Below, piece after piece: positions 1 to 64,000 of a DNA stretch of 64,000 nt. This DNA is from Thalassotalea euphylliae. Its GTDB lineage: Bacteria; Pseudomonadota; Gammaproteobacteria; Enterobacterales; Alteromonadaceae. The stretch spans positions 4,154,001-4,218,000 of the forward strand of contig NZ_QUOV01000001.1 in NCBI RefSeq assembly GCF_003390395.1, read 5' to 3'. Made by a program: the position numbers and the translations under genes. Below the pieces are notes generated by a model. It was not told the DNA's origin and searched no databases. It worked only from the letters and a program-made list of their open reading frames with translations. Position 1 is the first letter of the stretch; each line of letters begins with the position of its first letter.

Positions 1-13
1 GATAATGGTTGTG

Positions 14-279
14 TATACCCAAACCACTTCAAGATACATGTTTCAGCGCTATCACAGGAGCTTAGTATCAAGGCGCAGCTAGCAGGAATGGTAACTCCCT
101 TGCAATTAGCTGTAACGATGAGAGTAAGTTCCTGTGAAGCGCCCGAAGGGTTGATTTAAAAACGATTTATGCCGCGTTATTGATCTTAACAAGGGAACAA
201 CCATTCTTGGCAATCAATGCCTTGCCTAAATCGTTTTTAATTTCAACTGAAACGAGCATTTTGAAGTGGCTTGGGTATA
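14..279. repeat. Palindromic MITE-like intergenic repeat, family A
   Basis: The two ends are imperfect inverted repeats. The left end reads TATACCCAAACCACTTCAAG and the reverse complement of the right end reads TATACCCAAGCCACTTCAAA; the similarity continues inward into a shared GTTTCAG. The interior (about 220 bp) holds no convincing reading frame. Such self-complementary units of 200-300 bp are typical of non-autonomous miniature elements or REP-like units in Alteromonadales. I see no transposase and no clear target-site duplication. Confidence 0.65.
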
Positions 280-389
280 TATGACCTTAGTGTAACCAGC
301 TCATCGACGACAATCGACCTGCTGATTACAGGTTTTTAGCAATGCCTATCAATTAACTGATAGGCATCGCCAAAGCAGTAAGTAACTAC

Positions 390-1046
390 TTACTTCACTA
401 ATTTTGCAGCAGCTAGCAAGATTTCAGGCTGTAAGCGAACTCTAAAGTTCGGGTTAACATAGCTAAACTGTACTAGACCTTTGCCGTCAATCACGTAAAT
501 CGCTGGTACTGGTAATACTAGGCGTTCTTCACCATCAGCATTTTTTTGAAGCGGGTTAGACAACTTCATCGCCGCTAAGTAACGCTCTGTGGTTTTTTGT
601 GATGTAAAAAAAGCTAAACCAAATGCTTGGCTGATCGTTGAGTTGTAGTCTGAAAGCAGTTGGTATTCTAAAGACATGCTATCAACACTTTTCTTTAAGT
701 CTGCTGGCGCGTCAGTTGACACACCGATAAGCTGGAAGCCTGCTTTTTTAAGCTCAGGCTCTAACTGCTTTAGCTGACCCATTTGCGTGTTACAGAATGG
801 GCACCAGCCACCGCGATAGAAAAACAAAATTGTCTTTTTGCCAGCTAGTACGTCTTTTAAAGGCTTGCTTTTACCGTCAATCGTTACCGCATCTACATTA
901 GGTACCATCTGACCATTCAATAGCGGGCTTACCCACTCAGCACTTTCAGCAACAGGCTTTGTTTTCATGGTATTAGTCTCGGCCATACTGGCAGAGGTAA
1001 ACAACATCGACAATGCAATTACCGCAGGAACAAATAACTTCATCAT
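390..1046 (-). CDS. Periplasmic peroxiredoxin-like protein (AhpC/TSA, thioredoxin fold)
   Basis: A 218-residue thioredoxin-fold protein of the AhpC/TSA 'peroxiredoxin-like' group. Residues 1-22 form a signal peptide ending in a SASMA-type cleavage site, so it probably works in the periplasm. The active site is YRGGWCPFC, with Cys82 and Cys85 in a CPFC arrangement; this differs from the single peroxidatic Cys of classical 2-Cys peroxiredoxins and is closer to bacterioferritin comigratory or thioredoxin-like members. It would reduce peroxides or protein disulfides; the substrate cannot be told. The coding strand starts MMK, and either Met could initiate. It stands alone, in the same direction as the downstream-lying chemoreceptor gene but 150 bases from it. 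Confidence 0.8.
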   Translation of the reverse strand: MMKLFVPAVIALSMLFTSASMAETNTMKTKPVAESAEWVSPLLNGQMVPNVDAVTIDGKSKPLKDVLAGKKTILFFYRGGWCPFCNTQMGQLKQLEPELKKAGFQLIGVSTDAPADLKKSVDSMSLEYQLLSDYNSTISQAFGLAFFTSQKTTERYLAAMKLSNPLQKNADGEERLVLPVPAIYVIDGKGLVQFSYVNPNFRVRLQPEILLAAAKLVK

Positions 1047-1198
1047 AAATTTTCTCTTTTAGTTCTAATCAGCGCAATTGACCTTGTTAGATGCAAAAAT
1101 ATTTCACAATGGCAACAGATATACGTCGAAAACTTACACGACTTTCGCTGAGCTATTGCGTGGAGCCGCGTTACCTTGCGCTGCGATGAGTAAACGCC

Positions 1199-3091
1199 TT
1201 ACACCTTAAATTGGCGCACTAACAGGTTAAGATCGTCAAACACCGATTGCAGTTCATCACAGGCATGCTGAGTTTGTTGCAAATTGCCAACGCCTTCCTG
1301 ATTTAAATTCATTAGCTGTAAAATATCTTCATCAATACTTTGAATTACATTGACTTGTTGCTCTGTCGCCACAGCTACCGAATGATTTTCTCGCTCAACA
1401 TCCGCCAAAGCGCCAATCACTTGCTGCATTTTGTCACCCGCAACATTGGCTAACGCAACGCTATTACTGCTGTTCGTTTGGCTTTCGGCCATCGTATCAA
1501 CTACCGCCGACGAGCCTTGTTGCAAGCTAGCAATCATCACTTCAATTTCGGTTGTTGCCACTTGTGTGCGCTGCGCAAGCTGTCTCACTTCATCGGCAAC
1601 AACAGCAAAGCCGCGCCCTGCTTCCCCTGCGCGAGCTGCTTCAATGGCCGCATTAAGGGCAAGCAGATTAGTTTGTTCACTAACGCCTTTGATAACGTCA
1701 AGAATGTTACCGATATTCTGCGTTTCTTGGCTGAGTTTTGTGATGTCGTCACTTGAGCCCGCCATCATATTGCTCAGCGTATTGATCGCAACAATGTTGT
1801 CGCTGATAGCATCAACCCCCTGTTGAGATTGATTGTGCATGGCAGACGTTAGCGATGACGCCGTGGCTGCATTGCTGGAAATTTCTTGCGCCGAGCTATT
1901 GAGCTCGGTTACCGCGGCAGAAACGTTCGTGCCCCGACTTAATTGTTGCTCAGCCATATTGATACCCGTTGCAGTACTACTGCGAACTTGCCCAATTTGG
2001 CTGTTTAGCGTTGTGGCAACGGTATGTACTTGGGTCATGGATTGATGGATGGTATCAATAAAGCCATTGAAATCATGTGACAATTTACCAATTTCATCTT
2101 GGCTTTTAACCGCTAAACGCTTGGTCAGATCGCCGTCGCCTTCAGAGATATCTTTGATCGCATACGATAATTGCTGAATAGGTTTAAGCAAATGACTGAG
2201 CAATAGGTTTAACAACACAACGGTCACCACCACACTCACTACACCAAAAACAATAGCGCTGTTTCTAGCACTTGCTAACGGTGCATAGGCTTTTTCCTGA
2301 TCAAGCACAACGCCCAAATACCAGTTTACCGATGAAATCCCTTTGACGGGCATAAAGGCAACAATCTGGTTCTGCTCATCAACATCAACAAGCTCACTAT
2401 TGAGTGGCGCCTGATAACCCAATAAATCGCTAATATTTTTATCAATATACTGAGCTTCTGGGTGACTTAGGATCTTGCCTTGTTCAGTAACTAAATAAGC
2501 ATAGCCGAGCCCAAGAAACTCGATGCTGTTGATAATATCGGCCACTTTATCAAGCAAGATGTCGCCGCCAGCAACACCAATAAACTGCCCTTGCTGCTCA
2601 ATCGGCGTTACCGCAGAAATAAGTAACTGATTAATCGTGGCATCAACATAAGGTTCGGTAAACGAAGGCATGCGCTCTTGCTTAACCTGCTGATACCAAG
2701 GACGTTGCCTTGCATCAAAATCTGCAGGTAGTTGAATATTAGGGTCATCGAGAATAAATTCACCGGATTGTTCAACAGCGATATATGCGTTTTTAAAATC
2801 ACCCGCATTATCTGCTTGCTTAGTAATGTTAAACATCTCAGCACTGCTCGTGTCCGCGGTGGTTGCTGTTGCCACGGCTTCAACAATCGCGAGTTTGCCG
2901 TTCAGCCAGTTGGCGATATTGCCAGACACTGACGATGCAATTTCGGTAATACTTTGCTGCAGTTGGTGATGAATTTCTTCATTCGCCGCAGTGTAGTTTC
3001 GAACCGTGAGTACTGATAATGCAAGTACAATCAATACGGCTGCAATTAAATTAATTTTATGGGCAAACTTTAATTTCGCGAACATATACAT
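1199..3091 (-). CDS. Methyl-accepting chemotaxis protein with dCache-type sensor
   Basis: A 630-residue membrane chemoreceptor that would feed ligand binding in the periplasm to CheA/CheW in the cytoplasm. It has a first membrane segment near residues 12-30, a periplasmic Cache-like sensor to about 275 (WYQQV and FTEPYVD motifs of dCache_1), a second membrane segment near 278-300, a HAMP domain, and a long coiled-coil signalling domain. The hairpin tip [16 protein letters not shown] and the following [15 protein letters not shown] are near-invariant in this family. There is no C-terminal CheR-tethering pentapeptide; the protein ends RQFKV. Met1 and Met3 are both possible starts; the latter is 6 bases from a GAG. 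The ligand is unknown; dCache receptors often bind amino acids. Confidence 0.93.
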
Positions 3092-3102
3092 CTCAACTAT
3101 GC

Positions 3103-3126
3103 CTAACTAAATGTCTAACTAAATGT
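3103..3126. repeat. Perfect 12-bp tandem repeat in chemoreceptor leader
   Basis: The unit CTAACTAAATGT occurs twice back to back, about 12 bases upstream of the chemoreceptor start on the minus strand. It may be simple slippage or a repeated regulator half-site. Confidence 0.5.
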
Positions 3127-3395
3127 TTTGTTATGAATATTTTTCTGATTTTTCTCTGGCGTCTAACGCTGAGCAGTGTGTTTTTTTAGGGTTTAAATAG
3201 CTTTAAATCTATTGGTCGCTCAGACACGCGCAGCTTCTTATAACACGATAAAAGTCGCTAGGCTACGGCAGTAATGTCCAGTCCAATAACACCATATGTT
3301 TCCATATTTCAGCAAAGCAGTACTTATATTTTTTTCTACTAGCTTTATCAGCAAGAATACTGGCAAGATACGGCTTTTGCAGTTAGGAAGTGTTT
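3127..3395. other. Intergenic region between divergent chemoreceptor gene and purU
   Basis: About 270 bases holding the promoters of two divergent genes. It is T-rich near 3150-3200 and 3330-3345. I see no RNA gene, riboswitch or strong palindrome, and no unambiguous -35/-10 pair that I would assign. Confidence 0.4.
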
Positions 3396-4256
3396 ATGCA
3401 GTCTCATCATCATTATGTTCTTACTTGGCAGTGCCCTGATACCTCTGGGGTATTGGCAAAAATCACCCAAAACTTGTATGAACACGGCGCATTTATTACT
3501 GAAACTGCACAGTATAGTGATCCCTATAGCGACACCTTTTTCTCACGCATTGCCTTTGATGACAGATCGCTAACGGTTCCGATTGAAGAATTTATCGCTG
3601 GTATCGAAACACTGGCTAAGCCACTGAATATGCAGTATCAACTACGCAGCAGAGATTTGTTGCCGAAAGTGGTGATTGCGGTATCAAAAGACGATCATTG
3701 TTTAGTGTCATTACTAACCAAGTGGAAAGCCGGTGTGCTACCAATCGATATCGTAGCGGTGGTATCTAACCATACCGACTGCCAGGCGTTAACCCAGTGG
3801 CACGGTATTCCATTTCATCACCTACCGATTACCGCTGACACCAAGGCCGAACAGGAAGCGCAAATGCTGAAACTGTTCAATGATTATGAAGCGGAATTAC
3901 TGGTACTCGCTCGATATATGCAGATTTTGTCTGACGATTTATGTGAGAAGTTACGAGGCAAGGCGATAAATATTCATCACTCTTTCTTGCCAAGCTTTAA
4001 GGGCGCAAGACCTTACCATCAAGCCCATGCTCGCGGCGTTAAAGTCATTGGCGCAACCGCGCACTATGTCACCGCTGATCTTGATGAAGGGCCGATTATT
4101 GTGCAAGAAGTAAAACCCATCAACCATACCTTTACCATCGAACAAATGGTGCATATGGGCCACGACCTTGAAGCCACTGCACTATCGCACGCGGTAAAAA
4201 TGCACGCCGAACAGCGCATTTGTTTAAATGGTGATAAAACGGTTATTTTAGCCTAG
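3396..4256 (+). CDS. purU: Formyltetrahydrofolate deformylase
   Basis: Hydrolyses 10-formyltetrahydrofolate to formate and tetrahydrofolate, balancing the one-carbon pool and supplying formate to PurT. The 286-residue protein has an N-terminal ACT regulatory domain (about 6-80, beginning YVLTWQCPDTSGVLAKIT) and a C-terminal formyltransferase fold. The catalytic Asn-His-Asp set is visible in INIHHSFLPSF and, later, ADLDEGPII; ARYMQILSDDLC is also family-typical. A GTG at 3390 would add two residues, but AGGAAG at 3385-3390 lies 5 bases before the ATG at 3396, which I prefer. Length matches the family (280-290). A short hairpin without a T-run follows the stop. Confidence 0.96.
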   Translation: MQSHHHYVLTWQCPDTSGVLAKITQNLYEHGAFITETAQYSDPYSDTFFSRIAFDDRSLTVPIEEFIAGIETLAKPLNMQYQLRSRDLLPKVVIAVSKDDHCLVSLLTKWKAGVLPIDIVAVVSNHTDCQALTQWHGIPFHHLPITADTKAEQEAQMLKLFNDYEAELLVLARYMQILSDDLCEKLRGKAINIHHSFLPSFKGARPYHQAHARGVKVIGATAHYVTADLDEGPIIVQEVKPINHTFTIEQMVHMGHDLEATALSHAVKMHAEQRICLNGDKTVILA

Positions 4257-4744
4257 CCCAACGGTTAGGCTCAGCGCTAGGAACCATACATCGATATACG
4301 CTGGCTAAATACGCTAGCGTTGCTAGCGGTAAACATCAGACTACTACTTTCACTTAAAAACCTAAAAACCTTAAACCTTAGTTTAGGTTCAGTGAAGCTC
4401 CTGCTAGCTAATAGCACTTCACCTCTTTTACACGCAAATCCACTCCCCCAAAAAAAGATAATTGAGTAAATATTCCACTGCAAATGATCAATTTTGGTTC
4501 AAAACAAAGCCAATCTGTACTACAAGAGCTATCTTTTTTGTAAGACATTTGCCATTTTATTAATTTTTTTGATTTGGTTAACATAAAATTACATTTTAAT
4601 TACACATTCAATACAAGCACTTAGCAACAAAGACGCAAAATGCTCAAAAAAAGTGCAAAAATATAACTTGCTGTTATGGGATAACAGCGTAAAGTAATGA
4701 CCAGCTACTACGTTAGTGGCGCTGTTAGCGCATAACGATAATTA
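4257..4744. other. Leader region upstream of the CsrB-type RNA
   Basis: No coding potential is convincing. A hairpin (GCCTA...TAGGC) sits across the purU stop. TGTAAG at 4539-4544 equals one half of the GacA/UvrY consensus, but the matching CTTACA half is not present. Two promoter-like pairs precede the RNA: TTGCTG (4668) with TAAAGT (4690), spacing 16; and TTAGTG (4713) with GATAAT (4737), spacing 18. Confidence 0.35.
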
Positions 4745-5110
4745 GCCAATATTAAGAATAAGGACACTAGCTCAGCTAGACTTGCACAGGAAGCAAGATG
4801 TCATTCACCATTAGCAATTGACCCCAGCGTCGTAGCTCAGGTGAAGACCTTATCTGAAACACGGATGGTTAACTTGGTTATCAGGATGATACGATTATTA
4901 GTCCAGGAGGGCTCGTAAGGATAGCTAAAAAAGCGTTAGGACGACCGAAAAAAACAAAATACGTACGGAAACAACAAAAATAAGACAGGATATAGTTGAA
5001 TTACAGGGACTGTGCTAATTAGGTAGGATACCAATTCAGGATCGGAAAAGATATTGATGGCACTAGCCACAGTGACTCTCCAAAAGCGATGCAATTGCAT
5101 CGCTTTTTTC
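4745..5110 (+). ncRNA. csrB: CsrB/CsrC-family regulatory RNA (CsrA sponge)
   Basis: I count 13 GGA triplets between 4762 and 5046 (starting at 4762, 4789, 4863, 4884, 4906, 4919, 4939, 4967, 4988, 5007, 5026, 5039, 5044), mostly as AGGA or CGGA, the CsrA recognition core. No open frame explains the stretch. It ends in a strong rho-independent terminator. Known CsrB-type RNAs have this build (250-370 nt, many GGA loops, terminator) and titrate the translational regulator CsrA. In E. coli csrC lies immediately upstream of yihI, and here the RNA also lies immediately upstream of yihI, which supports the call independently. The 5' end is uncertain (about 4700-4760). Confidence 0.85.
5082..5108 (+). 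terminator. Rho-independent terminator of the CsrB-type RNA
   Basis: A perfect palindrome with arms AAAAGCGATGCAA and its complement, followed by TTTTTTC. It is the 3' end of the GGA-rich RNA. Confidence 0.9.
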
Positions 5111-5253
5111 TTTTCTAAGAGCTAGCAGTTTGTCTTCACTTAGCTCAACTAGGTCAAACTAGTTTAGTTAACAAGTTAGATCAGCCAGATGTTTTCCATA
5201 TCTGCTGAATTCCCGTAAAATAACCACCATTAATCCCGCTCAAGTTAAATTTC

Positions 5254-5844
5254 ATGACACGTAAAAAGAAATCAAGAAAGCCTGGCGTAGGCTCTAGTGG
5301 CATTCGCAAAACTGACACAACAAACAGTTCAGTCGTTGTTTCTGATAAAAAGCCAAAGAAAAAAACAGGTAAAGCAGCCGGCAGTCGCCAAATCGAAGGG
5401 ACAAAATCCAAAAAAGCTGGCAACACAAACAAGCCGGCTAAAGATCCACGTATTGGCAGTAAAAAACCTATTGAGTTGGGCACCTTAGCCTCAACCAAAA
5501 CGGCGACACCAGCAGTAAAACACAAGCCAAATAAACCTCGTATCGCAAACGTTCGTGTTATTGATGCAGCGCCAAGCCTAGCTCAGCAACTTGCAGCGAT
5601 TGAAAACGACGAGCGGCTCCAGCTTATTCTTGCCAAGCAAGAACAAGAAGAGGCGTTGAGCAGTGAAGAAGTCGATCTTTACAATGAACTAATGGACGAA
5701 TACGAACGTTTATCTGCACAGTTAGCTGAGCAAGAAGATACGACATCGGCACCTTCGAATACGCCGGATGGCGCGTTAGATGACGATGACTTATGGGATA
5801 AGCTCGATACCTCAGATTTCTCAGACTATTCCGACGAAAGCTAA
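5254..5844 (+). CDS. yihI: Der GTPase-activating protein YihI
   Basis: Activates the GTPase Der (EngA) and so modulates 50S ribosome assembly in the cytoplasm. The 196-residue protein has the family layout: a very basic, low-complexity N-terminus (MTRKKKSRKP, then Lys/Ser/Thr-rich to about 75, with RIGSKKPI near its end), a central helical segment (about 100-165, LAAIENDERLQ and VDLYNELMDEYERL) and an acidic tail rich in Asp and Ser. Length agrees with YihI (about 170-200). Its place between a CsrB/C-type RNA and hemN matches the enterobacterial neighbourhood. A DUF2489 gene follows 42 bases later. Confidence 0.93.
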   Translation: MTRKKKSRKPGVGSSGIRKTDTTNSSVVVSDKKPKKKTGKAAGSRQIEGTKSKKAGNTNKPAKDPRIGSKKPIELGTLASTKTATPAVKHKPNKPRIANVRVIDAAPSLAQQLAAIENDERLQLILAKQEQEEALSSEEVDLYNELMDEYERLSAQLAEQEDTTSAPSNTPDGALDDDDLWDKLDTSDFSDYSDES

Positions 5845-5886
5845 GACCAAGACTAAAACCAAGATTAGACACAAGAGTAATCATCA

Positions 5887-6384
5887 ATGACCGAAAACAT
5901 ATGGCTTGTGTTAGCCGTTGTTGGCGCACTGATCATTTTTGCCCTAGCAATTTACGCAGGTAAATTGTTAATGCAACTAAAGCAGCAAAATGTCGCCCAA
6001 GCTAAGGCCGAGCAAGAGCGCCAAGCGCAACTGCAAAAGCATGATCGCAAAGTGCTCGACAGTTTATTGATCATCGTCAAAGCGATGCAAGAGCAGCAAT
6101 GTGAATATAGTGAAGGCGCATGGCGATTAACTGTGCTGATGGACTCATTGAAATTAACACCCACTATGTCGGCAGAATTTCCTGCTATAGTTGAGTTATA
6201 CGAGAGTATTAAACATCACTCAATACTCGCCGAGCGCAAAAAATTGCCCAAACAGCAACGCATGAAACAAGATGTCGAGCGCATGCAAGCCGAGGCAAAG
6301 CTAACGGAGCAAATTTCATTGGAACTCGACACCCTATATGAAACGGCAACCGCACAACGAGCCAGTATAAGCGAATCTTCATAA
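5887..6384 (+). CDS. DUF2489 single-pass membrane protein
   Basis: A 165-residue protein of the DUF2489 family, commonly found between yihI and hemN in Vibrionales and Alteromonadales. Residues 5-27 form one hydrophobic segment (VLAVVGALIIFALAIYAGKLL), followed by a charged, Gln/Lys-rich helical region and a cytoplasmic helical domain (WRLTVLMDSLKL, FPAIVELYESI). The family has no established function; a coiled-coil scaffold at the inner membrane is an inference only. It lies 42 bases after yihI and 30 before the DksA-like gene, so the three probably form one transcript. Confidence 0.75.
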   Translation: MTENIWLVLAVVGALIIFALAIYAGKLLMQLKQQNVAQAKAEQERQAQLQKHDRKVLDSLLIIVKAMQEQQCEYSEGAWRLTVLMDSLKLTPTMSAEFPAIVELYESIKHHSILAERKKLPKQQRMKQDVERMQAEAKLTEQISLELDTLYETATAQRASISESS

Positions 6385-6414
6385 CGATTATTCGCTCATG
6401 CTAAGGAGCGAATA

Positions 6415-6726
6415 ATGTCAGAGCAGTTAAAACAACAATTTACCGAGCGTATCGTTGAGCTACAACAACGCATTGACTCTATCCACCAAGACTTTGCCGA
6501 CGGGCGCCATGCCGATTGGTCTGAGCAAGCGGGTGAACGAGAAAACGACGAAGTGCTTAACGCGTTAGAGTCAGAAGCAAAAGTTGAGATACAACAACTT
6601 TCTAACGCCATTACCCTTATCGACAACGGCAACTATGGCTATTGCCAAAAGTGCGGCGAACAAATAAATCCTAAGCGTTTAGCCGTCCAGCCCGCAGCTA
6701 TCAAGTGCATCAACTGCGCTGACTAA
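6415..6726 (+). CDS. DksA/TraR-family C4 zinc-finger protein
   Basis: A 103-residue protein with a helical N-terminal coiled coil (1-70) and a C-terminal four-cysteine zinc finger: CQKC then CINC, the DksA/TraR signature. Canonical DksA is about 150 residues and has an Asp-containing coiled-coil tip that enters the RNA polymerase secondary channel. This shorter form lacks the long coil, so whether it works with ppGpp on RNA polymerase is unknown. AGGAG sits 6-7 bases before the ATG. It follows the DUF2489 gene closely and precedes hemN by 92 bases. Confidence 0.85.
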   Translation: MSEQLKQQFTERIVELQQRIDSIHQDFADGRHADWSEQAGERENDEVLNALESEAKVEIQQLSNAITLIDNGNYGYCQKCGEQINPKRLAVQPAAIKCINCAD

Positions 6727-6818
6727 ACAGCCAACCATTCATCTCAGGCTTTGCGCTTGATCAACTTTTGCCATGATGTCTTCTGATAAAATACTTCGGT
6801 TAACATTCGGGAGATATC

Positions 6819-8189
6819 ATGCAAATTGCACAGTTATTCGATAAAAAACTCTTAGCTAAATACAATACCAGTGGCCCAAGGTATACCTCTTACCCGACGG
6901 CATTAGAGTTTCACGACGAATTTAACGATCAAGCCTTTATTGACGCCGTTGCTGGCTCAGACACCCGTGATTTGTCTATTTATGTGCACATTCCATTTTG
7001 CCACAGTCTTTGTTACTACTGCGGCTGTAATAAAATTGTCACTCGTCATCGCGATAAAGCCGATATCTACCTAGACTACCTTGCCAAAGAAATCATCCAA
7101 CGCGCGCCGTTGTTTAACGAGTATCAAGTTAAACAAATTCACTGGGGGGGCGGTACACCAAGCTTTTTAACCAAAACGCAAATTACCCATTTGGTTAACT
7201 TACTCAAGCAACACTTCAAATTTGCTGAGCAATTGGAGATGAGCATTGAAGTTGACCCACGTGAAATCGAGCTAGATTTAGCAGATCATCTATACGAGCT
7301 AGGCTTTAATCGCATGAGCATCGGTGTACAAGACATTGATGAACAAGTGCAAAAAGCGATCAACCGTGAGCAATCTACCGAGTTTATTACCGACTTCACG
7401 CACCATGCAAAAGCCGTCGGCTTCCAGTCCATTAATATCGATTTAATTTACGGGCTACCGCACCAAACGCTTGATACCTTTGGTCGCACACTCGCTAGTG
7501 TTGAAGAAATGGCCGTTGATCGCATTTCGCTGTTCAGCTATGCCCACTTGCCATCGCGTTTTGCCGCGCAGCGCAAACTCAAAGACGAATGGCTACCGAA
7601 TGCCAATGAAAAGTTAGCACTCATGCAGTTAGCGATAGAAACCCTATGTCAGCAAGGTTTTGACTTTATCGGCATGGATCATTTTGCCAAACCCGATGAC
7701 GAATTAGCGATAGCGCAGCGCACAGGTAATTTGCACCGCAACTTCCAAGGTTACACCACGCAAGGTGACTGTGATTTGCTTGGCTTAGGGGTTTCTTCAA
7801 TCAGCGCTGTTGGCCGCTGTTACAGCCAAAACAACAAAGAGCTGAAACAGTATTACCAAATGATTGACGAGCATAGCCATGCCGTTGAGAAAGGTGTAAC
7901 GCTGAACACCGACGATGTATTGCGCGGCAAAGTTATCCGCTCACTAATGTGTAATATGTCGCTCGACAAACGCGCAATTGAACAAGAGTTTAATATTGTA
8001 TTTGACGACTACTTCGCTGATGAATTGGTCTCGCTAGAAACCTTTATTGAAGACAACTTAGTGACTAATCGAGAGCATGAAATTGTCGTTCATGCCAAAG
8101 CTCGCCTACTCATTCGTAACATTTGTATGAGCTTTGATGCTTATATGAAGCAACACATTAACCAACAACGTTTCTCACGCGTTATCTAA
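6819..8189 (+). CDS. hemN: Oxygen-independent coproporphyrinogen III dehydrogenase
   Basis: Radical-SAM enzyme that decarboxylates coproporphyrinogen III to protoporphyrinogen IX without oxygen, for haem synthesis under low oxygen. The 456-residue length matches true HemN (about 455) rather than the shorter HemW. The Fe-S cluster cysteines are in HIPFCHSLCYYCGC (Cys61, 65, 68, with Cys70 following). GPRYTSYPTA at the N-terminus and HWGGGTPSFL are HemN signatures. GGGAG precedes the ATG by 6 bases. A bidirectional terminator hairpin lies just after the stop. Confidence 0.97.
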   Translation: MQIAQLFDKKLLAKYNTSGPRYTSYPTALEFHDEFNDQAFIDAVAGSDTRDLSIYVHIPFCHSLCYYCGCNKIVTRHRDKADIYLDYLAKEIIQRAPLFNEYQVKQIHWGGGTPSFLTKTQITHLVNLLKQHFKFAEQLEMSIEVDPREIELDLADHLYELGFNRMSIGVQDIDEQVQKAINREQSTEFITDFTHHAKAVGFQSINIDLIYGLPHQTLDTFGRTLASVEEMAVDRISLFSYAHLPSRFAAQRKLKDEWLPNANEKLALMQLAIETLCQQGFDFIGMDHFAKPDDELAIAQRTGNLHRNFQGYTTQGDCDLLGLGVSSISAVGRCYSQNNKELKQYYQMIDEHSHAVEKGVTLNTDDVLRGKVIRSLMCNMSLDKRAIEQEFNIVFDDYFADELVSLETFIEDNLVTNREHEIVVHAKARLLIRNICMSFDAYMKQHINQQRFSRVI

Positions 8190-8214
8190 TTAATGCCAAT
8201 TTCAACTTTAGACC

Positions 8215-8241
8215 AATAGGGCGTTTTAATAACGCCCTATT
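8215..8241. terminator. Bidirectional terminator between hemN and DUF1285 gene
   Basis: Arms AATAGGGCGTT and AACGCCCTATT around a 5-base loop, with T-runs in both directions. It overlaps the 3' end of the minus-strand gene. Confidence 0.75.
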
Positions 8242-8771
8242 TCATACCCTCGCCCTTGGCTGTGCATAAATAGGCTAGTGCTACTATCACTTGCAACCTC
8301 TTTCGCCGCCTCAACCCATTGATAATAAACATTGCGATGTACTTTCGCCTCTAAATTGCGGCGCACCGTAATGTAAATATTGCCCTCGCTATCTAATCGA
8401 AGGGGGTGCTGCTCGTTTAACACAAACTCGTCACCTAAATTGGTCGCGAGTAACAGCTCAGAATGAGGCTGCTCATCTTTCCATTCCCAGCGCGTAATTA
8501 AAAACGGGCTGTCTTCCACCTGAATTTTTACTTTCTCTACAGGAGTGACTAAAAAGTACTCGCCATCTTCTTTTTTCAGCACCGATGCGAACAATTTAAC
8601 CAAAGACAAACGTTTAAATGGCGTGCCCATATAAAACCAATCACCGTTTTGCCTAATCTGTAAATCAATTTCGCCACAATACGCTGGGTTCCACAAATCA
8701 ACCGGTGGCCCTTTTTTCTCTTCGCCACAAATATGCCCATCGAGCTGCGCAAACAAATTATCTAACGACAT
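8226..8771 (-). CDS. DUF1285 protein
   Basis: A 181-residue soluble protein matching DUF1285. Family hallmarks are the N-terminal PPVDLWNP, GEIDLQIRQNGDWFYMGTPF, the LVKLFASVLKKEDGEYFLVTPVEK segment and later EHPLRLD. The family folds as small beta-rich domains and has no settled role. There is no signal peptide or membrane segment. It is monocistronic, convergent with hemN and divergent from tRNA-His. The product name should stay descriptive. Confidence 0.85.
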   Translation of the reverse strand: MSLDNLFAQLDGHICGEEKKGPPVDLWNPAYCGEIDLQIRQNGDWFYMGTPFKRLSLVKLFASVLKKEDGEYFLVTPVEKVKIQVEDSPFLITRWEWKDEQPHSELLLATNLGDEFVLNEQHPLRLDSEGNIYITVRRNLEAKVHRNVYYQWVEAAKEVASDSSTSLFMHSQGRGYEIGRY

Positions 8772-8848
8772 AATGATGCCTTTTTCACCACTTTATTCAG
8801 CTAATAGTATTAATTTTACTGGTATTGAAAGAAATTACGAGTTGATGC

Positions 8849-8876
8849 TTGTCAAAGCCCAGTAAACTGATATAGA
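8849..8876 (+). promoter_or_regulatory. Sigma-70 promoter of tRNA-His
   Basis: TTGTCA at 8849-8854 and TATAGA at 8871-8876 with 16-bp spacing, followed by a GC-rich discriminator (CCGCGC), as is usual for stringently controlled stable RNA promoters. Confidence 0.6.
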
Positions 8877-8918
8877 ATCCGCGCACTGATTCGCACAGGC
8901 GGGTTAGATTTCCTTGAT

Positions 8919-8995
8919 GGTGGCATTAGCTCAGTTGGTAGAGCCCTGGATTGTGATTCCAGTTGTCGTGGGTTCAAGTCCCATATGCCACCCCA
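8919..8995 (+). tRNA. tRNA-His (GTG anticodon)
   Basis: A 77-nt cloverleaf: acceptor GTGGCAT pairs with ATGCCAC, with the extra 5' G at 8919 that marks tRNA-His. The D arm is TAGCTCAGTTGGTAGAG, the anticodon stem-loop CTGGA-TTGTGAT-TCCAG (anticodon GTG at 8953-8955) and the T loop TTCAAGT. The CCA end is encoded. An AT-rich accessory pair follows 320 bases downstream. Confidence 0.98.
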
Positions 8996-9315
8996 CTATT
9001 TTCCTTGCTCTAAAAAACAATCCTAAACAAACTATCAGACCAATAGAATTAAGCTCTAAAGCTAATTTATTGTCTATTCAATTAGCCCTTCTTTATTAAA
9101 TTTTAATATTCTGGCAAATTGATTGACTGCTTAGTTTATATATTCGCTGCATAAGTATCGTCAATTACAGTTGAATAAAGCCAACTGGGCACATTTTTAT
9201 CTATAATTAGAGCATAAAAATAAGATTATAAATTCCAATTGAATTAACAGTTTACTGTGAATTTCGCGTCCATTAAACTTCATATAGTTACCTTTTAAAT
9301 TTGATAGGGAATTGA
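8996..9315. other. AT-rich spacer between tRNA-His and accessory pair
   Basis: About 320 bases, visibly richer in A and T than the core genes. It contains no convincing gene, terminator hairpin or copy of the tRNA 3' end. It presumably holds the promoter of the downstream pair. Confidence 0.4.
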
Positions 9316-10302
9316 GTGAATAAGCTGCAATTCGGTTTTACTGGTGAGTCTGAAGTACTCAATCAGTTTTCTAATAAAATTGGACAGTGGTGGTATATAT
9401 TCTTTGCTGCAGCCGGTTCTGCGCTGATAAGTATCTGTGCTTCTTTCGCTGCTGGCTTTGATTTTTCTACTAAATTGGAAGCTACTATCGGTTTTTGGCC
9501 ATGCCTATGGTTATTTATTTGGAACCCATGGCTAGGAATATTGTTAGGTGTATTAGCAATTCTATATGGTGGTAAAGGCACATTTAACGACCTAGAAAAC
9601 CTTAACGATATAAATGCAAAACTCAAAAAAGAAAATACAAATATTCCCGAATTAAAAAATCAAATAAATAGCATTTCTGAAGACTCTGAATCATTACAAA
9701 ATCAGCTTTCAGACTTGCAAGTAAAGCTTGTTGAAACATGGCTAAAAGGTAGCTCAAGGCAATGGAAGTTGAGCACTCAAGAGAGGGTTTCGATCTATTA
9801 CTATGTTGACAATCATTTTTATTTACTTGCTAGACATTCTCAAAACCCGATTTACGCCGAGCAACACAGACAAAAGTTTTCTCGAAATCAGGGTGTAATA
9901 AGCAAGGCATGGCAACATAAAATTTGTGTCGATATTGAGAACTGTCCATTATACAAAGATGATCCTGAAGGATACAAAGCCTACATGCAGGAGCATTATC
10001 AATACGACTCCGAGAAAATTGATAATTTAGCAATGAAAAGTAGTCGATTTGTAGCAATATCAATTATTGACGCTGATAAGCATATAGGTGTTATAGTAAT
10101 AGAGTCCGTACGAGCAGATTTTTTTAAATCTCAAAAGGTGTCGCAGATTAAACGTTATTGCACTGAGTATCAAAGTTATATGGTTGACTTTGTTAAGGGC
10201 GCAATTCAATACGATAAATCTGCTAAGGTAGGACAAAATCATAATCTGCACGTTGATCAGGACTTTATGGAGTCATTAACTAAAGGGGGGAAACATGAAT
10301 AA
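9316..10302 (+). CDS. Membrane-anchored coiled-coil GAF-like protein; possible partner of Panacea antitoxin
   Basis: I do not recognise this 328-residue protein as a named family. Two membrane segments lie at about 27-49 and 57-86, followed by a coiled coil (about 90-143: many Leu/Asn/Lys heptads) and a C-terminal domain (150-285) that looks GAF-like: RVSIYYYVDNHFYLLAR, NQGVISKAW and FVAISIIDADKHIGVIVIES occupy the usual strand and helix positions. Initiation at GTG is supported by AGGGA five bases upstream. Its stop overlaps the next start by 8 bases, so the two are translationally coupled. Codon use is AT-rich compared with neighbours. In Panacea systems the paired gene is often a toxin, and membrane toxins are known; that role here is inference. 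Confidence 0.6.
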   Translation: MNKLQFGFTGESEVLNQFSNKIGQWWYIFFAAAGSALISICASFAAGFDFSTKLEATIGFWPCLWLFIWNPWLGILLGVLAILYGGKGTFNDLENLNDINAKLKKENTNIPELKNQINSISEDSESLQNQLSDLQVKLVETWLKGSSRQWKLSTQERVSIYYYVDNHFYLLARHSQNPIYAEQHRQKFSRNQGVISKAWQHKICVDIENCPLYKDDPEGYKAYMQEHYQYDSEKIDNLAMKSSRFVAISIIDADKHIGVIVIESVRADFFKSQKVSQIKRYCTEYQSYMVDFVKGAIQYDKSAKVGQNHNLHVDQDFMESLTKGGKHE

Positions 10303-10780
10303 ATTGCGAGCAATAATGGCATATTTTTGTGCGAACTACCCACATAAAAGCGAACTTTCCAAAGCTCGATTAACGAAGTTAGTTTATTTAGCTGATTGGT
10401 ATTCTGCCCTTATGCGGAACCATAGGATGACAGATATTGATTGGGTTTTTAACCATTATGGGCCTTATGTAGACAACATTACAGATCTAGCCAGTCTTGA
10501 TGGTGACTTTTCAATTACTCCACAGAGGACCACTTATGGTGGAAATAAATTCGTTATTTCGTATAACGGAGATAATGTTGAAGGTCTATTTAATGAGAGT
10601 GAATTAGATATTCTCAACGCAATAATAAGCAAAACAAAAGCTATGTATTTTAATGAGTTTATAGACTTTGTTTATTCTACATATCCAGTCTCATCAAACG
10701 AACGTTATAGTAAACTTAATCTGGAATTATTAGCTGAGCAATACAGGGCAACTCATGTAAATCAAACTCTACGGAACTAG
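10295..10780 (+). CDS. Panacea-domain (DUF4065, SocA-like) protein, candidate antitoxin
   Basis: A 161-residue protein that is essentially one Panacea domain. The conserved core is near the N-terminus: KARLTKLVYLADW, then WVFNHYGPYV, followed by helices ending FIDFVYSTYPV and LNLELLAEQY. Panacea/SocA proteins act as promiscuous antitoxins or proteolytic adaptors for varied toxins, usually encoded next door. A strong GGGGGG Shine-Dalgarno lies just before the ATG, inside the end of the upstream gene. Small size and tight overlap with a membrane protein gene fit a toxin-antitoxin pair, but the order and activity are inferred. Confidence 0.82.
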   Translation: MNKLRAIMAYFCANYPHKSELSKARLTKLVYLADWYSALMRNHRMTDIDWVFNHYGPYVDNITDLASLDGDFSITPQRTTYGGNKFVISYNGDNVEGLFNESELDILNAIISKTKAMYFNEFIDFVYSTYPVSSNERYSKLNLELLAEQYRATHVNQTLRN

Positions 10781-10963
10781 AACTCAGCGATACCGAAGCA
10801 AAAAGCTTAAAATACCTTATCAGTGGACAAGTAATAAAAGCTTTTATTTCGCTATACCTAATGTTACTTGATGTTTGCTTAACTAGGTTAATCTCGAAAC
10901 ATTTGCACAGAAGCCCTATTTATATTTCGTGAAAGTTAGCCAAATTGCTTTATGGTAAAAACA

Positions 10964-10991
10964 AAAACGCCGTAACTCAGTACGGCGTTTT
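10964..10991. terminator. Bidirectional terminator
   Basis: Arms AAAACGCCGTA and TACGGCGTTTT around a 6-base loop. It separates the accessory pair from the minus-strand membrane protein gene. Confidence 0.85.
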
Positions 10992-11024
10992 AAACTGACT
11001 GCTGCTATTTAAACTACAAAGCAA

Positions 11025-11288
11025 TTAGCTGGCTTGTACTGGTTCTCGCTGATAATAGCGGTAAATACCAACCAGTGATGCCGCAATCCAGAAGATTTCA
11101 ATCACAAAGCTCGCCAAGTTGAAGTTAATACACAGGCTGATCAGTAGTAAAATAGCACCGGTTAAGTTTAATAAGTTGTACGCCATGCCTTTTGGGCTAA
11201 GCTTTTCTAACTGAATTAAAAAGAAAGCAAGCACCACTAAAAACGTGCCTGACATACCGATGATATCGGCAAATAAACTAAGAGACAT
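11025..11288 (-). CDS. Small three-helix membrane protein, CBU_0592-like
   Basis: An 87-residue protein that is almost entirely membrane-spanning: segments at about 4-26, 38-57 and 60-78, then a short basic tail (YRYYQREPVQAS). It resembles the CBU_0592 family of small membrane proteins (GMSGTFLVVLAFFL, YNLLNLTGAILLL, FWIAASLVGIYR). No function is established for the family. It is monocistronic, with a terminator immediately downstream and a perfect hairpin in its upstream leader. Confidence 0.75.
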   Translation of the reverse strand: MSLSLFADIIGMSGTFLVVLAFFLIQLEKLSPKGMAYNLLNLTGAILLLISLCINFNLASFVIEIFWIAASLVGIYRYYQREPVQAS

Positions 11289-11342
11289 TCTTACTCCTAA
11301 ACGATGTAATTACCTGGCGCGGTTCCTTGGAGACTAGACCAT

Positions 11343-11365
11343 GTTAGCGACTCAAAGTCGCTAAC
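11343..11365. other. Perfect 10-bp hairpin upstream of small membrane protein
   Basis: GTTAGCGACT and AGTCGCTAAC flank a 3-base loop, 55 bases upstream of the minus-strand start at 11288. There is no T-run, so it may be a leader structure or protein-binding palindrome rather than a terminator. Confidence 0.45.
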
Positions 11366-11567
11366 TTCCCTCTGGCAGAATTTAATGATTAGAAAACGCA
11401 CAATAGGCGTCGAAATTTAAACCGGCGGGTATTCTAGTGATCTAGCGCCAAGAATCAATAGCGAATTATCCTCTGTTGGTGATTATTTCAGCTGCGTTAG
11501 CGTTCACCGTTAAGTCGCGAGATAAAAATGCTAGTATTAGCATTAACTTGGCAGATAAGAAGCAGCT

Positions 11568-12134
11568 ATGTGTGGCCGATTAAACATTATTGACGATCCC
11601 ATCGCACAGTTTATTAACGACGTGTTAGGAATCGAATTTAACACGCAAACCAACCCTGATTTGCGCCCTTCGCAGGATATTGCTGCCATTATTCGCCCTA
11701 GTGGGCAATTTCAACAGCTTAATGCCACATGGGGCATTCAACCTGAGTGGTCAAATCGGTTATTAATTAATGCACAAGCGGAAACGGTGAACACCAAACC
11801 CACATTCAAAGCAGCATTTGGTCATAGCCGCTGCTTACTGCCTTGCTCTGGTTGGTACGAATGGAAAACAGAGCATAATCAAAAAACTAAGTATGCCTTT
11901 ACACACGCCAATGAACAGCCTTTTTTAATGGCGGGCATACTCTATGATCTTGCTGCCCCTAAACTTGTCACACTCACCACCAGTCCGAACGAGAAATGTG
12001 GCGAGATTCACAAACGCATGCCTGTGCTAATTCAGCCAGAACATATCGACTACTGGTTTAATGCTCAGCCACATGAACTAGAGCCTTTGATGAACGCAAT
12101 TAGCGGTGACAGTATTCTCATACAGAGGGCTTAA
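11568..12134 (+). CDS. SOS response-associated peptidase family protein (SRAP, YedK/HMCES)
   Basis: Forms covalent thiazolidine crosslinks with abasic sites in single-stranded DNA, shielding them during replication. The 188-residue protein begins MCGR, so after Met removal Cys2 is the catalytic nucleophile. LLPCSGWYEWK carries the conserved Glu, and a conserved His lies in IHKRMPV. This is shorter than E. coli YedK (222) but all active-site motifs are present. The start is fixed by the need for Cys2. It is a single gene; no LexA box was recognised upstream. Confidence 0.93.
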   Translation: MCGRLNIIDDPIAQFINDVLGIEFNTQTNPDLRPSQDIAAIIRPSGQFQQLNATWGIQPEWSNRLLINAQAETVNTKPTFKAAFGHSRCLLPCSGWYEWKTEHNQKTKYAFTHANEQPFLMAGILYDLAAPKLVTLTTSPNEKCGEIHKRMPVLIQPEHIDYWFNAQPHELEPLMNAISGDSILIQRA

Positions 12135-12502
12135 TCCATACCAGTATTAGCGTTTCATTGCACTCAAACACCTAATTATCGCTGCGCAAAAGTCACTTAA
12201 CCTAATGATCTACATCAATATATAGCACACAATACTTGTTAATTTCACCGGAGTTTAATAGGGTGTCTGTTCGCTAAAATCTTCAAATAGCGATATCCAC
12301 CCTCGGTAAATAGTGAATATTAGTGAAGTTTGTTGCCCTTGAACCTTATCAGTTCGAATTTCCAGCAATTCAAAATCAAGTTTGCCATACTAGTCTTCGT
12401 CATTGATAAGACTTGAGGTAGGACAAGCGCCGAGTATTTTCGTCGATATGCCCACAAAACACTCACTAATAACAACATGGAAAACAAGGAAGCGTGTGCT
12501 TT
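12135..12502. other. Intergenic region upstream of M16 peptidase
   Basis: About 370 bases without a convincing gene, RNA or repeat. AAGGAAG at 12487-12493 is the ribosome binding site of the next gene. Confidence 0.4.
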
Positions 12503-15322
12503 ATGAAAACCTTTACCCAACAACTGACTAAGCTCAGTACCGCACTTGTGCTATCTGGCGCTGCACTTGGTACTTATGCAGGCACAGTCAACAAAAGCCC
12601 AAATGACCCGCGTGAATACCACACCTTCACCTTAGGTAATCAACTGGAAGTTATCACGGTATCTGACCCCAACTTGAAACAGTCGGCTGCCACTTTATCT
12701 GTCGGAGTCGGCCAATATCAAGATCCAACGCAATTTCAAGGTTTAGCGCATTTTCTTGAGCACATGATTTTTATGGGCTCAGAAAAATACCCTACCCCTG
12801 ATGAGTTTATGGCATTCGTTAGTGAAAACGGCGGTCGCACCAATGCTTATACAGCACAGCAGCAAACTACCTACTTATTTACAATCGACAGCAAGCAGTT
12901 TGCACCTGCACTCGATCGATTAAGTAGCGCCATCAAGCAGCCATTGTTTGACGCAAGCATGGTGCAAAAGGAAATCAACGCGGTAAATTCCGAATGGCTA
13001 ACTCATCGCCAATCAGATCAGTTTGTACAGCAACGCGCTGCAGCTCGCACAGGTAACTTAGCGCACCCAAGAGTGCAACTAGGTGTTGGTAATCTAGAAA
13101 CGCTTAACAAAGACAAAGCGGCACTATTAGCTGAGCTAGGTAACTTCCACCAAGATTTTTACTCTGCCAATATCATGAAGTTGGTACTGGTTGGTAACCA
13201 AACACCTAAGCAGCTAAAGAAGTTAGCGAAAAAATACTTTTCGAATATTAAAAACAAGAAAGTCGAGCGCCCAGTCACACTACTACCGGCCTACCAGACA
13301 GAGCATTTAGGCCAACACATTTATGTGCAAAGTAAGGTTAAAGTGCCGCTACTGGCAGTAGAGTTTGCGATCCCCAACAATATGTCGCAATGGCAAAGCC
13401 AAGCTAACGCTTATGTGCAAAAACTTATTGCTTCACAAGAAGAAGGCTCGCTGCTTGCCACGTTAACCGAGCAAGGGCTAATTCAATTTGGCAATGTAAT
13501 GTTTATGCCAAATGCATGGGGTAACAATGGCAGCGCCTTTATTCAATTTGTTTTAACCGAAAAAGGACAGGCCCAGCAAGATACAATTCTGGCGAGTACC
13601 TTTAGCTACCTAGAGCAAATTAAAAGCCAAGGTATTAGCCAAGCACACTTTGACGAGCTAAAAGGCTTGCTCAACCTTCAATACGAAGATTACCGAGCGC
13701 CTGCAGCACTGCCACTTGCTATGCAACTAGCGCAACCTATTTTTGATGTACCAAGTGAGCATTTAATTGATCACAACTTTGTCGCTAAGCGGTTTAATGC
13801 TAAACAGATTGGCGATCTTGTCGATCATTTAACGCCAGAACGCGCACGTATTTACCACATTAATCCTGAAGAAAAAGTCGATACTGAATTAACTTACGCT
13901 GAGGGTGGCTACCGCGTTGCAGCAATAACCGAGCAAGAGTTGGTAAAATGGCAAAGCTCGCCACTAGCGGTGAAATTGCCAGCGGCGCAAATTATTGAGC
14001 AAGAAGAAGCTGTAGAAGTTGTGCTAGACGGCGATTACTCTTCACCGAAGAAAATTTTTAGTGAAGCGGGCACTCAAGTGTTTTACTCACAAAGTACTCA
14101 CCATAAGGGTAAAGAGGGAGTGCTAAACCTTGCACTAACCTCAACTGCCCCATCTGAGAATATCGACAATGCAGTCAGCGCATCACTACTTAACGTCATT
14201 TTTATTAAAGAAAATCAACGTTTGTTACAACGCGCTCAGCAGCGTAATGGTGTAATGATTAGCCCTGCGCCAAACAATGCCAATAACACGGTATTTCGTT
14301 TGTTTGGTCGTAGCAGTAAGCAATTTAAGTTAGCCACTCAGCTTGTAGAAGAGTTCAAAGAATTAGAAATTACTGAACGTGACTTTAAATCAGCCTTGAA
14401 ACTTGTGAATGACTCACTCGAAAGTATGCAAGAGTTGAAAATTTCCGATCAGTTGTCATTCCATGCAATGAACTTAACTCGCCGTAGCCCTTATCAATAT
14501 TCGGTCAAGGCAACGCGCAAAGCCCTTGCCAATGCTTCTTTAGAAAAAGTACAGGCAATGCATCAGCAAATCCTCAACAACAACTTTGTTGATATTTATG
14601 CCCATGGTAATTTTGCACCAAACAAGCTGATTGAATTTGCGAAACAAACACGTGAATTATTGGGTAAAAGTGAAATGCAGCCTTGGTATATAGCTTCAGA
14701 ATTTTCTGTTAAACAAGGTAGCGCAGTCGTAAAAAAAGTGTCGGTAAAACAAGACGGCGTTGGTCTAGTCGATACTTACATTTACCCAGAGCAATCAGCA
14801 AAAGTGCTAGCTCAGCTACATTTGCTTAATCGCTTGTCATCAACACCATTATTTAAGGAGTTGAGAACCAATCAACAAGTTGGCTATGTGGTCAGAAGTT
14901 ACGAAGAGAATATTCACGACTATCCGGCATTGTCAGTGATGATTGTTAGTGACAATACAAACTTGCAACAGCTAAAAGAAAGAATCGAATCTTTCCAAAT
15001 TGGCTTTTACAACGCACTGGAGCAAGTAGATGAAAAAGCGATTACTCAACTGGCTAACTCAGTCGCTGATGAACTCAGTAAAAAGCCTGAAAATATCTTT
15101 GTTGAAGTCGGCCATTTTATTCAAGATTGGGAGCAAAATAAGCACTCTTTTAGCACCAAAGCACAGCAAATTCGCGATATTAAAGCGACCACAAAAGCTG
15201 ACTTACTTGCGCTTTATAAAGATATGTTTATTCAAGGTAAATTTATGAATGCCTTAACCCAATTAAAAGGCGAAGACTTTAAAGATACGGGTTATTACAG
15301 CTGGTCTTCAACGGGTCAATAA
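12503..15322 (+). CDS. ptrA: M16 (insulinase/pitrilysin-type) zinc metallopeptidase
   Basis: A 939-residue secreted metallopeptidase of the protease III (pitrilysin) type, which degrades small peptides in the periplasm. A signal peptide covers about residues 1-25 (MKTFTQQLTK start, Ala-Gly end). The inverted zinc motif HFLEH is in GLAHFLEHMIFMGSEKYP, with the downstream Glu in EINAVNSEW. The four M16 domains are intact, with C-terminal LRTNQQVGYVVRS typical of the inactive half that binds substrate. Length is near E. coli PtrA (962). A GTG at 12494 is also in frame, but AAGGAAG is spaced for the ATG at 12503. Confidence 0.9.
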   Translation: MKTFTQQLTKLSTALVLSGAALGTYAGTVNKSPNDPREYHTFTLGNQLEVITVSDPNLKQSAATLSVGVGQYQDPTQFQGLAHFLEHMIFMGSEKYPTPDEFMAFVSENGGRTNAYTAQQQTTYLFTIDSKQFAPALDRLSSAIKQPLFDASMVQKEINAVNSEWLTHRQSDQFVQQRAAARTGNLAHPRVQLGVGNLETLNKDKAALLAELGNFHQDFYSANIMKLVLVGNQTPKQLKKLAKKYFSNIKNKKVERPVTLLPAYQTEHLGQHIYVQSKVKVPLLAVEFAIPNNMSQWQSQANAYVQKLIASQEEGSLLATLTEQGLIQFGNVMFMPNAWGNNGSAFIQFVLTEKGQAQQDTILASTFSYLEQIKSQGISQAHFDELKGLLNLQYEDYRAPAALPLAMQLAQPIFDVPSEHLIDHNFVAKRFNAKQIGDLVDHLTPERARIYHINPEEKVDTELTYAEGGYRVAAITEQELVKWQSSPLAVKLPAAQIIEQEEAVEVVLDGDYSSPKKIFSEAGTQVFYSQSTHHKGKEGVLNLALTSTAPSENIDNAVSASLLNVIFIKENQRLLQRAQQRNGVMISPAPNNANNTVFRLFGRSSKQFKLATQLVEEFKELEITERDFKSALKLVNDSLESMQELKISDQLSFHAMNLTRRSPYQYSVKATRKALANASLEKVQAMHQQILNNNFVDIYAHGNFAPNKLIEFAKQTRELLGKSEMQPWYIASEFSVKQGSAVVKKVSVKQDGVGLVDTYIYPEQSAKVLAQLHLLNRLSSTPLFKELRTNQQVGYVVRSYEENIHDYPALSVMIVSDNTNLQQLKERIESFQIGFYNALEQVDEKAITQLANSVADELSKKPENIFVEVGHFIQDWEQNKHSFSTKAQQIRDIKATTKADLLALYKDMFIQGKFMNALTQLKGEDFKDTGYYSWSSTGQ

Positions 15323-15342
15323 CCGTTTAGTGTAGCAACTAA

Positions 15343-15396
15343 AAAGCGCCGTTACTTATTGCAAAGTTAGTTATGCAAAAACAGTAACGGCGCTTT
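15343..15396. terminator. Long-stem terminator between ptrA-like gene and proA
   Basis: Arms AAAGCGCCGTTACT and AGTAACGGCGCTTT with a 26-base loop. It can serve both convergent genes. Confidence 0.75.
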
Positions 15397-15429
15397 CTTT
15401 ATATCAATGCCAGACTAGCTTCGACTCAA

Positions 15430-16689
15430 TTAAGGTCTAACTTGGCCATCCCCTAAAACCACAAACTTTTCTGTGGTTAGCGCCTCTAACCCCATTGGCC
15501 CATAGGCGTGCAGCTTACTGGTAGAAATGCCAATTTCTGAGCCTAGGCCAAGCTGCCCACCATCAGAAAAACGCGAAGACACATTGGCCATCACCACAGA
15601 TGAATTGATCCGGCGGATAAACTGCTGACAACGGGAGGTATCTTGGCTAACTATCACTTCAGTGTGATCTGAGGTGTATTGGTTAATGTGAGCAACCGCT
15701 GCGTCGTAATCCGCGACTATTTTAACTGCAATTTCTTGCGCCAAATACTCTGCTTGGAAGTCGTCTTCACTGGCCAGTTCCGCCCCCTCAAAATATGGCT
15801 GAGATTGCGCACAAGCATGAATTTTCACGTCAAATTCTGCTAATGCTTGAGCCGCTTTCGGTAAGTACTGCTCGGCAATCGATTGGTGTACAAGTAAGGT
15901 TTCCAGTGCATTACAAGCGCTTGGGCGCTGCGTTTTACCATTGACAAGCAGATCAATCGCTTTGTTTAAATCAGCAAACTCATCCACGTACTGATGACAA
16001 ACCCCTTTAAAATGCTGAATAACGGGGATTTGACTGTTCTCAGTAACGTAACGAATTAGCCCTTCACCACCGCGTGGAATTACCAAATCAATCGAATCAC
16101 GTTGTTTTAGCAGTTGTTCGATTACTTCACGGCTGGTATCAGGAATAACGGAAACCATGTAAGGATTTAGCTGATGTGTCGCCAACACTTGGTGCAAACA
16201 ATTAGCTAGCGCAAGGTTGCTGTGAATAGCTTCTGAGCCACCACGCAGCACCACCGCGTTACCTGCCTTGATGCAAAGCGCTGCCGACTCTGCGGTCACA
16301 TTTGGGCGTGATTCATAAATCATCGACACAACACCAAGCGGAATACGCATTTTACCCACTTGCATACCATTTGGGCGAAGCTGCATATTCGCAATATTGC
16401 CAACCGGATCAGACAGGTTAACAATGTCGATAATGGCGGCGGCAATATCATCAATTCGCTCAGGTGTCAGCGTTAGCCTGTCTAACATGGCTGACGACAA
16501 ACCTTTGTCTCGCCCTGCTACTAGGTCTTTTTCATTTTCAACAATTATTGCAGCGCTGGCAGCGCGAATGGCCTGCGCCATATCGGTGAGTAGCTGGTTC
16601 TTTTGTGTTGTGGTTAGTTGCGCCACTTCACGGCTTGCAGCTTTAGCTTGTTGTGCCATGTATTGCATATCAAAGTTTTTAGAATTCAT
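15430..16689 (-). CDS. proA: Glutamate-5-semialdehyde dehydrogenase (gamma-glutamyl phosphate reductase)
   Basis: Second enzyme of proline synthesis: NADPH-dependent reduction of gamma-glutamyl phosphate to glutamate semialdehyde. It is about 419 residues (family 415-420) with the aldehyde-dehydrogenase fold; the catalytic Cys lies in TQRPSACNALET, and MIYESRPNVT and LRGGSEAIHSN are family-specific. An in-frame ATG at 16749 would add 20 residues overlapping proB, but AAGGAA lies just before the ATG at 16689, which also gives the normal length. It starts 13 bases after proB ends, in the usual proBA operon. Confidence 0.96.
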   Translation of the reverse strand: MNSKNFDMQYMAQQAKAASREVAQLTTTQKNQLLTDMAQAIRAASAAIIVENEKDLVAGRDKGLSSAMLDRLTLTPERIDDIAAAIIDIVNLSDPVGNIANMQLRPNGMQVGKMRIPLGVVSMIYESRPNVTAESAALCIKAGNAVVLRGGSEAIHSNLALANCLHQVLATHQLNPYMVSVIPDTSREVIEQLLKQRDSIDLVIPRGGEGLIRYVTENSQIPVIQHFKGVCHQYVDEFADLNKAIDLLVNGKTQRPSACNALETLLVHQSIAEQYLPKAAQALAEFDVKIHACAQSQPYFEGAELASEDDFQAEYLAQEIAVKIVADYDAAVAHINQYTSDHTEVIVSQDTSRCQQFIRRINSSVVMANVSSRFSDGGQLGLGSEIGISTSKLHAYGPMGLEALTTEKFVVLGDGQVRP

Positions 16690-16702
16690 GTGCGTTCCTT
16701 TA

Positions 16703-17857
16703 CTACTGAGTGTTGTCGCTGCTGGTATTGGTTTGATTACTGACATCACTGCTATTCGTTTTTAGCATCACCATATCATCACGGTGTACTGCTACTTTAC
16801 TCGGGCAATAGCCAAGAATGGCGGCAATTTGATTACTGTTTTGCCCTATAATCTTCGCCAAATCACGATGGCTATACTGGCTAATACCTTTGGCAACGGG
16901 CGATTGATTTACCGCATCAATAATGTCGATAGAGTCACCGGCAGCAAAACTACCTTCAACGCCTGCAATGCCGGAAGGCAACAACGACGCGCCTTTATTG
17001 GTCACAGCATGAATCGCGCCGGCATCGAGCAATACTCGCCCAGTACTTTTTAACGTGTGTTTTAGCCAGTGTTTTTTCGCTTTAAATGGTGCTTGCTGGG
17101 CATGAAAATGCGTGCCGGCATTAATACCTTGGCCGAATTGTTCAAGCGCATTGGCATCTTCGCCACTGAGAATAAAGGTCGCGATGCCATTTTCTGTTGC
17201 TTTTTCTGCCGCTTGAATCTTGGTTTGCATACCACCTGTCGCAATGTGATTATCAGTACCTGAAGCCATCTGGTATATCGCTGGAGTAATCGCACTTACA
17301 TCGCTGAGCTTTTCAGCGTCAGGGTTATGCTTTGGGTTTTCACGATATAAACCATCAACATCGCTGAGAATTAACAAGCAATCAGCCTCACTGACCAGCG
17401 CTACTTGTGCTGCCAAGTTATCGTTATCGCCAACTTTTAATTCATCGGTTGCCACCGTATCGTTTTCATTAACAATCGGGATCACGCCATTGGCGAGTAA
17501 AATACGAATAGTATTTTTGATATTAATATAGCGCTGGCGATCTTTTAAATCGCCATGGGTGATCAGTAATTGGCTGCATGGCACATCGAAAAAGCGCTGC
17601 CAATTTGCCATCATTTTCATTTGCCCCACTGCCGCCATCGCTTGTTTAGTGGGGATAGAAGGGTTGGGAGAGCCATGTCGTATTAATGCGCGGCCAGCAG
17701 CAACACTGCCAGACGAAACTAAAATCACTTCTTTCCCTGCCTGTTGGCATTGGGTAATAAAGCGCGCTATCGACAATAAATACTGCCCGCTACAACCCTG
17801 TTTATCAGGGGCAACTAAGGCACTGCCGACTTTAATCACAACACGTTGAAAATTCAT
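16703..17857 (-). CDS. proB: Glutamate 5-kinase with PUA domain
   Basis: Commits glutamate to proline synthesis by forming gamma-glutamyl phosphate, and is feedback-inhibited by proline in this family. The 384-residue protein has an amino-acid kinase domain (1-260: VVIKVGSALV, VSSGSVAAG, PIVNENDTVA, DNDNLAAQVA, LLSDVDGLY, GTGGMQTK-like ATGGMQTKIQAAE) and a C-terminal PUA domain (about 280-355). Its C-terminal tail (Ser/Thr/Asn/Asp-rich) is longer than in E. coli (367). It is first gene of proBA. GGAGGAG lies a few bases before the ATG. Confidence 0.96.
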   Translation of the reverse strand: MNFQRVVIKVGSALVAPDKQGCSGQYLLSIARFITQCQQAGKEVILVSSGSVAAGRALIRHGSPNPSIPTKQAMAAVGQMKMMANWQRFFDVPCSQLLITHGDLKDRQRYINIKNTIRILLANGVIPIVNENDTVATDELKVGDNDNLAAQVALVSEADCLLILSDVDGLYRENPKHNPDAEKLSDVSAITPAIYQMASGTDNHIATGGMQTKIQAAEKATENGIATFILSGEDANALEQFGQGINAGTHFHAQQAPFKAKKHWLKHTLKSTGRVLLDAGAIHAVTNKGASLLPSGIAGVEGSFAAGDSIDIIDAVNQSPVAKGISQYSHRDLAKIIGQNSNQIAAILGYCPSKVAVHRDDMVMLKTNSSDVSNQTNTSSDNTQ

Positions 17858-18367
17858 TACTCCTCCTCAATTACTACCAGCCTAGCATGACGTGAAAAAG
17901 GCTTAAATAGCAATCACCTTTTGCGACTTTTATCAACGAAAAGAATCTTTTTAATAGGTTTAAAGCATATGGCTACACTAGCCTTTATTTTTACCCATTA
18001 AATGTTAATAAAATGTATATTTTTAAATGGCTAACTAAAAATGTGTTTATTTTGTCACCTTGGTTGACAACCTATTCAATACCACTGTTTTTCATAGTAA
18101 AAATCCGCACTTTTGTGGTGCAATCTAGTATCAAAAAGCGGTTCTTTTCTAAAAATACATAGTTAAACGTAATTTGCGATAGCTCGTCATATAAGTTCAG
18201 CTTACAACCGTTCACTTTCGCTAGTTATCATCAAGTCCAGTGATTTTTACGATGTAAAAACTGGTTATCTGGTGATAGAAAAAACCGTGTTCAAACACTT
18301 TTTAAACCCTTACAATCTAAAAATCGTCAACCTTAAAAGCAAATTTTTGTCAGTTAAGTTCATTATT
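17858..18367. other. AT-rich divergent promoter region
   Basis: About 510 bases between proB and the acyltransferase gene. A GTG-initiated extension of the acyltransferase to 18272 is open but has no good ribosome site. The stretch is AT-rich with no recognisable RNA, repeat or attenuator. Confidence 0.4.
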
Positions 18368-19270
18368 ATGTTGAGTTTTCTACCTAGACCTTTGATCGGA
18401 TTTTTGTCTTTAGTTTGTTACACCATCAACACATTATTGTGGGTGTTACCTGTTGTTGTTAGCTCTCTATTAAAAGCTTTAGTACCACTTAAAGGCTGGC
18501 AAAAGCTCTTTAGTTATTTGCTCGATCGCATGGCAAGTAATTGGGTCACCTGTAATACTGGCATTCAAAACTTATTCACCAAGGTCAATTACCAAGTCAC
18601 CGGCTTAGATAAACTCACCACTAAAGACTGGTACTTAGTGCTGAGTAACCACCAAAGCTGGGTAGACATTCTGGTGCTGCAACGGTTATTAAATGGCAAG
18701 ATCCCATTTTTAAAGTTCTTTTTGAAAAAAGAGCTTATCTATGTGCCTTTTCTCGGCATTGCCTGGTGGGCATTAGACTTTCCATTTATGAAGCGCTATA
18801 GCCAAGCGTTTTTGAAAAGGAATCCTCATTTAATTGGCAAAGATATTGAAACAACACGAAAAGCGTGTGAAAAATTTAAACATAAACCTGTGAGTGTAAT
18901 GAACTTTATTGAAGGAACGCGCTATACGCAGGCCAAGCACGAAAAACAAAAATCGCCGTTTAAGCACTTATTAAGACCGAAAGCCGGTGGTATCGCCTTT
19001 GTGCTAGATGCCATGGGTCAACACCTCAATAAAATTGTTAACGTGACTATCTATTATCCGAATGGCATTCCAAGTTATCAGCAGTTTATTTCAGGCGATG
19101 TCAGCGAGATCCACGTAAACGTTGAAACTATCGATATTCCAGACGAAATTATTGGCGATTACTTCAATGACAAGGCGTTTAAACAAAACTTCCAGCAATG
19201 GGTTAATCAGCTGTGGCGCGATAAAGATCAGACAATGGCGGAAATGGAATTGGCTGACCATCAGTCTTAA
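18368..19270 (+). CDS. YihG/PlsC-type acyltransferase
   Basis: A 300-residue inner-membrane lysophospholipid acyltransferase-like protein, which would move an acyl chain onto lysophosphatidic acid or a related acceptor. An N-terminal membrane segment (about 5-40) precedes the acyltransferase domain with the catalytic NHQSWVD (NHxxxxD) box, then PFMKRYSQAFLKR, the FIEGTR substrate box and a PKAGGIAFVLDAMG segment. The whole arrangement matches E. coli YihG (about 310 residues). An upstream GTG would add 32 residues, but the shorter form aligns with the family start. It is probably an independent gene, 111 bases before the channel gene. Confidence 0.88.
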   Translation: MLSFLPRPLIGFLSLVCYTINTLLWVLPVVVSSLLKALVPLKGWQKLFSYLLDRMASNWVTCNTGIQNLFTKVNYQVTGLDKLTTKDWYLVLSNHQSWVDILVLQRLLNGKIPFLKFFLKKELIYVPFLGIAWWALDFPFMKRYSQAFLKRNPHLIGKDIETTRKACEKFKHKPVSVMNFIEGTRYTQAKHEKQKSPFKHLLRPKAGGIAFVLDAMGQHLNKIVNVTIYYPNGIPSYQQFISGDVSEIHVNVETIDIPDEIIGDYFNDKAFKQNFQQWVNQLWRDKDQTMAEMELADHQS

Positions 19271-19381
19271 CAACAATTGAAGTCGCGACTTAGTTGTTTG
19301 GCGATTATAAAAAGCTCGAAAGATTCAATATCAAGCCGTTGATTAAGTTGGCAATAATAAGAATGATAAAGGAGTAAACCC

Positions 19382-20626
19382 GTGCAGCAATGGATTTCTG
19401 AGCAATTGATTTTACTTGGTTTACCAAACCAATATTTGGAGTTGGGTACGAGTGTTGCGGGCATTGTATTATTGTTATTGCTTGCCAGTGCCAGCCACTA
19501 CTTAGTTAAACACCGTCTATTGGTGTTGGTACAAAAACTTGTTCAGCGAACCAAAAACACCTGGGATGACTTGTTTGTTACCCACCAAGTATTTACCAAA
19601 ATTAGTTTACTGGTTCCGTTTTTTCTAATTATTGCGCTAACGCCTATTTTCTTGCCTGATGAGTCACTCAAGGCAACGATTCTAGTGGCGATTGCACGTG
19701 TCGCGGTGATCTTTCAAATAGCCCGAGTATTGTCGGCACTGCTTGACGTAATTAAGGCCATCTATCAAGCAAAAGCCAAAACCCGTTACATGCCGCTAAA
19801 TGCGACAATTCAGTTGATCAAGCTGGCTATCTATTTAGTAGCAACCATCTTGTCTGTTGCTGTAATTATCGATCGGTCACCCATATTCCTGTTGAGCGGT
19901 TTAGGTGCACTAACAGCAGTACTGTTACTTATTTTCCAAGACACCATTAAAGGGTTAGTCGCCAGTATCCAAATTGCGGCGAATAAAATGGTTGCCCCGG
20001 GGGATTGGGTTGAACTGCCACAATATGGTGCCGATGGTGATGTTCTTGAAATTGGCCTAAATACGGTAAAAATTCAAAACTTTGATCGCACTGTAACCAC
20101 AGTGCCTACCTATGCGTTGATCAGCGGCTCCTTCAAGAACTGGCGAGATATGTTCAACTCTGGTGGCCGACGCATCAAACGGGCGATTTATATTGATGCC
20201 GCCAGTGTGCGCTTTTACCAAGCGGAAGAAATCAAACAGCTCACCAGTATTCGCTTGCTCGCTGACTATTTAGCACAAAAACAAACGGAGCTGGCACAAA
20301 ACCAACAACAACTGGGTAGTGCAGCGACCGATAAGCGCAACCAACGCCAGTTAACCAATATTGGCACTTTCCGCGCTTACATTACCGCTTATTTGCAAAG
20401 TCATCCGAAAGTTCATCAACAAATGACTTGTATGGTGAGGCAGCTAGCCCCAACAGCAACCGGGATTCCGTTGGAGCTTTACCTATTTAGCAATGACCAA
20501 GATTGGGTCAATTACGAGGGTATTCAGGCAGATATCTTTGACCATATTTATGCTATTGCGCCAGAGTTTGGCCTGCGAATTTTCCAACATCCAACAGGCC
20601 ACGATTGGCAGCGTTTCGCCAACTAA
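19382..20626 (+). CDS. YbdG-type mechanosensitive ion channel (MscS superfamily)
   Basis: A 414-residue inner-membrane channel expected to open on membrane tension and release osmolytes. Membrane segments lie near 20-40, 70-92, 98-120, 138-160 and 168-185, followed by the MscS pore and beta domain (LGALTAVLLLIFQDTIKGLVASIQ, then MVAPGDWVELPQYGADGDVLEIGLNTVKIQ). Length and the sequence after the pore match E. coli YbdG (415). It starts at a GTG with GGAG 8 bases upstream. It ends just before tesB, which is convergent. Confidence 0.92.
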   Translation: MQQWISEQLILLGLPNQYLELGTSVAGIVLLLLLASASHYLVKHRLLVLVQKLVQRTKNTWDDLFVTHQVFTKISLLVPFFLIIALTPIFLPDESLKATILVAIARVAVIFQIARVLSALLDVIKAIYQAKAKTRYMPLNATIQLIKLAIYLVATILSVAVIIDRSPIFLLSGLGALTAVLLLIFQDTIKGLVASIQIAANKMVAPGDWVELPQYGADGDVLEIGLNTVKIQNFDRTVTTVPTYALISGSFKNWRDMFNSGGRRIKRAIYIDAASVRFYQAEEIKQLTSIRLLADYLAQKQTELAQNQQQLGSAATDKRNQRQLTNIGTFRAYITAYLQSHPKVHQQMTCMVRQLAPTATGIPLELYLFSNDQDWVNYEGIQADIFDHIYAIAPEFGLRIFQHPTGHDWQRFAN

Positions 20627-20637
20627 TACCAATAGTA

Positions 20638-21495
20638 CTAGCGAGCGCGGATCACACCTTCTTGCATTGTTGAGGCAACCAACTCGCCTTGGCGATTAAA
20701 AATTTGGCCTTTCACTAAGCCTCGTCCGCCAGTGGCTGATGGGCTATCAACCGCATACAACAACCAGTCATCAAAGCGAAATGGACGATGAAACCACATG
20801 GTATGGTCAATCGTGGCGATCTGAAAATTTGGATCCCAATGGCTTTTACCATGCGGAAACAGTGACGTAGGTAAGAAATGAAAGTCTGACGCATAAGCCA
20901 GCATATAAGTGTGCACACGTAAATCATCAGGCAAATCACCGTTGGTTTTGATCCACATATGGGCTTTAGCGGGCACTTTTTCTGGTGACACCCAGTTATA
21001 TTGCTCAACTGAGCGCAATTCAATCGGCTTTTCAGCAAGAAAAATTTTGCGGATATGCTCAGGGAAAACTGACTGATTTGCGCGAATAAAGTCTTGGTAA
21101 GAGGGAACGCCTTCAGGACCAGGGACATTTGGCATTTGATCTTGATGTTCAAAGCCTTGCTCAAGCTGTTGAAACGAAGCTGTCATATAGAAAATAGGCT
21201 GTCCATTTTGGATAGCCTTAACGCGCCGAGCACTAAAACTGCCGCCATCACGCAATACTTCAACGTCATATACAACGGGTTTAGTTGCATCACCGGCGCG
21301 TAAAAAGTAGGAATGTAATGAATGAACATGGCGCTTTTCATCTACTGTTTCTTGCGCCGCGGACAGCGCCTGACCTAATACTTGGCCACCAAATAAAGCT
21401 TTAAAACCAAGGTCTTGGCTTTGACCACGGTAAATACCCTGTTCAATTGTTTCTAGTGTTAATAGTGATGATAAGTCGTCTAACACCTGACTCAT
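20638..21495 (-). CDS. tesB: Acyl-CoA thioesterase II
   Basis: Hydrolyses medium- and long-chain acyl-CoA to free fatty acid and CoA in the cytoplasm. The 285-residue double-hotdog protein equals E. coli TesB in length (286). Signatures are YRGQSQDLG, FGGQVLGQAL, HSLHSYFLRAGD near the N-terminus, and TIDHTMWFHRPFRFDDWLLY with GRGLVKGQIF and the C-terminal ST-MQEGVIR segment that supplies the catalytic Asp, Thr and Gln. It is monocistronic. A family B palindromic repeat lies 35 bases upstream. Confidence 0.96.
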   Translation of the reverse strand: MSQVLDDLSSLLTLETIEQGIYRGQSQDLGFKALFGGQVLGQALSAAQETVDEKRHVHSLHSYFLRAGDATKPVVYDVEVLRDGGSFSARRVKAIQNGQPIFYMTASFQQLEQGFEHQDQMPNVPGPEGVPSYQDFIRANQSVFPEHIRKIFLAEKPIELRSVEQYNWVSPEKVPAKAHMWIKTNGDLPDDLRVHTYMLAYASDFHFLPTSLFPHGKSHWDPNFQIATIDHTMWFHRPFRFDDWLLYAVDSPSATGGRGLVKGQIFNRQGELVASTMQEGVIRAR

Positions 21496-21530
21496 ACTCG
21501 CCTCTTTGCTTCTTGTTGTTTTTGGTTATC

Positions 21531-21794
21531 ATACCAAATTGAATAATTATTTGGTCACTCAGCGAGAATTTAAAGGCTCATAGACAAGGCTTGGCGTGCA
21601 GAGAATAGTTACTCCCCTTTTTTGAACGAAAAGCAAACGCCATAACGCGGTATATGAGCCTTTAAAACTCGCTCTTGGGAATGCGTAAGCAGCATGATAA
21701 CGGCACAAAATTCACTAGATGTAGAACAAAATTTCGTTTGTTCTAATACTGCTTACGCCATTCTGAGAGACTAAATAGTTAATCAAAGTGGTAT
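21531..21794. repeat. Palindromic MITE-like intergenic repeat, family B
   Basis: The left end ATACCAAATTGAATAATTAT and the reverse complement of the right end ATACCACTTTGATTAACTAT are homologous, and the likeness continues through ATTTGGTCACTCAG versus ATTTAGTCTCTCAG. Inside there is a nested inverted pair: AAAGGCTCAT and ATGAGCCTTT. There is no open frame. It differs in sequence from the unit at the start of the window. Its likely class is a non-autonomous, fold-back element. Confidence 0.65.
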
Positions 21795-22001
21795 TAAACC
21801 CCAGCCAATCTTCCAGGGTAGACTCGCCCGCCAAAATCCACAGCACTCGTGTTCGTTATATTAAGTACAACTGCTCAGCTAACACTAAGATTACGTTAAA
21901 TTTTTATAAAATATACACATTTACCTGTTGAAATATTAAACAATATTCTATAGTGTCACGTAATAGTTATTTGCAGTTTAAATAGTTAATGTGAGGCTAG
22001 G
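21795..22001. other. Intergenic region upstream of small hypothetical gene
   Basis: About 200 AT-rich bases without a recognised feature; with the repeat, it accounts for the 500-base gap after tesB. Confidence 0.35.
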
Positions 22002-22256
22002 ATGCAGGCGGTTTCAAAACGTGAAATGCTGTTAGAGCGAAGGCAACACGACCAAATTCAAGCAACGTTATGGGAAAAATTAACCTTAGCGCAGAAATTT
22101 GCAGCCAGCAGTCTGACTCAGTTTGGGTATGATCTAGCATTTATTAGAGCCAGTGCCGGCAGTAGTTTAGCCATACTATTATGCGATGGAAAAGTAGCAA
22201 CTATCGCATGGGATGGTGAAATAAACACTCAACCTGAGATTACAATTCGCAACTAG
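22002..22256 (+). CDS. Small hypothetical protein
   Basis: An 84-residue protein I do not recognise. The N-terminal half is a charged, Gln-rich helix (VSKREMLLERRQHDQIQATL), and the C-terminal half looks like a beta hairpin (YDLAFIRASAGSSLAILLCD, then GKVATIAWDGEI). There is one Cys, no signal peptide and no membrane segment. GTGAGGCTAGG upstream offers a ribosome site. A strong terminator 21 bases after the stop supports it as a real single-gene unit. Confidence 0.6.
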   Translation: MQAVSKREMLLERRQHDQIQATLWEKLTLAQKFAASSLTQFGYDLAFIRASAGSSLAILLCDGKVATIAWDGEINTQPEITIRN

Positions 22257-22277
22257 TAGCAAGCATTAAAAGATAGT

Positions 22278-22303
22278 AAAACAGCGCTTTATAGCGCTGT
22301 TTT
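22278..22303 (+). terminator. Rho-independent terminator
   Basis: Arms AAAACAGCGCT and AGCGCTGTTTT with a 4-base loop and a T-run, ending the small gene. It may also serve the convergent minus-strand pair. Confidence 0.85.
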
Positions 22304-22330
22304 TGTTTGTATTCGTCTTGTTAATTAGCG

Positions 22331-22891
22331 TTAATTGAATTTATGAAATTCGATATTTTCTTCAGGCGCTTCTTCTTTCTTCACAAGTTTTATTTTAGCC
22401 AATGCTTGTTGCTGCTCAGTCAACAAGCTTTCCATCAGCGACATAAAGCCGCTTAAATTATTGCTGCTCCACATCCGCGCAACATGCTTCTCACGACCCG
22501 AAATATAGGTAAGAAAGTCTTTATAAGCACCTGGTTTGTGATTTTCAAAATAGGTTTGCGCGGTCGGTTTAAGTTGCTCTTTACCGCCAGCACAAGCATT
22601 GAAGATTGCCGCATAGTTGGTCACTAGTGGCGATATACGTTTCACATCGCTCAATATTGCTGGTGATTTTCGCTCTGCTTCTTCTTTTACTTTATTGTAG
22701 CGAAAAGTAAAAAATTCTTGCTGCTTTGCTCCGATTGAAGCCACCGTATCAGCTAGCTGCTTATGACTTTTTCGGGTTTGTGCTGTATCGCGTTTTTGTT
22801 GAACTAAATCATGCTGTAAGCGTTCTGAACGAAAATAGAAATAAACACTAACGGCAACAAAAATGGCAATTACAACTAATGCAAAAAACAT
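22331..22891 (-). CDS. Hypothetical single-pass membrane protein
   Basis: A 186-residue protein of unknown family. Residues 1-21 are hydrophobic (MFFALVVIAIFVAVSVYFYF), followed by basic residues, a coiled-coil segment (about 22-60) and a soluble helical region including NYAAIFNACAGGKEQ. The C-terminus is charged (KKEEAPEEN). The orientation suggests a signal anchor. It starts 26 bases after the stop of the TPR/GGDEF-like gene, so the two are likely co-transcribed and may work together. Confidence 0.65.
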   Translation of the reverse strand: MFFALVVIAIFVAVSVYFYFRSERLQHDLVQQKRDTAQTRKSHKQLADTVASIGAKQQEFFTFRYNKVKEEAERKSPAILSDVKRISPLVTNYAAIFNACAGGKEQLKPTAQTYFENHKPGAYKDFLTYISGREKHVARMWSSNNLSGFMSLMESLLTEQQQALAKIKLVKKEEAPEENIEFHKFN

Positions 22892-22917
22892 AAACCTACT
22901 GAATACCCTTCAATAAT

Positions 22918-24759
22918 TTAAGACACGTCACTCAAGCGCGATAAGAAGATATAAGGATCGATATCCTGCACTGCGGGTGTATCTAAAGAAAACCTAATAT
23001 TAACCGAAAATTCGCCCAAATTGGCAAAAAAACGTACCTTAAGTGCATCAATGAGCTTTTCAAACTTAGCTTTGGCTTGGCTTTGTGACTGATGCGGAAA
23101 AAGCACAATATACTCACCATCGTTAATCTGCCCACTCTGATCAAACTCCCCCATATGCTCATTAATCAATGTAGCTAGTGTTTTGTTCACTTCGGCAATA
23201 ACCCGCTTGTTAAAACTAAACGTTAAGTCTTGCCAATTGCTAATCGTTAAATAACCTATGGTGAGCGGGTACTCATACTTGCGTGCTTTCTTGAATGCGC
23301 GATGGTAGATATATTTGGTTTGTGCTGGATTAGGCACTAAATACGTTGGGCGCTCTAACTGTTCATACACATCGTGCTGTTTGCGAGAGCGATAGGTAAG
23401 CCATTGAATAATCAAAACCACAAGCAGAAACAAACTCAATGTTGTTAAAACGATAATATAGTGTTGCTGCATCCTCACTTGTTCTGAGAATTCAGTGTGT
23501 GCGTCATATGCTTCGGCTAAATCTAGCGCAAGCGCTTTGTTGCTATCTTCGACCGCAAGCCGACTAGGCGCACGAATAACTCTGGCTTTCGCATCTTTGA
23601 AAAACTGATGTTGCAATTCTACGTAACGATTAAGCATTGCTAGTGCTTTGTCTTTATCACCTTCAATCTGGTAACGATTAGCGAGTAGTAGGTATAAATC
23701 AACTTGATCACCTGCTACTTCGACGATTTCAGCAAGCTCTTCAGCAAGTACCAGCAATTGCAATGCAAAAGCCTGGCGATCAGTTGCAAAGCTCGCCTTA
23801 GCTAGTGCAATTAACGTGCTCAAATAAGGCTTATTCAAATTCTGCCCTTTAAATGAATGCTCGGCTTCAACGAGGGCGAGATAAGCAGATTGATACTCAC
23901 GTTGATCCAATAACACTTGGCCAATACCAAGTTCGGCATAAGCGCGTTTTATTGGCCAAACGCGCTGCTCAGCAATTTGCTTTACCTGCCAAAACGCATT
24001 GTATGCATCATCTAATCGTTCGAGCTCTCGGTACGCTGAAGCTAAATTGTAATAGGTTCCTTCAATACCATTTTTGCGATTAAGCGCGAAACGCAATTTT
24101 AGAATACGCTCGTGTATCTCCATCGCAGTTTGATAATCCCCTAAATAGTGATACGAGATAGCAATCACTTCCAATAACTGTAAATGCTCCGCATATTGGA
24201 GGTTTTGCTCAACCAACTCTTTCACCATATGGAGATCGTCAGCCGCTTTTTGATTTTCACCAATTAGGGCATTTGCCATTGCACGATAGCCCAAAGCCAG
24301 TAGTTGGTACTTTACTAAGCCTTCTTGCGTGGCGCGCTCCCAGACTTGATCAACAAAGTGGAAGACATTGTGATATTTACTTTTTACAAAGTAACCTTCC
24401 GCCAATTTGATTTCTAAATTAAGCTGCAGCTCAGCAGGTAGTGGCTTGTAAGTTAAACCGTCAATCGCAAATTGAAAGGCACGTGCAGCATCACCTTTAC
24501 TCGCTGCGACTTCGGCAAGTAAGACGTAAGCTTTAGCAATAACGTCTTTCGGGTATTGATGACGATACTGAACAATTTCAGTCGCCAAAGAAACTATTTC
24601 ATCGTAGGGAAGTGCTTCTTTATCTGCCTGATAAAAACCACTGACTCGTTCGATATTGGCGGTAACAACTTCTCTTGGCAACTGTGCTTGTGCATTAGCA
24701 ACTTGACTTAGCAAACAAGTCATCACCAATGTCAGTACCAACCAAATCTGTTTCAACAA
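22918..24759 (-). CDS. TPR sensor protein with degenerate GGDEF domain
   Basis: A 613-residue membrane protein. A signal peptide (about 1-23, ending ANAQA) leads into a periplasmic region of about 390 residues built from tetratricopeptide repeats (for example YHYLGDYQTAMEIHERIL and YYNLASAYRELERLDDAYN). A membrane helix follows at about 435-455 (YIIVLTTLSLFLLVVLIIQW). The cytoplasmic C-terminus has the size and layout of a GGDEF domain, but the signature reads NDGEY in place of GGDEF, so cyclase activity is unlikely. It may bind nucleotide or act as an inactive scaffold. A small membrane protein gene follows it. Confidence 0.75.
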   Translation of the reverse strand: MLKQIWLVLTLVMTCLLSQVANAQAQLPREVVTANIERVSGFYQADKEALPYDEIVSLATEIVQYRHQYPKDVIAKAYVLLAEVAASKGDAARAFQFAIDGLTYKPLPAELQLNLEIKLAEGYFVKSKYHNVFHFVDQVWERATQEGLVKYQLLALGYRAMANALIGENQKAADDLHMVKELVEQNLQYAEHLQLLEVIAISYHYLGDYQTAMEIHERILKLRFALNRKNGIEGTYYNLASAYRELERLDDAYNAFWQVKQIAEQRVWPIKRAYAELGIGQVLLDQREYQSAYLALVEAEHSFKGQNLNKPYLSTLIALAKASFATDRQAFALQLLVLAEELAEIVEVAGDQVDLYLLLANRYQIEGDKDKALAMLNRYVELQHQFFKDAKARVIRAPSRLAVEDSNKALALDLAEAYDAHTEFSEQVRMQQHYIIVLTTLSLFLLVVLIIQWLTYRSRKQHDVYEQLERPTYLVPNPAQTKYIYHRAFKKARKYEYPLTIGYLTISNWQDLTFSFNKRVIAEVNKTLATLINEHMGEFDQSGQINDGEYIVLFPHQSQSQAKAKFEKLIDALKVRFFANLGEFSVNIRFSLDTPAVQDIDPYIFLSRLSDVS

Positions 24760-24862
24760 GTGTCAACCTTAAACGATAGCTTTTTCAGAGCAGGCATTTT
24801 AACGAATCGTATGAATTAGCGCCAACTTTCGACTAACCTTAGTCATCAAATTGGATTTAGTA

Positions 24863-24890
24863 TTTACTCTACGCAAATATTGACTATAAT
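24863..24890 (+). promoter_or_regulatory. Promoter upstream of the c-di-GMP riboswitch
   Basis: TTTACT (24863-24868) and a perfect TATAAT (24885-24890) with 16-bp spacing, placing initiation near 24897, just before the aptamer. Confidence 0.55.
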
Positions 24891-24911
24891 ATCGCCGAGC
24901 GACTAAAGCTC

Positions 24912-24990
24912 GTTAAAGGCAAATCTAGTGAAAGCTAGAGACGCAAAGTTACCGGTCTAAGGGGAAACCTAGGACAGCGGGACTGCCAAA
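24912..24990 (+). promoter_or_regulatory. c-di-GMP-I (GEMM-I) riboswitch
   Basis: The aptamer core is recognisable: GGCAAATCTAG, a GAAA tetraloop, CTAGAGACGCAAAG, ACCGGTCTAAG, then GGGGAAACCTAGGACAGCGGG and closing TGCC. P1 pairs GGCA with TGCC, P2 pairs TCTAG with CTAGA around GTGAAAG, and the conserved ACGCAAAG and CCGGTCTAA joints match the GEMM-I consensus. It would sense c-di-GMP. A weak hairpin (TAGATA...TATCTA followed by TTTTA) after the aptamer could be the expression platform. No plus-strand gene follows before 27236. Confidence 0.88.
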
Positions 24991-25216
24991 TTTAGATATA
25001 GTGGGGGCTTATCTATTTTAGCTATTCAGCTAACCTTCTACTCCTACGGTATACTTTGCGTGTCTTTCCCTTTTCTTTCTTTTATTCCTATTAATACCTT
25101 GCAGCCTCTCTGCTAAGTAGCACACCAGTAACAACGACACCTAGCCGCTGATCAATTGAATATGTAATCAGCATGCTATTGGCGCCATTCAACATTTAGC
25201 TTATTAGCTCTTTCAG
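24991..25216. other. Region after the riboswitch without a plus-strand gene
   Basis: About 225 bases with no convincing frame on the plus strand. A short hairpin TTAGCT-ATTC-AGCTAA is followed by a pyrimidine-rich run. The minus-strand DUF885 gene ends at 25217. Confidence 0.4.
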
Positions 25217-26986
25217 CTATTGCTTTTTCTGTTGCTGCTCTTGCTGCTGCTCTATGTATTGCGTAATCACAACCTCCAACATAGACAAAGGCATCGAACC
25301 ATTTGCTAGCAATTGATCGTGGAAGTCACGCAAATCAAAGTCAGCGCCTAGCGCTTGCTCAGCCTGTTTGCGCAAACGCTTAATCGTCAACTCGCCAATT
25401 TTGTATGAGAGTGCCTGACCAGGCCAAGAAATATAGCGGTCTATTTCAGTTTTAACATTGTGCAGTGACAACGCGGTATTGCTGGCTAAAAAGTCCATTG
25501 CTTGCGCACGTGACCAACCTTTGACATGCATTCCAGTATCAACCACTAGTCGACAAGCGCGCCACATTTCATATGTTAAACGGCCAAAATCACTGTAAGG
25601 GTCGGGGTACATACCAGCTTCAATACCTAAGTATTCAGCATATAGGCCCCAACCTTCACCAAATGCAGAAATATAAGTTTCATTTCTGAACTCTGGTACG
25701 TTTTTCATTTCACGAGCAATAGAGCCTTGTAAATGATGACCAGGTACGGCTTCATGTAAGGTTAACGCTGGTAACACATAGAGCGGGCGGCGATCTAAGC
25801 GGTAAGTATTAACCCAATAATTACCCGGTTGATCATCTCGCGATGGTCCAGAGTAACGGCCCGTTGTGTACTTAGGCGCAATATTGGCAGGAACTTCAAT
25901 TACCCCATAAGGTGTGCGCGGCAAAGTTTTAAACAAGCTTGGTAACTTGGCATCCATTTGTTTAGCAAGAAAAGAGGCTTCTTTGATCAGTTGCTCTGGC
26001 GTAGTCGCGTAAAATTGAGGGTCTGTTCGCAAAAACTCAACAAAATCAGCAAAAGAACCTTCAAAGCCTAGCCTCGCAATAATGGCATTCATTTCAGCGC
26101 GAATTCGCTTAACTTCTGCCAAACCAATTTGGTGCACTTCATCGGCGGTCATATCTAATGTCGTGAAATGCTTCACGCGATTGGCGTAAAACGCGGCACC
26201 ATTTGGCAAACTACTTGCCGCGATATTTTGTCGAGCATTGGGTTGATATTCGCCCACCATAAAATCATAAAAAGCTTGGTAACTGGGGAATACTTGCTCT
26301 TTAATGACCTTGGTTGCTTGCGTTCGTAACGATGTTTGTTGTGCCGTTGTTAAATGCTTTGGCATTGACTTAAACGGCTGATAGTAAACACTTTCGGTCA
26401 CATCTTCTTTGATAAAGGCCGTAATTGATTCTTCAAAGCCTTTCAATACTACTTGCGGTTGGCTGTAGCCAGCAGCTAACCCTTCACGCATCCAAGTCAT
26501 TTGCTGCTCAAAATAACGTGGCATTTGTGCCAAGCGGCTAAGGTAATCAAGGTAGTCTTGTTCGGTTTTAAAACTCACCATACGGCCAATAAAACTGATA
26601 TGTGCATGGAATCCAGATTCCGCAGTTATTGGCATTAGGTGTTCTTTATTTAGGTAATTATCTACCTGATTTTGAATGCGATATTGCAGTACCGACCAGT
26701 TAATTTGGTTAGCAGTACTAAGTGACTCGACATCAATAGCATTCACTTTGGCTAAAATATCCGTCAGTTGTTGATGGTTTTCAGCTAATGTCTCGGCACT
26801 TAAATCTGGCAATTGTGCATTAGTTTTGCCTGGCTCTGGGTTATTGAATGGACTACTTTGCTGCTCATAATCGTGATAAGTCTCAATCACGTTGGCTAGT
26901 TGTTGATCGGCATTAGGCTTACTTTTTAGCGCCGTTTGGCTACACGCCGTCAGCATGAACAACATGAGTATAATGGGGTATTTCAT
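25217..26986 (-). CDS. DUF885 family lipoprotein (putative metallopeptidase)
   Basis: A 589-residue lipoprotein: residues 1-15 (MKYPIILMLFMLTAC) form a lipobox with Cys15, so it is probably anchored to the outer or inner membrane facing the periplasm. The DUF885 core includes HEAVPGHH (HExxPGHH-like zinc motif), EGWGLYAEYLG and YISWPGQALSYKIG. The family is thought to be zinc peptidases or carboxypeptidase-like. An upstream in-frame ATG (27034) would add 16 residues ahead of the lipobox; the shorter start gives a proper lipoprotein signal and has GGAAG upstream. It is a single gene. Confidence 0.88.
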   Translation of the reverse strand: MKYPIILMLFMLTACSQTALKSKPNADQQLANVIETYHDYEQQSSPFNNPEPGKTNAQLPDLSAETLAENHQQLTDILAKVNAIDVESLSTANQINWSVLQYRIQNQVDNYLNKEHLMPITAESGFHAHISFIGRMVSFKTEQDYLDYLSRLAQMPRYFEQQMTWMREGLAAGYSQPQVVLKGFEESITAFIKEDVTESVYYQPFKSMPKHLTTAQQTSLRTQATKVIKEQVFPSYQAFYDFMVGEYQPNARQNIAASSLPNGAAFYANRVKHFTTLDMTADEVHQIGLAEVKRIRAEMNAIIARLGFEGSFADFVEFLRTDPQFYATTPEQLIKEASFLAKQMDAKLPSLFKTLPRTPYGVIEVPANIAPKYTTGRYSGPSRDDQPGNYWVNTYRLDRRPLYVLPALTLHEAVPGHHLQGSIAREMKNVPEFRNETYISAFGEGWGLYAEYLGIEAGMYPDPYSDFGRLTYEMWRACRLVVDTGMHVKGWSRAQAMDFLASNTALSLHNVKTEIDRYISWPGQALSYKIGELTIKRLRKQAEQALGADFDLRDFHDQLLANGSMPLSMLEVVITQYIEQQQEQQQKKQ

Positions 26987-27235
26987 TAGCTTATTGCTTC
27001 CGTAATCGAGCTTTATTAAGCGGTTATTGTGCATTTATTTTACCTTGGCGATACGCCCTTGCAAATTAAGGCTAACACAAAGCTATTTCGATTCGCACAA
27101 CAGCCTTTCTGGATAAATAACACGCACTCATTAAACTATTTGCTCTATTAATCGATAAAAGTTGTTTGTAAGGCTAGAAGTTTTCAGCATTTTTCGCCAG
27201 AATGGCTGAGTAGTTAGATTTTTTGGGGTGAATCA

Positions 27236-28249
27236 TTGAAGCATCATGATTCCTTAGCACAAGCACAAGTTAAAATGGCAAAAACACTTAAGCTGTTAGC
27301 ACAGTGGAAGTTGCCTGCAACCCCAATAAATTACGCAATTGGTTACGAATACATTTGCGAAAAAAACACACCGCTTATCACTAAGATAGACCAACATTTA
27401 TTTGCCAATAATCACCTCGATAACTTTCTCATTGAGCAGCTTTATCAAGACCATGTACTTGGTCAAAGTAACTTGCGCGACGACATTTTTGATGATGCTA
27501 AGCAACTAACTGCCCAGCTCAGTGAAACTTGTCATAACGCTAATGCGCAAGGTAATAAATTGCTGTCTGCACTCGACACTAATATTGCATCAGTGCGAGA
27601 TGGTGATAAAGAGCAAGCAGCGCAGGCCCTATCGCGATTATCACAGACAGTTGAATTGCTTAAGCAGCAACAAGCGTCATTGTTGAAGCAACTGGCGAAA
27701 ACCGAGCAGCAAGCAGATAACTTGTATCAAGAATTTAGTGCGGCACGCAAAGAAATCTACCTAGATCCAGTGACTCGGTTATACAACCGAAAGGCGCTGA
27801 GCAAGCATTTTGATACATGGGTGAGTGAATCACCGGACCGTCAAATCGCAGCTTTGGTCGTTAGTGTTGATGACTTTAATCTGTTTAGTAATAAATTCGG
27901 TTCGCTAATTGGCGATGTTATTTTGTCTAAGATTGCCAACAAGGTAAGTAACTACGTGGGTGAAAGTGGCTTACCTGTGCGCACAGGTAATGAGGAATTT
28001 CTTATTCTGCTGCCTGATGTTGAAATGGGAATCGCAAGCGAAATTGCCGAGAAAATTCGCCAAGGCGTAGAGAAAATACGCTTTATTAGCAGTAAATCTG
28101 GCATCCGTTTACCACAAATGACAATTTCACTTGGCGTTAGTGAATTCAAGCAAAAAGAAACACTAAATAGCCTACTTAGCCGCACCCAAAAAGCGCTATC
28201 GAATGCTCAGCAAAAAGGCCTAAATCAAGTATCTATGCTTCCTGCTTAG
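27236..28249 (+). CDS. GGDEF-domain protein with variant GNEEF motif
   Basis: A 337-residue soluble protein. The N-terminal half (1-165) is helical and coiled-coil, without membrane segments. The C-terminal GGDEF domain begins at about 175 (YLDPVTRLYNRKAL) and has DDFNLFSNKFGSLIGD for nucleotide binding, but the signature is RTGNEEF, with Asn replacing the second Gly. Catalysis may be lost or weakened; GTP or c-di-GMP binding could persist. It starts at TTG, supported by GGGGTG 5 bases upstream. It is the next plus-strand gene after the c-di-GMP riboswitch, but 2.2 kb away across an opposing gene. Confidence 0.85.
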   Translation: MKHHDSLAQAQVKMAKTLKLLAQWKLPATPINYAIGYEYICEKNTPLITKIDQHLFANNHLDNFLIEQLYQDHVLGQSNLRDDIFDDAKQLTAQLSETCHNANAQGNKLLSALDTNIASVRDGDKEQAAQALSRLSQTVELLKQQQASLLKQLAKTEQQADNLYQEFSAARKEIYLDPVTRLYNRKALSKHFDTWVSESPDRQIAALVVSVDDFNLFSNKFGSLIGDVILSKIANKVSNYVGESGLPVRTGNEEFLILLPDVEMGIASEIAEKIRQGVEKIRFISSKSGIRLPQMTISLGVSEFKQKETLNSLLSRTQKALSNAQQKGLNQVSMLPA

Positions 28250-28315
28250 CTGCCGCTTAACTTTTTTACTCACTTCGCAGTAAAAACTCTCTAACAACCG
28301 ATAGTGTCAGCTTTG

Positions 28316-28648
28316 CTAATTGCCCGTTAATGAACCACAAATAAGTTCCAGCAAAGGTTGTTCATCAATAGACTCTGGCTCTAACCAGCATGACTGGCTA
28401 TACACTTCAAAATTTAAGACAAAATAACCAAAATCTTCCGCGACTTGTGCACGGAATCTGACATTATGGCGATCGGCGCCGGGGATTTTTTCCAAGATAC
28501 TAACCTGCGTCAACTGACTCAATACCACCTCGGTCGCGATGTCGAAATCTTCTTCGTCAAACTCGCCATCAAATCGAATATCGAGATGATCATCACGCAA
28601 AAATACTGCTGAAACTAGAAGTGATGATGGTTGCGTTAACTGCTGCAT
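28316..28648 (-). CDS. Hypothetical protein coupled to selO
   Basis: A 110-residue acidic protein I do not recognise. It starts MQQLTQPSSLLVS and has an alternating beta-like pattern (LDIRFDGEFDEEDFD, VRFRAQVAEDFGYFVLNFEVYS). There is no signal peptide. The ATG at 28648 overlaps the 3' end of selO by 13 bases and has GGAA 8 bases upstream; an earlier ATG at 28672 is also open. Coupling with selO suggests one transcript, but no functional link is established. Confidence 0.6.
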   Translation of the reverse strand: MQQLTQPSSLLVSAVFLRDDHLDIRFDGEFDEEDFDIATEVVLSQLTQVSILEKIPGADRHNVRFRAQVAEDFGYFVLNFEVYSQSCWLEPESIDEQPLLELICGSLTGN

Positions 28649-30126
28649 GAAATTTCCAAGTGCTTGCCCCATTCTGGCGCTGGCTGTGCATATTGCTCTG
28701 CGCCTGCTTGCTCATCAAATGGGGTTTGTAAAACGCCTTGTAGGCGCTCAATTTCAGTGTAATCACCCTGCTCTGCTTGCCTAATCGCTTGCTGAGCTAA
28801 GTAATTGCGTAAGATAAATTTAGCGTTATGCTGGTTTTGAATTTGATGGCGGGCACTATCTGCCATGTCATCGTCCGCTAATCGCTGGCGATACTTTTTA
28901 AGCCACTCAATAACAACTTGTTGATCATTAAAATGTGCTAACAACTTTTGGCATTGCTGATTATCAACATCATCGACAAATACTTGATTGAGCAGCCTGA
29001 AACTTAGAGTGTAATCTGCTTTTTGCTTGGCCAGCAGTGTTAACCACTCCCCTAACAACGCCTGATCTTCATCTTGCCATGTTGCCAACCCAAGCTTTCG
29101 CTGCATTAACGAAATATAGTGCTGCACGAATATTGGCTCATATTGGCTCAGCGCCGCGCGAATTTCTTCGGTTGATAACCAGTCAGAGAAAGTAATAGCC
29201 AGCGCATTTAAATTCCACAGGCCAATGCTCGGCTGCTGGTCAAAGGCGTAGCGACCGGTATGATCGGAATGATTGCAAATAAAACTGGGCTGATAGTCAT
29301 CAAGAAAGCCAAATGGACCATAATCTATGGTCAGGCCAAGAATCGACATATTATCGGTATTCATTACCCCATGCGCAAAACCATGTACTTGCCACTTAGC
29401 AATGAGTGTCGCGGTTGATTGTACAATCGCCGCCAGCATGGCTTTGTGTGGGTTTTCCTGCCTTAAACACTCAGGAAAGTATTCAGCTAAACAATAATCC
29501 GCGAGCTGATTGAGTTCATCTTTTTTCCCTTGATGAAACCAATATTCAAAGTGACCAAAACGAATATAACTCGGCGACGTTCGCGTCATGATAGCGCCCT
29601 TTTCGACGCGCTCGCGATAAACATCGTGTTCACTACCAATAATGCATAGCGCTCGTGTGGTGGGAATATCAAGCGCCGCCATCGCCTCACTAGCGAGGAA
29701 TTCGCGAATACAAGAGCGCAGTACTGCCCTGCCATCGCCCATGCGAGAAAACGGCGTTTCCCCTGCCCCTTTGAGTTGAACATCTAACCGCTGGCCAGAC
29801 TTCGCAATAATTTCGCCGAAGCTAATGGCTCGCCCGTCACCTAATTGCGGCACGTATTGGCCAAATTGGTGACCGCTATACACTTGCGCATGAAAATAGC
29901 CACCTTTAGGTAATACCTTGCCAGCAAAAACATCAACAAAATTAGTTTGATGTAAATCATCTTTTGCAATGCCAAGCTCTGCTAGCATAGCGTCACTGGT
30001 CGCCACCAAATGCGAATTCACTAAAGGAGTCGGCGATACAGGTCGATAAATAAAAGGTAAATGCTTTACAAGTCGATTGTCGAAATTAAACGCAATTGGC
30101 TCGGACATCGTAATTACTTCAGTCAT
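28636..30126 (-). CDS. selO: Protein adenylyltransferase SelO
   Basis: Pseudokinase that transfers AMP from ATP to protein Ser/Thr/Tyr residues, linked to redox homeostasis. The 496-residue protein (family 480-550) has QVYSGHQFGQYVPQLGDGRA, KGAGETPFSRMGDGRAVLR, and HGVMNTDNMSILGLTIDYGPFGF, holding the inverted kinase-like ATP site with the catalytic Asp-Asn pair. Bacterial SelO lacks selenocysteine; here the C-terminus is LEISCSS, with Cys in the position of the eukaryotic Sec. Start could be 30126 or 30108. The small downstream gene overlaps its end. Confidence 0.95.
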   Translation of the reverse strand: MTEVITMSEPIAFNFDNRLVKHLPFIYRPVSPTPLVNSHLVATSDAMLAELGIAKDDLHQTNFVDVFAGKVLPKGGYFHAQVYSGHQFGQYVPQLGDGRAISFGEIIAKSGQRLDVQLKGAGETPFSRMGDGRAVLRSCIREFLASEAMAALDIPTTRALCIIGSEHDVYRERVEKGAIMTRTSPSYIRFGHFEYWFHQGKKDELNQLADYCLAEYFPECLRQENPHKAMLAAIVQSTATLIAKWQVHGFAHGVMNTDNMSILGLTIDYGPFGFLDDYQPSFICNHSDHTGRYAFDQQPSIGLWNLNALAITFSDWLSTEEIRAALSQYEPIFVQHYISLMQRKLGLATWQDEDQALLGEWLTLLAKQKADYTLSFRLLNQVFVDDVDNQQCQKLLAHFNDQQVVIEWLKKYRQRLADDDMADSARHQIQNQHNAKFILRNYLAQQAIRQAEQGDYTEIERLQGVLQTPFDEQAGAEQYAQPAPEWGKHLEISCSS

Positions 30127-30230
30127 AGTAAGTGTTTACATAATACTAAAAAATCTAGGACAACTTAGGTCTTTTTCCATATAATCGACTAAGGCTCAGA
30201 AAAATCTAATCATTAAGAGAGACAGACATT

Positions 30231-30530
30231 ATGAAAAAAATGACTCTTGCTATTGCAACTGCAGCAATGATGGTAGCTCCAGCATTCGCGGGCGACGTTG
30301 CAGCGGGTAAAGCAAAATCAGCAATGTGTGCAGCTTGTCACGGCGCAGAAGGTATTTCTGCTATTCCAATGTACCCTAACCTTGCTGGCCAAAAAGAAGC
30401 TTACATTGCGAAGCAATTAAAAGATTTCAAATCTGGCGCACGTAAAGATCCAGTAATGGCTCCTATGGCGATGGGCCTAACTGATGCAGACGTAGCTAAC
30501 TTAGCTGCGTACTACGCTAGCCTTAAGTAA
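30231..30530 (+). CDS. Small class I cytochrome c (c5/c553-like)
   Basis: A 99-residue periplasmic monohaem cytochrome. A signal peptide (1-20, ending AFA) precedes a single CAACH haem site at about 34-38, and the distal Met is in [26 protein letters not shown] is shared with each domain of the tetrahaem cytochrome at 43-44 kb, so the two are related. It would shuttle electrons to a terminal oxidase or peroxidase. It is divergent from selO, with a good AGAG ribosome site and a terminator after the stop. Confidence 0.92.
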
Positions 30531-30550
30531 TTTATTACTGTGGGCTTAGC

Positions 30551-30575
30551 AAAAGCGCTCATCTGAGCGCTTTTT
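30551..30575 (+). terminator. Rho-independent terminator of cytochrome c gene
   Basis: AAAAGCGCTC, loop, GAGCGCTTTTT: a strong stem followed by T residues 20 bases after the stop. Confidence 0.88.
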
Positions 30576-30611
30576 GCTTTTCTAGCGCCTGACAAATATC
30601 TTATCCATCGC

Positions 30612-32318
30612 CTACTCAATCAAAAGCTGCGCAATATAGTGGTTTTTGTCCCACTGAATACCTGTCGCACCCTGCGGTAGTTCAAAGGTTTGCCAATCGC
30701 TTGTCAGCGCAAAATTTTGCTGATCAGATGCCACACCACCAGTAAACTTCGCCGGAATTGCCATCGCAAAACCATCCACCACATGACGCCAACGGGCTTT
30801 AAATTCGCCGTCCATTAGTCGATATTCCAGCACAGGAATACGACTGTCGCGCAGGTACTGATCAAAAAACTTATTAAGCACGAGCCCAGATTGTTCAGCA
30901 ATATAATCTTCCACTTGCTGGGTAGTAACGGTTTGATGATAAAAAACCTTGTTTAAGCCACGCAAAATCTCACGCCATTTGCTGTCGTCATTAATGAGTT
31001 GGCGAAGCGTGTGCAGCATATTCGCACCTTTGGGGTAAATATCGTACGAACCCACTTGGTGTTGGTGATAAGTCCCTATCATCGGCTTATCGTTGCGAAT
31101 ATTTTGACGTTGCCCACGCAAGTATTCTGCCCCTGCCGCTTTGCCGTAGTGATACTCAACAAACAAACCTTCAGCGTAGGTGGTAAAGCTCTCTTGTATC
31201 CATAAATCAGCAACATCCTTAGCCGTAATACTGTTAGCAAACCATTCGTGTGCGGTTTCGTGAATAATCAAGAAATCCCACTTTAAGCCCCAACCTGTCT
31301 CGCTGAGATCACGTCCTTTGTAACCTTGCTGATAGTTGTTGCCATAAGTGACTGAGCTTTGATGCTCCATGCCAAGATACGGAGCTTCAACCAACTTGTA
31401 ACTGTCTTGATAAAACGGATATGGACCAAACCAATGCTCCAGCGCTTCGATAGTACGCTTGGCATCACCAAAGTGTACGCGCGCTTTTTCTTCGTTAGCA
31501 CGTAGCACGTAATAGTCCATATCTAATACGCCATTTTCACCTTGATATTGCTCGGCAAAATTGACGTAGTCAGCAATATTGATATTCACACCGTAATTAT
31601 TAATAGGATTGATGACGCGCCAGTGGAAAACTCGGCTATCACCTTGATCTTCAATGTTAATTAAACGGCCATTAGAGACATTAAACAAAGGTCTTGGCAC
31701 TTCAATCAACATATCAATTCCGCGGTCGGCTTCGTCATAGCCGTGATCTTTATTCGGCCACCAAATACTGGCGCCGATCCCTTGATTTGACGAAGCAATA
31801 AATGGCATGCCATCTTCATCTTCCGACCAAGTAATACCGCCATCCCAAGGGGCATTTTTCGCTTCATGAGGCTGACCCGAAAAGGTCAAGGTTAACTGAT
31901 ATTCCTGACCTATTTGCTGTGGCTCTTTTGTCGAAATAAAGTAACTGTAACCTTCTTGGCGAATCCCTAAGATTTGCCCTGCTTGCACAGCAGCTTCAAG
32001 CTTCATAGGTGCTTGTAGCTCAATTTGTAATTCTTTTGCATTATCAATTACTTGATAGGTTATGATGTTTTCGCCAGCAAAAGATCGGTCACCAATATCG
32101 ACAGCCATCGATAGCTGGTAATGCTTTACATCCCACCAAGCGCGTTCAGCGGTAATCGCACCGCGTAAATGCTTTTGCCTTTGTTCGCTAATGTCAGGTG
32201 TATTTGGCTTGCTTTCAATTTCGTTATTAATATCGATAAGCTGCCGCGCATTAACTTGATGACTGGTCAGCACGAGTAAGGCACTAATTGCTGTTGATAA
32301 CCATTTGTTGGGCATCAT
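30612..32318 (-). CDS. Exported M1-family metallopeptidase
   Basis: A 568-residue zinc aminopeptidase-like protein. A signal peptide (about 1-24, ending VNA) sends it to the periplasm. The M1 hallmarks are present: the substrate motif as GMEHQ (GxMEN-like) and zinc site HETAHEWF followed by the distal Glu in WIQESFTTYAEG. It lacks the long C-terminal helical domain of PepN (870), so it belongs to the short M1 group. The C-terminus is beta-rich (WRHVVDGFAMAIPAKF). It is a single gene, convergent with the small cytochrome gene. Confidence 0.92.
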   Translation of the reverse strand: MMPNKWLSTAISALLVLTSHQVNARQLIDINNEIESKPNTPDISEQRQKHLRGAITAERAWWDVKHYQLSMAVDIGDRSFAGENIITYQVIDNAKELQIELQAPMKLEAAVQAGQILGIRQEGYSYFISTKEPQQIGQEYQLTLTFSGQPHEAKNAPWDGGITWSEDEDGMPFIASSNQGIGASIWWPNKDHGYDEADRGIDMLIEVPRPLFNVSNGRLINIEDQGDSRVFHWRVINPINNYGVNINIADYVNFAEQYQGENGVLDMDYYVLRANEEKARVHFGDAKRTIEALEHWFGPYPFYQDSYKLVEAPYLGMEHQSSVTYGNNYQQGYKGRDLSETGWGLKWDFLIIHETAHEWFANSITAKDVADLWIQESFTTYAEGLFVEYHYGKAAGAEYLRGQRQNIRNDKPMIGTYHQHQVGSYDIYPKGANMLHTLRQLINDDSKWREILRGLNKVFYHQTVTTQQVEDYIAEQSGLVLNKFFDQYLRDSRIPVLEYRLMDGEFKARWRHVVDGFAMAIPAKFTGGVASDQQNFALTSDWQTFELPQGATGIQWDKNHYIAQLLIE

Positions 32319-32489
32319 TTTTTAACTCTTTGCTCTGAGAATATGAGCAATATTGTGCGTCGCTAGCAAGTTGATGGCAAGCCATAGACAAAGTGGGTTT
32401 GTCACCGACCTATGAATCTGGCGCTTGCGTAAATTAAAAATTCTTGTAAGACTAAAAAGCATCTGAGCAAGCGAATTAATTTGCTCAGC

Positions 32490-32580
32490 GAACTTGTCGG
32501 AGTGCCATAGGGCTGAGATCGCGAAAGCGGGATCCGTAGAACCTGATCAGCGTAATTGCTGCGAAGGGAACAAGCGCAAT
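32490..32580 (+). promoter_or_regulatory. TPP riboswitch (THI element)
   Basis: Reads GGAGTGC, GGGCTGAGATC, GATCC, GAACCTGATCAG, GTAATTGCTGCGAAGGGAAC in order, the THI-box consensus with CUGAGA and the CUGAUC...GCGAAGGGA pyrophosphate site. It lies about 120 bases upstream of thiC in the same direction and should repress the operon when thiamin pyrophosphate is plentiful, most likely at translation. Confidence 0.96.
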
Positions 32581-32701
32581 ACAAACTCAATATATTAATT
32601 AGCTGTAGACAATTTTAGGCTACTGTTCTTGATGACATTGGGTTTGTGTTGTTCTCGTCATACCTAGTCAACTCCGCCGAATATAATTAATTATTATCTA
32701 G

Positions 32702-34690
<1,989 letters not shown>

Positions 34691-34695
34691 ATACC

Positions 34696-35907
34696 GTGGC
34701 CAATATTGCAATTGTTGGCGCGGGGCTGCTAGGTCGTTTAATGGCCTGGCAGCTGAGCCTAGCGAGTAACACGCACAATAACGCACACCAGATCAGCCTA
34801 TACGACAAAGACGCCATTGATGGTCGGCAAAGTGCTGCCTACACGGCAGCGGGTTTGCTCACGCCTTATGGCGAGTCGTTAAGCTGTGAACCTGAAATTG
34901 TCGCCATGGGCGAGGCAGCACTAACCATGTGGCCGGAGTTACTCGGCGAACTTGCCAGTCCAGTCGACTTTCAAGCGAATGGTTCTATTTGCGTTAGTCA
35001 CCGCGTGGACCAAGGTGACTATGAACGCTTTGCACGCCATATCAGCCAGCATTATCCGCAAGCTCAGCTTCAATTACTAAGCAAAAGCGAATTTACCCAG
35101 CAAGTACCTGCATTAGCAGAGCGCTTTGAAAGCGGTGCATACCTGCAAGGTGAAGGCTGTATTGATAATCATCAACTGCTCAATGCACTGGCAAGTGCGC
35201 TGCAAGCAAATAATGCGGTCGATTGGCTTGCGCAAACGCAAGTGCTGACGGTATCTCCTTATCAAGTTCACACCAACTCAGGTATTAAGCAATTTGACTT
35301 GGTCATTGATTGCCGTGGCATCGGCGCAAGTGCCATTCACACCCAAGCTGGTTCCAATATCGACGCGAATACCGATGCCAAAATCAAAGACCAGGGAGCA
35401 CTGCCGATGTTAAGGCCAGTGCGCGGAGAGGTCATCAGGGTGTATGCGCCGGACGTCGAATTTTCACTGCCAGTGCGTTTAATGCACCCAAGATACAAGC
35501 TTTATATCGCTCCGAAAGCCAAGCATGAATACGTTATTGGCGCGACGGAAATAGAAAGTGGGGCGACGGGTAAAGTTACCGTGCAATCGGCACTAGAGCT
35601 GCTGTCTGCCTTGTATAGCCTGCATCCAGGTTTTGCCGAAGCGCAGATTCTTGAGCAGCTTAGCCACTGCCGCCCAGCATTTGCCGACAACCGCCCACAA
35701 GCAAGAAGCAAAGCAGGGCTGATACAGCTCAACGGCTTATATCGCCATGGTTATTTGCTCGCGCCAGTGATGCTAGCAACGGGCTTACACTTGGCTGCTC
35801 AGCAAATTAATACGGCTAAAAGTAGCAAGTCCTCTTACTCAGTGCCGCCAGCATTTTTTGAATGGCTACACGTTGACGGTAAAAACAATCTAAGAGCAAA
35901 ACAATGA
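34696..35907 (+). CDS. thiO: Glycine oxidase ThiO-type FAD oxidoreductase
   Basis: A 403-residue FAD-dependent amine oxidase of the DAO family, which oxidises glycine to the dehydroglycine (iminoacetate) used for the thiazole ring. The N-terminal Rossmann motif is IAIVGAGLLGRLMAW. CRPAFADNRPQ and GLYRHGYLLAPVM near the C-terminus are ThiO-like. It starts at a GTG 5 bases after thiC. ThiO, not the radical enzyme ThiH, supplies the imine here, implying an oxygen-dependent thiazole route. Its stop overlaps thiS by 4 bases. Confidence 0.9.
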   Translation: MANIAIVGAGLLGRLMAWQLSLASNTHNNAHQISLYDKDAIDGRQSAAYTAAGLLTPYGESLSCEPEIVAMGEAALTMWPELLGELASPVDFQANGSICVSHRVDQGDYERFARHISQHYPQAQLQLLSKSEFTQQVPALAERFESGAYLQGEGCIDNHQLLNALASALQANNAVDWLAQTQVLTVSPYQVHTNSGIKQFDLVIDCRGIGASAIHTQAGSNIDANTDAKIKDQGALPMLRPVRGEVIRVYAPDVEFSLPVRLMHPRYKLYIAPKAKHEYVIGATEIESGATGKVTVQSALELLSALYSLHPGFAEAQILEQLSHCRPAFADNRPQARSKAGLIQLNGLYRHGYLLAPVMLATGLHLAAQQINTAKSSKSSYSVPPAFFEWLHVDGKNNLRAKQ

Positions 35908-36182
35908 CCCATACCTACCCAGATAAGACCTACCTAGCTCATACCTACTTGGTGAATGGTAAAGCTTTCACCCTTGATCAAGCTGTTTACCAAGAGGCTG
36001 AACACAAAGAAACAGACATCACAGTGAGCCAACTGCTTAACGAGTATTTTTCAGTGCACCCAGAGCCTAAGTTATTTGCGGTAGCCGTCGATCAAACCTT
36101 TGTTGCCAAAACAGACTACGAGACAACATCACTTAGCAACGGCGCAAGTATTGAGCTATTTTCACCGATTCAAGGAGGTTAG
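35904..36182 (+). CDS. thiS: Sulfur carrier protein ThiS
   Basis: Ubiquitin-like protein whose C-terminal Gly-Gly becomes a thiocarboxylate donating sulfur to ThiG. It is 92 residues, longer than the usual 66; the extra residues are at the N-terminus and in an insert about residues 25-45 ([10 protein letters not shown]). The terminal SPIQGG and the preceding [10 protein letters not shown] match the family. Overlap with thiO (4 bases) and a 2-base gap to thiG show tight coupling. The ThiS-adenylating ThiF is not in this window. Confidence 0.9.
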
Positions 36183-36184
36183 CG

Positions 36185-36979
36185 ATGACACTCTCTATCT
36201 ATGGCACTGAGCTTGATAGCCGACTGCTCATCGGTACGGCACTTTATCCAAGCCCAGCCATTATGCAACAAGCGGTCATCGCTAGCGGCGCTAAAGTAAT
36301 GACTTTATCACTGAAGCGCCAATCACCAGCAGAGCAGGGGGGGCAGATGATTTGGCAGTATTTGCAACAACTTGCCAATGATCACCAAATTAAGCTACTG
36401 CCCAATACCGCAGGTTGTAAAACTGCCAATGAAGCCATCACCCTAGCACACATGTCGCGTGAGTTATTTCAAACCCATTGGCTTAAATTAGAAGTGATAG
36501 GTGACGACTACAACTTGCAACCCGACCCGATTGAATTGCTTAAAGCAACTAAAGCCCTAATTGATGATGGCTTTCAAATATTGCCGTATTGCACTGATGA
36601 CTTAGTACTGTGTCAGCGTCTTTACGATTTAGGCTGCGAGGTGATCATGCCGTGGGCATCGCCGATTGGCACAGGTAAAGGTTTAATGAATCCCTACAAC
36701 CTCGCCACGATTCGCAGCCGCTTACCCCAAGCAACCTTAATTGTTGATGCCGGTATTGGAAAACCTTCAGATGCGGTGCAAGCACTAGAGCTAGGTTATG
36801 ACGGCGTACTACTTAATAGTGCGGTTGCGCTAGCAAGTGATCCTGTTGCTATGGCAAAAGCTTTTGCCTATGCAATGCAAGCAGGAGAACTGGCGCAACA
36901 GGCTGGCATTATGCCTGAGCGCCAGACGGCACAGCCAAGTACGCCAACACTCGACACGCCATTTTGGCACCAAAGTTAA
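36185..36979 (+). CDS. thiG: Thiazole synthase ThiG
   Basis: Builds the thiazole phosphate carboxylate from deoxyxylulose 5-phosphate, dehydroglycine and ThiS thiocarboxylate. The 264-residue TIM barrel matches the family. The Schiff-base Lys is in [10 protein letters not shown], and the phosphate site is in [12 protein letters not shown] and [22 protein letters not shown] at the N-terminus is typical. GGAGG near the end of thiS acts as ribosome site. It sits between thiS and the thiDE fusion. Confidence 0.97.
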
Positions 36980-37031
36980 CCAGCAGAACATTACAAGCTA
37001 AGTAAAGACGAAAGAGTAGTATGAGTTTCTT

Positions 37032-38654
37032 ATGAGCACATCCCGTTCACACCATCCAGCACCAGATAAAGCACTTGATACACAAAAGCCCAAACCAATT
37101 GTTTGGACAATTTCCGGCAGTGACTGTTCTGGCGGTGCGGGTATCGCAGCCGATATCAAAACCATGCATAGCCTTGCCCTTAGCCTTTCACCTGGCCTTA
37201 GTCTTAGCCAAGACAATGTTGAAATTTGTACGCTGATCAGCGCCAATACCACTCAAAATTCAGAGCGTTTAGTGGCGGTAAATCCAGTCGCTACAGAAAT
37301 ACTTGATGAGCAGGCCAAACTACTTATCAAGGATAAGCCACCCACGGCTATCAAGATTGGTTTATTAGCAAACGATCATCAAGTTAATTGGCTGATCACG
37401 CTATTGGCAAGGCTCAAACAGCAAGATCCTGCGCTGATCACTGTCTACGATCCCGTCGCTAGTGCCAGTGTTGGCGGTAAGTTCAGCCAAATCGATCCCG
37501 TAGCGATCCAAAAATTATTACCATACCTTGATGTGATCACACCTAACTTGCCTGAGCTTGAAGCGCTTGCTTGTGTAGAAAAAGTAACAGAAAAAACAAC
37601 TGAGCAAGCTGCTTTGCAATTGCTAAACCATGGTGTTCAAACCGTTGTGGTAAAAGGCGGGCACAGTAGCGATATTGATACTTGTTTAGACAGTGCTTAT
37701 TCACTAGTTAAGAATTGTGATCCAGCTAACAAACCTCAGCTACACACGATAAAAATTGTTAGCGCACGAATTAATACGAGTTACAGCCATGGCTCAGGTT
37801 GCGCTTTTACATCGGCACTCACCTTATTATTAGCGCAAGGTTATTTATTGCGTGACGCACTCACTTTAACTAAAGCGTTTATTAATCAAGGACTAAGCAA
37901 GAATGTTGGAAAAACTGGCTATTATGGCGCTTTTGCTGTTGGAGCTTTTCCTACGGATGATAAGTATTTTCCTGACATAGTTAACAACAGTGCAGATTTA
38001 CCTAACTCTGGCTTTCCTTCGCTAGGGTTAAACAATGGTTTAAGCAATAGTTCCGGCAAAGAAAAACTAGGACTTTACCCCGTGATTGACTCACTCGATT
38101 GGCTAGAGAAACTGCTGCCATTTGAGCTCAATATTATCCAGCTCAGGCTAAAAGATTTACCGATTGATGAAGTCGAGAGACAAATTGCCCAAGCAGTAAA
38201 GCTAACGAGCAACACAACTACTCGGTTATTTATCAATGATTACTGGCAACTGGCGATAAAACACGGTGCCTATGGCGTGCACTTAGGACAAGAAGATCTC
38301 GCCGATGCCGACTTAAAGGCTATTGCTAATGCAGGATTACGGCTTGGGATCAGCACCCATGGCTGCTATGAGCTTTTATTAGCTCGGCAACTAAAACCTA
38401 GTTATTTAGCCATTGGGGCGATTTTCCCAACTGTGACCAAAGATATGACAGGACAAATTCAAGGATTGGAAAATTTGCAGCACTTGTTAGCACTCAAGCA
38501 AAATATTCCCATTGTTGCGATTGGTGGCATTAACCTTGAGCGAGCGAAAGTCGTTGCCAGCACTAGGGTTGATAGCGTCGCCGTAGTCACCGCGATTACC
38601 CGCGCAGATGATTACCGCCAAGCTGTTCGAGCGCTAAAAGCCATTTGTCAGTAG
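37032..38654 (+). CDS. thiDE: Bifunctional HMP(-P) kinase / thiamin phosphate synthase
   Basis: A 540-residue fusion. Residues 20-290 form ThiD, phosphorylating hydroxymethylpyrimidine twice: ISGSDCSGGAGIAADIKT at the start, YDPVASASVGG, and the catalytic Cys in SHGSGCAFTSALT. A linker of about 55 residues (Ser/Asn/Leu/Gly-rich) precedes ThiE (350-540), which joins the pyrimidine and thiazole: FINDYWQLAIKHGAYGVHLGQEDL, GISTHG, GAIFPTVTK and VAIGGIN. Active-site motifs of both halves look intact. It ends the operon and is convergent with the MCE gene 13 bases away. Confidence 0.96.
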   Translation: MSTSRSHHPAPDKALDTQKPKPIVWTISGSDCSGGAGIAADIKTMHSLALSLSPGLSLSQDNVEICTLISANTTQNSERLVAVNPVATEILDEQAKLLIKDKPPTAIKIGLLANDHQVNWLITLLARLKQQDPALITVYDPVASASVGGKFSQIDPVAIQKLLPYLDVITPNLPELEALACVEKVTEKTTEQAALQLLNHGVQTVVVKGGHSSDIDTCLDSAYSLVKNCDPANKPQLHTIKIVSARINTSYSHGSGCAFTSALTLLLAQGYLLRDALTLTKAFINQGLSKNVGKTGYYGAFAVGAFPTDDKYFPDIVNNSADLPNSGFPSLGLNNGLSNSSGKEKLGLYPVIDSLDWLEKLLPFELNIIQLRLKDLPIDEVERQIAQAVKLTSNTTTRLFINDYWQLAIKHGAYGVHLGQEDLADADLKAIANAGLRLGISTHGCYELLLARQLKPSYLAIGAIFPTVTKDMTGQIQGLENLQHLLALKQNIPIVAIGGINLERAKVVASTRVDSVAVVTAITRADDYRQAVRALKAICQ

Positions 38655-38667
38655 TCGCTTTATAGAG

Positions 38668-41600
38668 TTAATTCGCTAGCTGAATTTTCGGAGCCCAACT
38701 ACGCCATTTGGCCTCAGGGTTTTGCTTTAAGGTAAAGCTGTATCCTTGGCTAACTGATGAATCCCCTGAAGTGGAATCTGGAGTCGCAAATGCGATACCA
38801 CCGGCAATGATGGTTTCAATTGATTCAGCATCAACAGAAACGCCTGAGAATAATCCAGCATCCATACTAAAACCACTGGTATTCCAAAACTGACTGGCAG
38901 GTGATACTAATTTGGCAAAACGCTGCTCAATATTAATAAAAATATGCACTTGATCAGCGGTTGGCGCTAAGTCCACACCAATGACTTCACCTACTTTCAC
39001 CTGACGATAAAGAACAGGATTGCCCACCCGAACTGAGCCAAGTTGCTGTGCCGTTAACTGCAAATTTAAGCCAAACGGCAGTTGTGTAACCGCTGGCGCA
39101 TAATCTTCCGCGATAAATTCAGTTTGCTGCGCTGCTTTACCGTTAACGTGGGCAGCAGGTAAGGTATTAATAAAGCCACCAGTGATCAAAGCTCCCACAT
39201 TTTTAGAGCCCACTAAGCCCACTTCCGGCTCAGCAAACCAGAACTTAGTACCAGCCGCCGCAAACTTGCGACCTGAATGATTTAAATACGCAAACGCCGT
39301 TGCACCATGTGCGTTCTCATTAAAAACAACGCGCTCAACCATGCCAATTTCTTGCCCCTGATATTGGATAGGTAAGTTAGCCTTAAGTCCCGTAACTTGA
39401 TTAAACGCAATACGAATAGCGACACCCGCATTTTCCGCATGGCGTAAATCATTAAACAAGGTATATTGCGCCGTCTCTTGCGCAGGCTGCGGGTTAACAA
39501 CACCGTCTGGGTTGTAAAAACTAAGACCGCCAGTTAGCACTGTATCTGCCGATTCGGTTTTAACAACAAAGTCGGTTAAATTGCCCGTAATGGTAAAGCC
39601 ACTGGCATGATAAAAACGCGTATAGTCGTGCACTAAATGGCGATACTGCTCGTCGATAGAGATATTAATTGCGACTTTTTCACCGTCACTGGCAAGCTCA
39701 ATATTGTCGACCTGACCAACCACAATACCGCGATAACTAATGGGACTCCCTGGGCTAACTTCACTACCGTTTTCGCTAATCACGGTAAGCTGTAAGCCTT
39801 CTGCTGATGCGTGTTTAGCAGGTGCTTTATCAAGGGCAACAAACTGTCGGAGCTCAGTGCTTGTATCACTTGTATTGCCCGCATCAACATTAAAATAGTT
39901 ACCGCCAAACAGGGCTTCAGTATCGGTTAGGCCAGAGAGCGAGAGCTTAGTTTTTACTAACCAGAACTGAGTACCGTCTTTTAAAAGCCAACGAAATTCA
40001 GGCAGAATACCCACGTTTAAACGGGCGCTGTCATCTACATAACGAATGGTATGCACCGCGCCAATTTGCTCACCGCGATACATAATTCGTGTGCCTTTGC
40101 GCACATCTTTCGCGCTGACAAGTGCCAGTTCAATGGCAACACGTTGCTTGGCTATATCAATGTTTTCATGCAAAACAAAGGTATCACCGTTATTCGGTGG
40201 TTGCTGAGCATCATCAATGCCCTTGTCGAAGGCGATACCGCCAGCAAGGATGGCTTGCATTGACTGACTTTGAATGTCTAACTGCTGAATATTGCCGGCA
40301 ATTCTTAACCCGCTAGCGTTCCAGAAGCGACTATCTGAGCTCACATAGCTTTGGTATTCCGGCTGGATATGAATATGCACATTGAAAGCGCTTGGTCCGG
40401 TGTTTTCAATTGCCTGAATATTACCAACCACTTGCTGTTTGTAAAAAACACTGGTGCCCACTTTTAGCGAATTAACATCACTGGTGGTTAACACTAAGTG
40501 CAAGCCGGGTTCGGAGTATCGATAAGCAGGCTTTTGACTATGAACTCTGAAAGTATCGGTAACATCGCCGTCTAATGATGGCCGCATGCCAATTTGAGCA
40601 CCAGCAATAACGTTGTGTAAGTTAGTAACCCCGCCTAAATCTAACTCAGGTGCCATTAGGTAAAATTGGGTACTGGAATTAAGGTACGCAGCAATACGTG
40701 GGTTAACCTTGGCAAGCGCGGTGATTTCACGCGTTTGTGGATTGATATTGGTGAAACTATCTAATCGCCCTAGCGTAATGCCTTGATAGACAATGGCGGC
40801 ACCGACATCGAGCTGGCTGTTCCAATCAAGCTGTAAGTTAATGGCGTAACCCATTTCGGCATCTTGAAAATGTTGATGTAGCTTAAAGCGTGCACCATTT
40901 TTGCTATTAAGCGCTTCTCCTTCAACATCGAGGGTATCAAAAGCAATACCTCCTGAGATTATCGACGCCAATGAATCAGTATCAACATGCACACCTGTGG
41001 TTAATGAGCCAGAAACTGTTAAGCCACTCGCGTTCCAAAAGCGTGAATGTTGTTTAACAAGGTGAGCAAATTCAGGTTTGATATACACGTTGATATCAAC
41101 TTGATTGCGTCTGTCATCGTAACGATAGCTCGCCACATGACCAACCATAATTTGTTTGAAGGTAACGGGTGAGTCTTTAACAATCGAACCAAGCGTATCT
41201 GAAGAAAGCACAATATGCAGGCCCGGTGCCGATTCGTCGACCTCTGGCTCTTCTTTTAAACCAATAAAATGGCGCTGCGACTTGCCACTAGCGTCAATAT
41301 CTGGGCGAACGTTAATATAGCTGCCAGAAAGTAGGGTATCTAAGCCTTTAACTCCGCTCAAAGAGACATCGGCAGTCACATACCAAAACAGTGTTTCATC
41401 AGTCAGTGTATCTTTTGCATCACTGATTACTTCCGCCTCAACAATCACACTTTGCAGATCACTGGAAGTTTCAATGTCGCGCACAACACCAACCGTTAAG
41501 CCTTTGTAGCGAATTTCAGTTTTACCCGCGACAATCCCTGTTGCGTTGTCAAACTCAATAGTGATAAATACGCCGCGATCACCAACCGCTTTAACCACTA

Positions 41601-41700
41601 ACCAAGCACCAAAAATCAAGGCAACAATAGGCACCAACCAAATAGCAGAAATACCTGATTTTGCTTCAACAATTGGCTCTGGATGTGATTCTGTGCTCAT
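38668..41700 (-). CDS. LetB/PqiB-like MCE protein with eight MCE domains
   Basis: A 1010-residue inner-membrane-anchored periplasmic protein of the MlaD/MCE superfamily, which stacks into a tube carrying lipids between inner and outer membranes. One membrane segment lies at about 17-38 (ISAIWLVPIVALIFGAWLVV). I count eight MCE repeats, each with a G-x-x-V/I-x-Y-K/R/Q-G/Q-x-x-VG core, starting near residues 45, 160, 280, 395, 520, 640, 765 and 885. E. coli LetB has seven and 877 residues, PqiB three. It is co-directional with two LetA/PqiA genes 55 bases upstream, as in letAB and pqiAB. Confidence 0.92.
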   Translation of the reverse strand: MSTESHPEPIVEAKSGISAIWLVPIVALIFGAWLVVKAVGDRGVFITIEFDNATGIVAGKTEIRYKGLTVGVVRDIETSSDLQSVIVEAEVISDAKDTLTDETLFWYVTADVSLSGVKGLDTLLSGSYINVRPDIDASGKSQRHFIGLKEEPEVDESAPGLHIVLSSDTLGSIVKDSPVTFKQIMVGHVASYRYDDRRNQVDINVYIKPEFAHLVKQHSRFWNASGLTVSGSLTTGVHVDTDSLASIISGGIAFDTLDVEGEALNSKNGARFKLHQHFQDAEMGYAINLQLDWNSQLDVGAAIVYQGITLGRLDSFTNINPQTREITALAKVNPRIAAYLNSSTQFYLMAPELDLGGVTNLHNVIAGAQIGMRPSLDGDVTDTFRVHSQKPAYRYSEPGLHLVLTTSDVNSLKVGTSVFYKQQVVGNIQAIENTGPSAFNVHIHIQPEYQSYVSSDSRFWNASGLRIAGNIQQLDIQSQSMQAILAGGIAFDKGIDDAQQPPNNGDTFVLHENIDIAKQRVAIELALVSAKDVRKGTRIMYRGEQIGAVHTIRYVDDSARLNVGILPEFRWLLKDGTQFWLVKTKLSLSGLTDTEALFGGNYFNVDAGNTSDTSTELRQFVALDKAPAKHASAEGLQLTVISENGSEVSPGSPISYRGIVVGQVDNIELASDGEKVAINISIDEQYRHLVHDYTRFYHASGFTITGNLTDFVVKTESADTVLTGGLSFYNPDGVVNPQPAQETAQYTLFNDLRHAENAGVAIRIAFNQVTGLKANLPIQYQGQEIGMVERVVFNENAHGATAFAYLNHSGRKFAAAGTKFWFAEPEVGLVGSKNVGALITGGFINTLPAAHVNGKAAQQTEFIAEDYAPAVTQLPFGLNLQLTAQQLGSVRVGNPVLYRQVKVGEVIGVDLAPTADQVHIFINIEQRFAKLVSPASQFWNTSGFSMDAGLFSGVSVDAESIETIIAGGIAFATPDSTSGDSSVSQGYSFTLKQNPEAKWRSWAPKIQLAN

Positions 41701-41755
41701 CGTGCTTCTCTTTTGTCTGCTTTATTCTGGGTTATTTGTGTTGGCGCTAAACAGC

Positions 41756-42415
41756 TTAACGCGATTTTGCTTCGTTGAGCTGACTTTGGCTATCATCAGT
41801 TTTTGGCTTCTGGTCTTGTGCATCCCATAGCAATCGGGCATCAAAACTCTCGGCGGCTAGCATGGTAAACACCACCATTAGACCAAAATAGGTGATCCCC
41901 TTTGCTGCTTCAATAGAACTGAGAAAACCCAAATTGACCACCGCCGCCATAATAGCGACGACAAAAACATCTAACATTGACCAAGGGCCTAAGAATTCGA
42001 CTATGTGATACAACTGCCCTTGCTGCTTAACCGTTAACTTACTCGCGCGTTTGGCGTGATACATCAGGATAAACAAGCCAATAATTTTTGCCAGCGGCAC
42101 AACAAAGCTGGCAATAAAAATCACGATCGCCACTGGGTACATACCAAACTGAATAAAGGTTGCTATCCCCTCTAAAATGGTAGATGCCTCTGGTTGCCCA
42201 AGAGTGTAGTAGATCATCATGGGGTATAAGTTGGCTGGCACCAGCATCACTAATGCGGCAATTGTCCACGCAAAGGTATGCGATAAACTATTGATTTTGC
42301 GTACGCTGAAACTGCGGTGGCAGCGTGGACATTGCTGAGTTTCAGCCTGCATTTTCACCACTTTATGGCAGCAAGGGCAGCAGCCCAAACCCATCGCTTT
42401 CGCATTAGTCTTCAA
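41756..42415 (-). CDS. LetA/PqiA-type membrane protein, second half
   Basis: A 219-residue inner-membrane protein with one PqiA domain. The N-terminus has a zinc-ribbon-like pair, CCPCCHKV and CPRCHRSF, followed by four membrane segments (about 48-70, 95-118, 140-165 and 168-188) and the motifs PANLYPMMIYYTLGQ and GPWSMLDVFVVAIM typical of PqiA. It overlaps the upstream PqiA gene by 11 bases. In E. coli LetA both halves are one polypeptide of about 430 residues. It presumably feeds lipid to the MCE tube encoded next. Confidence 0.92.
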   Translation of the reverse strand: MKTNAKAMGLGCCPCCHKVVKMQAETQQCPRCHRSFSVRKINSLSHTFAWTIAALVMLVPANLYPMMIYYTLGQPEASTILEGIATFIQFGMYPVAIVIFIASFVVPLAKIIGLFILMYHAKRASKLTVKQQGQLYHIVEFLGPWSMLDVFVVAIMAAVVNLGFLSSIEAAKGITYFGLMVVFTMLAAESFDARLLWDAQDQKPKTDDSQSQLNEAKSR

Positions 42416-43034
42416 GCGCTTGCTCCATTTTCTCCCAAACGTAGTGATGATCTAAGGTCACCGATACCAGCGTTGAGCAAATAAGCAATAACACAAAGCT
42501 CATTAAGCCGCCGCCAACAGTGAGCTCAGCAAGATCAACAATTTTGTAAATAGAAACAACAACACCAAGGAAGAACACATGCAGCATCGTCCAACTGTCT
42601 AGCACGTGATAACTGCGAAAAAACACTAGCAATGACTGGCTAATTTTATTGAAATGCACCGCAACAGCAATGTAAAACGCCGCCAACAGGTGAACTATAG
42701 GAATGGCAATGGTAAACAAAAACACGATAAACGCGACGATGTGGTAGTCGGTGTTAAGCAAAATGATGATGCAATCAATTAATGATGCTTCATTGTGCGT
42801 ACCTGCGGCACTTACCCCTATCATGGGTAATAAAATTGCAGGAAAGAAGAGTAATAGCCCCGCCAGCGACACCGCCATAGTGCGCTCCATGGGGTTTTTC
42901 TTTAGCTCGTACAGCAGGGCGCTGCAACCAGGGCAAGTGGCTTTTTGACCCGGTTCAATTTTAGGTTTAGATAACACCGCATCACAGCGACGACAAACCA
43001 CAATATTGTTAAGCGATGCAGCTGGTTTTGCCAA
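42405..43034 (-). CDS. LetA/PqiA-type membrane protein, first half
   Basis: A 209-residue inner-membrane PqiA-domain protein, first gene of the unit. It has the CRRCDAVL and CPGCSALLYELKK zinc-ribbon pairs, then four membrane segments and the motifs MERTMAVSLAGLLLFFPA, PMIGV and DSWTMLHVFFLGVVVS. Two single-domain genes in place of one double-domain LetA could form a heterodimer. Together with the MCE gene this is a Let/Pqi-type intermembrane lipid transport operon. Confidence 0.92.
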   Translation of the reverse strand: MAKPAASLNNIVVCRRCDAVLSKPKIEPGQKATCPGCSALLYELKKNPMERTMAVSLAGLLLFFPAILLPMIGVSAAGTHNEASLIDCIIILLNTDYHIVAFIVFLFTIAIPIVHLLAAFYIAVAVHFNKISQSLLVFFRSYHVLDSWTMLHVFFLGVVVSIYKIVDLAELTVGGGLMSFVLLLICSTLVSVTLDHHYVWEKMEQALED

Positions 43035-43134
43035 GGTAACCTACTGAAAGAGGAGCGTTTAACTGCAAGTTTAAGTCAATATCTAACGCTAGCCAACCTG
43101 TCTACGACAAAAATCACCCGCATATTGGAGACAT

Positions 43135-43160
43135 AAAAAAAGCAGCCTACTGGCTGCTTT
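43135..43160 (-). terminator. Rho-independent terminator of tetrahaem cytochrome gene
   Basis: Arms AGCAGCC and GGCTGCT around TACT; on the minus strand it is followed by a run of U. It lies 19 bases after the cytochrome stop. Confidence 0.85.
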
Positions 43161-43178
43161 CTCTAATTTAGCAATAGC

Positions 43179-44411
43179 TTAAAGCGATTGGATAAACGCT
43201 GTAAGGTTAGCAATATCATCGTCTGATAGCTTGATCGCGATGTTACGCATCATAGCGTTAGCATCGTTACCACGTGCACCAGAGCGGAATTGCTCTAACT
43301 GTGCTTTCACGTAATCACCGTGCTGGTTAAGTAATGCAGGGAACTTCGCGTGCTGCATACCTTCACCGCTTGGGCTATGACATGCTGCACAAGCGGTGAT
43401 ACCACGTGCAGAGTCACCACCGAAGTATAACTTGCGGCCCGCTTCGTTTGCAGTTTCCGGTTTCACAACCTTAGACGTTGTTTGGCTTGCAAAGTAAGCT
43501 GCTAAGTTCTTCATATCTTCGTCAGAAAGTGCTGCAACCATACCAGCCATAATGCCGTTGTTACGTGCGCCAGATTTGAATTCTTGTAACTGCTTCAACA
43601 AGTAACCTTCGTGCTGACCCGCAATTTTCGGGTAGATTGCTACTTGAGCGTTGCCGTCAGCACCGTGACAGGCAACACAAGTTGCTGATTTTGCTTTACC
43701 AAGCTCTATGTCACCCATAACAGCAACAGCGGCTTTAGTTTTCTTCGGTGCCACATTAGCAACAGCTGCAGGGTCTTTGAAGTAAGCGCCTAAGTCAGCA
43801 ATTTCTTGCTCTGTTAAAGGACCTGCAAACTGCCCCATTGCGTAGTTGTTAGCGCGGTCGCCTGATTTGAAGCTGTTTAATTGCTTTTCAATGTACTCAG
43901 GGTGTTGCTTCGCTAGATTTGGGTAAATTAATACTTTGCTTTCGCCGTCTTTACCGTGACAGCCAACACAAGCACCGATAGCACGAGACTCGTCGCCGTT
44001 TTCGTATAAGTATTTACCTGCTGCTGCATCACCAACAATAGCTGCTGTCACAACGGCTGCTGGAGCGGCTGCATCGCCCGCTGATGCCGAAGCTGATGCT
44101 GCGGTAAGTGGCTGGCTCGCAAAGTAAGCACCTAGGTCTTGCATATCTTGCTCAGACAAACCTGCTGCCATTGGCGCCATTACAGGATCGTTACGGGTTG
44201 AACCGTCTTTAAATGCTTTTAATTGCTTAACAATGTAATCAGCGTGCTGACCCGCTAGGTTAGGGTAGGTATCTACAGCGCTATGCCCAGTAGCACCATG
44301 ACATGCTGCACAAGTTGCGGCTTTCGCTTTCCCCGCTTCAGCGTCGCCTTGCGCATTTGCATTCGCTAGCACACCCAAGCCCAATAGAAGTGATACGATA
44401 ACTTTTTTCAT
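43179..44411 (-). CDS. Tetrahaem c4-type cytochrome (four fused class I domains)
   Basis: A 410-residue periplasmic protein with signal peptide (1-20, ending ANA) and four class I cytochrome c domains of about 90-100 residues, each with a haem site: CAACH (~34), CVGCH (~148), CVACH (~245), CAACH (~339). Each domain repeats YPNLAGQHADYIVKQL-like and MA-x-M distal ligand segments. Cytochrome c4 proper has two such domains, so this is a doubled version. It probably carries electrons to oxidases. It is divergent from engB, the same neighbour as c4 genes in other gammaproteobacteria. Confidence 0.93.
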   Translation of the reverse strand: MKKVIVSLLLGLGVLANANAQGDAEAGKAKAATCAACHGATGHSAVDTYPNLAGQHADYIVKQLKAFKDGSTRNDPVMAPMAAGLSEQDMQDLGAYFASQPLTAASASASAGDAAAPAAVVTAAIVGDAAAGKYLYENGDESRAIGACVGCHGKDGESKVLIYPNLAKQHPEYIEKQLNSFKSGDRANNYAMGQFAGPLTEQEIADLGAYFKDPAAVANVAPKKTKAAVAVMGDIELGKAKSATCVACHGADGNAQVAIYPKIAGQHEGYLLKQLQEFKSGARNNGIMAGMVAALSDEDMKNLAAYFASQTTSKVVKPETANEAGRKLYFGGDSARGITACAACHSPSGEGMQHAKFPALLNQHGDYVKAQLEQFRSGARGNDANAMMRNIAIKLSDDDIANLTAFIQSL

Positions 44412-44744
44412 CGAATGCTCTCTGCTTGTTGATCTTCATACTCAGCGCTTGTGATATTTAACTTAGCCCACACGCACACTGAATCCCAATATGATTAGTC
44501 GCGACATTTTACACGAATATTCTTTTTGTGTAACAGGCTAGTGCATAAAAACCTATAAAAATTCCGGTTATTTAACCGTTTTCTTCAATTAATCCTCATA
44601 ATTGCACAAAGTCATAGGCGAATTAAGCGTTAGATAAATCACTCCAAACAGACTTAACACAATGTTTTTACTAGATATAAATGCAATTTATAGCAAATAG
44701 CGCTGCAATGAATTTCCGGTGAAAATCTACCGCAAAGCTATTTA
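44412..44744. other. Divergent promoter region between cytochrome and engB
   Basis: About 330 bases, AT-rich, no gene or repeat recognised. Confidence 0.35.
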
Positions 44745-44775
44745 TTGTCAGCAACAATGAAAAAAACGCTATAAT
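44745..44775 (+). promoter_or_regulatory. Candidate engB promoter
   Basis: TTGTCA at 44745 and a perfect TATAAT at 44770-44775 with 19-bp spacing, 30 bases upstream of the engB start. The spacing is long, so the -35 call is tentative. Confidence 0.5.
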
Positions 44776-44804
44776 AGCGCCACTTCAAAAGAGGAATGTC
44801 TGCT

Positions 44805-45452
44805 GTGTCTGAGCAAGTTATCAATTTAAACAACGCAAAATTTACCATTAGTGCCCCCGATATCCGCCGTTTACCTGAAGATACAGGTATCGAAGTTGCC
44901 TTTGCTGGCCGCTCTAACGCAGGTAAATCTAGTGCGCTTAACACACTGACTCGCCAAAAAAGCTTAGCTCGCACGAGTAAAACACCAGGGCGTACCCAAT
45001 TGATCAACGTTTTTGAAATAGCAGAAAACAAGCGTTTGATTGACCTTCCTGGCTATGGCTTTGCCAAAGTTCCGATGGAAATGAAGAAAAAATGGCAAAA
45101 AGCCCTTGGTGAATACTTAGAAAAACGCGACTGCTTAAAAGGTTTAGTGGTATTAATGGATATTCGCCACCCGCTAAAAGACCTAGATCACAATTTGATT
45201 GAATGGGCCGTAGACAGTGAGTTACCTGTGCTATGTCTACTCACTAAGTCAGACAAACTATCGCAAGGTAAAGCATCGGCAGAAGTGTTAAAAGTGAAGA
45301 AAACACTGGCTGAACTGAACGGGAATATCAAAGTACAAGCGTTTTCATCGTTGAAAAAGTCAGGTATGCCACAAGCAACGCAAGTAATTAGTGACTGGTT
45401 TGCTCAAGAAGATTTAGAGCAAGAAAGTTTAGGCGAAGACGCTGCAGAGTAA
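44805..45452 (+). CDS. engB: Ribosome biogenesis GTPase YihA/YsxC
   Basis: Essential GTPase that helps assemble the 50S subunit. It has about 215 residues with the TrmE-Era-EngA-like G domain: G1 [11 protein letters not shown]2 [11 protein letters not shown]3 [11 protein letters not shown]4 TKSDKLS and G5 SSLKKSG. An ATG at 44796 is in frame but only one base from GAGG; a GTG at 44805 is 10 bases from it and gives the usual MSEQ-type start, so I prefer it. A short hairpin (AAGCTCTA...TAGAGCTT) lies about 50 bases after the stop. Confidence 0.96.
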
Positions 45453-45798
45453 GACTATTTAGGATAGGCAGCTGCGAGCACAGTTAGCTGCATAAATCCA
45501 TTGTAAGCTCTAGCTTAAAAAGTTAGAGCTTAGCACCCACTCCCTCAATACAAATTCCAAAGACTTCTTTCACGCTCACGAGAACATCAACGGCTTTAAT
45601 ACCTGTTGAACTTTGAATAGAAGCCAATCACGCTTACACGCCTAATGAATTCGCTATAAAGAATCGATAGATTCAATGTAGAACAAGCATACCAGTATCA
45701 ATTTGGCTGACTCTCCAAGCGCATGACGCTCCAAGCGCAGATAGTACTCTAGGTTAACCAATCCTTTAATTTAATTGGTAGCTCACTGAAATTTGGAC
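45453..45798. other. Intergenic region after engB
   Basis: About 350 bases; apart from the weak hairpin near 45503-45535 I see no gene, RNA or repeat. Confidence 0.35.
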
Positions 45799-45918
45799 AA
45801 AAAAAACCGGCAATGCAAGCATTGCCGGGTATTTAGCTATGGGGAAAGCTAGAATATACAAAATTATTACAACAGGCGTTCACAAGGAACGATTTGAAGT
45901 ATAGAGCATGTACTCTAC
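45799..45918 (-). ncRNA. Candidate small RNA, possibly Spot 42-like
   Basis: A strong minus-strand terminator (CCGGCAATG...CATTGCCGG, then eight U; 45799-45828) lies 230 bases beyond the nearest upstream gene end. Its upstream sequence starts GTAGAGTACATGCTCTATAC, resembling the GTAGGGTACA and TGTTCTATCTTTCA blocks of Spot 42. A hairpin TAGCT-N8-AGCTA precedes the terminator, as GGCT...AGCC does in Spot 42. Length (about 120) and convergence with engB also match the spf locus. The 5' end is guessed; the alternative is a long 3' UTR of the adjacent operon. Confidence 0.4.
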
Positions 45919-46060
45919 AAAAGTAAAGTACTTACTCTAAATTAATTAAAAAATATTCATTCGGTTTGAATATCCCGCAGTCTAAGATTAAAACCCAACC
46001 GTTAAGACTAAGAAACACCCTAGTTTTAGGAGAGTAGAAAAATCTTTTGATTGTAGTTAT
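45919..46060. other. AT-rich spacer downstream of membrane protein gene
   Basis: About 140 AT-rich bases; the minus strand has AGTAAGTACTTTACT, a near-palindrome that could be part of a promoter for the candidate small RNA. Confidence 0.3.
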
Positions 46061-47350
46061 TTAAGTAATCGCAACATATAATTTTAACCAAAGGAGAAGT
46101 GGCACTAATAGGAGGTTTATCCAAACAAAAACGCCATACCATACTAAGCGCTCTTTCTTACTTTCAATTGCTGCTCCAAGCCTCTCTTTCATTTCTCTAA
46201 TTTCTTTTATAACTTTTGTTCTATCTAACTTTTGAATTCCGTCTTCCGTTAGTTTCCTGAATACAAAATTTATGCTGTCTTGAATCTGTTTGAACCGAGA
46301 AAACTGCTCACTAATAATGAATTGAGAAAACAAGCAAACGATAAAAATACCTAACACAATGAAGCTATAACTCAACCAACTACTAGCTTTTAGTAATGCA
46401 CCTATACCTATTAAACTTGCTGGAACTGCGAACATTTTAGCTTGCACGTCACCAACTGTTTTATTGATACTTTCAATGTACTCGAAATACTTATTCTCGA
46501 CTTCGTTATGAAATTCATCCAATGCGAAATTTTGAATGAATACCTGAACTTGTTCGTGGTAAGAAGCTGTTAATTTATCTATGTTTTCCAGCAAAGATTT
46601 AACAACGGGTACTTTAGAGGTTTTTTCTTCTGCAACATCTGACAGTACTTGAACAATGGCTTGCTTAAAAAACACTTTTCGTTCTTCAGTATGGAGATCA
46701 CTTTTACTTTGTAAAAGTGTTGTGAACTCTCCTAATTTTGGTATGTTCTGTATTTTCGTAAAGCTATAATCGATTATTAATTCAAGTTCGGTATGCTTCA
46801 GAAATTTATCTTTGTCTCTTTTAGCAATAAAATAAATAAGCTCTCCGTTTTCTGTGGGCTTGTCGATATCAGATAAGCTACGAAATAAAGCAAACCAATC
46901 TTGTACAACAGACAGATTATTGAACCATACAGGTTTATCTTTAGAAGTACTTTTATAGCCTTCATTTACTAAGTAGTAATAATCAGGTAAGGCTGCACCT
47001 TTAGCCAAAAAAGGAGCCTGTTTATCAATAAGTTCAATTGCAGAAGTGGCAAAAAAAATAGGCTTCTTGTCTTGCGGCTTATTTATTGAAATTGAAAGGT
47101 GAGTACAGACATCTTCCGGCTCCAAAGTTTCAAATGAGACATCTTCATAATCTACATTTAGCTCCAATTTTCCAAGCAACTCACTTTGCTTGTTTAACTC
47201 TTGCAGAATGCTGATAACCCGCGAGTTTAGCGAAAACTCTTTAGTTAAGCTAAAGGTGTCGAATGAAGAAACCTCTATATTTCCCTTGCCGACAGAATAG
47301 AGCTCTATCAGTAAATTAAATACCAGTTCCTTTTGGTCAATATCATTCAT
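46061..47350 (-). CDS. Three-TM membrane protein of NA37-linked accessory module
   Basis: I do not recognise this 429-residue protein. Residues 1-300 are predicted soluble: charged, mixed alpha/beta, with EYIESINKTVGDVQAK-type helices before the membrane part. Three hydrophobic segments are clear: about 307-325 (VPASLIGIGALL), 327-350 (YSFIVLGIFIVCLFSQFII) and 405-427 (WYGVFVWINLLLVPLLLWL), with an amphipathic charged helix between. It starts one base after the NA37 gene's stop, so the two are translated together. AT-rich codon use suggests acquisition. The architecture (soluble sensor plus C-terminal membrane module) recalls membrane effectors of defence systems, but that is inference. Confidence 0.65.
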   Translation of the reverse strand: MNDIDQKELVFNLLIELYSVGKGNIEVSSFDTFSLTKEFSLNSRVISILQELNKQSELLGKLELNVDYEDVSFETLEPEDVCTHLSISINKPQDKKPIFFATSAIELIDKQAPFLAKGAALPDYYYLVNEGYKSTSKDKPVWFNNLSVVQDWFALFRSLSDIDKPTENGELIYFIAKRDKDKFLKHTELELIIDYSFTKIQNIPKLGEFTTLLQSKSDLHTEERKVFFKQAIVQVLSDVAEEKTSKVPVVKSLLENIDKLTASYHEQVQVFIQNFALDEFHNEVENKYFEYIESINKTVGDVQAKMFAVPASLIGIGALLKASSWLSYSFIVLGIFIVCLFSQFIISEQFSRFKQIQDSINFVFRKLTEDGIQKLDRTKVIKEIREMKERLGAAIESKKERLVWYGVFVWINLLLVPLLLWLKLYVAIT

Positions 47351-47351
47351 T

Positions 47352-48395
47352 TTATAAATTTAAATGTTGCTTAACTTGATCAATAAATTCTTTTGATAGA
47401 TCTCGAATAATTATTTGATCTTTTTCAGGATCAAACATTACGGGCTTCGCGCTTGAGGCGCTATCTCCGCTTAAGCCAAGAACATCTTTTTCAAAGTTAA
47501 CTGTTACTTTATCTGTTTTAAAAGCTAATCTAACCATGCTTTCGACAGTCCCTTTTGAAGCTTGGAAACTATCAGGAAGTTGATATCTATCTTGTTTAGC
47601 GAACTTAAGGAAGGCATCTTTAGCCTCGTTGATTTTATCATCAGGTAAGTAAGCATTAGCAATCTCATTTATTCTGTTTAAGTATACAGTTTTATCTTTA
47701 TTCGCATTAAAGTATCTCAATACACTTTGTTGAGCTTCTTTTATTAAGTGCTCTTTTTGTGAATAACCCTCTAAAAACACTCTAACCGCGGCAGGAGAGG
47801 CTTTAACAGCCTTTGATGGAGTAATATTATCTGTGCAACTAAAAGCTAATTGAAAATAACCTGAAGGTTCTCCACGCTTACTAATGAAGCCTATGTAACT
47901 TTTCTTTAATTCAGTTTTCCCTAAATTGTTCAAATAGTATGAAACATTAATATCTAAAGCTTGATATAGCTTGCTTAAATCTACGTGAATTTCTTGTTCT
48001 GGTTTTAGGTTAGTTAGTTTTATACCATCTGTATTTTTTATCATGGCTACTAGTAACCTGTTGTCACCTTTAGATTGATACTCAATGAAGCATATATATC
48101 CCCCTGTCCCACTTGTCGTACTTATTGCATCAGACAGTAAGTCCATAGCTTTTGTGGAAACTTCATAAAAACCCTCTTGATGATAAGCGTCATTGTAATC
48201 TGCTAGTAGCCGAGGAAACTGGCCACTACTCTGAAATTTTCCCCAGATCACATTCACCTTATTTCGATATATATTCAAGATATCTTCAGCCAGTGACATA
48301 ACTAATGGATCACTCAAATCTAAAACACTTTTTGCGATATCGGAATTCTGGTGCTTAATTAGTTCATGAATGATGAAGTTAGTAATCTTAGCCAT
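47352..48395 (-). CDS. Nucleoid-associated protein, NA37/YejK (NdpA) family
   Basis: A 347-residue protein of the NA37 family (E. coli YejK, 335 residues), whose members bind nucleic acid in the nucleoid. The N-terminus aligns as IIHELIKHQNSDI with family residues, the middle has the long helical region, and the C-terminus ends with the conserved VNFEKDVLG...VMFDPEKDQIIIRDLSKEF pattern. It is divergent from core YejK in being AT-rich and coupled to a membrane protein gene. This looks like an accessory paralogue. AGGA lies 11 bases before the ATG. It is the first gene of a two-gene unit. Confidence 0.82.
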   Translation of the reverse strand: MAKITNFIIHELIKHQNSDIAKSVLDLSDPLVMSLAEDILNIYRNKVNVIWGKFQSSGQFPRLLADYNDAYHQEGFYEVSTKAMDLLSDAISTTSGTGGYICFIEYQSKGDNRLLVAMIKNTDGIKLTNLKPEQEIHVDLSKLYQALDINVSYYLNNLGKTELKKSYIGFISKRGEPSGYFQLAFSCTDNITPSKAVKASPAAVRVFLEGYSQKEHLIKEAQQSVLRYFNANKDKTVYLNRINEIANAYLPDDKINEAKDAFLKFAKQDRYQLPDSFQASKGTVESMVRLAFKTDKVTVNFEKDVLGLSGDSASSAKPVMFDPEKDQIIIRDLSKEFIDQVKQHLNL

Positions 48396-48597
48396 GTTAA
48401 ATACTATCCTGTGAGGTTATTTGCCCACATTACTTATGCAAGCGGTTATTTGGTGATTTATAAACGTTGATTTTGTTTAAACTGTCCAAGCTTATTATTT
48501 TGAAATAAATAAATGCTTGATGTAGGTATATTGCGACTGTTCTATTTTATAAATTGCAATATATCTATTTCTTCACGGTTGTGTTTCTTCTTATTAC

Positions 48598-48879
48598 TTA
48601 TCTTAGCGAGCTACACACTCGGCCTTTTTTTACATTTCTTGAAGATTCGCCGGCTGCTAGTGTTCGGCATTTTCGGCAGCAACCTTGAAAACCATCGGGA
48701 TTGGCAGAAGTTACATCGGCAGAGGGCATGCCAAAATCATAAGGATATTGGTGAAACACATGCTCGCTACCATGGGTAGCAGAGCAATGTGGGCATGATT
48801 TGTAAGTATGACCTGACTCGGCATCAACGCGTATTACGGTTCCACTACTTAATTCGAAGCCACAACACTGGCACGTCAT
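48598..48879 (-). CDS. Small cysteine-rich (zinc-ribbon-like) protein
   Basis: A 93-residue protein beginning MTCQCCGFEL. Paired cysteines CQCC, CPHC and CCRKC suggest one or two zinc sites; HVFHQYPYDFG and NPDGFQGCCRKC are distinctive. I do not recognise the family. An earlier Met (48915) is open, but GGAG seven bases before the ATG at 48879 decides the start. The last 25 residues are basic and may be disordered. It starts just after the small exported peptide gene and may share its transcript. Confidence 0.65.
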   Translation of the reverse strand: MTCQCCGFELSSGTVIRVDAESGHTYKSCPHCSATHGSEHVFHQYPYDFGMPSADVTSANPDGFQGCCRKCRTLAAGESSRNVKKGRVCSSLR

Positions 48880-48898
48880 AAAAAAACTCCTAAATAAT

Positions 48899-49081
48899 TT
48901 ATTGAACGCGTTCACGGCACAATGGGAAATCTAAACAACGACCAAATTTTTCGAGTTCGCTTGGCTTGTTATCGACTTTTGCCAATGTTGATGCTTTATT
49001 GGAGGTGAATTCAGTGTTACTTGCTAAGGTGAAAGTAACGGCAGCGATAGTGATTACAGTAAGTGTTTTTAAAGTTTTCAT
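48899..49081 (-). CDS. Small exported peptide
   Basis: A 60-residue product starting MKTLKTLTVITIAAVTFTLA, a plausible signal peptide, followed by a polar mature part with two cysteines (CLDFPLC) that could form a disulfide. Start choice at 49081 follows AGAGGA upstream; an in-frame ATG at 49090 lies directly beside it. The family is not recognised. It is divergent from a transmembrane transcription regulator 120 bases away, suggesting that regulator may control it. Confidence 0.5.
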   Translation of the reverse strand: MKTLKTLTVITIAAVTFTLASNTEFTSNKASTLAKVDNKPSELEKFGRCLDFPLCRERVQ

Positions 49082-49202
49082 TTTCGGCATTCCTCTTGGT
49101 TGAAACACCGATTCAAGTTATTGAAACTACTGTTACGAGACTTTATAAAAAGCTTATAATGTTATGATATTTTTCATATAAATTAGGCAGTTTGCTGGCT
49201 TT

Positions 49203-51248
49203 ATGGTTAGTTCGGGCGTTTATTACACAATCAATAATAGACTTCAGTTTTTCTATAAAAGCGGTTGTTTAGTGCTTGACCAACAAGAGGTCAAATTAGA
49301 CCCACTAGAGTCACTAGTACTGGAAGAATTAACCAAACACCCCAAAGAAATTATTGCCACAGATACTTTGCTTGATCTTTGGCCAACTAGCGCAACTAGC
49401 CCAAATTCCCTGACAAGAGTTATTTCAACGTTAAGAAAGAAGCTACGAACACTAGATGCTTTCCATGTTGAGATTAAGAATTACCCCAAAAAAGGTTATG
49501 CATTAATTGCTGAGGTTGATCACTTATCAGCCCAAACACCTAAGGTACAATTAGAAAACAGGCACACTAAACCAACTAGATTGGCAGCTAAGACGCCAAT
49601 AATAGGGATACTATTCATTGCTGTTGTGCTGCTCATCAATTATGCCGCCACCTTTGTTTTTGAAAAAACCGAAGATTCAGTGTCACCTGTGCTTGATAAA
49701 GCGATACAGCTTGTCGACGATCAATTTGAAAAAGTCGATTTGTCGGTAAACGACACACATACGCAAGTCGTTTATGCAACTCGTGATAACGAGCAGGCCA
49801 ATTGGCAGTTGAAAGTATTGGACACCTATTCGCTAGAAAGTAGGGTGATATCAGAGGCTGGTGTTAATTTAAGATCCCCAGACTGGCTCAACAATGACAC
49901 ATTGATTTATCGAGCATACGGGGATAATAGTTGCGCGATTAAAAAGCTTGATTTGTTGCACAGTGATGCGCAGCCGATCGCTATGTTTCCCTGCAATGAA
50001 TTAACCACAGGCAAAGGGCTTTCTGTATTAAGTGCTGACACCATATTATTTACTGACGCGGCTCATGATATTGCACCGGCATCTCTTTACAAAGGGAATA
50101 TACAAACAGGAAAAGTCATTAAAATTCCTGGTTTTGATAGCAGTGGTGTTGGTGCTTACAACATTCAATCAAAAGCGGGCTCAAATTTAGTTGCGATACT
50201 AACTAGCACGGATTGGAGTACCAGCAATATTCACTTAGTAGATACGCAAGACAACTGGCGCTCAGTTTGGCAAACCAACACACCTAAAGCCAAACATTCA
50301 GTAAGTTGGGATGGTCAGTCTTTGTTTCACGCCAACGAAAGTGGTGGCGTAACCGCCCATTTATTCAATGCGAGTCATTATGTGAAAAGCATCGAGATGT
50401 CGGGTTTTAGCAAGCTTTACAATTTTGTCGGTAATAATGGCTCTGTCGCTTTTATACAAGGCGATATGTATCGCACTGATGTATTGATGTCGCCTATCAA
50501 TGAATCCGAAAGCACAGCAACCTTGCTTGTTGATTCACGTGCATCCAACAAACTTGCCCAATTTATTGACGAAAATACCGTGCTGTACGTTTCAGACGTT
50601 ACAGGGATTGAACAGCTTTGGTTAGTTGATATCAATACACAAACGAAGAAACAGCTATCAATGTTTGCAAAAGCCCAGAAAATTGATCACATTGCTTACA
50701 ATGTACAAAAGGGGCTAGTTGCCATTGAGGCAGATAAAACAATAAGCCTATTCACACTAGCTAGCGGTAAAGTAAGTGGTGATGGTTATCAGCAATTCGC
50801 AGGTACCAAACCATTATTTTTTGAAGATAACTTGCTATTTAGTACTCATGACGATTCAGATAACTATCGTATTGATGCCTTAAACCTTGAAAATCAAACA
50901 CTGAAGAAAAGTTTTTTGATTGGTGCGCACGACGCCAAGGTAAGCAATGGTCGTTTGTACTACACCAAGTACTATCAACCAGGCTTATGGCAATACCACA
51001 AACAAAAAGATGATGACTTAGTCTCCGCGATGAGTCAGGACGTCAGTTATTGGTTTGTCGACGGTCAACAGCTGTTATTCAAAGATCAAGACGATATGCC
51101 AACACTGGTTGACTTGACCAATAACCAGTTCACTCAATTGAACGGGTCAACTTGTCAGTTTATTACGGACTATCAATTCGGCCATTGTTTAGGGCAAGCC
51201 TATAAGCCTAACAATACACAATTGATGTTGGCGGAAACCAACCTCTAG
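49203..51248 (+). CDS. ToxR/CadC-like transmembrane transcription regulator
   Basis: A 681-residue protein. Residues 10-110 form an OmpR-type winged helix (LDPLESLVLEELTKHP, ATDTLLDLWP, NSLTRVISTLRKKL, IKNYPKKGYAL). A membrane segment lies at about 144-166 (IIGILFIAVVLLINYAATFVF). The remaining 500 residues are periplasmic and show repeating beta-propeller-like strands (NNDTLIYRAYGDN, ENTVLYVSDVTGIEQLWLVD), similar to TolB/WD-like folds. It would bind DNA while sensing an envelope signal, as CadC and ToxR do. The signal and targets are unknown; the divergent small-peptide gene is an obvious candidate. Confidence 0.88.
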   Translation: MVSSGVYYTINNRLQFFYKSGCLVLDQQEVKLDPLESLVLEELTKHPKEIIATDTLLDLWPTSATSPNSLTRVISTLRKKLRTLDAFHVEIKNYPKKGYALIAEVDHLSAQTPKVQLENRHTKPTRLAAKTPIIGILFIAVVLLINYAATFVFEKTEDSVSPVLDKAIQLVDDQFEKVDLSVNDTHTQVVYATRDNEQANWQLKVLDTYSLESRVISEAGVNLRSPDWLNNDTLIYRAYGDNSCAIKKLDLLHSDAQPIAMFPCNELTTGKGLSVLSADTILFTDAAHDIAPASLYKGNIQTGKVIKIPGFDSSGVGAYNIQSKAGSNLVAILTSTDWSTSNIHLVDTQDNWRSVWQTNTPKAKHSVSWDGQSLFHANESGGVTAHLFNASHYVKSIEMSGFSKLYNFVGNNGSVAFIQGDMYRTDVLMSPINESESTATLLVDSRASNKLAQFIDENTVLYVSDVTGIEQLWLVDINTQTKKQLSMFAKAQKIDHIAYNVQKGLVAIEADKTISLFTLASGKVSGDGYQQFAGTKPLFFEDNLLFSTHDDSDNYRIDALNLENQTLKKSFLIGAHDAKVSNGRLYYTKYYQPGLWQYHKQKDDDLVSAMSQDVSYWFVDGQQLLFKDQDDMPTLVDLTNNQFTQLNGSTCQFITDYQFGHCLGQAYKPNNTQLMLAETNL

Positions 51249-51268
51249 GATTGCACTCTCCACGCACA

Positions 51269-52273
51269 CTACTGGCGAGTATTGAAACTGAACGCCGCCT
51301 GATTATTTAGGCTGGAAAAAAACGCTTTAATATCTTGAATTTCTTGCGCTGTTAGACGAATACCCAGCTGATGTTTAGCGGTGTCGATAATAGCTTGTTC
51401 AATGGTAGTGGCAGCACCGTCATGGAAATAGGGAGCGGTATTTAGCACGTTACGCATCGAGGGCACTTTAAAAAAGAACTTATCACCAGCATTGCCAGTA
51501 ACCTCCGCTCGGCCAAGATCAACTTTATTGGGGTAAGGTTCGACAATGCCCATTTTCATCAACAGTTGCCCGCCCATCGCAGGGCCGTTATGGCAAGCAA
51601 CACAGCCTTTCTCGATAAATAGCTTTAAACCTGATTTTTCCTGCGTGTTTAGCGCAGTTTCATCACCTTTTAAATACTGTTCGAAGCGATCTTGGGAAAT
51701 TAATGTCCGCTGAAAGTCGGCCAGTGCAATCGCTAGGTTTTCCATCGTGATCTGCTTGGTATTCTCAGCGCTTGCCGGAAAAGCCTGCGCAAAAAGCTTG
51801 GTATAACCTTTACCCTCCAACCTAAGAATAACTTGCTCTGGAGAAGTCATCGCCATTTCAGCCGGGTTGAATATCGGTAAAGTCGCTTGCTCAACAAGCG
51901 TTTTAGCTCTCGCATCCCAAAATTGGGCAAAGTGCAAGCTTGAATTCCAAGTGCTCGGCGCATTGCGAGTACCTAGCTTGCCCAGTGCGCCGATTGATGT
52001 TTTCAAATTATCAACGCCAGCACCGCCATTACCGAGTCGATGGCAGGTATTACATGACTGGCTATTGTTAATAGACAGGGCAGTTTCGAAATAGAGTTTT
52101 TTACCTAAGGCGATACGTGCTTGAGTATTTTGATTTTGTGCTAAAAGTGGCTTTGGAAGTGGCGAAAAATAAGTGCGAGCAGTGTCTAACAGCTTTGTGT
52201 TTTCAGTTGCAGCAATTGCCACGCTTGTTACGAACACGAAATGAAGGAACAGAGAAAAAAGGAGCTTGCTCAT
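51269..52273 (-). CDS. Di-haem cytochrome c peroxidase (CcpA/MauG family)
   Basis: A 334-residue periplasmic protein with signal peptide (1-21, ending AIA). Two haem sites are CNTCH (about 76) and CVACH (about 222), each with the family's surrounding residues (SCNTCHRLGNGG, KGCVACHNGPAMGG), and the C-terminal PSMRNV...APYFHDG segment. It reduces hydrogen peroxide using electrons from small c-type cytochromes. Two c-type cytochromes are encoded elsewhere in the window and could be donors. It is convergent with the ToxR-like gene. Confidence 0.95.
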   Translation of the reverse strand: MSKLLFSLFLHFVFVTSVAIAATENTKLLDTARTYFSPLPKPLLAQNQNTQARIALGKKLYFETALSINNSQSCNTCHRLGNGGAGVDNLKTSIGALGKLGTRNAPSTWNSSLHFAQFWDARAKTLVEQATLPIFNPAEMAMTSPEQVILRLEGKGYTKLFAQAFPASAENTKQITMENLAIALADFQRTLISQDRFEQYLKGDETALNTQEKSGLKLFIEKGCVACHNGPAMGGQLLMKMGIVEPYPNKVDLGRAEVTGNAGDKFFFKVPSMRNVLNTAPYFHDGAATTIEQAIIDTAKHQLGIRLTAQEIQDIKAFFSSLNNQAAFSFNTRQ

Positions 52274-52462
52274 CGCTTACCTAATTGGTTATGGCCGTTT
52301 CGCCTGGTAATGTTTCGGCTAGTAATTCTTGCCTAATAATACGGCTAAGTTTAAACCACTATTAAAGGCGCTAGAATAACATGCCTCTATTCTCACGCTT
52401 TTCTCAAGCTTTAAAGAGAGCCATGATGCAATGCTATCGCCTTTTCACAGAAGCAAAGAGCG

Positions 52463-53752
52463 TTAGCTTTGTAGTGGCCAAATCAGCTCAACTTTCGCGC
52501 CGATTCCCGCATTATCCTGATTACCAACTTTCACATCTGAATCAGCCACATTGGAAAGCCTGACAACTCCGCCGTGTTTATTCAACACAGTTTCAACAAA
52601 GGCTAAGCCGATACCGGCACCATTAGCCTTGGTAGTAAACAACGGCGTAATAGCGTTGTCGATATTGGAAAAGCCGGTGCCATTATCAATCACACTCAGG
52701 TATTGCTGATTATCTTGCTGATAATAATTTACCTTGATAACCACACCCTGAGTATCTTTCGACTCAACCGCATTTTTAACTAAATTCATCAGCACTTGCG
52801 CCATCAGTTGCGAGTCGGCGTAACAGATATGTTGACCGGTAAACGTCAGTGAATCTTTTTCGGTTAACAGCACTTTGGTTTGCTCAACCAAGGCAGGTAA
52901 TTCAAAACGCTCTTTATTGGGCTCTGGAATTTTTGCCACTTCCGCAAAGCGTTCGACAAAGTTCAGCAAGCCGCTCGAGCGGGTTTTAACACGCTCAAGC
53001 ACTTTACGCGTTTGCACTGTATCCAAGGTTTGCATCGACAATAAGGTTTCTGCCATTGACGACATCGGCGTTAGCGTATTTCTCAGCTCATGACTCAGCA
53101 CGCGCACGAGGTTTTTCTGCACCGCCTGCTCGCTTTGTTTAAGTTCGCTGGCAATATCAATGGCGGTAAACAAATGGATAGGTTGTTGCTGAAAGTTAAT
53201 CAGACTGGACTGACAACGCCAATTTGACGCCAGCGCTGAGTGATTAAGCTGCTTATTTTGCTCAACAAAGCCTAGCGCTTTAGCACTCATGCCTTGTAAT
53301 AAGCTGATTTCAGCAATGTCGTATGCCGCTCGGTTGGCATAGCTGAGCGTGTAGTCTTGCTCAAATATCACCACAGCTATCGGCAAGTCTTCAAAGAGCT
53401 GACCAAATAACATGGTCAGTGAAGCATTTGCGCCGCTATTCACTGTAGACTGTTGATAAAGCTGTGTGATCTCATCACTCAAATCATCGAGCAATGTCGA
53501 TTTACCACGCTGAGCAAGCGAGACACCTGACTCTCCCATGGCTAGGCTTTGCGTGTAGGTGGTTAAACGCATTATCGAAGATGACCAAAACTGCCATGTG
53601 CGCCACGCCAGCCAACACAGTGGGTAACTCAACAAAAACACTGAGGTTACCGTGGCAAGCATGGACCAGCCCCACGCAGTCGTTAATAGCACGACTAAGG
53701 TAATAAAAGCGAGTACAAAGCAGGTCAGGGCGAATTTGATCTTAAATTCCAC
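52463..53752 (-). CDS. Sensor histidine kinase of NtrB-like type
   Basis: A membrane kinase of about 430 residues pairing with the response regulator upstream. Two N-terminal membrane segments (about 8-30 and 33-55 of this start) precede a PAS-like domain (LFEDLPIAVVIFEQDYTLSYANRAA), HisKA with the phospho-acceptor in VLSHELRNTLTPM, and HATPase_c (N box NLVKNAVES, DNGTGF, GAGIGLAFVETVL). Starts upstream at 53827 would overlap the regulator; a GTG at 53752 preceded by AGCAGG fits better and leaves 13 bases after the regulator's stop. It is co-transcribed with that regulator. Confidence 0.9.
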   Translation of the reverse strand: MEFKIKFALTCFVLAFITLVVLLTTAWGWSMLATVTSVFLLSYPLCWLAWRTWQFWSSSIMRLTTYTQSLAMGESGVSLAQRGKSTLLDDLSDEITQLYQQSTVNSGANASLTMLFGQLFEDLPIAVVIFEQDYTLSYANRAAYDIAEISLLQGMSAKALGFVEQNKQLNHSALASNWRCQSSLINFQQQPIHLFTAIDIASELKQSEQAVQKNLVRVLSHELRNTLTPMSSMAETLLSMQTLDTVQTRKVLERVKTRSSGLLNFVERFAEVAKIPEPNKERFELPALVEQTKVLLTEKDSLTFTGQHICYADSQLMAQVLMNLVKNAVESKDTQGVVIKVNYYQQDNQQYLSVIDNGTGFSNIDNAITPLFTTKANGAGIGLAFVETVLNKHGGVVRLSNVADSDVKVGNQDNAGIGAKVELIWPLQS

Positions 53753-53765
53753 TGAGCGAAACCTG

Positions 53766-55181
53766 CTACTCAAGGTCAAATTCCTCTTTATCGAGCTGAT
53801 ACTTTTCCATTCGGCGATACAACGCATTGCGCGAAATACCCAGTGCTGCAGCCGCCTTACTGATATGGCCTTGATATTTTTTCAGCGCTTTCCTGATCAT
53901 CTCAAATTCAATGTCATCAAGCGGTCGAAGTTCTCTATCACTAACTTCATTGCTAGCATGCTCTGATGACAGAGGCTCAGACAGCATAATATGTGCACTT
54001 AAAATTTCTGTCTCGCGACACAAAATCACCGCTCGCTCTATCACATGGCTAAGTTCGCGAATATTACCCGGCCATGAATGAGCATTCAGCATCGCTATAA
54101 CATCTTTGCTTAATGTTAGCGTTGGCTTGTTGTATTTGGCTGAAAACTTTTCGATCAAGCTATTGCACAGCGGCACAATATCTTCTTTACGCTCTCTAAG
54201 CGGCGGTAATGTGAGCACAAAGGTATTTAAGCGAAATTTAAGATCGCGTCTAAACGCACCAGTCTCCACTAACTGAGCCAAATCGGCATTGGTGGCGCTG
54301 ATCAATCGTACATCTGCACGCAAAGTTTGGCTGGCACCAACAGGTTCAAATTCGCCGCTTTCTAGTACCCGTAACATTTTGGGCTGAACACTAGCAGGCA
54401 GAGTGCCGATTTCGTCCAAAAACAATGTGCCATGTTGCGCCAATTCAAAGCGCCCTTGGCGATTTTCACGCGCATCAGTAAAAGCACCTTTTTTATGACC
54501 GAATAATTCACTTTCAAATAAATTTTCTGGGATTGCGCCCATATTCACCGAGATAAAAGGGGCTGAGTTTCGGCCAGATAGTTGGTGTATACGCTGAGCA
54601 AGTAATGATTTTCCGGTGCCATTTTCACCTAAAATCAAAACGCTGGCTTGCGTGTCAGCCACTTGATCAATCATAGCTTCAAGTTGCTGCATCGCTTGAG
54701 ATTCCGCAATCCAGTTTGCAGTAATAGAATCCGTATTCGTTTTACGATTGGCGACTTTTTGGGGGGAGGACTCACCATCAATAGGTATTTTAGCTATTTG
54801 CTTGTCGACTATTTGTTTATCGATGATACCCAACAGCTTTTGGTTATCCCATGGCTTTTCAATAAAGTCAGCAGCACCTAATTGCATACCTTTGACCGCG
54901 AGTTCAATATTTCCCCAAGCCGTCATCAGTACCGTTGTGATATTTTGCTGCGCTAACTGCGACAGTACTTCCAACCCTTCAGTGCCACTAGTGGTATCAC
55001 GACTGAAATTCATGTCTAGTAGCACTAATCTGGGTTTAACACGAGCAGTGATGCTCGCTAATTCGGCAGGTGAGCCCGCTTCCATTACCTGATAACCTTC
55101 ATTGGTCAGCAGCATAGACAAGGCCAATCGAATATCTTCATCGTCATCCACAACAACGACCAGCCCTTTGTTCATTTGCAT
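53766..55181 (-). CDS. Sigma-54-dependent response regulator (NtrC family)
   Basis: A 471-residue transcription activator. The receiver domain (1-120) has the acidic pocket DDDEDIR and phospho-Asp in LLDMNFSRD, with the conserved Lys in FIEKPWD. The AAA+ domain has Walker A GENGTGKS, the sigma-54 contact loop GAFTDA, and Walker B GTLFLDEIG. A Fis-type helix-turn-helix ends the protein (ISKAAAALGISRNALYRRM). Met at 55181 is preceded by AAGGAG; an earlier Met at 55196 belongs to a tandem-repeated leader. It very likely activates the adjacent ABC exporter operon. Confidence 0.95.
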   Translation of the reverse strand: MQMNKGLVVVVDDDEDIRLALSMLLTNEGYQVMEAGSPAELASITARVKPRLVLLDMNFSRDTTSGTEGLEVLSQLAQQNITTVLMTAWGNIELAVKGMQLGAADFIEKPWDNQKLLGIIDKQIVDKQIAKIPIDGESSPQKVANRKTNTDSITANWIAESQAMQQLEAMIDQVADTQASVLILGENGTGKSLLAQRIHQLSGRNSAPFISVNMGAIPENLFESELFGHKKGAFTDARENRQGRFELAQHGTLFLDEIGTLPASVQPKMLRVLESGEFEPVGASQTLRADVRLISATNADLAQLVETGAFRRDLKFRLNTFVLTLPPLRERKEDIVPLCNSLIEKFSAKYNKPTLTLSKDVIAMLNAHSWPGNIRELSHVIERAVILCRETEILSAHIMLSEPLSSEHASNEVSDRELRPLDDIEFEMIRKALKKYQGHISKAAAALGISRNALYRRMEKYQLDKEEFDLE

Positions 55182-55223
55182 AGTGCTCCTTAACATAACG
55201 CTCTTTAAAATAGCGCTCCTTAA
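55179..55223 (-). repeat. Three tandem 15-bp copies of the RBS-start unit
   Basis: On the minus strand TTAAGGAGCGCTATT, TTAAAGAGCGTTATG and TTAAGGAGCACTATG follow one another without gaps. The last two contain an RBS-like core and in-frame ATG; the unit is 5 codons long, so all copies stay in phase with the regulator. Confidence 0.75.
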
Positions 55224-55226
55224 ATT

Positions 55227-55258
55227 AACGGCCTCAAACTGCGACGTTCGAGGCCGTT
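55227..55258 (-). terminator. Terminator-like hairpin of ABC operon
   Basis: Arms AACGGCCTC and GAGGCCGTT with a 14-base loop, between the permease stop and the regulator start; a short AT-rich tail follows on the minus strand. Confidence 0.55.
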
Positions 55259-55303
55259 ATTGCATCCAAAATTGATAAATAGTTTGCTTGGCTATTTACC
55301 TGG

Positions 55304-57772
55304 TTAAAGCTCTCTTAGTACCCGCATTGGATCTTTACGGATAACCAACCAGCCAGGCAGTGCCACTGATAGTATCATCACTATCGCAAGCGCCAAGTTA
55401 ATCAGCGATGTTACCATCCAGTCAAACGCTGGCGCACTGTTAAAGAAGGTCAGTAAATACTGGTAGCTAGTCACCGCTGCCAATACGCCTAGTCCTAATC
55501 CAAACGCTAACATCCAAATAGAATCTTGCAGCAACAAGCGTAGCAAGCGACTTTGTTTAGCCCCCGTTGCCATGCAAACCGCCAGTTCATAGCGTTTTTG
55601 GCTCGCGGTCATTTGACTCAAACCGGAAACACCAATCGCAGCTAACGCTAATGTGAGTGCCGCCAGCCCCATCACCACGTACATATTTAAGCGAGTGGCT
55701 GCCGTCACCGTATTCCAGCGCTGTTGCATAGAATCAACTTGTACGTCACTCAAGCGCGAATCCATACCAACAAGCAGCTGCTCAACCTCTTCTCGCTGCA
55801 ACTCTTGCGCGTCAGGCATAATCACCACGGCAGACAAGCGATTTAGCACAATGCGCGATGGGTTACTATAGTAGACTTCTGGGGCATCAATGTTCAAGGT
55901 GCCGCCCGGTAGTGGAATCGTATCTTCAACAATACCCACTACCTTGAAAATATCTTCTGTATCGGTTCCCATTTTAAGCTCTTTACCAATCATTGCTTGC
56001 CATGGTTCATTGCCAGCACGGTCGATGGCAAACGAGCGTGAGATCAAGACATGCGGCAAGTCGATATCCGTCTCGTTCAAATCTCTACCTGCTAATAGCT
56101 CGATATCAAACTTAGCCAATAACCCCTCCGCCCACATTTGTGGTCGTATCATCACAGAATCACCGGTATCAGGATCAGGAAAGGCACTCATCGAGACATT
56201 ACCAGACAGGGGCAAGGCATTGATATCGATAACATCGCCACCCAAGTTCGACAGACGCTCAACCAAATTGGCTCTCAGTTGTTGCCATTCACTGCCGCGA
56301 TACTGTTCGTATTCAGCCAATGAGGTTTGCCAAGTTTCATCGCCAATCGCCATGCTCACTTCGAAGGCATTGGGCATACTGTAACCAAGATTTGCATAAG
56401 CACTATTAAAACTGTCTTTAACAGAAATACTGGCACCGGTGAGCAATACACAAGCCAAGGTTAATTGCACTATCATCAGCGCTTTACTAACCAGTTGATT
56501 TTGCTGAGCTGGCGTACCTTTACCACTGGAATTTAAACTATCGGTCAGTGCAGTTTTATCGACATAAATTAAAGCGACCATGGCAAAAATAAAGTTGATC
56601 ATGCCAATCAATGCTAAGGCGATAAGTACACTGCTAGTACTCAGTGATATTTGTTCGACTAGCGGCAGGTTATCGCCCGCTAAGGTAGGTAGACTCTGAA
56701 TTAGCCAGCCAGCGGCAATCAGCCCAAGTGTGGTTGCCAGTAAAAACATCGGTAGATTTTCGGTGAAAATTAAGCCGCGCAGTCGACCCAAGGTCGAGCC
56801 CATACACATTTGAATGGCAAACTCTTTGTTTCTACTTTGATAGTGGGCAATAAACATATTGAGCAAGTTGAGACTCGCCATCACCAATAAACTAAACATG
56901 GCGAACATCAATACGAAGACTAGCTGGCGACTATCACCAATAAATGAATCCCGGTAGCTTACGACTTCACCTGTGACGGCTTTGCTGAGCAGAAAATCAC
57001 GAGCGCGGTCATTGCTGATCTCCGCATTCACGTAATCAACAAACCACGACTCTAGATCTTCAGGAGTTGGAAGCGCACTTTTATCCCCTCTAACAAAGGT
57101 AATCGGCCCTAAGTTAAGTACAACTGCATCAGGTGATTCCAGGGTTGCTTGCAAGTTTTGAAATTGCCAGATTTGTTCGCTTGACTGCTCACTCAGATTC
57201 ACTGAATTAAGGCTGGTTAAATTGTCAAACACCCCAAAAATAGGATACTCAGTGCCATCTAGGCGCAGTATCTGCTGCGATAAATCTTCAGCGCCGCCAA
57301 ACATTGATTGCCACAACGCCTTAGAAATCCAAATACCGTCTTCCACATTATCAATGTCACTGCCTTGACCATTTAGTAGCGATAAACCTAGCAATTCCGG
57401 CGAGCCTGCGGTGGCATTAAAGCGCGTTACTTGAACTTCATTACCGCCAAGCTCAATAGGCACAGTATCTGACGCGATATTGCCCCAAGCAAGGTCGTCG
57501 CCATAGAGCTTTTTGATCGCCGCGATACGTCTTGGCTCACTAAAAAACGGCACGGTTAAATCTTCATTAAATGCCAGATTCAATTCAATGCGATACAGAT
57601 CATTCTCGTCGATGTCGGCCAGTGGTTGGTAAAGCAGCGTATTGGCCACCGCAATTACGGTTAGCACAGCAGCTAACGTTAACCCTAAGGTGGTGATCAG
57701 GGGTAAACTCAAGCGTGGCAGGTTGAATATGCGGGCGATGCCCTGCTGAAAAGCCTTGCTGTATAATCTCAT
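55304..57772 (-). CDS. MacB/FtsX-type ABC transporter permease
   Basis: An 822-residue permease with two FtsX-like halves: membrane segments near 25-47, 285-305, 335-360 and 380-405 in the first, and 430-450, 695-720, 745-770 and 780-805 in the second, with MacB_PCD-type periplasmic domains between (FNATAGSPELLGLSLLNG, FDIELLAGRDLNETD). Such duplicated permeases with an adaptor and a single ATPase export peptides, antibiotics or lipoproteins. The start overlaps the ATPase stop by 4 bases. It is the last gene of the exporter operon. Confidence 0.9.
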   Translation of the reverse strand: MRLYSKAFQQGIARIFNLPRLSLPLITTLGLTLAAVLTVIAVANTLLYQPLADIDENDLYRIELNLAFNEDLTVPFFSEPRRIAAIKKLYGDDLAWGNIASDTVPIELGGNEVQVTRFNATAGSPELLGLSLLNGQGSDIDNVEDGIWISKALWQSMFGGAEDLSQQILRLDGTEYPIFGVFDNLTSLNSVNLSEQSSEQIWQFQNLQATLESPDAVVLNLGPITFVRGDKSALPTPEDLESWFVDYVNAEISNDRARDFLLSKAVTGEVVSYRDSFIGDSRQLVFVLMFAMFSLLVMASLNLLNMFIAHYQSRNKEFAIQMCMGSTLGRLRGLIFTENLPMFLLATTLGLIAAGWLIQSLPTLAGDNLPLVEQISLSTSSVLIALALIGMINFIFAMVALIYVDKTALTDSLNSSGKGTPAQQNQLVSKALMIVQLTLACVLLTGASISVKDSFNSAYANLGYSMPNAFEVSMAIGDETWQTSLAEYEQYRGSEWQQLRANLVERLSNLGGDVIDINALPLSGNVSMSAFPDPDTGDSVMIRPQMWAEGLLAKFDIELLAGRDLNETDIDLPHVLISRSFAIDRAGNEPWQAMIGKELKMGTDTEDIFKVVGIVEDTIPLPGGTLNIDAPEVYYSNPSRIVLNRLSAVVIMPDAQELQREEVEQLLVGMDSRLSDVQVDSMQQRWNTVTAATRLNMYVVMGLAALTLALAAIGVSGLSQMTASQKRYELAVCMATGAKQSRLLRLLLQDSIWMLAFGLGLGVLAAVTSYQYLLTFFNSAPAFDWMVTSLINLALAIVMILSVALPGWLVIRKDPMRVLREL

Positions 57773-58515
57773 GCCACTTCCTTTTCACTCTTTGTTTGCA
57801 AACAATTGGTTTGCAACTTATCGCTTTGCAACTGTTTTTCACCGACAATTTTGCCGTCTAACAGTTGAATTTGGCGATCTGCCAAACCACTGTAGCGGCT
57901 GTCATGGGTGACCATGACTATGGTTGAACCTTGCTTGTTAAGCTCAATCAGTAGCTTCATTACAGCATCACCATTTTTGGTATCTAAGTTACCGGTTGGC
58001 TCGTCCACTAAAATAAGATCTGGGTTGCCAACCAAGGCTCTAGCGATTGCCACCCGTTGCTGCTGACCACCGGAAATTTGATTCGGCTTATAGTTTACGC
58101 GGTGCTGCATTCCCACTTTCGTTAGCGCGGCCAGCACTTCTTGCTTGATCACCTCAGGTTTTTCACCTCGGTGCTCAAGCGGCAGCGCGACATTGTCGTA
58201 TACCGACATTGAATCAATTAGGTTAAACGATTGAAAAACATAGCCAATATGCTGGTTTCTAACATGAGTGCGCTGATCGACTTTTAACCCTGTGGTATCA
58301 ATACCACTCAGTTGATAACTGCCGTCACTCGCGCTATCCAGCAAACCCATAATGGTTAATAGTGTTGATTTACCGCAGCCTGATGGGCCGGTAATAGCAA
58401 CGAACTCGCCTTGGTAAATGGTTAGTGACACCCCTTGCAAAGCGTGTGTTTCAATTTCAGTACCGACATATTTTTTGTGAATGTTTTCCATACTGACGAC
58501 AGTGTTATTAGTCAT
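57769..58515 (-). CDS. MacB/LolD-type ABC ATPase
   Basis: A 248-residue ATP-binding subunit. Walker A GPSGCGKST, Q-loop VFQSFNLI, signature ISGGQQQRVAIARAL, Walker B LILVDEPTGNLD and the switch His in MVTHD are intact, and the spacing is typical of MacB/LolD-type ATPases that power FtsX-like permeases by mechanotransmission. A Gln/Lys-rich tail (about 225-248) is additional. It sits between adaptor and permease genes, four bases after the former and overlapping the latter. Confidence 0.96.
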   Translation of the reverse strand: MTNNTVVSMENIHKKYVGTEIETHALQGVSLTIYQGEFVAITGPSGCGKSTLLTIMGLLDSASDGSYQLSGIDTTGLKVDQRTHVRNQHIGYVFQSFNLIDSMSVYDNVALPLEHRGEKPEVIKQEVLAALTKVGMQHRVNYKPNQISGGQQQRVAIARALVGNPDLILVDEPTGNLDTKNGDAVMKLLIELNKQGSTIVMVTHDSRYSGLADRQIQLLDGKIVGEKQLQSDKLQTNCLQTKSEKEVA

Positions 58516-58518
58516 TTT

Positions 58519-59769
58519 TTACCCCTGTTGATCGATATTGATTGTTTGATATGCCGACCATGTGTCAGGCATTTGTGAAATAAATTGCTCGTCTGCGCTA
58601 ATGCCAGACTCGATAATGAGCTTACCCTTAGTTAAATCGCCCAATTGAATGTTTCTTTTCGTCGCTGTTGTAGTGCTATCTGTGGTTAACACAAAGCGCT
58701 CTAGCTGGGACATTGGACGTAAGCCTGCCACTTGTTTGATATACAGAGCATTTTCTTTGGTGTGCATAAATATTTGCCCGGTAACCGGTGCTAATGGTCT
58801 GGCATCGGCAGGCAACTCGCTCGCTAGCGCCACTTCCGCAAGCACATTACCGTTGGTTACCAAAGATTCGATACGGGCGATTGTGCCACTAATGGTTCCC
58901 TTGCGAGTGGCTAGTTCGACAGGCGCACCAATAATAATTTGATCCGCTTGATGTTGCGGTACTCGCAGCCTTGCTAACAAAGAATCTACTGAACCGACAC
59001 GTCCTAAAATCGCACCTTGTGGTAAAGACTCACCCGTTTCAACCGCTAAACTTTGTAGCGTGCCATGAATACCCGCTTTTACTTGTAAATCATCCAGTTG
59101 CTGCTGCAATAACGCGACTTCTTGGCTTTGCTGCTCCAGAGCAATTTGACGTTGTTTTAACTGAAACGCCTGCACTTTGAGAAAGTGCTGATACTTTTGC
59201 TGTTCAAATGCGAGCTTTTTCCCTTGCTGATTTACCGACAATTCCGCTCTGATGATATCCAATTTGGCAGAGACACCGCGCTCGGAAAGTTCATTGTTCA
59301 CTCTCAACTCTAACTGGGCTCTTTCCAATGCCGACTCGATATCGACAATGCGGCCTTGGTAATCTAGGCGCTCATTTTCTTGCTCTAACTCAAACGACTC
59401 TAACTGAGCTTTGCTGGCATCTAAATTTCCCACAGCTGACTGATAAGCCAAGTTCAGTTCAGGGTTTGCTAACGACAAAATCACCGTTTCTGGCGTAACA
59501 ATTGCGCCGGGTTTAACGTGAATATTTGCCACTTTGCCTGATGCTTGTGAAGTCAACATGCGCTCTTGTGCAGAATACAATTCACCAAAAGCTTGGCTAA
59601 ATAAATCCACTTGCCCTTGTTCAACCTTGAGTAAAGTCAATTTATCGCTAGCCACTGTCGGCACACTATCCGCCTGATAAAAATATAAAATACAGGCAAT
59701 TAAGCCCACAAACGTGGCGGCTGCATATTTGAGTTTCATGGACTTTTTACGCGGTATCTGAATTTCCAC
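58519..59769 (-). CDS. HlyD-family periplasmic adaptor
   Basis: A 416-residue membrane-fusion adaptor linking the exporter to the outer membrane. The N-terminus has a membrane anchor (about 12-30, YAAATFVGLIACILYFY). A lipoyl-like half (about 60-90: QASGKVANIHVKPGAIV) is followed by a long coiled-coil hairpin (100-215, Gln/Glu/Leu-rich) and the second half-lipoyl/beta-barrel region (GIHGTLQSLAVETGESLPQG). It starts at a GTG with GGGAG 7 bases upstream. It is the first gene of a three-gene export operon beside a sigma-54-type regulator. Confidence 0.92.
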   Translation of the reverse strand: MEIQIPRKKSMKLKYAAATFVGLIACILYFYQADSVPTVASDKLTLLKVEQGQVDLFSQAFGELYSAQERMLTSQASGKVANIHVKPGAIVTPETVILSLANPELNLAYQSAVGNLDASKAQLESFELEQENERLDYQGRIVDIESALERAQLELRVNNELSERGVSAKLDIIRAELSVNQQGKKLAFEQQKYQHFLKVQAFQLKQRQIALEQQSQEVALLQQQLDDLQVKAGIHGTLQSLAVETGESLPQGAILGRVGSVDSLLARLRVPQHQADQIIIGAPVELATRKGTISGTIARIESLVTNGNVLAEVALASELPADARPLAPVTGQIFMHTKENALYIKQVAGLRPMSQLERFVLTTDSTTTATKRNIQLGDLTKGKLIIESGISADEQFISQMPDTWSAYQTINIDQQG

Positions 59770-59811
59770 AATGGCTCCCTTCTCGATTTTTAATTCATTA
59801 TGCTAGGGGTA

Positions 59812-59831
59812 ATGAAAAATCTGCGCCAAGT
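59812..59831 (-). promoter_or_regulatory. Degenerate sigma-54 promoter candidate
   Basis: On the minus strand TTGGCGCAGATTTTTCA resembles the -24/-12 consensus (TTGGCAC-N4-TTGCA): the -24 GG is kept, the -12 GC is TC. It lies about 45 bases upstream of the adaptor start. Confidence 0.35.
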
Positions 59832-59876
59832 TTATTGTTATTAAATATCAATAACTTAAGTGAAAAAATATTGAGA

Positions 59877-59945
59877 TGTTCGGATTTGAATGTATGTTTT
59901 CAAACAATTATGTTCGATTTCGAACAATCAATATTTAAGTGTTCG
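59877..59945 (-). promoter_or_regulatory. TGTTCG operator cluster, candidate enhancer sites
   Basis: TGTTCG occurs at 59877, 59911 and 59940. The middle copy is a perfect palindrome, TGTTCG-ATTT-CGAACA (59911-59926). TGTTTTCAAACA (59895-59906) is a 12-bp near-palindrome of the same flavour. They sit 50-115 bases upstream of the sigma-54-like site, where NtrC-type activators bind, so the neighbouring regulator is the likely ligand. Confidence 0.55.
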
Positions 59946-60037
59946 CTCGGTGAAAACGTTAGAAATCTATTAGCTACCTAGCTAGTTCGGAAGGACGCAA
60001 AGCAAGTTACGGATAGAAAGATTAAAGCTAAAAATAT

Positions 60038-60061
60038 AAAGAGCCGCAAGTGCGGCTCTTT
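60038..60061 (-). terminator. Rho-independent terminator of katG
   Basis: Arms AAAGAGCCGCA and TGCGGCTCTTT with a 2-base loop, downstream of the katG stop on the minus strand. Its position also separates the exporter leader from katG. Confidence 0.8.
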
Positions 60062-60131
60062 AAGTGGAGTTGTGTGAGCACCTACTAGTGAGCACACATT
60101 TTATTTTGGATTTTCGTTCGACTCTAAAGAC

Positions 60132-62351
60132 TTAGTTTTTTAAGTCAAAGCGGTCAAGCTGCATTACTTTAACCCAAGCAGCAATGAAGTCATCGTAGAA
60201 CTTCTGCTTCGCATCAGCTGAAGCATAAACTTCGGCAATTGCACGTAGCTCTGAGTTCGAACCGAAGATTAGGTCAACAGGTGTTGCTGTCCACATTGCT
60301 TTGCCAGACGCACGCTCTTTACCTTGGTAAATACCTTCTTGGTTGGTTTTGCTCCACGTGTAGCGCATATCCAATAAGTTAGTAAAGAAGTCGTTGTTCA
60401 ACGTACCTGGCTTATCAGTGAATACACCGTGCTCGCTGCCATCGTAGTTGATGTTAATGCTACGTAAGCCACCTAATAATACCGTCATTTCTGGTACTGT
60501 TAGACCAAGCATGTTGGCTTTATCAACCATCATTTCAGTTGGGCCGAAGTATGAAGCGTCAGTGAAGTAGTTACGGAACGCATCTGCTTTTGGCTCTAAA
60601 TGAGCAAATGAAGGTACTTCAGTTTGTGCTTGAGAAGCGTCAACACGACCCGCAGCAAATGGTACAGACACTTTCATGCCAGCATCTTTCGCCGCTTGCT
60701 CGATACCGGCAGCACCAGCTAAGACAATAACGTCAGCTAGTGATACATCACGGCGAGACTTCTTGTTCCACGCCTTTTGTACATCTTCTAGCTTAGCTAA
60801 TGCTTTGCTTAATTCTTTCGGGTTGTTAACTGCCCAGCTTGCTTGTGGCTCTAAACGAACACGTGCACCATTGGCACCACCACGCATATCAGTTACACGG
60901 TGACTTGCCGCTGACGCCCATGCAGTGCGCACTAGCTCAGAGGTTGTTAAACCAGTTTTCAAGATTTGCTTTTTAAGTTTCGCAGCATCTTTTTCACTGA
61001 TTTGCTTACCTTTCGCTTCTGGCAATGGGTCTTGCCATAACAACACTTCTGATGGTACATCAGCACCAACATAACGCGCACGAGGGCCCATGTCACGGTG
61101 CGTTAGCTTGAACCATGCTTTGGCGAAAGCTAAATCAAACTCTTTTGGATCAGCTCTGAAACGTTCAACAATTTTGCGGAATGCCGGATCTTCTTTTAAC
61201 GCAATATCCGTAGTGAACATGATAGGCGCATTACGCTTACCCGGAATGTGTGCATCTGGCACTAGGTTCGCTGCTGCAGGGTTATCTGGGATCCACTGCT
61301 TAGCACCTGCTGGGCTTTTCGTTAATACCCAGTTGAAGTTCATTAGGTTATCTAAGTAGTTAGTTGACCAACGGGTTGGTGTTACTGTCCACGCACCTTC
61401 TAATCCACTGGTGGTTGCATCAGCACCTTTACCGGTACCACAGCTGTTTTTCCAACCTAAACCTTGTTGTTCGATCGGCGCTGCCGCTGGTTCTTTGCCA
61501 ATACAGTCGCTTGGCTTTTTCGCACCATGTGCTTTACCTAAGGTGTGACCACCCGCAATTAAGGCAACAATTTCTTCGTCGTTCATCGCCATGCGGCCAA
61601 ATGACATACGAATATCGTTAGCAGCTAATAGTGGATCTGGCTTACCGTGTGGGCCTTCTGGGTTAACGTAAATTAAGCCCATTTCAACCGCTGCCATTGG
61701 GCCTTTTAATTTGCCAAATTTGTCGCGACGCTTGTCTTTTAGAAACGCTTTTTCTGGACCCCAGTAAACTAAATCGGGTTCCCAATCATCTGAACGGCCA
61801 CCAGCAAAACCAAAGGTTTCAAAGCCCATTGATTCAAGTGCAACATTACCCGCAAGTACCATTAAGTCAGCCCATGAAAGGCTTGCACCGTACTTTTGCT
61901 TAACAGGCCATAACAGGCGGCGTGCTTTGTCTAAGTTGGCGTTATCTGGCCAGCTATTTAAAGGCGCTAAACGATGTTGACCACCTGCTGCACCACCACG
62001 ACCATCAGCAACACGGTATACACCAGCGCTATGCCATGCCATACGGATCATTAATGGACCATAGTGACCCCAGTCAGCTGGCCACCAGTCTTGTGAATCG
62101 GTAAGCGTAGTTTCAATATCTTTTTTGACTGTTGCTAGGTCCAGCTTGGCGAATGCTTTTGCGTAATTGAAATCAGCACCGTAAGGGTTAGATTCTGGGC
62201 TGTGCTGACGAAGTGGGGCTAAGTTTAGTTGCTCAGGCCACCAAAATTGATTGGTTTTTGCTTCACCTACTGACGCAGATACTGACATTGATGCCGTGCC
62301 GAACATCATGCCAGCAGCGACTGCAGCAGATAAGATCTTATTAAATTTCAT
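60132..62351 (-). CDS. katG: Exported catalase-peroxidase
   Basis: A 739-residue haem catalase-peroxidase that removes hydrogen peroxide. The distal pocket [11 protein letters not shown] holds the catalytic Arg, Trp and His; the proximal His is in [12 protein letters not shown]; the Trp-Tyr-Met adduct residues appear in their usual places (YVNPEGP and the later Met). The C-terminal half is the inactive copy ([15 protein letters not shown]). Residues 1-27 ([20 protein letters not shown], ending SASVG) are a signal peptide, unlike E. coli KatG, so it is periplasmic like KatP. It is divergent from oxyR by 120 bases. Confidence 0.97.
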
Positions 62352-62471
62352 TTGTTCCCCCTAGAAGGATAGTTAGGTGTAACTACTCTGTTCAGCGAAA
62401 GTATAGGAGATTCCCAAGCAATCGAAATTTGATTAAAATGAACGTTATATTCGATTTATTAGAACAACAAG
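62352..62471. promoter_or_regulatory. katG-oxyR divergent promoter region
   Basis: A 120-base gap between divergent genes where OxyR should bind. AATCGAAATTTGATT is a near-palindrome and ATAG occurs at 62401-62404, but a full ATAG-spaced OxyR box is not clear. Confidence 0.45.
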
Positions 62472-63383
62472 ATGATTTCTCTTAAGCAAATCAATTACGC
62501 GCTAGCGGTTGGTAAAACCTTGCACTTTAAAAAAGCCGCAGAAATGTGCAACGTGTCGCAGTCAGCATTAAGCTCTGCTATTAATGAAATGGAAACTCAG
62601 CTTGGCCTCAAAGTATTCGAACGTAATAACAAGCACGTTTTTATTACTGATATCGGTCAGCAAGTGTTAGCAAAGGCTCAACAAGTTAAGTTGGAACTTG
62701 AAGAACTTATGCAGCTGTCACAAATGGATAAATCACCGCTGAGTACCCCAATGACGCTTGGCATTATTCCAACCATTGGCCCTTACTTATTACCGAAAGT
62801 GCTACCGGAAGTACGCAAAAACTACCCAGATTTTCGCTTAAAAATTGTTGAAGCACAGTCGCACGAGTTAGTTGATCGAGTGCGCACAGGTGATTTAGAC
62901 GCGGCAATTTTAGCACTACCTTATGCGATTGATGGCTTGATGAGTTTCGAATTTTGGCAAGAAGACTTTTATATGGTTTGCCACCACGAAGAATGCCCTG
63001 CCAACACGAAAGAAATCAGCACGCAAGAAATGGCAATGGACAAGCTCATGTTGCTCAAGGAAGGACATTGCTTAAAAGATCACGCCCTTGCTGCTTGCCA
63101 ACATAAAAGCGTAGAGAAAGACTCAACCTTTGATGCCACTAGCTTACATACAATAGTCCAGATGGTAGCAGGTAAATTAGGCACCACGTTAGTACCAGAG
63201 ATGGCACTACAACAATTGCTACATAACGAAAGTGAACTGCGCGCATTACACTTAAATGAGCCAGGCCCGCACCGTAGCATTGCCTTTATTATTCGTCCTA
63301 ACTACGTTAAAACCAATGACATTGAAGTGTTGATGAAGCTATTTCGTCAGCAACTTAAGTTGCTGTGCACTAAGCCCAAATAG
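62472..63383 (+). CDS. oxyR: Hydrogen peroxide-sensing regulator OxyR
   Basis: LysR-type regulator that turns on peroxide defences when a disulfide forms. The 303-residue protein has an N-terminal winged helix (LKQINYALAVGKTLHFKKAA, VSQSALSSAINEME) and a ligand domain with the two redox cysteines Cys200 and Cys209 (EGHCLKDHALAAC), nine residues apart as Cys199 and Cys208 are in E. coli. Its position next to katG and the conserved DGLMSFEFWQEDFYM support OxyR over other LysR types. A hairpin follows the stop. Confidence 0.96.
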   Translation: MISLKQINYALAVGKTLHFKKAAEMCNVSQSALSSAINEMETQLGLKVFERNNKHVFITDIGQQVLAKAQQVKLELEELMQLSQMDKSPLSTPMTLGIIPTIGPYLLPKVLPEVRKNYPDFRLKIVEAQSHELVDRVRTGDLDAAILALPYAIDGLMSFEFWQEDFYMVCHHEECPANTKEISTQEMAMDKLMLLKEGHCLKDHALAACQHKSVEKDSTFDATSLHTIVQMVAGKLGTTLVPEMALQQLLHNESELRALHLNEPGPHRSIAFIIRPNYVKTNDIEVLMKLFRQQLKLLCTKPK

Positions 63384-63442
63384 TTACCGAAAACTGCTGC
63401 CAATTAGACAACGTTAAACGCAATCATCAAAATAAATCGCGT

Positions 63443-63481
63443 AATCGTTGAGCCTATGCTGCTGGCAAAGGCTCAACGATT
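63443..63481 (+). terminator. Hairpin terminator after oxyR
   Basis: Arms AATCGTTGAGCCT and AGGCTCAACGATT with a 13-base loop, 60 bases after oxyR; only a weak T-run follows. Confidence 0.65.
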
Positions 63482-63834
63482 TGCTTGTTAAAACGGCTTG
63501 CTTGTCAAAGCCGAATACTGAACGATCCAATTTTCATCTCACTTTCTATTTCACTGTTGTACTTTTCCTGCGCTTTTCTTGCGCTTTTGCTCGCTCTGAC
63601 TCTCAGGTTTGTTGTTTCACTTAGCTGCTATGTGTTGGTTAGTAATATGTGTTGACGAGTTGAATGCAGGCATAAAACCATTATGTTCGAAAAAACTGAT
63701 TGTAATAACAATTTTAATTAATTTTTATAATTAACACCTTGGTCGCATACTAGCTTCATCAAACAAACACAGGCACTTGTTATTTCGCTCTACGGGCATT
63801 GATAGCAAGCACAAGCAAGATAAGGCTAACCATT
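63482..63834. other. Intergenic region upstream of terminal small peptide
   Basis: About 350 bases, with pyrimidine-rich CGCTTTTCTTGCGCTTTTGC near 63570-63590 and AT-rich DNA near 63700-63735 that may hold a promoter. No gene or repeat recognised. Confidence 0.35.
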
Positions 63835-63978
63835 ATGAAAAATGTTATTCAATCAGTTATTCGCCAGTTCAACCGCAATCATTCCGTTAAAGCGGAAGCT
63901 GTTAAAAACAAGGCAAACGAATGTAATTACAAAAACAATTACTACGGCGATCAATTGTGCAAAGTGAAGTTGGGTTAA
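63835..63978 (+). CDS. Small 47-residue protein
   Basis: The frame starts MKNVIQSVIRQFNRNHSVKA and ends DQLCKVKLG, then TAA. It is basic and Asn-rich (NKANECNYKNNYYGD) with two cysteines about 14 apart. AAGG lies 8 bases before the ATG. I do not recognise it; there is no clear signal peptide. It lies near the window's end, so a possible downstream partner cannot be seen. Confidence 0.45.
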   Translation: MKNVIQSVIRQFNRNHSVKAEAVKNKANECNYKNNYYGDQLCKVKLG

Positions 63979-64000
63979 ACCCTGCTCCAATAAAACGTTA

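Follow-up and report, generated by a model that had tools for sequence, protein, structure and literature searches.

Two adjacent genes of Thalassotalea euphylliae, the first encoding a protein of the NA37/YejK family and the second a putative membrane protein, raise the question of whether they work together against phages and, if so, whether they represent a novel system. They lie in a stretch of 64,000 nucleotides (hereafter the window, to which coordinates without a locus label refer), in the vicinity of a GTPase gene which we take to be engB. The features of the site are the following.

44796..45452, plus strand: engB-type GTPase gene, flank; close orthologue, with 83-100% identity, in 7/7 congeneric genomes
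45786..45960, minus strand: left border, a conserved element without coding capacity that may be a small RNA ending in a terminator (stem 45807-45828); from blastn, alignment, folding and a terminator-like site
45961..48597, no strand: segment without counterpart at the corresponding site of congener G006, borders approximate; from blastn and ORFs
46061..47350, minus strand: membrane-protein gene, DS1_2-like, second of the pair, 429 aa; from NF053869, hydropathy and conservation
47352..48395, minus strand: NA37/YejK-family gene, DS1_1-like, first of the pair, 347 aa; from PF04245, NF053868 and an AlphaFold model
48598..48915, minus strand: right border, 105-aa CxxC (zinc-ribbon-like) ORF, which occurs at the empty site of G006 too

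The ORF list contains both reading frames as originally predicted, with 1 base between the NA37 and the membrane gene, and the pair is indeed AT-rich (GC of 0.341 for the NA37 gene and 0.343 for the membrane gene, vs 0.431 for the whole window). Neither protein was matched by the models of PADLOC 2.0.0 (2023).

Relationship of the two proteins to DS-1

The first protein scores 143.6 bits against PF04245 (cut-off 24.6), and its AlphaFold model, with a pLDDT of 81.8, matches the E. coli YejK structure 9be2. It had been described as a paralogue, which is borne out, since the same genome carries a second NA37 gene that scores better with PF04245 (294.5 vs 143.3 bits); by this score, the other copy is the likelier YejK orthologue. 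Concerning more specific models, NF053868 (DS1_1_antiphage) recognizes residues 50-331 with 104.4 bits (E 6.2e-30, cut-off 330), nearly equal to the 102.4 bits obtained with the YejK equivalog NF001557, which is below its cut-off of 341. The pI of 6.6 (medians are 5.3 in 33 system members and 4.9 in 18 presumed housekeeping copies) shows that the protein is not basic, hence DNA binding is not obvious from its charge.

The second protein is matched over residues 118-411 by NF053869 (DS1_2_antiphage; 125.7 bits, E 2.2e-36, cut-off 315) and by no Pfam family above its cut-off, and its nearest database protein, 98% identical, is from T. euphylliae. Hydropathy displays hydrophobic stretches near 302-351 and 401-429, in which a weak segment near 302-324 precedes two strong ones, with peaks that begin at 329 and 402; on this basis the three transmembrane segments originally proposed are reasonable, yet the first is marginal. 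Across relatives, the most conserved stretch spans approximately 261-320, and the N-terminal part is variable. Structure prediction of the 429-residue protein, which had been suggested as a check, did yield a model, but a poor one (pLDDT 56) with no significant match in the PDB, and therefore it is layout and conservation that point to an effector or pore role. Profile comparisons with SLATT families gave E values of 0.08 and 0.29, to be read next to a positive control, SLATT_1 against SLATT_5, that failed too; a weak SLATT_fungal match (E 0.003) was obtained for 1 of 41 relatives. It should be noted that the end of the protein P0005 (247 aa, labelled PF27135, from a contig of 1365 bases) is a fragment closely related to the membrane protein, with 69% identity across 17% of the query, marking either an insertion junction or a chimeric contig.

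Both window proteins are significantly homologous to the DS1 models and neither reaches the curated equivalog cut-offs, while each of the 41 membrane proteins aligned in A11 is matched by NF053869 with an E value of 1e-4 or lower. DS-1 itself (NF053868 plus NF053869) shares the layout, with a homologous NA37 gene followed directly downstream by that of a homologous membrane protein. A pair passing both cut-offs, with 375.2 against 315 for NF053869 and 451.4 against 330 for NF053868, was found in the same gene order in a plasmid record of E. coli that also contains phage genes (L019), where the gap between the genes is 2 bases vs 1 in the window. The window pair differs from it in several respects. 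Local identity to the E. coli pair is only 22% and 23%, and the pair sits at a chromosomal site beside engB, not in a prophage. The cysteine-rich (zinc-ribbon-like) NA37 N-terminus present in L007, L016 and L019 (alignment A2) is absent from the window protein, as it is likewise from L006, a member of the E. coli branch. Finally, the window NA37 occupies another branch of the midpoint-rooted NA37 tree, which, read for topology only, joins it first to G013 and next to the Pseudomonas and Klebsiella pairs, the E. coli pair lying elsewhere.

DNA like the pair of L012, a near-identical sister of L019, occurs in 105 of 5426 E. coli genomes, with at least 99% identity in 106/106 records, and 3 of the 30 such records listed carry the RefSeq names 'nucleoid-associated anti-phage protein' and 'anti-phage protein'. 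The membrane gene, whole in the relative L019, is split into two ORFs in E. coli MS 69-1 (L012:5447-6654). A study of 2026 reports 42 systems, designated DS, as validated in E. coli by plaque assay, and counts a YejK nucleoid-associated domain among those newly validated in defence (PMC13092281). The DS1 entries of NCBIfam presumably correspond to this YejK-domain system of DefensePredictor (PMC13092281), judging from name and domain, the available text not containing the whole word 'DS-1'. On the mechanism of DS-1 or of YejK-domain defence, the literature search, over partly available texts, found no paper. The original prediction that the pair matches no nameable system, and is the best novel-system candidate of the window, is not supported, in view of its relatives in NCBIfam and of the YejK-domain system reported as validated in E. 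coli (PMC13092281). By sequence, the window pair is a distant DS-1 relative outside the curated bounds, not DS-1 itself.

Linkage and co-evolution of the two genes

The nearly equal YejK and DS1_1 scores would also suit a housekeeping YejK paralogue that happens to lie beside an unrelated neighbour. The linkage of the two families in other genomes bears on this directly. Profile A1 was built, after a first look at linkage, from 14 membrane proteins taken from relatives found with the window membrane protein alone; L017 (truncated, unlinked), L012 (split), L004 (98% identical) and L011 (doubtful, E 1.3e-4, without NA37) did not enter it. The search returned matches in 26 of 394 genomes of the order, own genome included, and in 10 of 398 of the phylum. 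Subtracting loci already in the profile leaves 28 new ones, one per genome, which are not all independent because some share a genus (three from g335, three from g342).

A NA37 gene is found directly upstream, on the same strand, in 26 of these 28 loci, so that the membrane-protein homologues are tied to NA37 genes, whose absence beside them the original prediction had named as speaking against it. The remaining two are L045, whose membrane gene has an internal stop, and L050, a 149-residue fragment; a damaged or cut partner is also seen in three of the 26 linked loci (L025, with its NA37 gene cut near the contig end, L040, with a stop in NA37, and L049, with a stop in the membrane gene), and in the first set the truncated plasmid copy L017 was without NA37. 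Spacing in 33 pairs ranges from -59 to +15 bp, with 22 of them overlapping, when the first possible start codon is taken mechanically.

These 33 pairs also served for tree analysis, from which L045, L049 and L040 (internal stops), L050, L025, L030 and further copies truncated by an edge were left out; in L032 the locus edge falls on the first NA37 codon. The patristic distances of the two proteins are strongly correlated (Mantel r 0.79, p 1e-4, n=33). In the subset of 18 genomes for which a presumed housekeeping copy is available, the correlation is 0.73 between system NA37 and membrane protein, vs 0.22 (p 0.02) between presumed housekeeping YejK and membrane protein and -0.006 (p 0.52) between presumed housekeeping YejK and system NA37. 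In the joint NA37 tree, the smallest group holding all 21 presumed housekeeping copies also includes 5 system copies (support 0.906), which results from the position of the presumed housekeeping copy chosen for G754, nested within those of the systems. At the pair in the region G735:C7:829622-838090, two NA37 genes are separated by about 7 kb, and a third lies elsewhere in that genome, none of them scoring like a housekeeping copy.

The membrane-protein profile finds one place per genome, and no such partner lies beside the presumed housekeeping YejK copies. Also in the window genome, the separate, presumed housekeeping copy has no such membrane partner, which sets the pair apart from YejK/NdpA. 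Linkage in 26 of 28 loci, co-evolution and the separate, better-scoring NA37 copy in the same genome make a chance neighbourhood extremely improbable. The NA37 and membrane genes are a real, co-inherited and partly mobile two-gene unit.

Occupation of the chromosomal site

The original prediction placed the pair in an apparently inserted segment next to engB. A blastn comparison of window positions 42001-54000 with the G006 locus (L051), together with the ORFs of L051, backs the insertion through this one congener, which has the same flanks (96% identity for engB, 67% for the next regulator) around an empty site: the distance from the conserved element to the zinc-ribbon ORF is 240 bp in G006 vs 2637 bp in the window. 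The vicinity of engB holds as well, but the conserved non-coding element (approximately 45786-45960) intervenes. Its identity is 98% in G006, 90% in G002, 84% in G005 and 86% in G003; it has a promoter-like site, four pairs of its terminator stem change on both sides in some genomes, and a search of Rfam up to E 1 gave no match. By its position the element may be an unlisted small RNA, since engB is the neighbour of Spot 42 and ErsA.

Two congeners carry an ORF of 411-412 aa between engB and the conserved element (L053:3939-5177, L054:3244-4479), where the window has none, and L054 has one of 248 aa there too; the site therefore varies in more than one way. The regulator gene had no blastn match beside engB in the stretches from G002-G005, of which that of G004 shows little, its engB being near the contig start. 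Distant family members are located elsewhere in the genomes of G002 and G004. Overall, a family member is present in 4 of 7 genomes of the genus, own included, and absent in 3, a patchy distribution. Synteny in all strains, without relation to defence, had been named by the original prediction as speaking against it; in the congeners, the pair is not syntenic throughout.

At the same site, congener G001 carries a pair whose membrane protein is 98% identical and whose NA37 gene is split by an inserted element (L052:4665-5899) with two transposase-like ORFs, presumably IS3-like, the membrane gene being intact. This bears on a toxin-antitoxin reading, with the membrane protein as toxin and NA37 as antitoxin, which would fit the adjacent or overlapping genes, their fixed order and their mobile distribution. 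In G001, however, the putative antitoxin is broken beside an intact toxin gene, so NA37 is not needed for survival there, unless the inserted element also silences the gene downstream; we consider a toxin-antitoxin pair improbable.

Genetic neighbourhood of the relatives

In the E. coli and Klebsiella records whose neighbours were read, relatives occupy a prophage site between the antiterminator Q gene and the holin, and phage-type integrases account for 6 of the 132 neighbours of the pairs (Pfam scan, case set only). A survey of co-occurrence in defence islands had been suggested as a check. PADLOC models matched at 1e-10 number 169 for the 132 neighbours of 20 pairs, vs 6 for the same number of proteins near 19 yejK genes presumed to be housekeeping, but these figures count redundant models, not genes, and a few proteins cause much of the excess. 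Single listings, made for 20 hand-chosen proteins of the 132 case proteins, show that 6 of them give 59 matches and that 14 match no PADLOC model. Among the neighbours are a CBASS cyclase with its 4TM effector (L061), a cytosine methyltransferase-like protein (L063) and a protein like HEC-06/Orf5 (L062), and PtuA (Septu) models match two of the 132 case proteins; two neighbours at L069 match only mad3/mad8, models also matched by controls. In both sets the scan covered the nearest 7 proteins per locus, none over 900 aa; of 139 control proteins chosen, 132 were scanned, the 7 of L096 being dropped, and of the 20 control stretches, 15 were drawn from genomes that are also represented among the cases.

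Mobility by itself would also suit a role in the control of mobile DNA, in which NA37 modulates H-NS-like silencers and the membrane protein serves transfer or partition. Seven plasmid records hold a membrane-protein relative, and there is a precedent in NdpA2, of the YejK family, which modulates MvaT on the ICE PAPI-1 and with TprA raises its transfer (PMC8565334). Nevertheless, the described partner of NdpA2 is a ribbon-helix-helix regulator, not a membrane protein (PMC8565334), and the relatives of the window pair bear anti-phage names; such a role is very improbable.

The anti-phage reading of the original prediction is supported by the DS1 homology, the linked and co-inherited pairs, their patchiness in the genus, their presence in prophages and on plasmids and, with the reservation made above, the PADLOC counts. 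From sequence comparison, the two genes very probably form an anti-phage module of the same kind as DS-1, but their lineage differs from that of the E. coli pair scoring above the DS1 cut-offs.

A tentative mechanism

The best explanation overall, which we regard as fairly probable, is a DS-1-kind anti-phage module acting by Rex-like logic. In RexAB of lambda and of the Pseudomonas putida prophage P1, a DNA-binding cytosolic protein is combined with a membrane protein (PMC12894663). The window pair resembles RexAB in consisting of two genes, here NA37 for the DNA-binding sensor RexA and the membrane protein for the effector RexB, and in having prophage-borne relatives. Differences are that P. 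putida RexB has four predicted transmembrane segments (PMC12894663), and the window protein three at most, and that Rex-like logic would here use other protein families; the NA37 profile found no RexA-like sequence in the PDB, only YejK at a credible E value.

By analogy with RexAB we tentatively propose, with somewhat less confidence, that phage DNA is sensed by NA37, which then activates the membrane protein. NA37, diverted from nucleoid duty, would recognize either the DNA of the phage or a state that infection imposes on DNA, such as an altered topology or the presence of replication complexes, and would contact the variable N-terminal part of the membrane protein. In response to this contact, the conserved stretch at the first hydrophobic segments would open the inner membrane or damage it, and the infected cell would stop before phage release. 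Rex-like logic is put first because an effector is suited by a conserved stretch that leads into and includes the first hydrophobic segments, and because the variable N-terminal part suits a partner- or trigger-specific module. The sensor-effector logic, already part of the original prediction, is something we infer for the pair. YejK interacts with topoisomerase IV, which suggests DNA topology as one possible trigger.

The main rival is a DNA trap like Kiwa, where the membrane protein would hold NA37 at the inner membrane, and NA37 would bind entering phage DNA and block its replication or transcription, the cell not being killed. Kiwa (KwaA plus KwaB) likewise combines a membrane protein with a DNA-binding protein that does not cleave, and the fold of the window NA37 may bear a weak resemblance to that of KwaB. 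A comparison with a KwaA profile gave E 0.06 over the hydrophobic segments, using 6 proteins taken as KwaA by position and without a positive control. In contrast, among 6 Kiwa loci in which a membrane ORF is present, 5 have it in front of its partner, whereas it is the second gene of the window pair, whose membrane protein is much longer; the KwaB domain PF16162 has 0 matches in the own genome, and its profile comparison with NA37 gave E 0.47. We consider a Kiwa-like trap rather unlikely, and Rex-like logic is the preferred reading.

In the phage collection, a NA37-like gene is present in 53 phage records, 43 of them named Vibrio phages, and a membrane-protein relative in 2. Such phage genes are possible antagonists or decoys of systems combining NA37 and a membrane protein.

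Implications for the family

What is new here, on sequence grounds, is a divergent lineage of the pair; the DS-1 models and the validated YejK-domain system were already known. Across the 33 pairs of the tree analysis, the NA37 core and the stretch around the first hydrophobic segments are constant, and the N-terminal part of the membrane protein and the cysteine-rich NA37 N-terminus are variable, therefore the putative sensor and effector parts can be tested. As a more speculative extension, a proteobacterial superfamily of NA37 and membrane-protein pairs might exist, with DS-1 as one of its tips. Immunity of this class would be Rex-like: copies of a housekeeping nucleoid protein would have taken on the sensing of phage DNA and would open an effector in the membrane, and the window pair would be a separate lineage, perhaps with another phage specificity. 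The family collected here would also tie a widespread nucleoid protein to immunity.
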